Part shown: positions 1-41,985 of the stretch, in pieces
Layout of the letters: the number at the start of each line of letters is the position of its first letter
Numbering within the stretch: position 1 is the first letter of the stretch
Program-made: the position numbers and the translations under genes
IMG/VR virus record: IMGVR_UViG_3300021197_000442
Location: 1-41,985 of that record
From: a virus
Reading direction: 5' to 3' (one strand)
DNA: 41,985 nucleotides
The notes under the pieces: generated by a model
The model's database searches: none
The model's input: the letters and a program-made list of their open reading frames with translations, nothing else
Told to the model about the DNA's origin: nothing

Positions 1-73
1 GGGTCCTACAGTACCTTTTTTGTTCGAGGCCGCTACGGGCGGGGGGCTGTAGCCGCTGCGAGGCGGCGACGTG
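1..73. other. Left window edge, G-rich hairpin candidate, no gene
   Basis: No gene is visible here. The segment has a six-T run at about 16-21 and a G-rich stretch flanked by an imperfect inverted repeat (GCTAC at 33-37 against GTAGC at 50-54, with further pairing outside one mismatch). It follows the end of the minus-strand gene at 74. It could be an RNA hairpin after that gene, or, if the ends are joined, a spacer in front of the terminase. No function can be shown. Confidence 0.3.
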
Positions 74-781
74 TTAAGTAAATAGATTATGCTTTCGCGC
101 TTGGAATCGTAGCGCGTCGGCATAGAAAGCGGGCTGCATTCTTAAGGCTTCGTCGAAGGCAGGCTTTAGCCATGGGTTCTTAGGGATTACTACAGACTCG
201 CGGGTCATATCGTGGACCATCTTAATTTTAGGTCGACGCTTGCCGCCGATAACTTTAAAGATACCCTTACTCTTACCCAGGTCCAGGAAGACGTATTTAC
301 GGCCTGTGGCCGCCGCCTGCTTGATAGCTACTAAGTTACGTTGCTTACGGCTGGTACCCTTGCTACGGCGCTTAGATAGCTGTATCTGGGCCATAGTATT
401 AGCCTTACGCGGTAGCCTGGTCCGTGGTTGGCCGTTCTCGCCCTGGCCTGCAGAGTAAGACGTCGCTATCTGTACGCCCTCCTTACCGGTCTTAGACTTG
501 ATAGCCCCGAACTCCTGGTCTTCCATGTAATCAGCAATAGAGCCCACAATGGCCTCCTGTCTCGATATCTGTAGCGTCTTAGCCTGGTCTACCTGGATAC
601 TTTGGGCTGTAAACCGATTACGGTTAACCATGGATTCGCGTACGTCCGCCTGGGCTATTGCTCGGGCTGCGAACGCTGAGTCGTTTAACGTCTTACGAGT
701 AGCAAACGGTACGGACTTCCTAGCGAAAGTCTTAAGGTCGTCTTCTAGTTTTCTAACATCATTTGTATTTATGGCGAACAT
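74..781 (-). CDS. Neck / tail-completion-like phage structural protein
   Basis: A basic protein of 235 residues. The longer reading from 844 is rejected because the ATG at 781 has a strong Shine-Dalgarno (AGGAGGG, about 8 bases upstream) and opens the conserved-looking start MFAINTNDV. The body resembles a widespread family of phage structural proteins with a long basic middle (KRRSKGTSRKQRN) and a VIPKNPWLKPAF segment near the end, typical of neck or tail-completion proteins. The exact family is inferred from resemblance only. It stands far from the other structural genes in this linearisation, but if the DNA is circular or concatemeric it becomes the first gene before the terminase and could be read from the minus-strand promoter at 1170-1198. 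Confidence 0.65.
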   Translation of the reverse strand: MFAINTNDVRKLEDDLKTFARKSVPFATRKTLNDSAFAARAIAQADVRESMVNRNRFTAQSIQVDQAKTLQISRQEAIVGSIADYMEDQEFGAIKSKTGKEGVQIATSYSAGQGENGQPRTRLPRKANTMAQIQLSKRRSKGTSRKQRNLVAIKQAAATGRKYVFLDLGKSKGIFKVIGGKRRPKIKMVHDMTRESVVIPKNPWLKPAFDEALRMQPAFYADALRFQARKHNLFT

Positions 782-1154
782 AGTATCGGCCCTCCTAGCT
801 ACTAATAATACCACACGGCGCCGGACAAGCCAGACCCCAGACAAACCCCTCGAATACCCAGCGCTACGGGGTGGCTACAGGCCGCTAAACGTAACGGCTA
901 CATCTCTTTTACCTAATTACCCCTTATTTTATTAATTAGTAGAGATTATATATATAGTATAGTACAGCATAGTATGTATACAGATATAACAATCATACAT
1001 ATATAACGTATTATAACGTATTAATATCTATAAACAGTTTCCGAGTACGGGTTATATGGGTAAAACCTACGTACCCCGCGCCGTTACTGGTGTCCCGTAC
1101 AACCCCCCACACTATCGGGGTGGGCTGGATATAGCTAAATGTATTACGTTTGCA
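782..1154. other. Long non-coding AT-rich region (candidate origin or regulatory region)
   Basis: About 370 bases without a convincing gene on either strand. From about 905 to 1040 it is strongly AT-rich and full of alternating TA steps, unlike the rest of this roughly half-GC genome. It holds a 7-bp inverted repeat (CTAATTA 913-919, TAATTAG 933-939), a tandem 10-bp repeat (1003-1022) and a C-run/G-run stem candidate near 1103-1125. It lies between two divergent genes. It could be an origin or DNA-unwinding element, or the long leader of the minus-strand gene; the sequence alone does not decide. Confidence 0.45.
1003..1022. repeat. Tandem 10-bp repeat, two copies
   Basis: ATAACGTATT occurs twice head to tail (1003-1012 and 1013-1022) inside the AT-rich intergenic region. 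Two perfect copies in tandem could be iteron-like binding sites or simple sequence drift. Confidence 0.6.
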
Positions 1155-1202
1155 TAAGTTGTTAGCGGTTATTTACTATGTTATACTGCCGCTAACAACT
1201 TA
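1155..1202. promoter_or_regulatory. 14-bp perfect inverted repeat containing a divergent promoter pair
   Basis: Arms at 1155-1168 and 1189-1202 are perfect 14-bp reverse complements separated by 20 bases. On the plus strand a TTGTTA -35 (1159-1164) lies in the left arm, followed after exactly 17 bases by TATACT (1182-1187). On the minus strand the right arm supplies TTGTTA (1198-1193), followed after 17 bases by the weaker TAAATA (1175-1170). A protein bound to the arms would cover the plus -35 and the plus transcription start. Promoter assignment is inference from spacing and sequence. Confidence 0.7.
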
Positions 1203-1219
1203 CAAGAGGATAGAAGAAC

Positions 1220-2092
1220 ATGAGTTTTATTAAATACACCCGCTTCGACGGGGCCGCTAGCCGCTACCCGCTAGATAAAATTACCGCTACAACACGTAGA
1301 ACAAACAAATATGACGTTAACGACGGCCCCGCTTGCTCCGCTTGTGTACCGTTCCAGTCAATGACCCGGGAGGCGCATATCCGGTTTACTAAGAACGACC
1401 ACTGTTCGCTATGCGCTGATATGGACGCCTTCGACCTATTTAATATGCTTAACCACCTGGAGCTAGAAGTCGGCGACAATGTGGTTTTACCTACCGTGGT
1501 CGGCGGTCGTATAACAGCGACTTACCGGAATGCTTCGCTAGGTCGTGAGTTATCCAGCGAAACGCTAGCAATGTACCGGGAAGCGGTCGTCGTGCTGTAT
1601 GGCGAAAGCTGTAACGTCGATTGTCTACCGTCCCCGCCGAGTTCACCTTCGGAAGCTACGGAGCGCGGTTTTAAACACTACTTACGCCCTCAATGCTGCC
1701 GCGACTGCGGTTCGGTAGGCTTACGTATAACGGACGATAGTAAGTGTTATTTTTGCGAAAGTGAGAAGCGCGCACCGTCACCGCGCCAGCAAGCCATAGC
1801 AAACGGTGATACCTGGTACACGCCTAACGAGCCCTGCACTAAGTGCGGGGAAATAGCCGAACGTAGGGTTAACGACGGTAAGTGTAAAGGCTGTAAGCCT
1901 GCGGTAGATAGTAGGGCGACGCCTGATTCTATAATGATGGAAGAAAGCCCTAATTTAGTTGTAGCAAGAGAAGACGCGCGTAGCTTTGGGTTTAAGGTAT
2001 ATAGGACTGGTGAAGCATGTAATAAAGGCCACACGGGTTTTAGGTATGTATCGACCGGTAATTGTATCGAGTGCATTAAAAAGGGGCGCTAG
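1220..2092 (+). CDS. Tandem zinc-ribbon protein, function unknown
   Basis: A protein of 290 residues built around four predicted zinc sites: C39/C42 with C62/C65; C160/C163 with C176/C179; C206/C209 with C222/C225; and C267/H271 with C282/C285. The last three share a common unit (Gly, then Tyr, then CxxCG, an Arg, then CxxC), so they look like internal duplications. Similar single units occur beside HNH/endonuclease VII domains in other phage proteins, but no catalytic domain is visible here. The ATG has a GAGGA Shine-Dalgarno. The gene stands alone, with its own inverted-repeat promoter upstream and a terminator downstream, facing opposite to its neighbours. Nucleic-acid binding or sequestering of a host protein are both possible. 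Confidence 0.85.
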   Translation: MSFIKYTRFDGAASRYPLDKITATTRRTNKYDVNDGPACSACVPFQSMTREAHIRFTKNDHCSLCADMDAFDLFNMLNHLELEVGDNVVLPTVVGGRITATYRNASLGRELSSETLAMYREAVVVLYGESCNVDCLPSPPSSPSEATERGFKHYLRPQCCRDCGSVGLRITDDSKCYFCESEKRAPSPRQQAIANGDTWYTPNEPCTKCGEIAERRVNDGKCKGCKPAVDSRATPDSIMMEESPNLVVAREDARSFGFKVYRTGEACNKGHTGFRYVSTGNCIECIKKGR

Positions 2093-2107
2093 GCCCCCTT
2101 AGTTTTT
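2081..2107. terminator. Rho-independent terminator, probably bidirectional
   Basis: AAGGGG (2081-2086) pairs with CCCCTT (2095-2100), followed on the plus strand by AG and a six-T run (2103-2108). On the minus strand the same stem is followed by a five-T run. It overlaps the stop of the zinc-ribbon gene and the stop of the convergent minus-strand gene, so it probably ends both transcripts. Confidence 0.75.
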
Positions 2108-2281
2108 TATCAATGCGGCGGCGTCTACGAGCCTGATAAATTCCAGCCCGTTAACGTGGAGCGGGTCGTCGGTATCGCTAAGTAGTGCGTCTTTTACTAA
2201 GTTAGCCAGGCATTCCGCCACCGGTAAACCCGTCGTTATGCTGTTTAAGAGTAACGCTTCCTTAAGTTCGTTATCGTCCAT
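2099..2281 (-). CDS. Small acidic hypothetical protein (60 aa)
   Basis: A 60-residue acidic, probably helical protein (MDDNELKEALL at the start). No family recognised. It is the last gene of the long minus-strand arm; its stop lies in the shared terminator. Its ATG overlaps the stop of the preceding small gene (TAATG), which supports translational coupling. Confidence 0.6.
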   Translation of the reverse strand: MDDNELKEALLLNSITTGLPVAECLANLVKDALLSDTDDPLHVNGLEFIRLVDAAALIKN

Positions 2282-2418
2282 TAGTAGCCGTCCTCTAACT
2301 CTCGTTTAAGCGCTAGTTCTTCCTGGCGCACTTCCCGCTTACGTCGTGTTTCGCTAGTCTGGCGGCGCTCGTTACGCTTACGTATCTGGTCGGCTGTTAC
2401 TTCGTCGACTACTTGCAT
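2281..2418 (-). CDS. Small highly charged hypothetical protein (45 aa)
   Basis: A 45-residue, strongly charged protein dominated by Arg, Glu and Lys (QIRKRNERRQ in the first half), probably one long helix. The ATG at 2418 has an AGGAG Shine-Dalgarno about 7 bases upstream, and the stop overlaps the next start by one base. No function is recognised; nucleic-acid binding is possible from the charge. Confidence 0.6.
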   Translation of the reverse strand: MQVVDEVTADQIRKRNERRQTSETRRKREVRQEELALKRELEDGY

Positions 2419-2555
2419 TGTTTTAACTCCTGGCGAATTTTAGCGATATGTTCTTCCGGTTTTTTAGGGTGCGGGTCTTCGTCCTTAACGTCCCAGCGAT
2501 AGCCGCACGTACAGACGTTTTCGTCACCTTCCCGCCATTGCTTACAAGTAGACAT
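2409..2555 (-). CDS. Small Cys-containing hypothetical protein (48 aa)
   Basis: A 48-residue protein with Cys at 4, 15, 17 and 47 and a CTCGYRWD segment that looks like half of a zinc site. It overlaps the downstream gene by 10 bases and the upstream one by 14. A G-rich run sits just upstream of the ATG. No family is recognised. Confidence 0.5.
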   Translation of the reverse strand: MSTCKQWREGDENVCTCGYRWDVKDEDPHPKKPEEHIAKIRQELKQCK

Positions 2556-2658
2556 ACCACACCCCCCTATAGCGGATACAGCGCTTTACGTACGGCGCGC
2601 TATGTTCTTCGAATGCCCGGCGTAATACGTCGCCCAGGCTGCTAGATTTTAGCCACAT
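2542..2658 (-). CDS. Tiny basic hypothetical protein (38 aa)
   Basis: A 38-residue basic protein with GDVLRRAFEEH near the middle. The ATG lies inside the last codons of the Cys-rich gene upstream and has a good GAGGAG Shine-Dalgarno 9 bases before it. Overlapping both neighbours fits the pattern of this cluster. It is close to the lower size limit for a confident call. Confidence 0.45.
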   Translation of the reverse strand: MWLKSSSLGDVLRRAFEEHSAPYVKRCIRYRGVWYVYL

Positions 2659-3020
2659 TGGTAGCACTCCTCTTTAGCGGGGCAATTATGGAAACACGCT
2701 TCGCAACCTAGTTTTTCACCGAAACACGACGGGCGCCCCGCCTGCTCCATTTCGATAGAGCGCCTAATCGACGCTATCGCTTCGTTCTTATCCTGGATAC
2801 TATCCTTAACGCCCCGCTGGCCTGGTGCTAGGCATTTCTTAACGCCGTGGGCCATGGCAGGGCAAGTTACGTTAAACGCCTTAAGCACGTCGTACACGTC
2901 GACGAATACGCCCGGTTTAATCTCTCGCTGGTATTTATTGGCGGGGGTCGTTTGCTTAACCAGGTCTGGCCGGCAATGCTCACAACTACAATTAGGGTTT
3001 TGCATTTTCTCACAATTCAT
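2649..3020 (-). CDS. Cysteine-rich hypothetical protein (123 aa)
   Basis: A protein of 123 residues with twelve cysteines: an N-terminal cluster (3, 11, 13, 16) and a C-terminal cluster (99, 106, 109, 113, 119, 122), plus 53 and 63. The clusters suggest two metal sites flanking a central helical segment (DVYDVLKAFN to about residue 92) that resembles a common phage domain of unknown function. It lies in the minus-strand early arm. Function unknown. Confidence 0.75.
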   Translation of the reverse strand: MNCEKMQNPNCSCEHCRPDLVKQTTPANKYQREIKPGVFVDVYDVLKAFNVTCPAMAHGVKKCLAPGQRGVKDSIQDKNEAIASIRRSIEMEQAGRPSCFGEKLGCEACFHNCPAKEECYQCG

Positions 3021-3067
3021 AATTTCACCTTACAGGTAACAGAAAGGCGCCCGTAGACGCCTCGTTA

Positions 3068-3658
3068 TTAATTGGTTAAGTCGTAAAACTTGCCGTAGCT
3101 TATAGCCTCGAACGACCCTGGTATTACTACCGGCTTCTTACTACTTTCGGTATCTTTAGGGATTGCTATAACGATATTTTCGCCAGCCATACCCCCAAAG
3201 CTACTAATCATAGCGGTACCGAAACCTTTAGAACCCGGGCCACCTAGGCCGCAATGTTTAACCTTAAAATATTCGTGGATAATCCAGTCCTGGAAGGTTA
3301 AGCACTTCGATAGCTTATCGTTCGCCAGGTCCATAGCCGCGTTAAAGTCCTTACCGGCTTTACTGTTCATTTTACCGCGTACACATATAACCCGCTGGCC
3401 TTCGTAGTAATCACGGGAACAGATTTTTATATGGGCGTTCTTTTGGACCTCATGGTCTCGCGGGAACACCAGTTCGCAAATGCTGTTAGGTTCACCCCAG
3501 TTAGAAGACTCACGCCAGGCGATAGCGCCGGTAGTTTCGAGTAATTCTTCCTGGGCGGCTATACGCATTCCCCCGAATTTTTCCTTATGTATTTTTTGCG
3601 CTTCGGCCGATACTTCTTTATTAACTAAATAATAATTGTAGTGTGCTTCGTTTTCCAT
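3068..3658 (-). CDS. Conserved-looking phage protein of unknown function (196 aa)
   Basis: A soluble mixed alpha/beta protein of 196 residues starting MENEAHYNYYLV and containing a Gly-rich segment (GLGGPGSKGFG at about 137-147). It may belong to a phage family of unknown function (DUF5420-like), but this rests on resemblance of the N-terminus only. It sits in the early minus-strand arm between small genes. Confidence 0.7.
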   Translation of the reverse strand: MENEAHYNYYLVNKEVSAEAQKIHKEKFGGMRIAAQEELLETTGAIAWRESSNWGEPNSICELVFPRDHEVQKNAHIKICSRDYYEGQRVICVRGKMNSKAGKDFNAAMDLANDKLSKCLTFQDWIIHEYFKVKHCGLGGPGSKGFGTAMISSFGGMAGENIVIAIPKDTESSKKPVVIPGSFEAISYGKFYDLTN

Positions 3659-3664
3659 GCGTGG

Positions 3665-3838
3665 TTACTCCTCGTAGCCGATAGTAATTTCGATACTAGC
3701 CGGCGGGTTAGTTGGCAGCGCCGCGCGCTTAATGTAAACCGTAGGGATTGGCGCTTCTGGGGAAGAATCCCCGTAAACGTGCGTTCCTTTGGTCGATTTG
3801 GTTAACGTCATTTTTATAACTTCTTGCTGTTGTGCCAT
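3665..3838 (-). CDS. Small hypothetical protein (57 aa)
   Basis: A 57-residue, probably beta-rich protein (TLTKSTKGTHVYG, then VYIKRAALP). The ATG at 3838 has an AAGGAG Shine-Dalgarno about 8 bases upstream. Similar short proteins occur near recombination and SSB genes in other phages, but no function can be assigned. Confidence 0.65.
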   Translation of the reverse strand: MAQQQEVIKMTLTKSTKGTHVYGDSSPEAPIPTVYIKRAALPTNPPASIEITIGYEE

Positions 3839-3850
3839 TTCTAAGGCTCC

Positions 3851-4132
3851 TTAAGAATGTCTAACGTCGGATAGAGATACCGCAGGCCCGAACTCCGCGT
3901 TTACTCTCTCGGGCTTAATAGAGGCCGCCAGGGTATTCAAAGCGTCGGCGTTCTTACCTAAAGCCTGAGCTATGGCGGCTACGCTATCTTTAAAATTTTC
4001 GTCTTGCTTAAAAGCGTTTTGCCCTACATGGCAGTTTTGAACTACTGCGCCTTGTTCGGTTTTACTTTGGTTAGATTCCAGGTTATCTATGTACGCCTGC
4101 GCCCATTTAGGTAATTTTGTTGTATCTCGCAT
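3851..4132 (-). CDS. Hypothetical early protein (93 aa)
   Basis: A 93-residue protein opening with a LPKWAQAYIDNLE helix, a pattern seen in a small phage family (DUF7239-like, tentative), followed by a Gln/Ala-rich second half. It is the first gene after the promoter at 4165-4193, so it heads its own transcription unit. Function unknown. Confidence 0.65.
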   Translation of the reverse strand: MRDTTKLPKWAQAYIDNLESNQSKTEQGAVVQNCHVGQNAFKQDENFKDSVAAIAQALGKNADALNTLAASIKPERVNAEFGPAVSLSDVRHS

Positions 4133-4164
4133 TTTTGTAACTCCTATTTGTTAAGTTCCAGGCA

Positions 4165-4193
4165 ACTATACGCCCTATTGACGACGCCGTCAA
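4165..4193 (-). promoter_or_regulatory. Promoter with palindromic operator in front of the 4132 gene
   Basis: On the minus strand, TTGACG (4193-4188) is followed after exactly 17 bases by TATAGT (4170-4165). The -35 is half of a palindrome, TTGACG-N4-CGTCAA (4178-4193). The gene start is about 33 bases downstream of the -10. The same palindrome recurs at 7694-7708 and 12545-12559. Confidence 0.75.
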
Positions 4194-4206
4194 CATAGAA
4201 TAGTAA

Positions 4207-4386
4207 TTATTTTTTAAGCGTCGTTAAATGCCAGAAACCACAAAAGCGGCAAGCATACGGCCGGAGCTTTCGCCCCGACTTTCTGGCCTTGCCTAACTTT
4301 TTGGAGAAGTGGCGCCGCTGGGTCGCTATATAGTTAGCATGGTCTACCGCGTCGGCTTTAGTGGCGTACGGTATCTTTTGACACAT
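4207..4386 (-). CDS. Small basic zinc-knuckle-like protein (59 aa)
   Basis: A 59-residue, very basic protein ending in CRFCGFWHLTT. The CxxC followed by Trp-His-Leu is a recurrent signature of small phage proteins and probably binds zinc, with the His as a possible ligand. A GAGAGG Shine-Dalgarno precedes the ATG. It overlaps the upstream gene by 29 bases. Function unknown. Confidence 0.65.
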   Translation of the reverse strand: MCQKIPYATKADAVDHANYIATQRRHFSKKLGKARKSGRKLRPYACRFCGFWHLTTLKK

Positions 4387-4510
4387 TCTTATACCTCTCG
4401 TACTCGCCGAAATAATATTCCGCTGCTTTAAAATCCTCGTCGGCCATGGCGGCGCGGTATAGCTGGTACGACTCGGCCGCCTTCTTCTCGTAATAGTCTT
4501 TAAACAGCAT
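4358..4510 (-). CDS. Small Tyr-rich helical protein (50 aa)
   Basis: A 50-residue helical protein with seven Tyr (FKDYYEKKAAESYQLY at the start). Its ATG overlaps the stop of the PrimPol-helicase gene as TAATG, indicating coupled translation. No family is recognised. Confidence 0.6.
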   Translation of the reverse strand: MLFKDYYEKKAAESYQLYRAAMADEDFKAAEYYFGEYERYKNVSKDTVRH

Positions 4511-7122
4511 TAAGTCACCTTAAACACTTCGGCCGCGTTACCAGTTGGTACCGTTTGCGCGCCCTGGGCTTCCTGGTAGATACGGGCCACTTCTGCAGGC
4601 GCCGTTATGTTAGCGTTAATATGGCCGTTACGAATGAATAAGCGCGATTTCTTACCGTCGTCCATAGGGATAGGATTATTAACACGACCCCCAGTTAACG
4701 CCGGGTGCCAGTCGTAACCTAAAGACTGCAGTAGTTCGCGTCGCTTGTTATGTGGGATTGAACGGGTCGCGTGTATCGTTTGGAGCAACCTTTCGACTGC
4801 TACCGAAGATATCCAGCCGCCGGCAAAGCCTGGGCGTCCTTCTTCTACTGCTTCTAAAATCTCCTGCTCGATACCACCCATAGACGCGGTTAGCGCTTCG
4901 CTGGTGCTGCTAGTTTCTGGGGCTCTATGGCAAGCGCCGGCCGGGTTAAGTTCGTCCGGTATTGCATAGTTAGCCAGGTAGTCGGCCACAATGGCGTAGC
5001 CGTCACCCTTAAGCCAGTTGTATAGCTCCGGGAAATAGTTACCGTCCATACCGTCGCGGGCCAGGTCTGTATCTAACTGCTGGGCCGAATAGAATACGGC
5101 GAAGCGTCGGTCGTTACGTGTCTTACGGATAGCGTCCTTATGGTTACTATTTAGGATAAAATTAGCGTAATTATCGCCCATTACTTGCGCCTGCTGCATT
5201 GCACGTTTAGCCAGGCGGTTATTAGTAATCATAGGCTTTAATACTTCGATAATTTCCTTTTTATGGTCCGGGACGTAAACGTCTTCTACGCCGATAAATA
5301 TTTTATTAAACAGCCATTCGTTAAACTTCTCGGCTATCTCATTCGACGGCGGTAAGTGCGTATAGCGGTCGCCGATAGCGAAAGCCACGCAACGAGTAAA
5401 CAGCGTTTTTCCGTTACCTTCGACGCCCTGGATAAGTGGAGCCCATTGGAATTTAACGCCTTTATGCTGAATACAGGCCGCCATATACGCGAGTAATATT
5501 TCCTGGTCTCTCGGCTCCGGCAATATCTTAGCCAGGTGCATAAGGAACGGCGTAGCGTCGCCAGGTAAGCGCGGAGTCTCTACCGGTAGGTAAGCGTTAA
5601 CCAGGACGCGGCCGTCTTCTTTAAGTAGCGACCCGGGGGCTTCTAGTGGGCGGAATGCCATAGCCTCGGCTTTCGGATAGCGTACGATTTGCGACTCGGT
5701 AAACGCCTCCCAGGCCTTACGGGTGACCTTATCGCCTCCGTCGTCTAACTGGAAGCTATAACCGCCGTATGTGGCGTTAAACTGCTCCGACTTTAGTAGC
5801 GAACCGTTCGGCGTAAATACCCGGTGTAATTCCTGGATATAGACGCACCCCTTAAAATATTCGATTTGCTGGTTAGCGCCTAAGTATTGGTACCCGCTCA
5901 ATATCTCCGGGCCTTCTACGGTATTACCCAGGGGCGCGGCTGCTGTTTCGATTGGCGTAAGTACCTGGCGTAATTCTTCGACACTACGGTCCTTATTATC
6001 TAACCAAAATTTAGCCGTAGGGACCTTACAAAACATTTCGATAAGTTCTACTTCGCCCTGGCATTCCGCCAACTTAGTAGCGCGTACGTTAGTCGCGTAG
6101 TCTCGCTGAGGGTCGCTGGTGGCTCGTAGTCGAACGCCGCCGAATTTCTGGGCGATACTGTCGTCGACTTCTTTAACGGAATATACGACCTCCTGCAGTG
6201 ACACGGCGCGGGTAATTGTACGGATAAGGTAGTCTTCCCGCTCCCACTTATCACGAACCAGGCCGGAACGTCGCATTAGGTTAAGCATTCGTTCGCAATT
6301 GTTACCGGTCCAGAATGCTAAATGCTGGGCGAGTGCCGCGTCGGCGCTACTACCGTCGTACGTACGGTTACCTTCTGGGTCTGGGTAGGCTTTAGCGAGG
6401 ACGTCTTCGTCGCATTCCCATAGGTGGCGGAAAGTCGCCCGGTCACCAAAAACAGCGCCCCCGCCGCCAGTCTTAAGCGCGCGGTCGATAAGCTCGTCGT
6501 CGTCTTCGGTACCGGTCCATTCTGCCGTAGGCTCGGTAGTCCAGTCCTGGTCCTTAGTCGCTGCCTTTGGCGGAAAGTAGCTATTAATTAACCCTGGTAA
6601 GTGCTGCGAGTAATCTAGGCCAGCGGTACCCATGGCGTTAATACCGGTAAGCGCTACGAATCGGCCTTCGGTATAGAGTTCCAGGCCTAACGCTATATTC
6701 TTACAGGAATGGTCCGGCGCTACGCCTTGCCCGAATATGTGGAGTCCTCGGCCAGACTGCGATACTTCTACAGCGGCGCCAGGTAAGCGCGCCAGGATAT
6801 CCATAGCAACGGGCGACCAGGTCGTATTATCCGCGTTTAAACACTTATCTAAATCCACAAAGAAGAACGGGTCGTTAGGTGTAAACAAGAACCCGACGCC
6901 GTAGTCTGGTCCGCATGACTCCGCCAAAGCGATGGCGGTAGCCGCGTCCGTCATACTGGCCGGGTCGTTTTGCCAGTCTGAGCCCTTCGGGTACGCCATA
7001 CACGTAATAGGGCTTATAGGGAATTTTTTATTAGCCTGTTTAACTTCATCCCACACCAACTTAAATAATATAAACTGCTTATACGCTGCTAGAGGCTGCA
7101 GCGCTTCCGGTAGGTTTTGCAT
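4510..7122 (-). CDS. Primase-polymerase / SF3-like helicase replication protein
   Basis: A protein of 870 residues. The N-terminus carries a PrimPol (bifunctional primase/polymerase) domain: the metal-binding VDLDKC (D90, D92), SGRGLHIFG (123-131) and TEGRFVALTG (151-160). The C-terminal half is a DUF5906/SF3-like helicase with Walker A GVEGNGKT (566-573), Walker B GVEDVYV (611-617, E613/D614), a sensor-like NSNHKDA (658-664) and an NDRRFAVF arginine segment. The arrangement resembles the NrS-1 phage polymerase class, which primes and extends DNA without a separate primase. It presumably starts replication and unwinds DNA for the A-family polymerase encoded at 13907. An AGGGG Shine-Dalgarno precedes the ATG, just after the stop of the HTH regulator gene. 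Confidence 0.9.
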   Translation of the reverse strand: MQNLPEALQPLAAYKQFILFKLVWDEVKQANKKFPISPITCMAYPKGSDWQNDPASMTDAATAIALAESCGPDYGVGFLFTPNDPFFFVDLDKCLNADNTTWSPVAMDILARLPGAAVEVSQSGRGLHIFGQGVAPDHSCKNIALGLELYTEGRFVALTGINAMGTAGLDYSQHLPGLINSYFPPKAATKDQDWTTEPTAEWTGTEDDDELIDRALKTGGGGAVFGDRATFRHLWECDEDVLAKAYPDPEGNRTYDGSSADAALAQHLAFWTGNNCERMLNLMRRSGLVRDKWEREDYLIRTITRAVSLQEVVYSVKEVDDSIAQKFGGVRLRATSDPQRDYATNVRATKLAECQGEVELIEMFCKVPTAKFWLDNKDRSVEELRQVLTPIETAAAPLGNTVEGPEILSGYQYLGANQQIEYFKGCVYIQELHRVFTPNGSLLKSEQFNATYGGYSFQLDDGGDKVTRKAWEAFTESQIVRYPKAEAMAFRPLEAPGSLLKEDGRVLVNAYLPVETPRLPGDATPFLMHLAKILPEPRDQEILLAYMAACIQHKGVKFQWAPLIQGVEGNGKTLFTRCVAFAIGDRYTHLPPSNEIAEKFNEWLFNKIFIGVEDVYVPDHKKEIIEVLKPMITNNRLAKRAMQQAQVMGDNYANFILNSNHKDAIRKTRNDRRFAVFYSAQQLDTDLARDGMDGNYFPELYNWLKGDGYAIVADYLANYAIPDELNPAGACHRAPETSSTSEALTASMGGIEQEILEAVEEGRPGFAGGWISSVAVERLLQTIHATRSIPHNKRRELLQSLGYDWHPALTGGRVNNPIPMDDGKKSRLFIRNGHINANITAPAEVARIYQEAQGAQTVPTGNAAEVFKVT

Positions 7123-7131
7123 AGAACGCCC

Positions 7132-7638
7132 CTAGTAATTAGCTAATAATGTAGCGGCTTCCGCTTTCAACCCGGCCGGCGCTTTCTTAGCGTGGTCGTC
7201 CCCATTTGCTAGCCCCTGGGCGATAATTTCCGCGATACCTTGCTTAATAGCCCGGCGCATTACGGCCGTTTTAAGTTGGTTCATAGTGCCGAAGTAACGA
7301 GTAACCAGGCCCATAGATACGCCGGCGGATTCCGCTATCTTATCGCGGGTAATTTTGTTATAGCCTGATACTTTAGCCATGGCTACCGCTATGTTAAGGA
7401 TATGGTCCTTACGTAATTCCGGGTTAGCGCGGGTTTTACTTACCGAGTGCGCTATCTCCTGGATATTTTCGAGTTTCAATTCCTCGACAAAGTCGGAGAA
7501 ATTACAGCCCATAATATGCGGGAACGAACCGTCCGGAATACCGGCACGTTCGCATAACTCGCGGCGGGATAAGTTAATTAGGCCTTCGCCTTTAACCATA
7601 CAGACCGCTACTTCTTTTACCTGTTCGCGTTGTTTCAT
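7132..7638 (-). CDS. Double TetR-like helix-turn-helix protein
   Basis: A protein of 168 residues with two TetR-N-like units in tandem. Unit 1 has its helix-turn-helix at about 24-46 (SRRELCERAGIPDGSFPHIMG). Unit 2 is at about 97-119 (TRDKIAESAGVSMGLVTRYFG). Each is preceded by a similar helix (VAVCMVKGEG, IAVAMAKVSG), which points to an internal duplication. There is no large ligand-binding domain after the second unit. It could be a DNA-binding regulator or a replication accessory, and sits directly upstream of the PrimPol-helicase. It has its own promoter with the shared palindrome, so autoregulation is possible. Confidence 0.75.
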   Translation of the reverse strand: MKQREQVKEVAVCMVKGEGLINLSRRELCERAGIPDGSFPHIMGCNFSDFVEELKLENIQEIAHSVSKTRANPELRKDHILNIAVAMAKVSGYNKITRDKIAESAGVSMGLVTRYFGTMNQLKTAVMRRAIKQGIAEIIAQGLANGDDHAKKAPAGLKAEAATLLANY

Positions 7639-7679
7639 TGCGTTAATTTCCTGTTTGTTTAATGCGTAATTTGATAGCG

Positions 7680-7708
7680 ATACTAACCCGTAGTGACGTC
7701 GCCGTCAA
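7680..7708 (-). promoter_or_regulatory. Promoter with palindromic operator for the double-HTH gene
   Basis: On the minus strand, TTGACG (7708-7703) is followed after 17 bases by TAGTAT (7685-7680), about 41 bases before the ATG at 7638. The palindrome CGTCA/TGACG with a 4-base centre covers 7694-7707. It lies inside the last codons and just past the stop of the upstream 71-residue gene. Confidence 0.65.
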
Positions 7709-7898
7709 TAGAGAATATAAAATCGCTAAAGACGACCCGGTCTTCGCCAGGCCCATAAATTGCCATTCGCTTAGAGCGTTTAACGTCCGGTTCGCCCATT
7801 GCTGCGACCACATCGTCGAGGCTTTCGAAGCCCGCGTCGGTTGACGGCCCGGAGCATTGCTTCGTAGAGTTTTTAAAGGGTGTAACGTAAATAGTCAT
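7683..7898 (-). CDS. Hypothetical protein (71 aa)
   Basis: A 71-residue mixed alpha/beta protein (ESLDDVVAAMGEPD in the middle). No family is recognised. The ATG follows the VRR-NUC stop by one base, and an AGGA lies about 11 bases upstream. Its final codons contain the promoter of the next gene. Confidence 0.6.
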   Translation of the reverse strand: MTIYVTPFKNSTKQCSGPSTDAGFESLDDVVAAMGEPDVKRSKRMAIYGPGEDRVVFSDFIFSIDGDVTTG

Positions 7899-7899
7899 A

Positions 7900-8379
7900 T
7901 TAGAGGGTTCCTACCGAATTAGCGAAGGCCGCGTCTCCGCCCATGCTCGCTACAAGGTTTAAAAAATTAAGTTGCGCTTCTTCCCGTTTGCTGCCTGAGT
8001 AACCCCAGTTAGCGGCCTTAACTTCCCGGGCGATAAACTGCCCGATTACCTGGCCTACGTGGTTTTGCTGGATAAGTAGAGGCCGTATCCCTATCAAATC
8101 GCTAGACTTTATAAGGTCGTTCATTTGCTTAGAGTCATTAGCGAGCCCATAGCGAAGGAAGCTACCGTCTTCGGTATACGTGCCGCCTACGTTATTCCGC
8201 CAAACCCTGCAGCCCTTTTGTGTAGCTTCCAGGCGTATACGTGTCTGGATTGCGCCTTCCGATTCGATAGCCAGGGCCGACGGCTGCGGGTCCGTATTAA
8301 TAAGCCCAAATTCCCGGCGTAAATCCTCTACCGCTTCGTACGGTATTCCGTGTTTAATTGCCCATTGTGTTAAGTTCAT
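7900..8379 (-). CDS. VRR-NUC (PD-(D/E)XK) nuclease
   Basis: A protein of 159 residues from the ATG at 8379, chosen over 8400 because GGAGG lies 6-7 bases before it and the ATGA overlaps the stop of the upstream gene. The VRR-NUC pattern is clear: an N-terminal Glu (E41) with TRIRLEATQ, SSDLIGIRP with D94, an AREVKA strand with E119 and K121, then EAQLNFLNL with Gln. These nucleases cut branched or structured DNA and are typical partners of phage SF2 helicase and polymerase modules. A role in replication or recombination intermediates is inferred. Confidence 0.85.
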   Translation of the reverse strand: MNLTQWAIKHGIPYEAVEDLRREFGLINTDPQPSALAIESEGAIQTRIRLEATQKGCRVWRNNVGGTYTEDGSFLRYGLANDSKQMNDLIKSSDLIGIRPLLIQQNHVGQVIGQFIAREVKAANWGYSGSKREEAQLNFLNLVASMGGDAAFANSVGTL

Positions 8380-8528
8380 TTGCAAACCTCCGCCGGCCAT
8401 GCGCCAGCCTTAACCATTTCTTTACAGTGCTTAGACTGCGCGACTCCGTCTTCGTAATCCATGGTACTAACTACGGCGAACGATATTATAAGCACTACCG
8501 CGACCGCTATTCGTTTTAACCTAGCCAT
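8376..8528 (-). CDS. Small single-TM protein (50 aa)
   Basis: A 50-residue protein with a basic start (MARLKR), one hydrophobic helix (residues 7-22) and a short soluble tail containing DYEDGVAQSKHC and a final AWPAEVCK. Small membrane proteins with this DYE...C...WP pattern are common in phage early regions. It overlaps the helicase stop by 8 bases and the VRR-NUC start by ATGA. Function unknown. Confidence 0.65.
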   Translation of the reverse strand: MARLKRIAVAVVLIISFAVVSTMDYEDGVAQSKHCKEMVKAGAWPAEVCK

Positions 8529-10215
8529 TGGCTAACCCCCCTAAATGCTCGTTAACTAATCCTGCCAACTCGATAGCGTCGGAGGCCTTAAGTGTCTGGG
8601 CGGTTAATACGTCCGTCCCGAATTTAAAGTAAAACCGTCGGTAGCTTTCGCTATCGCTACGACCCTGGGCGCGCTGATACCCAGCCCACCAGGCAATAGA
8701 GCCCCGTAACGCTTCCTGGGCTTCCTGGGTTGCTACGTGTCGCTTAACGCCGGCTAATTGGCACACCAGCGGGGTATACTTCTTCGCCAGTTCGTGCCGG
8801 TAGGCTTCCGGGTGCATATCGACTTTTTCAATTTCCCCGCGCATAGCGGCCAGGGCTGCCGGGTCCAGTTCGATAAGGTCGCCGTCTACTTGCTCCGGCC
8901 CGCTCCTGGCGGCTGGCGCCATAATGTGACCGCAAAACGGGCAAGCGTTATAAATGCGTTCATATACTGCCGTACACTTAGGGCAAGCGCGGACCGGTAT
9001 AGCGTCCGAGGCTTTAGACTTACCGCGTTTTTCCCTACGGTCGAGGGTCCATTCTCTACGGGCGTCTGGTAGTCCGTGGCGCTCTACGTTACCCACATGG
9101 TCGATAATTAAAGCGAATAATTTACCGTCGAGTAGACGAAGCGCGCGTCCGAATTGCTGGACGTACAAGGCGTAAGATTCGGTAGCCCTTGCCATAGAAA
9201 CGACTTCGATAGCCGGAAGGTCGAAACCTTCCCCGAATAAATCCACATTGACAAGCTGTAGTAATTCGCGGTTCTTAAAGCGGCGTAGGATAGCGATACG
9301 TTCGGCGTCTGGCGTCTTGGCACTAACGACGGCTGCAGGCACCCCGGCGGCGTTAAATTGGGCGGCTATTTCCGTAGCGGTTTCGACGCTATCCGTAAAG
9401 GTAACCCCGAGTTTACCAGGCGCTATCCTTTGGTAGTGGGTGACAACGTCGCCGACGATATGGGACTTTTTAACCGCCGCTTTTAACTTGACGTGTCCGA
9501 AGTCACCGGTAGCGCCGATAGCGTCCGCGCCAGGTCTTACGAAGTCGGAAGGCGGAGCGAAGACGCGGTATTCTGTAAGGAACCCCATATCGATAAGGCC
9601 GCGCATTCCGGGGCCTTCGACCATGATATCGAACAGCCCGTCGACGTGTCGGCCGAGGCCTTTACCGTCGGCGCGTAGTGGCGTAGCTGTCACCCCCAGA
9701 CCCTTAGCGTTCGGGAACATTTTAAACGCTGTACCCCATTTATTTGACTCTAATACGTGGTGGGCCTCGTCCTGGACGCATAGCGTAACGGACTCTAACC
9801 AGCCGTTTAACTCGTCGCCCCGTCTAACCAGGGTATCTACGCCGGCCACCGCACAAGTAGAAGAAGGGTCGTAATAACTAGCGCCTACTTCTAACATGTG
9901 GAGATTAACGCACAATTTAACGACCGACTTAGGCCCTATAATGCGGTGGCGGACTTTATCCCGGGCCAGGGCTAACGATATCTGGCTTACTAATTCCTGG
10001 CGGTGGGCTATCGCACAACTAGCGCCCCGGTGGTCGTGGATAATATCCGAGAATAGGACGGTTTTCCCTGCCCCCGTAGGAAGTACGGCCAGCACATTAA
10101 CGAAGCCTTGGTCCCAGGCGTCGTATATGTCCTGTTTCGCCTTCGCCTGGTACGGCCTTAAGTGGGTAACGGCCCGACTAACTGCCGTAGCTATTTTCGT
10201 CTGTACTGGCAACAT
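8521..10215 (-). CDS. SF2 DEAH-box helicase with C-terminal zinc ribbon
   Basis: A protein of 564 residues. SF2 motifs appear in order: Walker A PTGAGKT (46-52), DEAH (149-152), TATP (176-179), motif V LFGEGFDLP (326-334) and motif VI QQFGRALR (353-360). A zinc ribbon follows (C411, C414, C425, C428), then a helical C-terminal domain. It is an ATP-dependent DNA helicase/translocase of the type found with VRR-NUC and A-family polymerase in phage replication modules. Its start overlaps the preceding stop region (GGCTAATAAATG), so it is probably coupled to the 99-residue gene upstream. Confidence 0.9.
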   Translation of the reverse strand: MLPVQTKIATAVSRAVTHLRPYQAKAKQDIYDAWDQGFVNVLAVLPTGAGKTVLFSDIIHDHRGASCAIAHRQELVSQISLALARDKVRHRIIGPKSVVKLCVNLHMLEVGASYYDPSSTCAVAGVDTLVRRGDELNGWLESVTLCVQDEAHHVLESNKWGTAFKMFPNAKGLGVTATPLRADGKGLGRHVDGLFDIMVEGPGMRGLIDMGFLTEYRVFAPPSDFVRPGADAIGATGDFGHVKLKAAVKKSHIVGDVVTHYQRIAPGKLGVTFTDSVETATEIAAQFNAAGVPAAVVSAKTPDAERIAILRRFKNRELLQLVNVDLFGEGFDLPAIEVVSMARATESYALYVQQFGRALRLLDGKLFALIIDHVGNVERHGLPDARREWTLDRREKRGKSKASDAIPVRACPKCTAVYERIYNACPFCGHIMAPAARSGPEQVDGDLIELDPAALAAMRGEIEKVDMHPEAYRHELAKKYTPLVCQLAGVKRHVATQEAQEALRGSIAWWAGYQRAQGRSDSESYRRFYFKFGTDVLTAQTLKASDAIELAGLVNEHLGGLANG

Positions 10216-10218
10216 TTA

Positions 10219-10518
10219 TTAGCCCTCGGCTACCGCGTTAGTAAGTAGGTAGTCGGATTTACCGGCGCGCTTAAAAACTTCTGTCTTAAAGGCCTCGCAC
10301 ATTTTAAGCAGGGTTTCGGGCGGTACTTCTGCTAATAGGAACTGGCGAGTATATAACGTCGGGGCTATCCATTCGTTAGAAGGTACCGGGGCCTGCTGCG
10401 GATACTGGGAATGGGCGACGGCACACGGAGCGGGGCGATTCTTAAATCGGTCTTCTTCGTTAACCATATCTGGGACCTTAAAACTTTCTAATTTAATACT
10501 TACATTTGATTCAATCAT
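10219..10518 (-). CDS. Hypothetical protein, first gene of the minus replication arm (99 aa)
   Basis: A 99-residue soluble protein with a Pro-rich centre (HSQYPQQAPVPSNEW) and a helical end. No family recognised. It is the first gene read leftward from the divergent promoter at 10542-10584 and has an AAGG Shine-Dalgarno. It probably shares timing with the helicase that follows. Confidence 0.7.
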   Translation of the reverse strand: MIESNVSIKLESFKVPDMVNEEDRFKNRPAPCAVAHSQYPQQAPVPSNEWIAPTLYTRQFLLAEVPPETLLKMCEAFKTEVFKRAGKSDYLLTNAVAEG

Positions 10519-10541
10519 TTTTAAAACCTTGATTATTTGTT

Positions 10542-10584
10542 GTTGACGGGGGGAACATTACGCTATATTATCCATACCGTCAAC
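10542..10584. promoter_or_regulatory. Symmetric divergent promoter between the two replication arms
   Basis: GTTGACGG (10542-10549) and CCGTCAAC (10577-10584) form an 8-bp inverted repeat. Plus strand: TTGACG (10543-10548), 17 bases, TATTAT (10566-10571). Minus strand: TTGACG (10583-10578), 17 bases, TAATGT (10560-10555). Each -35 lies over the start region of the opposite promoter, so the two polymerases compete for one 41-bp site. The plus -10 is much better than the minus one. Confidence 0.75.
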
Positions 10585-10606
10585 CACAAAATAGGAAACC
10601 GACACA

Positions 10607-11473
10607 ATGAAAACGATTAGTTTAACCGTCCCTATGGACTATAACGCTTTAACCCGCGCTAGCGATATGTTACACGGCCTAGCTATTGATTTAAGCAAAG
10701 AGAAACCCGCCCCGGTAGTTACTGGCCCCGGTGCTTCTTCTACTGCAGCCGACGACCAACATATCGCGGCGCCAGAAGAACAGCCGACCCCCGCTCCTGC
10801 TCCTGCTCCTGCAGTAACTACCGAACCAGCGGCTACGGAAGTATTCGCGGCCCCAAACGCCGACACTGTAGCGAGTGCAACGGAACAGCCGGCGGAATCT
10901 GTCCAGCCTGCAGCGCCGGCCGAGTCTGTCACGGTTGCGGAACCTGTAACAACTGCTGCCGCTCCGGCTGGCGTCGAAGTTGATAGCGATGGTTTACCCT
11001 GGGACCATAGAATCCACGCTTTAGGCGCTGGCGGGGCTCATAATAAACTTAAGAAGACCCAGCAATGGAAGAAGAAGCGAGGCGTAGACGCTGCCCTGGT
11101 AGCCGAAGTAGAAGCCGAACTCCGCGCCGCTATGTCTGCGGGACCCGCTAACCCAGTGGTTACCGAACCAGCGCCAGCGGGAAACGCTGCCACGGCTGCG
11201 GTAGAACCTTCGCCGGCTCCTGCTTCCCCTGCGTCACCGGCTGCAGCCCCGACTACTGCGGCGGCTGCTGTCCAGCCTGCTAGCCCTGCGCCAGCACCGG
11301 CACCAGCGGGCGGTACTACGACGTTCCCGGCATTAATGGCGGCTATCACTGCTAACGGTATCGACCAGGCGGCCGTAACTGCTGCAGTAAACGCGCAAGG
11401 TTTACAAGCCTTACCACTATTAGCCGCACGTCCGGACCTTATCCCGGCGGTAGCTGCAGCCCTGGGGGTGTAA
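10607..11473 (+). CDS. Ala/Pro-rich multidomain phage protein
   Basis: A protein of 288 residues. A short N-terminal domain (to about 35) is followed by a long Ala/Pro/Glu linker, a compact central domain around GLPWDHRIH with a basic KKTQQWKKKRG strand, a second Ala/Pro linker, and a C-terminal helical domain. The PWD-x-RIH domain is recurrent in phage early proteins but of unknown function. As first gene of the plus arm it is likely strongly expressed. The linkers suggest a scaffold joining partners at the replication fork; this is inference. Confidence 0.75.
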   Translation: MKTISLTVPMDYNALTRASDMLHGLAIDLSKEKPAPVVTGPGASSTAADDQHIAAPEEQPTPAPAPAPAVTTEPAATEVFAAPNADTVASATEQPAESVQPAAPAESVTVAEPVTTAAAPAGVEVDSDGLPWDHRIHALGAGGAHNKLKKTQQWKKKRGVDAALVAEVEAELRAAMSAGPANPVVTEPAPAGNAATAAVEPSPAPASPASPAAAPTTAAAAVQPASPAPAPAPAGGTTTFPALMAAITANGIDQAAVTAAVNAQGLQALPLLAARPDLIPAVAAALGV

Positions 11474-11475
11474 TA

Positions 11476-12645
11476 ATGTCCCATTCCATTTTACCGCCGT
11501 CGTCGGCTGGTATTTGGGGTAAGCCGGACGGTTGTACGGGTTGGGTCTTAATGGCCCAAACTTACCCGGAGACCGAAGAATCCGTCGAAGCCCGCGAAGG
11601 TACCGCGTCGCACGAAATAGGCGCCGAGATTATTACGGACGCCCAGACTAATACCCGCCAGCGCCATACGGCTAAGGATTGGGTCGGGATTACCGCTTCT
11701 AACGGGGTATTACTTACCGAAGAAATGTTCGACGCTGCCAAAATGTACGCCGACGACGTTATTAAGGTAATGCGTAGTACGGGCGTATTCGGCGGGCCTA
11801 ATATTCGTATCGAACAGCGCGTCGAGATTCCCATGGTACACGAAATTAACTGGGGTACGCCGGACTGCTCTATCTATCATAAAGCTAAAAATACACTATA
11901 CCTTTGGGACTATAAGTTCGGTTTCGAGGTTGTAGAAGCGTTCGAAAATTGGCAAGCGATAGACTACGTAGCCGGCTTACTGGACGAACTGGAAATTAAC
12001 GGCCACGTAGACCAATTTACTAAGGTCGTTATCCGTATCGCCCAGCCGCGAGCATTCCACCGCGACGGACCTATCCGCGAATGGGTTGTCCTGGCGAGTG
12101 AGTTACGGGCGCATATCAATATTTTACACGGTAACGCTCATAAAGCACTAGGACCGGACGCGGAGTTCCATACCGGTAACCATTGTAAGCACTGCCCTGG
12201 GCGCCACGCTTGCGAGCCAGCACTTAAAGCCGGTCTAGGTATGTACGAGTTAACCGCTAAACCGGTACCCGTGGAATTATCAGCGGAAGCCCTGGGCGTT
12301 CAACTAGCGATAGTTAAGCGAGCCCGTAAACAGTTGGAATATTTAGAGTCCGGATTCGAAGAACAGGTTAAGGGGCTTATACGTTCCGGCTCCCTGGTAT
12401 CGGGCTGGGCGGTAGAGCAAGGCTTCGGCCGTGAAACCTGGGGTAAACCTATAGCGGAGGTTATAGCCCTGGGCGATATGCTCGATTTCGACCTTAGAAA
12501 ACCCGTCGACGCCATTACGCCGAACCAGGCTAGAAAATTAGGTATTGACGACGCCGTCATTACGGCATATAGTACAACTCCTCGAACCGGTATTAAAATA
12601 GTCCCGGATAATGGTAACAAAGCTAAACAGGTATTTAAAAAATGA
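11476..12645 (+). CDS. DUF2800 nuclease, Cas4/AddB-like
   Basis: A protein of 389 residues matching phage DUF2800. The PD-(D/E)XK core shows EGTASHEIGAE (H46/E47), PDC (D130), WDYKFG (D145, K147) and a motif IV NWQAIDY (Q160). C20 together with C235, C238 and C244 gives the one-plus-three cysteine layout that holds an iron-sulfur cluster in Cas4 and AddB. It is probably an exonuclease processing DNA ends during replication or recombination. Its stop overlaps the SSB start (ATGA). Its last codons contain a promoter. Confidence 0.85.
   Translation: MSHSILPPSSAGIWGKPDGCTGWVLMAQTYPETEESVEAREGTASHEIGAEIITDAQTNTRQRHTAKDWVGITASNGVLLTEEMFDAAKMYADDVIKVMRSTGVFGGPNIRIEQRVEIPMVHEINWGTPDCSIYHKAKNTLYLWDYKFGFEVVEAFENWQAIDYVAGLLDELEINGHVDQFTKVVIRIAQPRAFHRDGPIREWVVLASELRAHINILHGNAHKALGPDAEFHTGNHCKHCPGRHACEPALKAGLGMYELTAKPVPVELSAEALGVQLAIVKRARKQLEYLESGFEEQVKGLIRSGSLVSGWAVEQGFGRETWGKPIAEVIALGDMLDFDLRKPVDAITPNQARKLGIDDAVITAYSTTPRTGIKIVPDNGNKAKQVFKK
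12545..12573 (+). promoter_or_regulatory. Internal promoter with palindromic operator ahead of the SSB gene
   Basis: TTGACG (12545-12550), 17 bases, TATAGT (12568-12573), about 70 bases before the SSB ATG and inside the coding end of the nuclease gene. The -35 belongs to TTGACG-N4-CGTCA (12545-12559), the same palindrome as at 4178-4193 and 7694-7708. Coding constraint could produce a chance match, but the identical -10 and spacing argue otherwise. Confidence 0.6.
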
Positions 12646-13601
12646 GCAATCAAAATTTAACGCAAATCTTAACCCCGGTCGGTCGTCTAGTACAAGGTGA
12701 CTGTTTCGAACCTCAAACTACAGACGCGGAAGGTAAACCGCTTCTAATTAAAAATGGCCCGAACGCCGGCCAGCCTCGCGTAGAGTATTTTATGGCTATC
12801 GCGGTACCAAAAACCGACGCCGGATATAACGAAGTATGGGCGGCCATCCATGGCGTAGCCCGCGCGGCCTTCCCGTCGCTGTTCGACGCTTCGGGTAACT
12901 GTATTAACCCTAAGTTCGCTTTTAAGGTAACGGACGGCGATAGCCAGGTCCCGAACACTAAAGGTACGAAACCTTGCGACCGTGAAGGCTTCCCGGGTAA
13001 CTGGATTATGAACTTTAGCGGCGGCTTCGCTCCTAAGTGCTACACGGCTGGCGGTGCGGAACTGATTACAGACCCTAATATGCTTAAGCGTGGTTATTTT
13101 ATCCGTATCTACGGTAGCGTTAAGGGTAACGGGTCAATGCAGCAACCGGGTATTTTCCTTAATCACTCTATGGTTGAACTGGTAGGCTACGGCGAAGAAA
13201 TACATAGCGGCCCAGACGGCGGTAGCGTATTCGGCGGCGCTCCTGCGACGAATTTACCAGCGGGCGCAAGTGCTACGCCTTTGGCTAGTTCTGCCCCTAT
13301 CGCCCAGGCTGCCCCGGCTCCTGCAGCGGCACCAATGCCAGGCGCGGCGGCTGCTCCTGCCCCTATGGCTGCGCCAGCGGCGGCCCCTGCTCCTAGTAAT
13401 GTACAACCGGCCCCGGACTTCCTTAACGGTCCAGGCGCGGCGGCTCCTGCTCCTGCAGCGGCGCCAGCACCCGCACCAGCGGCGGCCCCGGCTCCTGTAG
13501 AAGTTAAGTACCTGGACGCTAACGGTACCGCATTTACCGAAGCGCAACTCCTGGCCGCTGGGTATCAACCGGCACAAATCCAGGCACTAGCGCGCGCTTA
13601 A
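12642..13601 (+). CDS. DUF2815 single-stranded DNA-binding protein (gp2.5-like)
   Basis: A protein of 319 residues. Residues 1 to about 200 match phage DUF2815, the T7 gp2.5-like OB-fold ssDNA-binding family (VEYFMAIAVPK, FPGNWIMNFSG, RGYFIRIYGSVKGNG, GIFLNHSMVELVG). A long Ala/Pro linker and a short helical tail (TEAQLLAAGYQ) follow. The tail is not the acidic aromatic end usual for gp2.5. It should coat ssDNA and coordinate the polymerase and helicases. It overlaps the nuclease gene by ATGA and ends at a strong terminator. Confidence 0.85.
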   Translation: MSNQNLTQILTPVGRLVQGDCFEPQTTDAEGKPLLIKNGPNAGQPRVEYFMAIAVPKTDAGYNEVWAAIHGVARAAFPSLFDASGNCINPKFAFKVTDGDSQVPNTKGTKPCDREGFPGNWIMNFSGGFAPKCYTAGGAELITDPNMLKRGYFIRIYGSVKGNGSMQQPGIFLNHSMVELVGYGEEIHSGPDGGSVFGGAPATNLPAGASATPLASSAPIAQAAPAPAAAPMPGAAAAPAPMAAPAAAPAPSNVQPAPDFLNGPGAAAPAPAAAPAPAPAAAPAPVEVKYLDANGTAFTEAQLLAAGYQPAQIQALARA

Positions 13602-13618
13602 TTGCTCCCAACCTTTGG

Positions 13619-13640
13619 CCCGCTTCGGCGGGTCTTTTTT
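13619..13640 (+). terminator. Rho-independent terminator after the SSB gene
   Basis: CCCGC (13619-13623), TTCG tetraloop, GCGGG (13628-13632), then TCTTTTTT. A stable UUCG-type hairpin with a T tract, 18 bases past the SSB stop. It probably lowers transcription into the polymerase gene relative to the SSB. Confidence 0.85.
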
Positions 13641-13651
13641 GAGGTAATAAT

Positions 13652-13906
13652 ATGTATTTCTATAAAGAAAAGGGTAAGCAAGTCTTAGACCTTCGCGGCG
13701 ACCTGGTCCTTACGCATAACGACGCGCTAGTTAAAGGCCGCGTTAAGAGTGCGGCGCCTGCCAGTGTTAAGAATGCTAAACGTATCGAAGATATCGCTAA
13801 TATGGGCTTCGTACGCAAGGTTAAGGCCACATTCGCCGCTATCCGGTTTATCTGGGGCGAGAACCAGGCGCTAACTAAAGAAACAATCGATAACGAGGGG
13901 TTATAA
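13652..13906 (+). CDS. Hypothetical basic protein (84 aa)
   Basis: An 84-residue basic protein (VRKVKATFAAIRFIWGE in the second half). The ATG has a GAGGT Shine-Dalgarno. The stop is directly followed by the polymerase ATG. No family is recognised; the position suggests a role linked to replication. Confidence 0.7.
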   Translation: MYFYKEKGKQVLDLRGDLVLTHNDALVKGRVKSAAPASVKNAKRIEDIANMGFVRKVKATFAAIRFIWGENQALTKETIDNEGL

Positions 13907-16228
13907 ATGCAAGTAATCTACCACCCCGAAAGCGATAGCTATTTCCCTGGTAAGTTTTCCGAGCCAGACGCCGCCCAGGGGTGCGTAGTTGTCGACCCGT
14001 CGAGCATTCCAGCTTACACCCGTTTACCTTCGGGCTGCGGGTTTTCTACCGTACTCCCGGATATGGACTTCGAGACCTATAGCGAAGCCGGCTACTACTT
14101 CGACGAAACCGCTAAGAAGTGGAAGTCGATAACGAAGTCGCCGCCACATGGTATCGGAGCCGTAGGCGCTGCAGCATACGCCGAACACCCTTCGACCGAA
14201 GTATTAAGCCTGGCGTATAACCTTAAGGACGGTTTAGGCGCTAGATTGTGGCTTCCAGGAATGCCGCCTCCTACCGAACTATTCGACCATATCGCCGCCG
14301 GTGGTTTACTCGAAGCCTGGAATAGCGCCTTTGAGTGGCATATCTGGGAAAACGTCTGTAAGCGTATGGGCTGGCCCCCGTTACCCTATTGGCAATTACG
14401 CGACGCCATGGCTAAGTCTCGCGCCTTTTCGCTACCTGGCGCGCTGGGTAAAGCCGCTAAGGTCCTGGAAGTTTCCGACCAGAAAATCGACGACGGTAAA
14501 CGCCTCCTTAATAAATTTAGTAAGCCACGTAACCCGACGAAGAAGGACGACCGCCGACGTATTCGACCAGAGGAAGACCACGAAGACGGGGCTAAGTTAT
14601 ACGACTATAACCTCGGCGATATTAAATCGGAGTCGGCCGTCTCTGCAGTAATTCCGGACCTAAGTAGCGACGAGTTAGAATTATGGCTCTTAGACCAATG
14701 TATTAACCTTCGCGGCGTACATATCGACGGCGACGCCCTTAGTAATTGCCTGGCGATAGTAGAACAGGCTAACGAAATGTATACGGCCGAATTAGTGGCG
14801 CTTACTAATGGAACCGTTAAAGGTGCCGGCGAGATAGCGAAGATAACCGGCTGGTTAGGCGCTAACGGCGTCCACATGGCAAGCCTAGACGCGGAACACG
14901 TAGCGCAAGCATTGAAGCGCGACGACCTACCGCCAACCCCTAAACGGGTCCTACAGATACGCGCGTCCCTGGGCGCTGCCAGTGTTAAAAAATTGTTCGC
15001 TATCGACCGCCGACGTTCTAACGACGGTAGGCTCCGCGACCTTTTCGCTTTCTGCGGTGCGGACCGTACAGGCCGTTTCGCTGGCCGTGGACCCCAGCCG
15101 CAAAACTTACCGAATAGTGGTCCCATGGTTAGACGTTGCGACCCGGTTAGCGGCTGCGGTAAACATTACGGCCCCCACTTGGATAACTGCCCCTGGTGCC
15201 AGACCCCGGAATCATTTAGCGAGCCGGCCGAATGGTGTATCGAAGCCGTAGAAGACGCGCTCCTGGTGATTACCTCGCGTAAACTCCAATGGGTCGAGCA
15301 TTACTTCGGCGACGCTGTAGCGGCTGTTTCTGGCTGCCTCCGTGGATTATTTAGCGCGGCGCCTGGTTGCGACTTCCTCTGTTCGGATTATTCCGCTATC
15401 GAAGCCGTGGTTTTAGCAATGCTAGCCGGCGAACAATGGCGTATCGATGTATTCCGGACCCATGGCAAAATATACGAAATGTCCGCCGCTAAAATTACCG
15501 GTATCCCGTTCGAAGAATTCCTTAGCCATAAGGAAAAAACCGGCGACCACCACCCTATGCGGAAGAAAGTAGGAAAGGTAGCCGAACTAGCGTCGGGGTA
15601 CCAGGGCGGCGTAGGTGCCTGGAAAGCTTTTGGCGCTGATAAACACATGGATAGCGACGACGAAATTAAACAGGCGGTACAGGCCTGGCGTAAAGAGTCG
15701 CCGAACGTCGTTAAGTTCTGGTACGGATTGGAAGACGCGGCCGTCGCTGCAGTACAAAACCCGGGCCACTGCTACACGTACAACGGCATTACGTACGGCG
15801 TTAAAGACGACGTCCTCTACTGCCAATTACTTAGCGGCCGTAAGCTATCTTACCACCAGCCGAGATTACACCCGGACGTAACGCCATGGGGTAAACAGGT
15901 CCTTAAACTTACGTATATGGGCTGGAACTCCGACTATAAAAAAGGCCCTACCGGCTGGATGCGGTTAGATACGTACGGCGGGAAACTTTGCGAGAACACC
16001 GTCCAGGCGACGGCGCGCGATATACTTACGTATGCCCTAAAGAACGTCGAACGCGCGGGCTATGCTGTTGCCTTGCACGTACACGACGAGATAGTTAGCG
16101 AAGTCCTGGAAGGCACCGGGTCGGTAGAAGAATTCGAGCGCATTATGGCAACTATGCCGCCGTGGGCCGAAGGCTGGCCGATACGTGCCGCTGGTGGCTG
16201 GCGCGGTAAACGATATAGGAAGGATTAA
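13907..16228 (+). CDS. A-family DNA polymerase with 3'-5' exonuclease and zinc insertion
   Basis: A protein of 773 residues. Exonuclease motifs: DFET (54-57), WNSAFEWH (138-145), YDYNLGD (232-238). Polymerase motifs: A, DYSAIE (494-499); B, K553/K557 to GYQGG (564-568); C, HVHDEIV (724-730). A QPQNLPN strand at 397-403 marks the thumb/palm boundary. Immediately after it sits a Cys cluster (C411, C417, C428, C431), predicted to be a zinc ribbon, which is not part of the T7 or Pol I core. It is the replicative polymerase of the phage. GAGGGG precedes the ATG. Confidence 0.93.
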   Translation: MQVIYHPESDSYFPGKFSEPDAAQGCVVVDPSSIPAYTRLPSGCGFSTVLPDMDFETYSEAGYYFDETAKKWKSITKSPPHGIGAVGAAAYAEHPSTEVLSLAYNLKDGLGARLWLPGMPPPTELFDHIAAGGLLEAWNSAFEWHIWENVCKRMGWPPLPYWQLRDAMAKSRAFSLPGALGKAAKVLEVSDQKIDDGKRLLNKFSKPRNPTKKDDRRRIRPEEDHEDGAKLYDYNLGDIKSESAVSAVIPDLSSDELELWLLDQCINLRGVHIDGDALSNCLAIVEQANEMYTAELVALTNGTVKGAGEIAKITGWLGANGVHMASLDAEHVAQALKRDDLPPTPKRVLQIRASLGAASVKKLFAIDRRRSNDGRLRDLFAFCGADRTGRFAGRGPQPQNLPNSGPMVRRCDPVSGCGKHYGPHLDNCPWCQTPESFSEPAEWCIEAVEDALLVITSRKLQWVEHYFGDAVAAVSGCLRGLFSAAPGCDFLCSDYSAIEAVVLAMLAGEQWRIDVFRTHGKIYEMSAAKITGIPFEEFLSHKEKTGDHHPMRKKVGKVAELASGYQGGVGAWKAFGADKHMDSDDEIKQAVQAWRKESPNVVKFWYGLEDAAVAAVQNPGHCYTYNGITYGVKDDVLYCQLLSGRKLSYHQPRLHPDVTPWGKQVLKLTYMGWNSDYKKGPTGWMRLDTYGGKLCENTVQATARDILTYALKNVERAGYAVALHVHDEIVSEVLEGTGSVEEFERIMATMPPWAEGWPIRAAGGWRGKRYRKD

Positions 16229-16234
16229 TTATTC

Positions 16235-16450
16235 ATGCAATTACTACCAGGCGACGTTATTAAATTGGGCTGGAATGGCGCTAAACATCTGGGCGACGAA
16301 ACAGTCGCCTACGAACAGGTAAGAGTAGAAGCGGCCGGCGCCGATTGGATAGTCGTACGTACGGAACGGGGCGAATCATTGGCGGCCACGTTCGCGCCTT
16401 ACGCTCCGTTAATAAGCCATTCAACGATAATTAAGGTACTTAAAGGATGA
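16235..16450 (+). CDS. Small beta-rich hypothetical protein (71 aa)
   Basis: A 71-residue protein with an N-terminal LPGDVIKLGW resembling small SH3-like barrels. It follows the polymerase by six bases and overlaps the next start by ATGA. No function is assigned. Confidence 0.65.
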   Translation: MQLLPGDVIKLGWNGAKHLGDETVAYEQVRVEAAGADWIVVRTERGESLAATFAPYAPLISHSTIIKVLKG

Positions 16451-16704
16451 GAAAATATACCGAGGTCCAGAAGCGGGTATTAAAGAGAATAGCCGGCGGC
16501 GCGAAAATAAAAGCATATACGCCAGCACATGGCCGCCAGTGCTTCGAATCTAACGAAGACGGCCTTAGGGGCGTTTTATACTTAACTTTAACCATGCGTT
16601 CACTACGGGATAAAGGCGCCGTACTTTGCCTGGATAACTGCGAATGTATGATTACCGAAACCGGCCTTAAAGCTGCAGGCCTAAATAATCCGATAGAGGA
16701 ATAA
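16447..16704 (+). CDS. Hypothetical small wHTH-like protein (85 aa)
   Basis: An 85-residue protein with a helix, a basic loop, and a TMRSLRDKGAV helix followed by a strand pair, which could form a winged-helix fold (weak inference). Translation is coupled to the preceding gene by ATGA. Cys occurs at several positions but not as a clear metal site. Confidence 0.6.
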   Translation: MRKYTEVQKRVLKRIAGGAKIKAYTPAHGRQCFESNEDGLRGVLYLTLTMRSLRDKGAVLCLDNCECMITETGLKAAGLNNPIEE

Positions 16705-16710
16705 AATATT

Positions 16711-16914
16711 ATGAAAAATTTTAAGTTTAAATTTAGTTACGTTTCGCCTAGCTGCAGAATGTCCGGCGACGGGACCTGTAAAGCGGAAGGTATCGACCAG
16801 GCTCTCGACGTTGCTAAAAAAGGCGTAGCGGGTGACCTAGGCGCGGACCCGGTTAATGTGAATATCCTATCTATGCGGGAGTGTAAGCCACGTAAGAAGG
16901 CGGTCACAAAATGA
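16711..16914 (+). CDS. Hypothetical small protein (67 aa)
   Basis: A 67-residue protein with an N-terminal FKFKFSYVSP strand and a basic C-terminus (CKPRKKAVTK). It is coupled to the next gene by ATGA. No family is recognised. Confidence 0.6.
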   Translation: MKNFKFKFSYVSPSCRMSGDGTCKAEGIDQALDVAKKGVAGDLGADPVNVNILSMRECKPRKKAVTK

Positions 16915-17159
16915 GAACTTTAGACGAAATTACTACGGCGGTACGACGTGCCGGGCCCGTTACGACCGAGGAATTAACCCTCGCTATTTGTGCGTATGAC
17001 GTGCTGCTCTCGAAGTTGAAAGTAGAGAATAACCCGACGCAATTACAAGAATATTTCGTCGCTGGTGATAACGACCCGGCGGCGTATATAGGGCCAGCAA
17101 ACGACCCCAGGAACGCGGAGTCGGTACACTGGCATAAAACCATGATAGGGGGTCGTTAA
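16911..17159 (+). CDS. Hypothetical protein (82 aa)
   Basis: An 82-residue helical protein (MRTLDEITTAVRRAG) whose second half includes YIGPANDPRN, resembling a segment found in small phage early proteins. A Cys-rich frame opens right after its last codons in the +1 frame, so a frameshifted longer product is conceivable. Confidence 0.65.
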   Translation: MRTLDEITTAVRRAGPVTTEELTLAICAYDVLLSKLKVENNPTQLQEYFVAGDNDPAAYIGPANDPRNAESVHWHKTMIGGR

Positions 17160-17160
17160 A

Positions 17161-17316
17161 CCGTGGAATTGTTCCGCCTGCGGCACCGGTATCCTAGTAG
17201 AAAACGACTACGAGCCGGAAGGCTGCTGTAGTGGGCGTGAATGTGGCTGTATGGGCCGGGAAATTAACCCGGTGTTCTGTACGGACTGCGAAAACAAATT
17301 ATTTAAGAAGGTATAA
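17161..17316 (+). CDS. Cys-rich zinc-binding reading frame with no standard start codon
   Basis: An open frame of 51 codons with CxxC at 4/7, CC at 22/23, CGC at 28-30 and CxxC at 40/43. The composition and spacing look like a real two-site zinc protein (CCSGRECGCMG resembles a known phage pattern). In frame, however, there is no ATG, GTG or TTG before it: the frame is open only from 17149. It could be joined to the 82-residue gene upstream by a +1 shift at the G run 17148-17152, use a non-standard start, or reflect a base error. Boundaries are therefore approximate. Confidence 0.5.
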   Translation, partial: PWNCSACGTGILVENDYEPEGCCSGRECGCMGREINPVFCTDCENKLFKKV

Positions 17317-17320
17317 CCAC

Positions 17321-17494
17321 ATGGCTAAAGTAGATTTAGATAGACTTAAAACAGCGGTCGAAACTGGGGAAGAAAAATTCTACCATGGCGACGTACGCGA
17401 AGGTATGCTCGAAGCATTGGAAGAACTGGCAGAAGCCAGGGAACAATTAGACGAAATTAAGGACGTTTTAAGGGTAACTACGCCGGCGCCTTAA
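17321..17494 (+). CDS. Small acidic helical protein (57 aa)
   Basis: A 57-residue protein from the ATG at 17321 (MAKVDLDRLK), with AAGG 9 bases upstream. A longer GTG reading from 17231 would run through the Cys-rich frame in another phase and is rejected. Coiled-coil-like EALEELAEAREQLDEI in the second half. Last gene of the plus arm; its stop overlaps the stop of the convergent late region. Confidence 0.7.
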   Translation: MAKVDLDRLKTAVETGEEKFYHGDVREGMLEALEELAEAREQLDEIKDVLRVTTPAP

Positions 17495-17504
17495 GCCTCG
17501 GCGT
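17480..17504. terminator. Candidate bidirectional terminator between convergent arms
   Basis: ACGCCG (17480-17485) pairs with CGGCGT (17499-17504) across the overlapping stop codons of the two convergent genes (TTAA at 17491-17494), followed on the plus side by CTTCTTT. The loop is long and the T tract interrupted, so strength is uncertain. Confidence 0.4.
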
Positions 17505-17811
17505 CTTCTTTACGATTAGCCGGGAGGCCGGCTTCTTTTCTGCGGTGCGCCGCTTCTATACGCTCCGCTTCTTTTTCCTTCAATACTAATATTTCTAACT
17601 GGGTTTTCTCGTACTCGATACGACCTTTACGCCAGTGGGTGTATATCAGCACCGAACTAAGCACAATACCGACAAGCGTAGCCAGCTTACCGATATCGTT
17701 AGGTATTAAATCAAGGAATGTTCCTAGGCCCGTCCCCGTCGTTAGAGTCGACACGGCCGACGCTACTTTCGGATTCTGCGCTAACTCGGTTAGCCCTTCT
17801 TTGGCGCTCAT
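17491..17811 (-). CDS. Small membrane protein, holin-like (106 aa)
   Basis: A 106-residue protein with one clear transmembrane helix (about 43-61, LATLVGIVLSSVLIYTHW) followed by a long charged coiled coil. The layout resembles small phage lysis-associated proteins annotated as holins or spanin-like factors. It is the last gene of the late region. Its ATG overlaps the stop of the upstream membrane protein by ATGA, and GGTGG lies just upstream. Confidence 0.65.
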   Translation of the reverse strand: MSAKEGLTELAQNPKVASAVSTLTTGTGLGTFLDLIPNDIGKLATLVGIVLSSVLIYTHWRKGRIEYEKTQLEILVLKEKEAERIEAAHRRKEAGLPANRKEDAEA

Positions 17812-17905
17812 ACTTTGCCACCGTGTTTATAACTATAGTTAAGCCATGAATGACGATTGAAGCGAAAGCAAGTAGCCCAGCTATCCAGTGTATAACCTCC
17901 CACAT
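17711..17905 (-). CDS. Possible overlapping single-TM protein in another frame (64 aa)
   Basis: Starting at the ATG at 17905, with AAGGA 9 bases upstream, a 64-residue protein has a hydrophobic helix (VIHWIAGLLAFASIVIHG) followed by a basic then polar tail. It spans the end of the 159-residue membrane protein gene and the start of the 106-residue one in a third frame. Nested lysis genes are common (Rz/Rz1), and the N-terminal half looks protein-like. The second half is a shadow of the neighbouring gene, so the call is uncertain. Confidence 0.4.
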   Translation of the reverse strand: MWEVIHWIAGLLAFASIVIHGLTIVINTVAKYERQRRANRVSAESESSVGRVDSNDGDGPRNIP

Positions 17906-18287
17906 CAAGCCCGTTCCTTTTTATTAATGTTATCAGCGTCCATACGTAAATTAGAGCGAAGGCCGCGTCGTAAGCTAAAGGAGGGTAGTAGAAGAACCAT
18001 AACACCCAGCCCGCCAGGTTAACCAGTATCGAAGCGATACAAATTCTATGCAGGCTTAGGACCATCTTAGGGACCGGGTTTATTCCGCTGGTAATAATTA
18101 TAATCGCCAGGTCGAGAAGTGCCGCGCTCCCGTAATACTGCAAGCCGTCGTAAGAGGATAATAGTAATTCATGTAGTAGCGTAATGCTTATAAAGATAAC
18201 GGCCGCAAAGAATCGCGGCGCGTTCGGTTGAAGAAACGCGACGATAAGAACCGCATAAATTAATAGCGTTATCGCCTCGTAAATCAT
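17808..18287 (-). CDS. Polytopic membrane protein (159 aa)
   Basis: A 159-residue protein with about four hydrophobic segments (roughly 5-20, 25-43, 80-100, 106-128) and a polar C-terminus. It is placed in the lysis cassette after endolysin and holin, so an accessory lysis or superinfection role is plausible. No family recognised. It overlaps both flanking genes by four bases. Confidence 0.65.
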   Translation of the reverse strand: MIYEAITLLIYAVLIVAFLQPNAPRFFAAVIFISITLLHELLLSSYDGLQYYGSAALLDLAIIIITSGINPVPKMVLSLHRICIASILVNLAGWVLWFFYYPPLAYDAAFALIYVWTLITLIKRNGLDVGGYTLDSWATCFRFNRHSWLNYSYKHGGKV

Positions 18288-18400
18288 TTAACTGGTACTG
18301 CCGCTTGCTGCTTAACTGGCTTTTCGGTACGTTGCTTACCGCGTCCGCCTACAGTTTGGGCTGGTTCCTGCTTCTTCGTTTTCTTCTGTTGCTCTGCCAT
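18284..18400 (-). CDS. Small Lys/Gln-rich basic protein (38 aa)
   Basis: A 38-residue, highly basic protein (MAEQQKKTKKQEP start). The ATG at 18400 is preferred over the upstream reading from 18478 because GGAG lies 8 bases upstream and the longer form overlaps the holin gene. No family; a disordered nucleic-acid-binding or regulatory peptide is possible. Confidence 0.5.
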   Translation of the reverse strand: MAEQQKKTKKQEPAQTVGGRGKQRTEKPVKQQAAVPVK

Positions 18401-18404
18401 GTGA

Positions 18405-18980
18405 TTATCTCCGCTTAATAATGCTTGACAATATACCAGCAATTCCGGCCGGAGTCGACGAACCGTTCGCCGCGTCAAGTTTATTTTTATGTTCTTGTTT
18501 CAAAACGCCGAAGTACGCCCATAGTAAAGTTACTAGCGGGCCGATAACGGCTAATATAAATTGCCAACCGTCCATAACTGCAGTAACGAGGGTTTCGTCG
18601 GCAATTAAGACGCCGTACGCCCACACGGAGATAGCAACGATAACGACGAAGGCGACCACATGGAACGAGCCCTTAGCGATATAAGGGCGCGTACTGTGCG
18701 GGTTCTGGGCGTCGCTTTCCAGCATTACCCGGACCGTAGAATTACTTTCTTTGATTTGGGTAATGCTAACGTCGAATTCTTTTTCCATAATCGACGCTTG
18801 TTGTTCTGGTGGTAGACTTGATATAGCGTTGTTCAAATCGTCCCCCGTAGCTCCTGCAGGGAGTTTTTTATCGTCCGGCAGTAATTCATTAACGGCGCCG
18901 ACAATTAGCGAGCCGGTACCAGGTAAAGCGACTTGTAACGCCGCGCTACCTACTGTTTTTACAATATCCCATAGTTTCAT
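18405..18980 (-). CDS. Holin, three-TM gene-transfer-agent type
   Basis: A 191-residue protein: an N-terminal helix rich in Gly/Ala, an acidic middle, and two strong transmembrane helices (about 106-127, VVAFVVIVAISVWAYGV; about 138-160, FILAVIGPLVTLLWAYFGVL), then a soluble tail. This matches the holin family first described in gene transfer agents. It should form the membrane lesion that releases the endolysin encoded immediately upstream, whose stop it overlaps. Confidence 0.8.
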   Translation of the reverse strand: MKLWDIVKTVGSAALQVALPGTGSLIVGAVNELLPDDKKLPAGATGDDLNNAISSLPPEQQASIMEKEFDVSITQIKESNSTVRVMLESDAQNPHSTRPYIAKGSFHVVAFVVIVAISVWAYGVLIADETLVTAVMDGWQFILAVIGPLVTLLWAYFGVLKQEHKNKLDAANGSSTPAGIAGILSSIIKRR

Positions 18981-19507
18981 AGTGTCACCCTGTTTTTAAA
19001 CCAGCCATAGACGAACCGTTCGTCCTTCTCCCGGCGTTCTGCCAGGGTAATATAGTAAGCGCCTTGTAAGCAGTTAAGCGCCTTAACGAGTGTTTCTTCG
19101 TCTCTACCGTCCAGGTATGCGCGCAAAGCCGACACCGTGGCCTTACCGATAGCACCGTCGACCGTAAGGTCTTTGTACAGGCTACCGCGCTTATTAAGAA
19201 CATTTAACGCCCGCTGCAGGAATTTACCCGCCCTACCCGGCCCCATATTTACCGACGTGTCGACTACTTCTTCCGCTACGTGTTCGGATAGTTTAACCAT
19301 CTCGTCTCCTTTTACAGCGTCCCAGTATTTAGCCGAATAAATATCGAAAGCGACACTACGCGGCATATCCCGCATAGCGCCCACGTAGCCGAACTGGCGA
19401 GCCACTGCGACGGTAATACCGAAGTTAGTTTCCCCGCCCGAGTCGCTAGGGTCGTTAACGTACCCGCCTTCGACCTTGATAATTTCGCTAATTATGCGCT
19501 CTTTCAT
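18977..19507 (-). CDS. Endolysin, glycoside hydrolase family 108
   Basis: A 176-residue protein with the GH108 signature EGGYVNDPSDSGGETNFGIT near the N-terminus (catalytic Glu candidate E13) and a peptidoglycan-binding-like C-terminal half (LTVDGAIGKATVSAL). No signal peptide. It hydrolyses peptidoglycan glycan strands at lysis. It overlaps the holin downstream and the small gene upstream by four bases each. Confidence 0.92.
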   Translation of the reverse strand: MKERIISEIIKVEGGYVNDPSDSGGETNFGITVAVARQFGYVGAMRDMPRSVAFDIYSAKYWDAVKGDEMVKLSEHVAEEVVDTSVNMGPGRAGKFLQRALNVLNKRGSLYKDLTVDGAIGKATVSALRAYLDGRDEETLVKALNCLQGAYYITLAERREKDERFVYGWFKNRVTL

Positions 19508-19761
19508 ACCGGCATATCCTCGGTTACCGCCGCCACGGCGTCGTCGAAAGCGATATCGAAGAAGCCGCTAGAACTCGGGGTTTCTTTTAGCGTTTCGTTA
19601 GTCGCTTCGAGCCAATCCGTAGCGCGGTCATTATCGACACTTTCCCAGGAGTCGACCGGCGCTTTACCGTGCATTTCTTCGAACTTGCTAGCCTCCGCGC
19701 TTGGGTCTTCGGAGACACCGATTTTACAAAGACTGTTAACTTGCAATACGTAAATTTTCAT
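19504..19761 (-). CDS. Small divergent T5orf172/GIY-YIG-like protein (85 aa)
   Basis: An 85-residue acidic protein opening IYVLQVNSLCKIGVSEDP, which closely follows the first strands of the T5orf172/Mug113 branch of GIY-YIG nucleases (Y-V-x-KIG). A WLEATNETLK helix and a GFFDIAFDDAV end resemble the family's E-x-L-H and EWF segments, but the catalytic Arg after KIG is absent. It may be an inactive remnant or a fibre-associated protein, being directly after the tailspike gene. Confidence 0.5.
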   Translation of the reverse strand: MKIYVLQVNSLCKIGVSEDPSAEASKFEEMHGKAPVDSWESVDNDRATDWLEATNETLKETPSSSGFFDIAFDDAVAAVTEDMPV

Positions 19762-19763
19762 AA

Positions 19764-21461
19764 TTAGTTACCTGTTAATACTCTGCCTTCGAACCAATCC
19801 GTGTTTAATACGTTGGACGCGCCCGAAGTAACTTTAATGTATTCTTTTATGATGTACTTAGAAGCCGCGAGACCAGCTTCAACCGGTGCGCGAATCGCTA
19901 CGGTATCGCCCTGCGGGTGCGTACCGTTGATAAATGCGAACGACGGTACCGACTTCTTACCGTTCAATATTGGGCGTGAATCAAAGCCGTTGTATTGTAT
20001 ATCGGAGAAGCTAACCAGGTTGTCATTAATTACGTATGAACCGGGGTCTAAACCGCCGCCTACTTCATGTTTAAACAATGTGCCTGTAATAATGTTGGTG
20101 CCGATTTGATGTATTCGTCCTACGGTGCAACTCCAACCGGTATTTACTGGCGCCGCGACGATAGTACCGTCATTACCGCCGCCGGGGTTGAATTGGAGCG
20201 ACTGCAGACCAATAAGTCGGATATCCGCGTTAACGTTAACCAGGCTGATACCACGCGCCCCGTTAGTGTCTATCGCCGGGAACTCAAAGCTAATGTGGTC
20301 AATAAACAAATTATCGCAGTTTGTGACCGAGACCCATTCGTTAAGCGCGTTATCGATAGACATACCGATAAGCGCGAGGTCTTTAACATTATTGAACCGC
20401 GCGCCTTTACGTGTTGCTTCGCCGCTCTTACCGGACGCAAAGCACTGTATCATAGTAATATTGGTCGAGCCTGGAGTCGCTGAGAAATCGAAACCCCATT
20501 CTATCTGATTCAATGACGAGCAATTTACCATAACCATTACGGCGATAGTCCCGCCAGTCGACGTACAGGTAAAACCGGTATAGGAGTTACGTACAATCAA
20601 GGTATTAAGTACCGCCAGGCGGATATTATCGTTAGCGTCGATTGGGTCGCAGAATTCAAAACCTATTGCCGCGCTAGTTGGGGTGGCTTGCAGGAATTCC
20701 ACAATTATATTCTGGAGCCGGTTGTAATCGCAGAATACGCGGAATACTAAGATATCCTGGTCGGTCTTGAAGTTACCTACCGTAGAGCCGTGCGCGGAAT
20801 TAGGGGACTCGCAAGTAACGTTAATATTATCTAGCGTAACCGTAGAAGTTATATAGTAGTATTGAGCCGGAGTAGGAACAAAAAGCCCTAGGAAGTTGGC
20901 CGCGCAATACGCCGCAGCACCTTTAACCGCGTTTGTATCGTCGGTAGGGTTGCCCGCACCAGTCGCACCGAACCAAGTAAGATTAACTAGGCCCTGGAAC
21001 CACCGGGCATACGCCCCGCTACCCCCTGTAAGGTCCGACGTCGGAGGCACGTACACCCCGTTTTCACTATCTGCCGTAACCTCCGTTGATAGGTTCGACG
21101 AGTCCCATACAAAATGGCCCCCGCGTAAAGGGTCTGTCAGGAACAATTTAGTACCGTTTGAAATTTTGCTAATATCTAGGGCCTGCAGTGCGGCGTAGTT
21201 AGTTATAACCTTACCCTTAGTAAAATTTAAAGCCTGTAGGTATTGCGAACCCGTGACTTTCTCCGGCGTCCCGCTGGGTACGATACTCGCCTCGCTTAAC
21301 ATAGCTTGCTGAAAACCGAAGGCGTCATTAACTAAAGACGCCTCCCAAGGTGTCCCGGTACCGTCCCCGGGTACCGTAATATTTCGGGCCGAGCCGTAAG
21401 GGTAGTCCGCGTCCGAGGGGTTTATCTTACCCGGGTATTGTGATTCTGGATTAATTGCCAT
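19764..21461 (-). CDS. Tailspike / tail fibre with pectate-lyase-like beta-helix
   Basis: A 565-residue protein from the ATG at 21461 (MAINPESQYPGK), chosen because AGGAG lies 9 bases upstream; a longer reading from 21521 overlaps the baseplate gene. The N-terminal 90 residues are a typical particle-anchoring module (DADYPYGSARNITVPGDGTG). From about residue 165 (WFGATGAGNPTDDT) a right-handed beta-helix of the Pectate_lyase_3 type begins. It probably binds and may degrade a host surface polysaccharide, setting host range. Confidence 0.85.
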   Translation of the reverse strand: MAINPESQYPGKINPSDADYPYGSARNITVPGDGTGTPWEASLVNDAFGFQQAMLSEASIVPSGTPEKVTGSQYLQALNFTKGKVITNYAALQALDISKISNGTKLFLTDPLRGGHFVWDSSNLSTEVTADSENGVYVPPTSDLTGGSGAYARWFQGLVNLTWFGATGAGNPTDDTNAVKGAAAYCAANFLGLFVPTPAQYYYITSTVTLDNINVTCESPNSAHGSTVGNFKTDQDILVFRVFCDYNRLQNIIVEFLQATPTSAAIGFEFCDPIDANDNIRLAVLNTLIVRNSYTGFTCTSTGGTIAVMVMVNCSSLNQIEWGFDFSATPGSTNITMIQCFASGKSGEATRKGARFNNVKDLALIGMSIDNALNEWVSVTNCDNLFIDHISFEFPAIDTNGARGISLVNVNADIRLIGLQSLQFNPGGGNDGTIVAAPVNTGWSCTVGRIHQIGTNIITGTLFKHEVGGGLDPGSYVINDNLVSFSDIQYNGFDSRPILNGKKSVPSFAFINGTHPQGDTVAIRAPVEAGLAASKYIIKEYIKVTSGASNVLNTDWFEGRVLTGN

Positions 21462-21475
21462 TTTATTGACTCCTA

Positions 21476-22294
21476 TTATACGTATTCTACTAACATACCT
21501 AGCCATTGTTGCGCCGGGCAAATCTTGAGACAGAGCGCCTCGAATTCGTCCTTACGTTTCGGGTCAACTTGGGCGATATCGTTTATATCCTGGGCGCCTA
21601 TGTATAGGAAATACGGCCATTTAGACGTATCGCTCGGGACTATGTATTCTCTTAATTCGGTAATAAAATCCACATAATTACCGCAGAGCGCGGCGGCCTC
21701 CCCCGCTTCGGCTATAGCTTCCCCGCACAAGGGTATCACGTCCGGGACTGTCTGTAATATTTTATTAACTAATGGGTAGCCCCTCGGCTCTACTCCGTTC
21801 CCCGCTTCGGCGAAGGCTTCGCCACATTCTGCCAGGGCTTCGCCACATTCGACGCCGGGCGTAACCCCGGTAAATTCCCTACGTAAGTAGAGTATGGGTG
21901 AACGGGGGGTAACGCATTGTTTAACACCTGGCGCGGGCTCGCTCCCCGGGACCCACCATTCGTGGACGTAAACGTCGAAGCCATTGCTACGTAACGTATC
22001 TTGTATGTAGCGGGGGTCCTGGCCGCCTAGAATCTTCCATGTGGCGTCCAGTCTGTCCCGGCGTTCTTGGTCGGTAAGCCCTGGATTAGATAAACCCCAC
22101 TGCTGTTCCCATGCGTTTAATTCTCTGGTAGTCTGCGGGAATATATCGAGCCAGACTTCGTCTATGAATTTTTTTATAGGAGGGCCGATTCCTTCCGATA
22201 ACCCTTCGAAGAATTGTCGTAATTTTTTATCTACCGTTATACGCCACGCTCGCGCGTTTGGTAGGAGATGCTTAAAAATACGAAAGAAAATCAT
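21476..22294 (-). CDS. Mu gp48-like baseplate / tail protein (DUF2313)
   Basis: A 272-residue protein matching the DUF2313 tail family (Mu gp48, YmfQ-like): N-terminal LLPNARAW, a helical GLTDQERRDRL region, then Cys-containing repeats (ECGEALAECGEAFAEAGN, LCGEAIAEAGEA) before a conserved CPAQQWL near the end. It links the baseplate to the fibre. It follows baseplate J with a four-base overlap. Confidence 0.85.
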   Translation of the reverse strand: MIFFRIFKHLLPNARAWRITVDKKLRQFFEGLSEGIGPPIKKFIDEVWLDIFPQTTRELNAWEQQWGLSNPGLTDQERRDRLDATWKILGGQDPRYIQDTLRSNGFDVYVHEWWVPGSEPAPGVKQCVTPRSPILYLRREFTGVTPGVECGEALAECGEAFAEAGNGVEPRGYPLVNKILQTVPDVIPLCGEAIAEAGEAAALCGNYVDFITELREYIVPSDTSKWPYFLYIGAQDINDIAQVDPKRKDEFEALCLKICPAQQWLGMLVEYV

Positions 22295-23487
22295 ACAAAA
22301 ACCACCGATTCGGCCTTCGCTTTCTCACCGATTCCCAAAGTATAGGCGTCGGTCTGTATGCCGTTCTGAGATATAGTAGACCCGCCAAAAATACCGCCTG
22401 CTGCGCTAACTATGTCGTCGATAACACCGTCTACCCCTGTTCTAGTTATGCGGTCTAGCCTAGGGGGTATTGACAAGCCGATTATATAAGGCGCCCTTTG
22501 TAGAAAATACTCTGTTACAGCCTGCTCTATATCCGCTTGGACTTGCGCGGGGTTATCAACAGTTAGCGCCAGTACGGTTATAACAAACGGTACCCGCGTT
22601 ATGGGGAAAGTGTTAGCTAGGGCGTTAGCCGGCCGTCTGCTGGCCAGTCCGTTCTGGTCCAGTTCGATAGAGTCTAGTACGGCCTGTAGTTGGGCCGCTG
22701 TAGGTATTCCGTCCGGGTCTCCGGAGCTTTCAACAGTGGCTTCGGCGTATACGTCAACTTGGCCGGGGCAATCGCTAGTATAAGGGTATACGTTAATAAT
22801 CCCGGCTACTTCTTCGCCCCATATTTCATAATCAGCATACGCGCCGCCCTGGGGTCTTTTCTGGAATCTATCTATGACCCGCTGGCGGTATACTTCGGTA
22901 CTTTCAGCATTCGCGCCGGTAACGGTCTGGGTAACCACAGTGGCATTACGCGCTACGTTAGCGAGCGGATTAGCGAAAGAGATAATAGCACCTGGTTCTA
23001 AATTGCCGATAGCGCCCGCACCGCCGCCGCCTGCCTGGTCGGAAGCTGCCCTTACGGTAGCCTGGACGACTGCGGCGTTTAACGTTACGGCGCCTATCGT
23101 AATGTAGGTAACGCCGTTATCGGTGCTTACTAATTGGGTGCCGGAGGGTAATACGCCGGTCTGGGTCTCGACGGTAATATCGATAAGTAACTCGGCGTTA
23201 GTTGCTGGCACCGGGTCGCCTACGCCAATTAATTGCCCCCATTCGGTAAGCGGCGTTAATACTACGCCGTTAACGGTTGTTTCTTTAGAGCTAGCCGTCT
23301 GTACGAATATCTGCAGAAACATAAACCCGCCGTACTTGTAAAGTAGGACGAATACGCCGGCTAAGGCTTTCGCTAAGACCCTTAAAAATGATTTAGGTAG
23401 TAGCGGTATCGTTTGGTTAAGCGACGCTTCTAACTGCGCGATTATATTGTCGCTTATCTCTTTGGTTGTTGGTGTCTGTAGACTCAT
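22291..23487 (-). CDS. Baseplate J-like protein (Mu gp47)
   Basis: A 398-residue protein from the ATG at 23487, chosen for ATGA coupling with the gp46-like stop and GAAGG 8 bases upstream. It shows the baseplate J pattern: N-terminal helices, GVLPSGTQLVS beta segment, GNLEPGA, then ETEVYRQRV-like STEVYRQRVIDRF and RPQGGAYADYEIW. It forms the wedge/ring of the contractile-tail baseplate. Confidence 0.9.
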   Translation of the reverse strand: MSLQTPTTKEISDNIIAQLEASLNQTIPLLPKSFLRVLAKALAGVFVLLYKYGGFMFLQIFVQTASSKETTVNGVVLTPLTEWGQLIGVGDPVPATNAELLIDITVETQTGVLPSGTQLVSTDNGVTYITIGAVTLNAAVVQATVRAASDQAGGGGAGAIGNLEPGAIISFANPLANVARNATVVTQTVTGANAESTEVYRQRVIDRFQKRPQGGAYADYEIWGEEVAGIINVYPYTSDCPGQVDVYAEATVESSGDPDGIPTAAQLQAVLDSIELDQNGLASRRPANALANTFPITRVPFVITVLALTVDNPAQVQADIEQAVTEYFLQRAPYIIGLSIPPRLDRITRTGVDGVIDDIVSAAGGIFGGSTISQNGIQTDAYTLGIGEKAKAESVVFV

Positions 23488-23930
23488 GCGCCGGCCTTCC
23501 AATTCTCTACGAACTCGAAGCTAGTTTCCTCGCCCTGGGCCTCGATATCGATAGTTAGTTTAATTCGGTTAATACCCGGAATACTCGCGAACACAGTAGC
23601 GGACGACGCTACTTTATTGGTGATAAACCAGGCTAAGTCCCTGTTCGCCGCGTCTTCTATGCGACGTAAATTTCCGGTAGTAGCCGGTAACGCCTGTAAT
23701 AAATTCTGGGTTTCGCTATGGTATTCCCTAGCCGGGTCCACCTCGTCGATATTTGCCCACCAGTTAGCCGGATTATCGGCCCTACCGTCGTCGTCTTCAT
23801 TCCCGCCAAACAACGACAAATAAGCGGACGTTTCTAGCCCGCCGCTCATTGTAACGATACCGCCTTCGACCGTAATATTACCGTCGTCGTCTGTCTGGAA
23901 TAGGCTAACGTCGCCTTGTTGTTCTGCCAT
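23484..23930 (-). CDS. Mu gp46-like baseplate wedge protein
   Basis: A 148-residue protein of the phage GP46 type (gp25-like wedge role): an N-terminal acidic beta region (DVSLFQTDDDGNI), then SLFGGNEDDDGR and NWWANID typical of the family. It is placed between the spike and baseplate J as in Mu. Confidence 0.85.
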   Translation of the reverse strand: MAEQQGDVSLFQTDDDGNITVEGGIVTMSGGLETSAYLSLFGGNEDDDGRADNPANWWANIDEVDPAREYHSETQNLLQALPATTGNLRRIEDAANRDLAWFITNKVASSATVFASIPGINRIKLTIDIEAQGEETSFEFVENWKAGA

Positions 23931-23936
23931 TAGCTA

Positions 23937-24557
23937 TTAAGTCCCCGGTGTCGGTGGTACGCCGAACGCTGGTGTAGTATGCGTACTAAGGGTGACGTTT
24001 TGGCTATCCGCCGTAACATCGTCGGCGTTCAATTTCCCACCGGTTGATATATTTCCGCTAGTGTCTATAGTAACACCATTTACGAGAAAGTCACCTCCCG
24101 CCGCCAATTCGAACGAGCCGCTACCATTGTCGCCTTTAATAGAACCGTCCGCCTTAGCGTCGAACGTAGATTCCGGCGTCGTGGTTATAGTGCCGCCGTC
24201 CGGGCGCAAAGTTACCGACCCGTTTTCGTTAAATACTGTAGCTTCGCCCGTATTCTTAAGCCATATTTCGACAATAACGACGCCGTCTTCGTCCCGGGCG
24301 TATATTCGTTTATCGCCTGGCTGGGCTTTTGGCTCGTTAAGCGGGTCCAGGTATCCGATAGCAGATTCCCGGCCCGAACCGCTGTCGGTATTTAAGGCCA
24401 CGTAGTCGCCTGGTAACGGGTGCGAATCGTCCCCGGCTGCTGCGAAATGCTCGGCGGTTACGTTAGGGCCTCCGCCCGGGTCGACCTTTACGTCGTTAAC
24501 TTTGGCTTCGTTCCTGGTCAATCTTACGAAAGACAATAATTTCGCTATTCGTCCCAT
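23937..24557 (-). CDS. Mu gp45-like baseplate spike
   Basis: A 206-residue protein of the Mu gp45 spike family: N-terminal OB-like domain, then a repetitive beta-helix (GSVTLRPDGGTI, GNISTGGKLNADDV) ending HTTPAFGVPPTPGT. In P2/Mu spikes the tip carries an iron-binding HxH; here only one His is present. It should form the membrane-piercing trimer. Confidence 0.85.
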   Translation of the reverse strand: MGRIAKLLSFVRLTRNEAKVNDVKVDPGGGPNVTAEHFAAAGDDSHPLPGDYVALNTDSGSGRESAIGYLDPLNEPKAQPGDKRIYARDEDGVVIVEIWLKNTGEATVFNENGSVTLRPDGGTITTTPESTFDAKADGSIKGDNGSGSFELAAGGDFLVNGVTIDTSGNISTGGKLNADDVTADSQNVTLSTHTTPAFGVPPTPGT

Positions 24558-25780
24558 GGTAGCGCCTCCGGAACTTTGCCACTAAAAGAACCTGGTATTA
24601 CTAAATTAAGGGTAGCGGTTTCCGTTGCCCTATCCCTACTAAATTCAATAGACCGGATAATAAATTCGTATTCGTTGTATATCATGGCGTCGGGTGCCAG
24701 TAATTTAATAGCGGTATTAGGTTCCCATAATTTTCCGGAGGGGTCGCGCCAGGTAGCTACGCGAACCGAGTAAGACGCCATGTTCCCAAACATACGCCCC
24801 GCTTTAGCTTCTACGGCCGATTTAACGTCGGCGTCTAGTGTATCAGGTGCATTGAAAGTTAAAGGCCTGGTAACGCCTAATAGGCGCGGATTCTTAACGG
24901 TAAACTGGGACCCGGCCAGGCCTACGACTACCGGCTCGATACCGGTTATATGGCTGTAGTATTCCTGAGGGCTAAAGAATGGCGTAACCGATAATACGGG
25001 CGCTACTCCCTGCTGCAGTCGTGCGACGGGCTGGCCCCCTTCGGAAGACTGTAGGAATGTTAACTTACCGCGCGACGAACTCGATATTATTAAATTACGC
25101 TGCTTTGCAAGTTCGGTTAAAAATGCTAAAACTTTTTTACCTGGTTCGCTGGCTACTCGTTCAAACACCGCGCCCTGGTCTGCCTGAAAGTCTACGCTAA
25201 TACCGAAAGGCGCCGCCATAGCGGTAGCAATCTCGCGTAAACCTTGGTTATCAAATTCCAGCGGGAAAGAACTAGCCGGCGAAGTACAGTCGTTAAGAAC
25301 GCCGGGCAAAGAATAGCCGCTTACCGATATTATCTTCTGGGCGTTTTCTAATACAGGGTTTACGGTAACCATGGTACCGGTAAATAAGGGAGTACCGCCG
25401 ACCGTAATAACCACAGTTTTAAACGAGAAGGGGCGGAAAGTATCCCGAAACCCTGGGGCGTCGGCGTCAAAAGGCGCGCCGAATTCTACCGTATCCATGG
25501 TGTCGATAGCTCGGGTAATGCGTACCTTATCCCAGAATCTAAAGCGTTTACCGTCTATTAGGATAGCGACCTCGTCGTCTGTACTGCTGTCTGCGGCCTG
25601 CTGTAAGTTTTGCGGGGCTTCCGGTAGCACTGGAACAGTTAACGTCGTACCGGCTGTTAGCGGCTCGGCTACGCCGGGGTTCGCCCTGGCTATTCGGTCG
25701 GCTTCCTTTTCGGTGCCGTATTTCTTCCGCGAGATACTTTCGAAAGTATCGCCGGTAATTACGCTATACGTAGTAGACAA
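24545..25780 (-). CDS. Mu gp44 (P)-like baseplate hub protein with LysM domain
   Basis: A 411-residue protein with an N-terminal LysM-like segment (YSVITGDTFESISRKKYG) followed by a T4 gp27-like hub domain (VAILIDGKRFRFWD, then FLTELAKQRNLIISS). It corresponds to Mu gp44 and joins tail tube to spike. It overlaps the circularisation-type protein gene by 17 bases and the spike gene by 13. Confidence 0.85.
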   Translation of the reverse strand: MSTTYSVITGDTFESISRKKYGTEKEADRIARANPGVAEPLTAGTTLTVPVLPEAPQNLQQAADSSTDDEVAILIDGKRFRFWDKVRITRAIDTMDTVEFGAPFDADAPGFRDTFRPFSFKTVVITVGGTPLFTGTMVTVNPVLENAQKIISVSGYSLPGVLNDCTSPASSFPLEFDNQGLREIATAMAAPFGISVDFQADQGAVFERVASEPGKKVLAFLTELAKQRNLIISSSSRGKLTFLQSSEGGQPVARLQQGVAPVLSVTPFFSPQEYYSHITGIEPVVVGLAGSQFTVKNPRLLGVTRPLTFNAPDTLDADVKSAVEAKAGRMFGNMASYSVRVATWRDPSGKLWEPNTAIKLLAPDAMIYNEYEFIIRSIEFSRDRATETATLNLVIPGSFSGKVPEALPWDE

Positions 25781-27008
25781 TTTCGCGCCCCTTTGGTACT
25801 TCTAAAATTTCGGACCCGCTTAGATTATTCGAGTTTATAAAAAAGTCCAGTTCGTCGTCTACGCTTCCGTAGAACTCTGCCGCCAGGTCGATAATAGTTC
25901 GGTTACGAGTTAGAACGACGCGGCGCTCCTGTTTTAACGTAAACGATATTTCTACCAGGAAACCGGCTGTAAGTGCTACGGCCTCCTGCAGTTGTTGGTA
26001 CGCTGCCCCGGTATCTACTTCGCCTAGTGCCTGGAAGTTGTCGTCGCGCCAGGCGGTAACGTCGTCCAGTTGAGTAAGTACCGCTTCCGCTGCGGCTAGC
26101 GCCTCGGTCTTAGTAGTAAACTGATTATTTACCACGGAAACCACGGAGCCGGTAACGTACGTAGAAGCGTAAAGGTCGTTAGTGTGGAATTCGTTAGAAC
26201 TGCTAGCGTCCGTACTCGGAGTAACGACCGCGTCGTCGCCTGAGATAATAGAGTCCGCCAGGTTTCTATATGCGTCGAGTCGTGCTTCGATATTCGCTAA
26301 GGCCCTGGCCGGCGCTTGTATCATTATAGCGGTTTGGAAAGCCAGCGTAAGGGGTTGGGCGATAAGGATATCGATACCCTGGTTAATAGAATCGACTACC
26401 GCGTCGAATTGTTTACGTACGTCTTCCTGGACGTCTGCAATAGCTTGCAGCCCGCTAGAAGCTGAGTCTAATAGCGCCTGGTAGTCGTTCTTAAAAGTAG
26501 CGGCGTCGACCGCGCTATCCAGGCTAGTAACTTCTTCGAATTCTGCCGATACCGCGTCGTTATACTCGTCTACTGCAGATAGTACCGCGCTGGCCGGGTC
26601 GTTTTGGGCTGCCGGGTAAATTAGTCCGATAGTCTCCCATAAAGTAATCTCTAATACGGCTTGGTTCGCGCCCGTCTTTAAGTCGTCGCGGCGGGTAATG
26701 GTACCGAACGGTACGACGTCCACGGTTCCGTATATCGGGTGTTCTAGCTTTCCGGTGCCGCGCTCCAATAAAGCGGCCTCGAATGCGTCCGCCCCCTGGT
26801 CGTAATTATCGCCCCAGAAGAAAACCCTAAGCGGGTATTTTCTGCCCGTGTGGCCTAGGTCCTGGACGAAAGTACCGTCCGCGTCTGGAAACTCGAAACC
26901 GGTAGTTTTCTTATCTACTTTTTTACTTACGTTTTCATACCCGAAGGTAATACGCTCACCCGAAGGCGACGTATAGGCCGCTTCGCGTATTCTGTCATTC
27001 CATGCCAT
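25764..27008 (-). CDS. Mu gp43 (N)-like tail / DNA-circularisation-domain protein
   Basis: A 414-residue protein. The N-terminal 130 residues match the DNA_circ_N family (Mu gp43): GFEFPDADGTFVQDLG, YPLRVFFWG and GKLEHPIYG. The middle is long helical and the C-terminus has a LysM-like RNRTIIDLAAEFYG. It is a baseplate hub or tail-tip component in Mu. The start overlaps the tape-measure stop as TAATG. Confidence 0.85.
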   Translation of the reverse strand: MAWNDRIREAAYTSPSGERITFGYENVSKKVDKKTTGFEFPDADGTFVQDLGHTGRKYPLRVFFWGDNYDQGADAFEAALLERGTGKLEHPIYGTVDVVPFGTITRRDDLKTGANQAVLEITLWETIGLIYPAAQNDPASAVLSAVDEYNDAVSAEFEEVTSLDSAVDAATFKNDYQALLDSASSGLQAIADVQEDVRKQFDAVVDSINQGIDILIAQPLTLAFQTAIMIQAPARALANIEARLDAYRNLADSIISGDDAVVTPSTDASSSNEFHTNDLYASTYVTGSVVSVVNNQFTTKTEALAAAEAVLTQLDDVTAWRDDNFQALGEVDTGAAYQQLQEAVALTAGFLVEISFTLKQERRVVLTRNRTIIDLAAEFYGSVDDELDFFINSNNLSGSEILEVPKGREIVYYV

Positions 27009-28939
27009 TAGAAGGCCCCCGAAGGTTGTAGCGATAAACCAGGACCCAGGCTTCCGCCTGTTACTTCTGCGCGTCCGGATTCGTCGCGGATTGTTACTTC
27101 TGCGCTACTGGTTGTACGCTGTTCTTCAATACTGCGGGCTACTCTTTCCTGCGGGCTTACTACCTGGGGGCCGGTGCTTCCACCGCCCGAAGTTTGTACG
27201 TCGTCGCCGAATCCGAAGAAGTCCGCAACGCCTCCGCCTATGCTAGAAATTGTATCCACAATGGCGGACGCGGCGCCCTTAACTTTATCAACTACGCCCA
27301 TTATCTTATCGATAGCGGAATCGAATATACTTACTACCCCCGTCCATAGGTCCTTAAAGAATGCCTTTATAGGCTCCCAGTGCTTAAAGATTAACGCGGC
27401 GGCGGCAATTAGCCAGCCTATCGGACCCATAAGGAAACCGATACCCGCGACGATAATATCCATAGCCTTACCGGATTCTAAGAACGCCTGGGTAAGTTCG
27501 TCCCACCAAATTATAACGGCCGCTATAGCTGCGATTAGCGCCATAATACCCAGTATGATAAGTACGATAGGATTAGCGGCCATAACCAGATTAACGACGG
27601 TTAGGATAAGCGCCAGGGTCTTAAGTATCGTAGCCAGGGCAAAGAATACCGCCAGGCCGATACCTATTCGTTTCATCCATTTAATGATATTACTAAAATT
27701 ATTTATCAAGTTAGCCAGGAAGCCGCCGACGTTGGTAGCGATTAATTTTTCGTTAACCCTCACCCATTCGGTAGTCTTTTCTATAGCGTCGGCTAGCGGG
27801 CCGCTGCTCATACTGAATATTGATATTTTAACGCCTTCTACCGCCGATTTAAGCGAGTTTAACCGCCCTTGCAACGTATCACGCATTACGGACGCCATTC
27901 TCGAGGAAGCCCCGCTCGCGCCTTCTAATTCTTTCCGGTATTCGCGTAGCCTATCGGACCCGGAGGCCAGTAACACGTTAACGCCCGCGATAGGTATTTT
28001 ACCGAAGATACCTTCTAATACTCCGGAACGGTCGGCGGTACCGAGCCCGTCCAGGGAGCCGTTAAGGTCGTGTAAAATATCCACGATATCGCGCATATCT
28101 CCGTTAGCGTCTTTAGTGGAAACGCCTAGGCGCTTAAGTATTTTAGCCGCGCCGGTGCCGGGCGCCGATAACGATAGGAACATGTTTTTAAGAGTGGTAC
28201 CGGCTTTACTGCCTTTAATACCTGAGTTAGCTAATTCGCCGGCCAGTGCTGCGAACGTCTCTATAGACGCGCCGGCCGTGGTCGCTACGGGGGCGCCGTC
28301 TTTGATTGTTTCGAATAAGGATTCTACGGTCGTGTTCGCGCTGGTGGTAGTCTTGGCGATAACGTCATTAACGCGCGCTAGGTTAGTGCCTAGCTGGGTG
28401 GCGTCTTTCGTCATTAGACCGAAGGCGCCTAAAGAATCCGAAGCGACGTCGGTAGCTGTTGCTAAATCAACCTGGGCGGCGGTAGCTAAATCCACGACGC
28501 CAGGCAAAGCGGCGACGGACGATTCGGCATTAAACCCTGCCATAGCCAGGAAGTTAAGCGCTTCGGCCGATTGGCTGGCGCTAAATTCTGTAGTAGAGCC
28601 GGTCTTCTTAGCGGCGGCTTCTAGCTGCTCGAACGCCTCCGTACCCCTCCGAATTTCTCCGGGGAATTTAGCGGCGGCATTAACTAGGGTTTGCTCGAAC
28701 TCGGCCCCCGTCGTAACGACGTTAGCCATAGCCGCGCCAGATATTGCCAGGGCGGCCGTAACTGCTAAAGCGCCACGTTTAACGCCCGAAGCAAATTTCG
28801 ATACACTGCGGTTTAATTTGTCGAAGCCCCGCCCCATAGAGCGAGTTAATTTTCCTACCCGGTTTTGCATCCGGGAGACGGGGGCCGTTACGCGGTCCAC
28901 TGCCTTAAATACGGCTTCTACGCTAAAACGGCCTGCCAT
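27008..28939 (-). CDS. Tail tape measure protein
   Basis: A 643-residue protein with a TP901-type tape-measure N-terminus (ETTVESLFETIKDGAP-like segment, AALAGELANSGIKGSKAGTT) and hydrophobic segments around 420-520 typical of tape measures. It sets tail length and is ejected with DNA. It follows the frameshifted chaperone region, with AGGGG 6 bases before the ATG. Confidence 0.9.
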   Translation of the reverse strand: MAGRFSVEAVFKAVDRVTAPVSRMQNRVGKLTRSMGRGFDKLNRSVSKFASGVKRGALAVTAALAISGAAMANVVTTGAEFEQTLVNAAAKFPGEIRRGTEAFEQLEAAAKKTGSTTEFSASQSAEALNFLAMAGFNAESSVAALPGVVDLATAAQVDLATATDVASDSLGAFGLMTKDATQLGTNLARVNDVIAKTTTSANTTVESLFETIKDGAPVATTAGASIETFAALAGELANSGIKGSKAGTTLKNMFLSLSAPGTGAAKILKRLGVSTKDANGDMRDIVDILHDLNGSLDGLGTADRSGVLEGIFGKIPIAGVNVLLASGSDRLREYRKELEGASGASSRMASVMRDTLQGRLNSLKSAVEGVKISIFSMSSGPLADAIEKTTEWVRVNEKLIATNVGGFLANLINNFSNIIKWMKRIGIGLAVFFALATILKTLALILTVVNLVMAANPIVLIILGIMALIAAIAAVIIWWDELTQAFLESGKAMDIIVAGIGFLMGPIGWLIAAAALIFKHWEPIKAFFKDLWTGVVSIFDSAIDKIMGVVDKVKGAASAIVDTISSIGGGVADFFGFGDDVQTSGGGSTGPQVVSPQERVARSIEEQRTTSSAEVTIRDESGRAEVTGGSLGPGLSLQPSGAF

Positions 28940-28947
28940 AATTACCC

Positions 28948-29576
28948 CTATTTAGGTTTAGTATGCTCTTTTAGCTCCGCGCGTAACCCTTCATAAAAGA
29001 AGCGTATTTCGTGCGCCCGTAGCGTTCTGGCATCCGGTAGGCCTGGGTAATCGCGGCTAACCTGTAGCAACATTTCAGTATATACAGGCTGGAACGTGTG
29101 GCTATGCTTCCCGTCTTTATCTTTCGGGAGCCTTTCGTCCGCACCGCGACGAACTACCAGGGTCCGGACTAACCCAAAAAAAGCGTCGTTATTGCCATGC
29201 AGACTTTAAGGTCCGCCATTTTCATTTTACTAAATACGTTAGCATGGGTTTTTGTAATATCCCCCATAGCCGCGTATAGCTTGCCGATATCTTCCGTTTT
29301 CTTCTTACGGTCCATTGCCATAAGAGAAGCGCCCGTCGGTTCGTGGAACGTAATAGCGTCCGCGTCGTTCGTACGTTGTGGGGTAAATACCGGTTCGCCG
29401 CTGTCTTTAATAACTAAGGCGCCCGATTGAATCGCCGCGATTACGCGGTCTTTCTGCTGGGTAAAACCTTTACGGTCGTCTTCGTCCATATCGGCCGGGT
29501 CGACGTCCAGGTCCATAGAATCTACGAAGCGGTTAAACTCCTGTTCTGCTACTTCTTTCGCTATTTTATCAGTCAT
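28948..29576 (-). CDS. Tail assembly chaperone, -1 frameshift product (G-T fusion)
   Basis: A -1 shift at T TTT TTG (29181-29175) continues translation past the zero-frame stop for 75 further codons to a TAG at 28948-28950, giving about 209 residues. The extension (starting GLVRTLVVRRGADERL, ending EHTKPK) has no good start of its own and is uninterrupted. This is the conserved lambda G/GT arrangement immediately upstream of a tape measure gene. Confidence 0.8.
29169..29576 (-). CDS. Tail assembly chaperone, zero-frame product (G-like)
   Basis: A 135-residue acidic helical protein ending TTLFLG, encoded in the usual slot of tail chaperone G between tube and tape measure. It ends two codons after the slippery heptamer, so most ribosomes make this short form and a fraction make the fusion. 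An AGGG within a repeated 13-bp element serves as Shine-Dalgarno. Confidence 0.85.
   Translation of the reverse strand: MTDKIAKEVAEQEFNRFVDSMDLDVDPADMDEDDRKGFTQQKDRVIAAIQSGALVIKDSGEPVFTPQRTNDADAITFHEPTGASLMAMDRKKKTEDIGKLYAAMGDITKTHANVFSKMKMADLKVCMAITTLFLG
29175..29181 (-). other. Programmed -1 frameshift heptamer
   Basis: Zero-frame codons CTT TTT TTG give T TTT TTG on a seven-T run, followed by GGGT and the stop TAG. Both tRNAs can re-pair in the -1 frame. Confidence 0.8.
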
Positions 29577-29659
29577 AATTTAAGCCCTATTTGCTTATAA
29601 GTTGGTGTCGCGCCCCAGGCTTTCGCACTAGGCAAGGGGATAGGGCGCCCGCGCAACAT
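29573..29659 (-). CDS. Possible 28-residue peptide between tube and chaperone genes
   Basis: ATG at 29659, preceded by AGGG 4 bases upstream, opens 28 codons (MLRGRPIPLPSAKAWG at the start) whose TGA overlaps the chaperone ATG (ATGA). It fills an otherwise unexplained gap of about 100 bases. The Shine-Dalgarno is close to the ATG, so it could be a leader or coupling peptide rather than a functional protein. Confidence 0.4.
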   Translation of the reverse strand: MLRGRPIPLPSAKAWGATPTYKQIGLKL

Positions 29660-29671
29660 TAAGCCCTATTT
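29580..29671. repeat. 13-bp direct repeat flanking the tube-chaperone gap
   Basis: TTAAGCCCTATTT occurs at 29580-29592 and 29659-29671. Read on the minus strand each copy supplies an AGGG just before an ATG (29659 and 29576), so the repeat looks like a duplicated translation-initiation segment. Confidence 0.6.
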
Positions 29672-29678
29672 ACGCCGG

Positions 29679-30062
29679 CTACTGCTTAGTTAGTACGCCA
29701 GGACCCATTAGAGAAACCGCCGCCGTAGCGTTTTGGCTGCTCGTTTGAGTCTCGCCGACTATCTGGGCTGTACCCTGGTAATCGTTACCCGAAGCGTACG
29801 AAATAACCACGGGGAAGAAGTCGTTACGGTTAGTAAGTTCTTGTAAGAACTCCTGGTCCGCGCGGTCGTCGTCAATCTCCAAGGTTAAACCGTCCAGCGA
29901 CAAGGGTACGCGAGTTTTAATTAAACGCGCGGTACCGTCCCCGTTTGCCTGGACTTCGTTTTCGAATCCGCCTAGCTTACGCTGGGCTTCGGCGTCGGCC
30001 GCTACTGCGAAGTTGCGACCGTCTAAAGTAATGCTTTCAATGCTTCCGCCTACGGCTGCCAT
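29679..30062 (-). CDS. Tail tube protein (Mu gpM-like)
   Basis: A 127-residue protein of the contractile-tail tube family: SITLDGRNFAVAADAEAQRKLGG at the start (23 residues, key NFAV and KLGG), VPLSLDGLTLEIDD, and a beta-rich end. It is directly after the sheath gene as expected. Confidence 0.88.
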   Translation of the reverse strand: MAAVGGSIESITLDGRNFAVAADAEAQRKLGGFENEVQANGDGTARLIKTRVPLSLDGLTLEIDDDRADQEFLQELTNRNDFFPVVISYASGNDYQGTAQIVGETQTSSQNATAAVSLMGPGVLTKQ

Positions 30063-30080
30063 TGTCCTATCTCCTTAACT

Positions 30081-31589
30081 TTATGCTACGACCGAAGCCG
30101 TACCAAAGAAAAACCCGAAATTCAAATCTACGGAAATTATATTCGTATTTCCGCTTAGTTGAACAGTTGTAGAAACGTCCAGACGTTTAGGGTTCTGGTC
30201 GTTAATTTCCGCCAGGGTATTAGCCTTCGCGGTTTCTGGGTCGCTGATAATGGCGTTAAGGCCTAAGCTATCCAGCATAGAAGCGACGGCGGCTACTGCT
30301 GCCTTCGGTTTCTTCGCCGAACGGTTAACCGTTGGCTGGTTGTCTGGAATCAATGGCGCGCCGTCCCATTCTGGGGTAGCGAAAATTAAATCCAGGTTAA
30401 AAATAATATTCTGTAGTTTAACAATATCTACTACATAACGATACGCCGGGATAGGGTCGCCCGTTGGGTGGTAGAAAGTCACTACGTCGGATACGTTAAC
30501 TACGCCGTCTTTTACTTCGACGGACGAACTACCCTTCTTAATAGCGCTATCGCGGTCCGCGTAGGTCCACTGGTCGCCGTCTGCGCCTGGCGTTAAGCCT
30601 GTAGCGTCCTGGCTGCCGTAATCCTGCGGCGGGTTGTTATTCGCTACTTTAGCAATTCGGGCTAGCTGTCTAGCGGCCACAATAAACGGTAAATCGTTAG
30701 AGCCTGGGGCTACTAACTGGCCGTTCGTACGGTCCGTTTTACGGGCGTCCGATACTGCAGTCGCGGCGGTAACCGTGGTTTCGGTATTACCGGTTAGCAC
30801 TACCAGCGGTTTACGAACTAACGCACCCCAGCGGCCTTCGCCGAAGGTAGAATATTTATCTAGCGTAGTAGTGTCCGCTACGTCCATACAGTTAAGGACC
30901 ATAGTTTCCCATACGTTACCCACTTGGTTAAGTGCGTCGTCTACGTCTGGGTTTACCAGGCCGCCTACTGGCTGAGTAATAGCAAAAGATACGCCGGCGG
31001 TAGTTGGGCCTACGATTTCGATAACGATATCGTTAGCGCTTGTACCTTTCCATTTCGAAGCGATACCTACTTCCGTAGAAGTTCCGGGGGTGGCGTCTGT
31101 TGCGATAATAGGCATTTCTAAAACAGCGTTAATCGCTGCAGTAGCCGCCGTAATAATATCCGCCACACTGTCGCCCACACTAATAACGAATTCTTCCGAA
31201 TCGATATTATTAACGCGGACTCGATACGCCGCCGCTTCTGTAGCTGCTCCGCTGGGGGTGATATCCCCAGCCGACGCTACGCCGCTACCGTCGTCTACTA
31301 ACGGGTATACAGTAACCGGGATAGTCCCGACGCCGTCACCGTTAACCGGTAAAAGCTGTAATACTGCTAAATGGATAGGGGACCCGAAACCGTAAAGCGT
31401 CGCCGCTTCCGTCGCGCTAGTTACCTGGCGTTTCGTGGTGTCATAGGTTGAGGCGCTAGAGCCCTGGCCGACAACGGCTAGGCGTTGGGGTAAAAATAAA
31501 ATACCACCGCCGCGTAGGTCCTTAAAAATTGTTTTTATGCCGACTACTCGCGCCACTGCGGAAGCGTCGACCGCGCTTGATATTGCCAT
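30081..31589 (-). CDS. Tail sheath protein (Mu gpL-like)
   Basis: A 502-residue protein. The N-terminus (VVGIKTIFKDLRGGG, LPQRLAVVGQGS) and C-terminus (NPKRLDVSTTVQLSGNTNI, VDLNFGFFF) match contractile sheath proteins of the Mu type. It polymerises around the tube and contracts at infection. Confidence 0.92.
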   Translation of the reverse strand: MAISSAVDASAVARVVGIKTIFKDLRGGGILFLPQRLAVVGQGSSASTYDTTKRQVTSATEAATLYGFGSPIHLAVLQLLPVNGDGVGTIPVTVYPLVDDGSGVASAGDITPSGAATEAAAYRVRVNNIDSEEFVISVGDSVADIITAATAAINAVLEMPIIATDATPGTSTEVGIASKWKGTSANDIVIEIVGPTTAGVSFAITQPVGGLVNPDVDDALNQVGNVWETMVLNCMDVADTTTLDKYSTFGEGRWGALVRKPLVVLTGNTETTVTAATAVSDARKTDRTNGQLVAPGSNDLPFIVAARQLARIAKVANNNPPQDYGSQDATGLTPGADGDQWTYADRDSAIKKGSSSVEVKDGVVNVSDVVTFYHPTGDPIPAYRYVVDIVKLQNIIFNLDLIFATPEWDGAPLIPDNQPTVNRSAKKPKAAVAAVASMLDSLGLNAIISDPETAKANTLAEINDQNPKRLDVSTTVQLSGNTNIISVDLNFGFFFGTASVVA

Positions 31590-31603
31590 GGGTATATCTC
31601 CTC

Positions 31604-32278
31604 TTATGGCGCTGTATAATCGTAATCAGCTTCGAGGACGATTTCGCCGTCTTCTGCTCTAATCACGTCTACCGATAAAAGTTCTAGCGTTTCGGCTTCC
31701 ACCTGGGGCGAGAACTCGTTAAATACTACACGAAGGGCTAATCTAGCGCCTACTATTTGTTGCATCTGGCGGCCGTCTAATTGCGGCTGGAAAACTGTAA
31801 TAGACTGTGGCCAGCGTTGCCATACTAGGCCCTGCAGACCTAAATACGTGTATTCTGCAGCCATTAAGATATTACGTATTAATCGTAACGCCTTCTGGAC
31901 TTCGAACGAGGCTTCTTTATCCCCGGGAATATGCCCGGTACCGCCGTCGTCTTTACTAAGGCCGTAGCCGTAGCAATCAATATTATAAACAGTTTCGGAC
32001 GCTTGGCGTTCCGATATATTACTTTTACCTGGTGCGAAGTTAGAATTATCGTACCAAATATTTACGATAGGGCTTCGGTCTGTCTGCTCGTTAAGTAGCT
32101 GTTCCCAGGGGTTCGACCGTTCCGTAAAAATTCTTAATTTCCAGTCGTCCGGATTCGGCTTTCCTGCCGTGGTAGCTAATGCTATCTGGCTGGCTACTTC
32201 CGTCGTTAGTATCGCGGCTATCTGGTCGCGGATAACTTCGAAATTATCTTGTTTATCTATTAACGTGGAAATAGTCAT
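31604..32278 (-). CDS. Tail terminator / completion-like protein (224 aa)
   Basis: A 224-residue protein directly before the sheath. Its position and a RSPIVNIWYDN beta segment fit the Mu gp37-like tail-terminator slot. No strong motif is visible, so the name is by context. It overlaps the upstream gene by one base (TAATG). Confidence 0.6.
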   Translation of the reverse strand: MTISTLIDKQDNFEVIRDQIAAILTTEVASQIALATTAGKPNPDDWKLRIFTERSNPWEQLLNEQTDRSPIVNIWYDNSNFAPGKSNISERQASETVYNIDCYGYGLSKDDGGTGHIPGDKEASFEVQKALRLIRNILMAAEYTYLGLQGLVWQRWPQSITVFQPQLDGRQMQQIVGARLALRVVFNEFSPQVEAETLELLSVDVIRAEDGEIVLEADYDYTAP

Positions 32279-32658
32279 TATTCGTATAATTCCAGTAATA
32301 AAGTAACTAGGCCGAGCGCTCTATCTGGGTTAGATTGCGCTACTTTAAACTTAAAGGCGTTACCGTTAATATCGTTAAATTCTATAATCCAGGGCTTAAT
32401 ACCGGCGTCGGCAATACCACGGGGTAGGGTTAGCCCTGCGGCTAAGATAGAAGATATACGTAACGCTACGGACGCTAAACGGCCGCTTACGGCTTGCCCG
32501 GTGTCTGGGTCGATAATCTGCGCGATATCGTCCGAGAAACCCGTAAGAGGTCGAACGGTCCCCGAAGGGTCCGTTACAGTAATCGGCCAGCCGAAACCCG
32601 TAGCCCCATCTTCTAAGATAAGGCCGAGGTCGGATTCCGCTAGCTGGCGAATACTCAT
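32278..32658 (-). CDS. Head-tail joining / stopper-like protein (126 aa)
   Basis: A 126-residue beta-rich protein (GFGWPITVTDPSG, then IKPWIIEFNDINGN). Size and position after the capsid genes fit a lambda FII-like head stopper or a Mu-type completion protein. Assigned by context. Confidence 0.6.
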   Translation of the reverse strand: MSIRQLAESDLGLILEDGATGFGWPITVTDPSGTVRPLTGFSDDIAQIIDPDTGQAVSGRLASVALRISSILAAGLTLPRGIADAGIKPWIIEFNDINGNAFKFKVAQSNPDRALGLVTLLLELYE

Positions 32659-32661
32659 TTA

Positions 32662-33042
32662 CTAAGCCTTGCCTACGTGGCCGGACTTAACGAAAGCGTC
32701 TAACGCTTCCTTACCGCCGGCTAAATCGCTGGCTTTGATTTCGTCGCCGTCTGCCAATAGCCCGCGCTTACTGGTTAAGCACTTACCAGGCATTACGAAG
32801 AAAGGCGGTTTTTCGTCGGCTTTAGCTTTCGCTTCTTCCCCTGCTTTAGCCTTAGCTTCTGCGGCTGCTTTCGCTGCAGCGTCCGGCGTAAGGTCCATAT
32901 CCGCTTCTTTCTTTTCGGCTTTTAAAGCACTAAGAATATTAGCCAGTTCACCGTTATTTTTACCTTCGGTTTCTGGGGCGTCTTTTTCAAGCCCCGCCGA
33001 GATATCAGCGATAGCTTTAACTAAATCTTTATTACTTGGCAT
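32662..33042 (-). CDS. gpFI-like head accessory protein (126 aa)
   Basis: A 126-residue protein: an N-terminal helix, a strongly Ala/Lys/Glu-rich middle (AAAKAAAEAKAKAGEEAKAK), and a small C-terminal domain (VMPGKCLTSKRGLLADGDEI). It lies in the lambda FI position directly after the major capsid gene. FI helps terminase dock on proheads; a like role here is inference. Confidence 0.6.
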   Translation of the reverse strand: MPSNKDLVKAIADISAGLEKDAPETEGKNNGELANILSALKAEKKEADMDLTPDAAAKAAAEAKAKAGEEAKAKADEKPPFFVMPGKCLTSKRGLLADGDEIKASDLAGGKEALDAFVKSGHVGKA

Positions 33043-33097
33043 GGTGTTAGCCTCTAATAATTAAGCGCCCAGGTAATCCCAGGCGCTAAGGTTAAAA

Positions 33098-34195
33098 TTA
33101 AAGCTGAGTATCTAAACAGCCGAACGTATCGATAGCCGTAGGAATCATTAGTGGTCTAGCGCCGACGCCTCCGAATAACTGTTCGCCGTCATTAGATAGC
33201 CATGCGTTCGTAAACAAATCCATACCGCCGTCTGCATTACTAACGCGGCCTGGTAGTTCTGGTAGCAAGCCGGTAGCTTGTCCGCCGACTAACGCGCCGA
33301 TATTAGGAATAGCGCCGAATGTGGCGTCCATGCGACCAGAAGAAGCACGTACGACAATCTTACCAGGGTCTAGGAACTGAGTTTTAACGCCTGTTTGTGG
33401 GTCTTTATAGCGACCGCCATAAGTCCACACGTCATAACGATAATTACCGATTTCTACGATACCTCGGAAGGTGCCGCCGTTACCGCGCATATCCATAGGG
33501 GCGATAGTGCCCAGGTCGATACGTCGGATATCAAAGCGCTTTTGTACTTCGTCGTCGCTAATGAAGTTTTCGAAAGCATCAATACCCATAAGTAGCTGGT
33601 CTGGGTCCGCTAGGCCGTCGTTACGTACAACTTCAGCCAGGGCGTTAATATCCGCGATTTTCTGGGCGCCTGTTGCCGTGGCCCAGGAAGTGCCGGCCGT
33701 CGGGAAGTGCGTAGCTTTAGGCTTGTAATCAAGCGTATACAGCGCGTTACCGTTGCTATCCGTAAGCGTAACCGTACCCGTCTGTAAAACTTGCGACGCT
33801 TGAACTTCGATAGAGCGTCGGATTTTACGTTCGATTTTCGTCATACCGTTAAACATACGTAGAATAATGTTCGCTCTAAAGTCCGGGGACTGGAACGGGT
33901 CTTGTCCCGGCATACGTTTAATAAGGTCAAACGAATTGATAGGTAGCGCTTCCTTATGGATAGGAGGCTTAAAACCTTTATTCGTGTAAAGGTCTTCGGA
34001 ATTCATACGGTAGCCCGTACTTAGGTCTTCGATAACGATAGAGATATCTTCGTCGCTACGGACGATATCGATTTCCACTTCTTCCGAAGTATGGAAGTTT
34101 TCCGGCGGGCTCTGAAACAATCCCGAAAGGAATAGTGTAGGCTGCGCCATTTGCATATATGCTCGAAGCATACGTTTAGTAGTTGAACCGCTCAT
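33098..34195 (-). CDS. Major capsid protein, gpE family
   Basis: A 365-residue protein of the lambda gpE family: an N-terminal P-x-LFLSGLF segment, VEIDIVRSDEDIS, and long E-loop/A-domain with GTIAPMDMRGNGG. It builds the icosahedral head together with the D-like decoration protein. It sits after decoration protein D, in lambda order. Confidence 0.92.
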   Translation of the reverse strand: MSGSTTKRMLRAYMQMAQPTLFLSGLFQSPPENFHTSEEVEIDIVRSDEDISIVIEDLSTGYRMNSEDLYTNKGFKPPIHKEALPINSFDLIKRMPGQDPFQSPDFRANIILRMFNGMTKIERKIRRSIEVQASQVLQTGTVTLTDSNGNALYTLDYKPKATHFPTAGTSWATATGAQKIADINALAEVVRNDGLADPDQLLMGIDAFENFISDDEVQKRFDIRRIDLGTIAPMDMRGNGGTFRGIVEIGNYRYDVWTYGGRYKDPQTGVKTQFLDPGKIVVRASSGRMDATFGAIPNIGALVGGQATGLLPELPGRVSNADGGMDLFTNAWLSNDGEQLFGGVGARPLMIPTAIDTFGCLDTQL

Positions 34196-34206
34196 GCTAT
34201 GCGCTC

Positions 34207-34608
34207 CTATTGGTTATCAAGAATGTTTAATTCTTGAACGTCGATTGATACGAGGGAGTAGTCGCGCAATTGGTCAAGGACCGCCGCGTCTACGTTGCTA
34301 CCGTCGCCGTCGGCGTCGATAATTAAGCGTTCGGCACGTACTGAGCCCGAAACCATTTCGCGGACTGCTACGTCGCCGGCACCAGTAGCCGTTACGTCGT
34401 AAGTAATAACCGCTTTAGGGATTCCGTTTTCGTTAGTTACGCCGCCTTTAACAAAAGGGACCAACTTAAGCGAAACCGAATCGCGCGCCAGGATAGTTCC
34501 TTCTAAAACTGTCGCCGCACCCGCAAAGGTAAGGAGGTCGTCGCGGAACTCGCCGTCTTTAAGGATTACGTTACCTAAATCCACATTGGTAATAGTTATA
34601 TTCGACAT
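34207..34608 (-). CDS. Head decoration protein D
   Basis: A 133-residue beta-rich protein of the lambda gpD family (GAATVLEGTILARDS, VPFVKGG-type strand, VREMVSGSVRAERLI). It stabilises the expanded head as surface trimers. It is directly downstream of the protease/scaffold gene. Confidence 0.85.
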   Translation of the reverse strand: MSNITITNVDLGNVILKDGEFRDDLLTFAGAATVLEGTILARDSVSLKLVPFVKGGVTNENGIPKAVITYDVTATGAGDVAVREMVSGSVRAERLIIDADGDGSNVDAAVLDQLRDYSLVSIDVQELNILDNQ

Positions 34609-34614
34609 GGTCGC

Positions 34615-34959
34615 TTACTCCCCTAAACCGAGTTTAGTTTCGATAAGGCTAGCAACGTCGCCGGCCTGGTCGCCGCTGTCGTCTTGTGCGTTAGCATTAT
34701 CCCCGGCGTTTGCGCCGGCGTCGTCGTCTTGGCGGCTCGCTACATCACTGCGGTTCATGCCTGCAGTCATATATGTAGCTTGTAAAGTAGCCGTCATTTC
34801 TGAGCCTTCTTTAATTGCCGACGCTGCCGTCTTCATATCGCCCGAACTTTCGCCCATCATTAAATGGGCCGTTACGCGGTCGCGTTCTTGTGTAGTACCC
34901 TGTTGCACCGCCGCCGCGAAAGTTTCGGGGTGCTGGGCCTGTAGTTGTTTAAGGTCCAT
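34615..34959 (-). CDS. Nested capsid scaffold protein (Nu3-like)
   Basis: In frame inside the protease gene, the ATG at 34959 (codon 274, MDLKQLQAQHPE) is preceded by GGAGG 8 bases upstream, the best Shine-Dalgarno in the area. It would yield a 114-residue acidic helical scaffold, as in lambda C/Nu3. Confidence 0.75.
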   Translation of the reverse strand: MDLKQLQAQHPETFAAAVQQGTTQERDRVTAHLMMGESSGDMKTAASAIKEGSEMTATLQATYMTAGMNRSDVASRQDDDAGANAGDNANAQDDSGDQAGDVASLIETKLGLGE

Positions 34960-35778
34960 GTTATTGGCCTCCGGTTGGTTCCCGCTGTTGGCGGTGGTTG
35001 TTTTGGTACTCTTAACTGCTTTAAGCGACGGAGCCGCTACCGCGTCAATCATACCGCGCTTTAATGCTTCGTTCGCCAGGACTGTAGAACCCTGGCCGAA
35101 GTCGGCGTTAACTTTATCGACCGAGGTATTACGACCGTCGGCGATTGCATCGACAAAAATTTCGTGCATTGCGTCGAGCTCTTCCCGGACCATAGCCTTA
35201 CCTTCTTCGGTGGTTACGTCTGGGCGCTTCTTCGGCGCTTCTGTACTGGTAATACTAATTTCGTTTTCATCTACCATAAAGGTAGCTACGACGCCTACGC
35301 TTCCGATTCGCGCGGCGATATTGGACGCGACTACTTCGTCCGCCTGGCTGGCAATGGCAAAAGCTGCCGAGGCGCCGACGTTAGAAATAACCGCTTTAGT
35401 AGGTTTCTTAGCTGCTTGGATAGCCGCCAGGGTGTCGAATAGGCCGTCGAAATGGCCGCCCGGGCTATCGATAGCCAAGGTAATATCGCTAACCGCGTCG
35501 TCTTGCTCCGCTGCAGCAATAGCCGAAATAATTTCGGGGTAAGTGGTATTTCCGCCGCCGAATAACATAGCTAAAAAGCTGGGCGCTTTAGTAATAACGC
35601 CTTTAACGGAAATCTCCGCACTACTACCAGCAACGGTTAATAGTCTGTTATCGTTTGCGGAGACGTCGCCATTACCGAAACGCGCTTCGAATTGCGCTTG
35701 TTGTTCTGCCGAAGGCGTAAAGCCGGCTTTCTGGGCCTGCTGTATTGCCTGGCGGACACTAGCTTCTAGTAGCCACAT
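34615..35778 (-). CDS. S49-family head maturation protease with C-terminal scaffold
   Basis: A 387-residue protein. Residues about 50-250 are a ClpP/SppA-like S49 protease: DSPGGHFDG (104-112) and NVGASAAFAIA with nucleophile S137. Residues 274-387 form an acidic scaffold (DDDAGANAGDNANAQDD) that can also be made alone from an internal start. It corresponds to lambda C with nested Nu3. It has its own TTGACG promoter upstream. Confidence 0.9.
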   Translation of the reverse strand: MWLLEASVRQAIQQAQKAGFTPSAEQQAQFEARFGNGDVSANDNRLLTVAGSSAEISVKGVITKAPSFLAMLFGGGNTTYPEIISAIAAAEQDDAVSDITLAIDSPGGHFDGLFDTLAAIQAAKKPTKAVISNVGASAAFAIASQADEVVASNIAARIGSVGVVATFMVDENEISITSTEAPKKRPDVTTEEGKAMVREELDAMHEIFVDAIADGRNTSVDKVNADFGQGSTVLANEALKRGMIDAVAAPSLKAVKSTKTTTANSGNQPEANNMDLKQLQAQHPETFAAAVQQGTTQERDRVTAHLMMGESSGDMKTAASAIKEGSEMTATLQATYMTAGMNRSDVASRQDDDAGANAGDNANAQDDSGDQAGDVASLIETKLGLGE

Positions 35779-35802
35779 AAATAAAATTCTCCTGTTATAC
35801 GC

Positions 35803-35831
35803 ATATTAACCCGTATTGCCGGCTTCGTCAA
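35803..35831 (-). promoter_or_regulatory. Promoter ahead of the protease-capsid genes
   Basis: On the minus strand TTGACG (35831-35826), 17 bases, TAATAT (35808-35803), in the 60-base gap before the protease ATG. No palindrome overlaps it, unlike the early promoters. It would let head genes be made independently of the terminase. Confidence 0.65.
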
Positions 35832-35838
35832 AATGTAG

Positions 35839-36963
35839 TTATCCGTTGTTCTTTGACAGGTTCCATATAACGCTGTGTCCTGTTACTGTCTGGCCTCCTA
35901 GCACCGTCTGGGACGAGGACTCAAAAGCCATATTTCCTACTGAGTACGCTCGGAACCTTACAATCCCACCTGCTGGGGTCTCTATTATAAAAGATACTGC
36001 GGACTTAAACGACTCACTACTGTTAGATATCTCTACAGGCCTTAGAGAGCCAGCATTTATCTGGAAGGATGCCCCGGCGTCGATTGACGTTTCAGAAAAA
36101 ACGTATACTACCGCCGTCCCCCCTCCGATTAATTTATTAGGGTTGAAAGAGACAAGGCCGTCGGAGGTTTGGGCCTCTCCTGAAACGTTCCTCACCGCCC
36201 CTGTAGCCCCGTCAAATAGCTCCCATCCCGTGGCGGAAAGAGTTAGCCCGGGTAAAAAACTGGGGGCGTCCGGGTCCTGGGATAAAGTGAAGTCGTCGTC
36301 TGAGAATGCTATAAACCCTACTAGAGGTTCGACCTCTGGGGCTGCGCCGCGAGCGCTTCCGCCCCCGCCAGCATTACCCGGATTAAATGGCGCGCTAGCT
36401 GCAGGCATTTTAATTTTACCGGCTTTCTTTTTCTTGCCGTCAAGGAAGACGAAAAGTTCGTTATTATTAAGCTGTACGTCCGTAACGCTTACGCCGTTTT
36501 TACCTGGTGCGCCGGTTTTACCCCGTTGTGGGTTCGGCATTTTCTTAGCGACTTCTTCGGCCGTGGGGCTTACTCCGTCTTTCGGTACCGGTAACAATTT
36601 AGCCGCCGCTTCTGCGATAGCTTTAGGGTCTGGGCTTACGCCGTCCTTCGGCTTCTCGATTTTAGCGAGTACAACGTCGGCGACGTCTCGAACGGAAGGC
36701 GGTACCGCGTCGCGACCTGGCTTCGGTTCTGGGATTAGTTTAGCCGCTGCTTCTGCTACGGCCTGCGGGTCTGGGCTTACGCCGTCTTTAGGCGCCGGTA
36801 TTTTTTCCAGGACTGCGCTAACGATTTCGTCCGGGTCAGGGCTTACGCCGTCTCTACCATGCTGTACTACCTGGCGGACTTTCTCTATACGTTGTACGTC
36901 GCCCTTAAGCGTTGTTACTTCCTGGCGTAACAGGCTAAACGCTTTCGCTAATTTAGTTAGCAT
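35839..36963 (-). CDS. Repeat-containing fibre-like structural protein
   Basis: A 374-residue protein. After a coiled coil (1-36), five degenerate units of about 22-24 residues run from 37 to 145, each opening with G(R/K)DGVSPDP and continuing as a short amphipathic helix ending in KLLP or similar. A collagen-like GKTGAPGKNGVSV (148-160), a Gly-rich hinge and a beta-rich C-terminal domain (about 210-374) follow. The shape suggests a trimeric fibre or head/neck appendage. It lies between portal and protease, overlapping the portal by 11 bases. Confidence 0.75.
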   Translation of the reverse strand: MLTKLAKAFSLLRQEVTTLKGDVQRIEKVRQVVQHGRDGVSPDPDEIVSAVLEKIPAPKDGVSPDPQAVAEAAAKLIPEPKPGRDAVPPSVRDVADVVLAKIEKPKDGVSPDPKAIAEAAAKLLPVPKDGVSPTAEEVAKKMPNPQRGKTGAPGKNGVSVTDVQLNNNELFVFLDGKKKKAGKIKMPAASAPFNPGNAGGGGSARGAAPEVEPLVGFIAFSDDDFTLSQDPDAPSFLPGLTLSATGWELFDGATGAVRNVSGEAQTSDGLVSFNPNKLIGGGTAVVYVFSETSIDAGASFQINAGSLRPVEISNSSESFKSAVSFIIETPAGGIVRFRAYSVGNMAFESSSQTVLGGQTVTGHSVIWNLSKNNG

Positions 36964-38641
36964 TAACGACCCCTCTATCTTCTAAATAATCGTCGAGCAT
37001 AGCTTCGATTTCTTCCATGTTATCCATGGTTTCGATAGCGTCCGTAGCCACATCTTCGCCGAATTCTTGCTTAAATTCCGCTATAGGTCTGGCGGCTTCG
37101 ACTTTAAGTTCGTTTTCGCGCTTAAGACGTTTAATATTTTTAGTAAATTTAGTACCCGTAGTAATACGTGCTTCCCTGGCGTTAGTAGACCAGCCTTCTT
37201 CGATTAGGATTTTAGAGCCCTTAGCCTGTTTTAGCATATCGGTAGAAGGTTTAATCGAGCCGTACCAGTCTGTAGAAGTCCAGGCGCCGAAGACGTCGTA
37301 TTCGTTAGGGTTGCGCCACGACTGTAGAAGCCCGGGCGCTGTAATTTTTTGGAGTAGCGTTTCGCTAAGTAGCCATTCGATATAGATAGGCGTACAGAAT
37401 GTTTCGCCGAAGTCACCCCAGGTACGGTTAATAGCGATTTTAAATTCGTTAATAGCCGCCTGGCTGGCGCTGTAGTTATTCGAAAATGATAGGCGCAATA
37501 CTTCGGGCGGAATCTCTAAGGTCCACGCTACGGCCTGGATAATAGCTTCCTCGAATACGCCGAAGTTAACGTCCGTACCTTGGCTATTAAAGCCGACCGG
37601 TTCTTCGCCGGTCTGTAGTTCTTCCATAACTAACCCTGGTATCTGGTTAGCTATATTAAAGTTTCGTTTAGTGCCGTCGCTATCGGTGGTAGTTGCCTGG
37701 TCTCTACGGACCGCGCCACCTGTTACCGGTAGCGTACCCATTTTATCCTCTGTTTTCTTAATAAACATAGCGAGGATAGAATTAATAACAGCTTTACGTT
37801 GCGCCGAATCTCGGTAGCGGTCGATTTCTTTTAGCGACTGCATGACGATAGATAGTAACGGCTGGCCGCGTAAATCGTCGAGGCGTTTATCGGTACCGTA
37901 GATTAACCAGGATATTTTACGCCCTGATTTTTCACCTACGGCCGGGATACGTTTACTACCGCCGTCGTCTTGGTTAACCCAGTGGGCGACCACACGGCCG
38001 ACGCTGTCTATTTCGACGCCGTGGCGTATTTTGTGGCCTTTACGTAGGTTAGCGGACTCGCCTAACGGGGTGCGTACTTTGCTCCCGCTAATTAGCTGTA
38101 CCATGGGTAACTTAGTTTGCTGGGATTGCCTTACAACGACTAGGACGTCGCCGCTAATTAAGGCTTCCATACGTGCGGCGCGTTGAATAGCTCCGAACGT
38201 CGATTTTTTCTTCCAGTCGCATAGCTCCGGGCCTTTAGCCCAAATACCGAAACGGGTTTCTACGGTCTCGGTCCACTCGTTAAGGCTTTCTTCCGGGACG
38301 CCGATAATAGCTTCGTCCGGGCAGGCCTCGGGATTTAAACCGGTGTTAATTTCGTTAGTTACTAAGCGGCGGATAATACCGCGAGCGTATAAATTTTCGT
38401 TAAATAATTGCGTAGACCTGGCGCGAAGCGTCCAGTAGTCGACGTCTTGAATTTGAGTAGCACCAAAACCGCCGAAGAACTTACCGCCGTCGAAAATAGA
38501 GTTTTCCCAGGGGGACGGGGAAGTCTGGCCGGCGTATGCGGAAGGCTGCTGTAGGTTGTCCAGGGAAACAGGCAAAGCGCCCGAAACGTGTTCGAACGAC
38601 CCGTCGTTCTTAAGTCGAAAACGTGGCTTATCTTCTACCAT
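36953..38641 (-). CDS. Portal protein, lambda gpB family
   Basis: A 562-residue portal of the lambda type: YWTLRARSTQLFNEN near the N-terminus, MEALISGDVLVVV, and FSNNYSASQAAINEFK toward the C-terminal crown. It forms the dodecameric DNA gate at the head vertex. It overlaps gpW by seven bases. Confidence 0.92.
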   Translation of the reverse strand: MVEDKPRFRLKNDGSFEHVSGALPVSLDNLQQPSAYAGQTSPSPWENSIFDGGKFFGGFGATQIQDVDYWTLRARSTQLFNENLYARGIIRRLVTNEINTGLNPEACPDEAIIGVPEESLNEWTETVETRFGIWAKGPELCDWKKKSTFGAIQRAARMEALISGDVLVVVRQSQQTKLPMVQLISGSKVRTPLGESANLRKGHKIRHGVEIDSVGRVVAHWVNQDDGGSKRIPAVGEKSGRKISWLIYGTDKRLDDLRGQPLLSIVMQSLKEIDRYRDSAQRKAVINSILAMFIKKTEDKMGTLPVTGGAVRRDQATTTDSDGTKRNFNIANQIPGLVMEELQTGEEPVGFNSQGTDVNFGVFEEAIIQAVAWTLEIPPEVLRLSFSNNYSASQAAINEFKIAINRTWGDFGETFCTPIYIEWLLSETLLQKITAPGLLQSWRNPNEYDVFGAWTSTDWYGSIKPSTDMLKQAKGSKILIEEGWSTNAREARITTGTKFTKNIKRLKRENELKVEAARPIAEFKQEFGEDVATDAIETMDNMEEIEAMLDDYLEDRGVVNAN

Positions 38642-38886
38642 GCTGGCCTCGCTGTTACGGTACCGCTACCGTTAAGCCGAGCTTCCAAAGTGGCGCACCG
38701 GTTATATAGCGAATCGATAGTCTTCTGTATGGCGTCTAAGTCCAGTTTCGTAACAGTCTGGCGACTCTGCCCGGTATCGAGCGTATACGACTGTACGCCG
38801 CCCGCTAATGCGAGCGCGGCGTCTTCATACGCTACTATTTGTAGCTTAGTCGCATCTATTCGGCCTTGGATAAAAGTACGGTCCAT
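38635..38886 (-). CDS. Head-tail joining protein, gpW family
   Basis: An 83-residue protein with the gpW pattern: two helices around RIDATKLQIVAYEDAALAL and a short hairpin (SYTLDTGQSRQTV). In lambda, gpW plugs the portal after packaging. It is placed between terminase and portal exactly as in lambda. Confidence 0.8.
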   Translation of the reverse strand: MDRTFIQGRIDATKLQIVAYEDAALALAGGVQSYTLDTGQSRQTVTKLDLDAIQKTIDSLYNRCATLEARLNGSGTVTARPAW

Positions 38887-38950
38887 TACATGACTACGCC
38901 CTGAAAGTTACAGTTAAAAAGGTATTTCTATAGACCTACAGTATACCCAT

Positions 38951-40936
38951 TTAATCGCTATAGTAAAGTTTCTCGTTTTCCAGGTAATCCCAGAAAGTCG
39001 GCCAGTCGACCGTCTCTAACTCGAAATGCTGAATACAAATAGCCCAGGCTAGTATCTCTACCGCCGCGTGGCCGTAACAGAGTAAATCCCACAATTCGTT
39101 ACGCGCGTTACCTGGTCGGTACCAGAAGTAAGAGACGTTACCCTTTTCGTCCTTACGTTCGCGCCTGGTTTCGACGGTAAGTTCCTTAAGCTGCTTATCC
39201 GAAATATCTATCGGGGCGTTAAAGTGGTATTTCTTTTGCTCGCCGGCGCCTTCTTCCCATTCTCGACGAAGTACGGGCGCTAAACGGTCCTTGTAGTGGT
39301 CTACCAGGATACGGTACCCGACCGTACCGGCCTGGGTAGTAAACTCGGCGAATTCCTTAATAGTCTGGTTTTTAGCGGGGCGGTCTCGGCCCAGGATAGG
39401 GTAGACGCCCGAAGCATAATCGGAACAGAAAGTCGTAACCGTGTCGTTAGCGTAGCCGGCGTCGACCAGGGTAATAGCGACGCGGTACTTTTTGCCGTCG
39501 TCGGCCGTATACTCTTTTTCTTCGATAAGTTCGCGTAGGCGGCCCCATACCGGGCTAGTTAATTCGCTACAGTCGTCTTCGTTGCCTTCCACTTCAAAGC
39601 GCCAGTAGTCGATAACGTACGGCTTAGAATCCCGGCACCAGCCCATAACACTAACGGCTAAATTTTGCTTATGGACGTCGACCTTACACGTAAGGAACAG
39701 GATAGCCGAGCCCGAAAACTTCTTCGCGTATTCGTTAGGGATTGTGCCCAGGCGGTAAGCTGCTCGTCGGTGCGCTGATACGCTGGTAAATCGAATTTTA
39801 GAGCCCATAATTTCGAACGGTTCGGCCAGGATATTATTATAAAATACCTGGTACTTACCGATATCGCGGACCTTCTTTTCGACCGGGTCAAAACCACGAA
39901 GGTAGGCGCTAACGCATTTATACCAGGGCTGCATACCGATAGGCGAGTATAGCGCCGGTAAGTGGTACGAGCGGATACCGGGCTCTACGGGTCTGGCCGT
40001 AGGCGTCCATATTGCCCCGTGGTCTTCGGAGAATAGCCGCTCTTTGTCGTGTTCGTAATGTGGCGTTCCGCAATTTCTACAGCAATACCGGACCGATTCC
40101 AGGACCAGGACGCCGTTATCTAGCTCCCACTGGAAGCCGCCGACGACGCCGGTTTTTTTATCGACCGACGACCAGCGTAATTCCTGGGGGAAGCCGCACG
40201 ACTTGCAAAGTACGTTATATTTTCGCTGGTCTCCGCGTAAATACGCCTGCTCTATTTTCGACGCACCTTTTACCAATGGCGTAGACCCTCGGAAAATCTT
40301 ACGACGTTCCCAGTAGCCCGAACAGCGGTCGTCGCTTAGTGCGTCCGGGTCGCCGTCCTTGCCTACCGTATCGGGCCAGGCGTCTATCTCGTCTTTCAAC
40401 ATAACGCAAATAGAATACGAGCGCATTTTATCCGCATTTTTCGCGCCGAACGGTACCAGGTAGCCGCCGCCTTCAAATTGTAAATGATTGGCAGTTTTAC
40501 CGGTTTTACGGCTGTTACCTTCGTCGCTTGAGCGGATAATATGCCCTAGGTCGGAATGGTTAAGCATGGGTAAAAAGTTGTTTTCGATACGTGCGGCCGC
40601 GAGTTCTTTATCGGCGGTTAAATACATTATCGGGAGCGTTTTAACATGGCCCATAAAATACAGGGCACCAGATTCCAGTACCGTAGAGTAGGTAATCTGT
40701 ACGCCTTTCTTAAGGTTTACTTCCCGGACTGGGCTATCGATATCGAAACAGTCGACTATCTCGCGCATAAACGGGTTAACGTCGTAGCGAATAAATCCAG
40801 GGATAGACGTAACGGATTCTGGTAGGTATCGGTTTTCTTCGTTGTATTGGCTGGGCGTAATATGGATTACTTCGTCGGTCATTTCTCCGACTTCTTCGAC
40901 GACCCAGTCGGCGCCGATATTATCAATTTTACGCAT
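38951..40936 (-). CDS. Terminase large subunit, GpA family
   Basis: A 661-residue protein of the GpA terminase family. The ATPase region has a non-standard Walker A (LKKGVQITYST, lacking the usual G-K-T/S), as some GpA proteins do, and Walker B LKDEIDAW. A paired CxxC region (CKSCG, CCRNCG) may bind zinc. The nuclease domain shows CKVDVHKQN, LVDAGYAND and NARNELWDL, with the acidic residues expected for cutting concatemers. It translocates DNA into the prohead. Its start overlaps the small subunit gene by 8 bases. Confidence 0.92.
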   Translation of the reverse strand: MRKIDNIGADWVVEEVGEMTDEVIHITPSQYNEENRYLPESVTSIPGFIRYDVNPFMREIVDCFDIDSPVREVNLKKGVQITYSTVLESGALYFMGHVKTLPIMYLTADKELAAARIENNFLPMLNHSDLGHIIRSSDEGNSRKTGKTANHLQFEGGGYLVPFGAKNADKMRSYSICVMLKDEIDAWPDTVGKDGDPDALSDDRCSGYWERRKIFRGSTPLVKGASKIEQAYLRGDQRKYNVLCKSCGFPQELRWSSVDKKTGVVGGFQWELDNGVLVLESVRYCCRNCGTPHYEHDKERLFSEDHGAIWTPTARPVEPGIRSYHLPALYSPIGMQPWYKCVSAYLRGFDPVEKKVRDIGKYQVFYNNILAEPFEIMGSKIRFTSVSAHRRAAYRLGTIPNEYAKKFSGSAILFLTCKVDVHKQNLAVSVMGWCRDSKPYVIDYWRFEVEGNEDDCSELTSPVWGRLRELIEEKEYTADDGKKYRVAITLVDAGYANDTVTTFCSDYASGVYPILGRDRPAKNQTIKEFAEFTTQAGTVGYRILVDHYKDRLAPVLRREWEEGAGEQKKYHFNAPIDISDKQLKELTVETRRERKDEKGNVSYFWYRPGNARNELWDLLCYGHAAVEILAWAICIQHFELETVDWPTFWDYLENEKLYYSD

Positions 40937-41813
40937 TTTTTAAGGCCCTCGCTACTTTGGCCTTAACTGGTCGTATAAAACTGGTTATCTGGTCGGCGAC
41001 GAATTTTTCGATATCTTCGAGCGGTCTTTCGGCCGAGTGCATGGCCGTAGCGCGCCTGGCGATTGTCTTAGCGCCGTCCGTAAGTAATTTAATATGGCAG
41101 GCGTCTATAGGTTCGATAATCCCCGTACGAACTAATTTACGGCTAACGAGTTCGCCTTCGGTGGTCGCGTTCTTAAGTCGCTTTTCGTTAATGGCTTCGA
41201 TTTTTTGCGTAGCGCTTAACCAGTCTACGAAGCGGGTATCGGTGCCAAATTTTTCTATAAGTTCGCGGAGCGTCATATCTGCGAACGCCTGTATATCTTC
41301 TGGAATTTCGAATATTTCGTCGTCCTGGTCCGCCTGGCGTTTCTTCGCTGCTTTAACTGCAGCGGTACCGCGTACGTGTGGCTGCAATTTCTCGACGGCT
41401 GCTTCTATCTCGCCGGCCTGAATAACCACAGGTTCGGGATTCTTTAAGCCTCCGGGCTTCGTCGGGTCCCTACCTTCCGGTATTAAGCCGTTAGCGCGCA
41501 TCGTGGTTATTATGCGGTGGGCTCGGTTGTACCCTATTTTAAAATGCCGCTGCAGCCCAGAAACCGAATAACGGTCGACGGTTCTACAGTGTTCGACGGC
41601 TTCTTCGTAGATAGCGTCGAGCCCAGAAGCGGGCGGCGGGGTCTGGTCCCGGAGTTTTATTTCCAGGTACGAAACGGCGGAAGGGTGCGCGGCGTCTATA
41701 CGCTTCCCGTCTACGGCGTCTTTAAGAATGTTATTACAGGCCTTCGTCACTGCTGCAGCGCTTACGCCAGCCTGGCGGGCAAATTCGGCCCGGCTTACTA
41801 GTTTTTTAACCAT
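40929..41813 (-). CDS. Terminase small-subunit-like protein with FtsK-gamma-like winged helix
   Basis: A 294-residue protein. An N-terminal helix-turn-helix (about 6-30, RAEFARQAGVSAAAVTKA) is followed at 64-113 by a segment closely matching the FtsK gamma domain: SVSGLQRHFKIGYNRAHRII, the part of FtsK that reads KOPS sequences. A helical C-terminal half (from about 160) resembles terminase small subunits and may bind the large subunit. By position it recognises the packaging site. No Shine-Dalgarno stands at proper distance, and the promoter lies so close that the mRNA may be leaderless. Confidence 0.75.
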   Translation of the reverse strand: MVKKLVSRAEFARQAGVSAAAVTKACNNILKDAVDGKRIDAAHPSAVSYLEIKLRDQTPPPASGLDAIYEEAVEHCRTVDRYSVSGLQRHFKIGYNRAHRIITTMRANGLIPEGRDPTKPGGLKNPEPVVIQAGEIEAAVEKLQPHVRGTAAVKAAKKRQADQDDEIFEIPEDIQAFADMTLRELIEKFGTDTRFVDWLSATQKIEAINEKRLKNATTEGELVSRKLVRTGIIEPIDACHIKLLTDGAKTIARRATAMHSAERPLEDIEKFVADQITSFIRPVKAKVARALKNA

Positions 41814-41819
41814 GGGAGG

Positions 41820-41848
41820 AGTATAGCGGAATCCCTCCTCGAAGTTAA
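41820..41848 (-). promoter_or_regulatory. Promoter directly ahead of the terminase genes
   Basis: On the minus strand TTAACT (41848-41843), 17 bases, TATACT (41825-41820). Transcription would begin at or next to the ATG at 41813. The spacer contains GAGGAGGG (41840-41833), one base away from the FtsK recognition consensus GGGNAGGG. Confidence 0.55.
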
Positions 41849-41885
41849 GAGCGGTTAAATAATCAGAATTTGTGCGAGGGGCGCG

Positions 41886-41985
41886 CGTCTATCTCGTCTT
41901 TCAGCATTACGGCGATAGAGTACGAGCGCATTTTCTAAGCATTTTTCGCGCCAAACGGTACCAGGTAGCCGCCGCCTTCAAATTG
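41886..41985 (-). pseudogene. Partial diverged copy of the terminase large subunit gene
   Basis: Aligns without gaps to 40381-40480, inside the large terminase gene, with 10 differences in 100 bases; the last 32 bases are identical. The minus-strand reading keeps the frame (GGGYLVPFGAKNA, KMRSYSI, VMLKDEIDA) but has a TAG in place of the Asp codon after GAKNA. The copy runs into the window end, so its full length is unknown. No other gene is seen between 41814 and 41985. Confidence 0.75.

Follow-up and report, generated by a model that had tools for sequence, protein, structure and literature searches.

A conserved family of stand-alone zinc-ribbon arrays beside the terminase genes of several phage lineages, a possible regulator of late transcription

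Stand-alone zinc-ribbon arrays encoded divergently from the terminase operon constitute an undescribed gene family, which is proposed here. The member analysed is encoded in a 41,985-bp virus record (the window, meaning the whole stretch of DNA) by an ORF at positions 1220–2092 of the plus strand; its 290 aa product carries four zinc-ribbon units and lacks a catalytic domain. Direct observations are the protein and its conservation, its constant genomic place, a conserved DNA element beside it and copies of that element at the starts of late-gene blocks. Judged from sequence, the array is tentatively regarded as a DNA-binding transcription regulator of the phage early-to-late switch, a reading with somewhat less than an even chance of being right.

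Architecture of the array protein

The array ORF begins with ATG, preceded by AAGAGGA, and its product contains 18 cysteines arranged in four units, all described here by plus-strand coordinates. Unit 1 (1334–1414) is a divergent ribbon, C39xxC42-x19-C62xxC65, with cysteines kept in Shewanella phage SppYZU01 and the marine homologues. Unit 2 (1649–1768), recognised by its metal-ligand set, alignment and structural model, has the ligands C160xxC163-x12-C176xxC179. Unit 3 (1778–1897) has the form SPRQ..G..WY.P..PCxxC-x12-CxxC, with ligands C206xxC209-x12-C222xxC225; it is supported by alignment A4 and by PHROG matches at residues 185–226, and its type is common to the window, SppYZU01, marine, Jedunavirus, Yokohamavirus and AAM22-type arrays. 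A linker, TPDSIMM (1919–1939), invariant in the alignment of the long homologues, precedes unit 4 (1958–2077), which has the form REDA..G..VYRTG..CxxxH-x10-CxxC found in HNH proteins, with ligands C267xxxH271-x10-C282xxC285. Unit 4 is matched by phrog_1081 and by a hidden Markov model (HMM) of HNH-protein units (domain E 9.8e-13).

Units 2–4 follow one plan, comprising a short helix (RQ.A or REDA), Gly, Tyr, CxxC or CxxxH, Arg and CxxC, and unit 1 is more distant from it, as the earlier note had described when it reported one repeated unit at three of four sites. The number of CxxC motifs in the protein, seven, compares with a mean of 1.05 in shuffled sequences and was reached in one of 20,000 shuffles. 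A combined unit pattern matched five times, two of these matches (C159/C160) being one unit; in 5,000 shuffles the mean was 0.09 and the highest count four. The AlphaFold model of the protein has a low mean pLDDT of 56.7, with moderate values of about 75–84 in units 2–4, where the predicted order is helix–strand–knuckle–strand–knuckle/helix. A PDB fold search with both models returned nothing significant.

Kinship with HNH proteins

No family match to the array protein was found in Pfam, NCBIfam, PADLOC or PDB sequences; the sole Pfam line, YhfH, is at chance level (E = 9.7). The HNH catalytic motif is seen in relatives, L013, L014 and L056 among them, and is absent from the array protein according to Pfam, PHROGs and NCBIfam. 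ORF, ligand sets, shuffles and database searches thus agree with the earlier description of four zinc-ribbon units without a catalytic domain. A whole-length profile match to a known enzyme, the result that the earlier note had said would speak against such an array, did not appear: PHROGs yielded unnamed families only, each matching single units. Among them are phrog_1081 (E = 7.4e-12), of the HNH-linked N-terminal unit type, and phrog_29682 and phrog_20468, both at residues 185–226 and hence limited to unit 3.

An HMM built from the units of HNH proteins only recovered the window protein with E = 1.4e-17, the best value among 2,600 shuffled sequences being 0.92. A separate set of proteins consists of one or two array-type units followed by HNH; these are matched by phrog_1081, which covers the unit, and by phrog_1035 (endonuclease VII). 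Sequence comparison indicates that the array unit and the N-terminal units of phage HNH/endonuclease VII proteins are homologous, which bears out the earlier placing of the unit next to such domains in phages. The arrays probably arose from DNA-binding units of homing endonucleases, and not the other way round. Both kinds of protein, the stand-alone array and the unit-bearing HNH protein, occur together in PEAT2 and in the marine genomes G004 and G006. Two-unit HNH proteins were also seen beside stand-alone arrays in the same genomes at L056 764–1612, L057 300–1232 and L011 2447–3208. Scanning IMG/VR with the window protein as single query, and GTDB genomes with A1, yielded little or nothing.

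Control signals and neighbouring genes

The array gene has a sigma70-like promoter, TTGTTA-17-TATACT (1159–1187, plus strand), 32 nt upstream of the ATG. Its -35 and the start region are straddled by a perfect inverted repeat with 14-bp arms that resembles an operator (1155–1202; arms 1155–1168 and 1189–1202, spacer 20 bp). No other perfect inverted repeat in the window has arms of at least 11 bp (loops of 3–40 searched), and the longest arms in eight Markov resamples of the window were 11 bp. Since the transcript would start inside the right arm, the inverted repeat would act, if at all, as DNA and not as RNA. The arm GTTGTTAGCGG occurs elsewhere in the window at chance numbers (16 against 15.9 expected), so there is no regulon of that operator. 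The sequence of the repeat is not conserved among relatives, some of which have short AT-rich inverted repeats near their array promoters. A sigma70-like promoter upstream of the array gene was found in all 12 lineages tested, mostly with 9–10 matches out of 12.

An intrinsic terminator (2081–2100, plus strand) with a stem at 2083–2097 and a T-run follows the gene. The stem has T-runs on both strands and therefore also fits the convergent early operon, the last small gene of which lies at 2099–2281 on the minus strand. On the other side, the array gene is divergent from the late genes. The first of these downstream of the candidate late box is a homologue of SppYZU01_03 (74–844, minus strand); the next, across the record ends, occupies the terminase small-subunit position (40929–41813, minus strand), to judge by the same gene order at SppYZU01_04. 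An operator-like promoter and terminator of its own, and an orientation against its neighbours, had been ascribed to the gene in the earlier note, and both descriptions stand. Two replication-region proteins of the window (10607–11473 and 12642–13601, plus strand) contain Ala/Pro-rich low-complexity stretches.

Relatives and genomic place

The earlier note had regarded the array as an orphan; it is instead a conserved syntenic gene in several phage lineages. SppYZU01 has a full-length homologue at the matching place (41% identity in a global alignment), as do five IMG/VR loci (L004–L008), whose arrays have three to five recognisable units. Shorter homologues of 170–214 aa lie at the matching place in Jedunavirus, PEAT2 and KsaM-C1; for the Jedunavirus/Peatvirus type, 73 of the 79 matching records were covered over at least 80% of a 193-aa query. 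Yokohamavirus PEi21 (Edwardsiella) and Pantoea phage AAM22 also have shorter arrays there, and Stenotrophomonas phage B2 has a four-unit array. Stand-alone arrays reach five units, and in every lineage examined the array is divergent from the terminase operon and faces the end of the early block. The window protein has the protein-level features of the proposed family, a unit 3 of the WYxPxxPCxxC...CxxC type and no nuclease.

In Bordetella phage IFTN4, a single case with a partly similar TerS, another gene occupies the array place and there is no motif cluster. A 347-aa protein of Escherichia phage Bas95 (L017 519–1562) also has four units, followed by a C-terminal part that is unrelated; within the stretch covered, its gene is not near a known terminase locus. 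The arrays at L004 2573–3346 and L008 3686–4447 have nearly identical C-terminal parts and different N-terminal parts, which suggests recombination inside the array gene between marine phages.

The primase, VRR-NUC-type protein, helicase, and the proteins at the exonuclease and SSB positions of the window have homologues in KpPS2, PEAT2 and PEi21; its tested terminase, capsid and sheath proteins have none in these three. The array thus belongs to the early/replication module and not to one terminase type and, as far as such gene comparisons tell, it survives exchange of the structural block. In two close pairs of array genes dN/dS is 0.07–0.08, which indicates purifying selection. The same value, with an array conserved over wide divergence and ligand residues kept, leaves strongly disfavoured the notion of a decayed, functionless homing endonuclease that has lost its HNH, for all the homology of the unit with HNH proteins and the two-unit HNH proteins in the same phages.

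A conserved DNA element beside the array

The gap between the late genes and the array promoter (845–1154) has GGGGT motifs around an AT-rich middle. The density of GGGGT is 16 per kb in 845–1219, compared with 1.7 per kb in the rest of the window, and the 100 bp with the highest AT content in the window, 926–1025, lie inside the gap. In 12 lineages the gap is rich in GGGGT/GGGTA, which are its top 5-mers, and its middle is strongly AT-rich; 26 copies of CGGGGTA were counted in these gaps, 0.3 being expected from composition.

Read towards the late genes, the element (late box) consists of an AT-rich stretch, GGGTATTAAGGGTA with a repeat distance of 8–9, 5–8 nt and a -10-like TAGTAATA or TAGTATAG; about 10–15 nt past the latter is a block such as CAGTAACTTA. 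It lies about 60–240 nt upstream of the first late gene (TerS) in every listed lineage. The candidate box of the window, GGGTAATTAGGTA (907–945, minus strand, read from 922 down), faces the late genes and is the top match in 42 kb of a model made from the other lineages (E = 0.39). No other instance of the element is as weak, and it has no clear -10; in most relatives the box is strong.

KpPS2, PEAT2, PEi21, MSW-3 and three IMG/VR contigs (n = 7) have a second copy where the neck/tail block begins, always oriented into the late genes, and at these sites in annotated genomes opposite-strand genes interrupt the late genes. In PEAT2 (L033 34246–34560) and KpPS2 (L031 48328–48501), the second copy keeps both sides, with GGGTAAAATGAGGTATTGAC facing the opposite way; the whole bidirectional promoter region therefore seems to have been duplicated. 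The gap of Stenotrophomonas phage B2 (L018 2055–2488) contains many copies of a longer repeat, GTACTTGGGGT, and the adjacent array units are divergent; in this phage the repeat and the units of the protein may have changed in concert.

Because the GGGTA motif was first noticed in the gaps post hoc, two checks were made. In a leave-one-lineage-out nhmmer search, the TerS or tail site was the top match in 8/8 targets, with E-values of 4.9e-12 for PEi21, 1.2e-5 for SppYZU01, 1e-4 for KpPS2, 0.16 for L005 and 0.39 for the window. This HMM was used in place of rigid box patterns, two of which, run over whole records, missed most sites because the spacing varies; a rigid pattern with two mismatches gave chance matches only in the window. 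Secondly, IMG/VR was scanned with the DNA pattern and nothing else; ten stretches matched, in seven contigs, every one of which has a stand-alone array. New arrays were obtained in this way, including one of five units on a 4.5-kb fragment (L039) and one of 183 aa (L059). No significant box match was found in 14 comparison loci with HNH-linked units only, other stand-alone units or no array, the best being the TerS gap of StenoB2 (E 0.25).

Proposed role and alternatives

Under the preferred reading, that of an early-to-late regulator, the array protein would be made early from a promoter of the host-sigma70 type. Its nuclease-less chain of zinc-ribbon units would bind the GGG(G)TA repeats of the gap; we infer this binding from position and co-occurrence. 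The presumed late promoter would have a -10-like element without a good -35 and, instead, two GGGTA repeats 8–9 bp apart. Array protein sitting over the missing -35 could recruit RNA polymerase and turn the late promoter on, in principle as P2 Ogr does (PMC3931495), its presumed effect being activation rather than repression. Autoregulation of the kind seen in I-TevI (PMC2988022) may also damp the early promoter of the array gene. The wider proposal, of an undescribed early-to-late switch family in which tandem arrays derived from homing endonucleases read a GGG(G)TA code in several genera of 42–50 kb myoviruses with exchanged structural genes, is possible and is put forward with some doubt.

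The box might instead be the site of the TetR-like HTH protein encoded near the primase gene (7132–7638, minus strand) or of a host factor, with the array present by shared history and acting on another target. This protein has a plain DNA-binding fold and is conserved beside the primase region in 13/14 related records, so that it co-occurs as well as the array does and could be the binder. StenoB2 is the one record without it, and there the box too is degenerate. The array, however, always adjoins the element, whereas the TetR-like gene is about 6 kb away. This alternative is unlikely, although it deserves to be taken seriously; the TetR-like protein is a possible second regulator.

It is less probable still that the gap is a replication origin, with iterons and an AT-rich unwinding region, and that the array is an origin-binding protein autoregulated via the inverted repeat in the manner of plasmid Rep proteins. 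Inverted GGGGT/ACCCC repeats do flank the 100 bp richest in A+T, and the array travels with the replication module. The second element copy that several genomes carry at the neck/tail start, oriented inward, nevertheless suits a promoter better, and the GC skew has no clear switch at the gap.

Counter-defence, or the decoy or anti-host factor suggested in the earlier note, would be compatible with an early promoter and a small DNA-binding protein that stands alone. Nothing points there: PADLOC gives no match and the place of the array, with the replication module, is fixed in every lineage examined, whereas counter-defence genes are typically patchy. Such a role is improbable; of the functions listed earlier, that of a stand-alone regulator is the best supported.

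A packaging accessory at a pac/cos site near the terminase small subunit is very improbable. The array always adjoins terminase genes, and HNH proteins are known packaging partners (PMC5304195). Unrelated terminases, however, stand beside the same array and element, the second element copy is far from the terminase, and the late genes are on the strand opposite to the array.

Implications

Among the phages under study as candidates for therapy against Klebsiella are those of Jedunavirus. No description of late-gene switching in Jedunavirus was found in the literature. If the regulator reading is true, one unannotated gene and one DNA box would explain late switching in several genera, and the array units and target repeats might pair one to one. 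The laboratory phages JD001, KpV52 and MEW1 make this reading directly testable. A phage would then have recruited the DNA-binding unit of a selfish endonuclease as its own regulator, in parallel with CapR and plant AP2 factors (PMC10448857).

Comparison with known systems

The clusters phrog_20468 and phrog_29682, of unknown function, hold short homologues of the Jedunavirus type; the window protein matches them by unit 3 only, and neither has a described function or context. In the phage HNH/endonuclease VII proteins (phrog_1035 with phrog_1081), the array-type unit is present in one or two copies N-terminal to HNH, whereas the arrays have no HNH, a fixed genomic place and up to five units.

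The Ogr/Delta late activators (PF04606) are small zinc-binding proteins (Ogr, P4 Delta, 186 B) that activate late promoters without a good -35 through a shared recognition site. The ligand spacing of the array differs from theirs and no Pfam match places it among them. P2 Ogr has the ligand pattern CX2CX22CX4C and sites of the form TGT-N12-ACA (PMC3931495); the array has CxxC-x12-CxxC units and candidate sites GGGTA-N3/4-GGGTA. I-TevI has a zinc finger in its DNA-binding half and represses its own gene via an operator over the promoter (PMC2988022), but it keeps the GIY-YIG nuclease, and the array has no nuclease.

CapR, the zinc-finger capsid repressor of the PLE satellites of Vibrio phage ICP1, is a stand-alone zinc finger that controls phage late genes and had its origin in a homing endonuclease, as the DNA-binding domain (PMC10448857). 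The array resembles it as a stand-alone zinc-finger protein and, presumptively, in its homing-endonuclease origin and late-gene action. All array units end in CxxC, PADLOC gives no match to the array, and a Pfam search, the one means by which T5orf172 was looked for, did not find it. CapR derives from T5orf172 nucleases and has a CxxC...CxC pattern, whereas the arrays consist of up to five CxxC/CxxxH...CxxC units related to HNH/endonuclease VII proteins. CapR is borne by a satellite and blocks its helper; the array is the phage's own gene.
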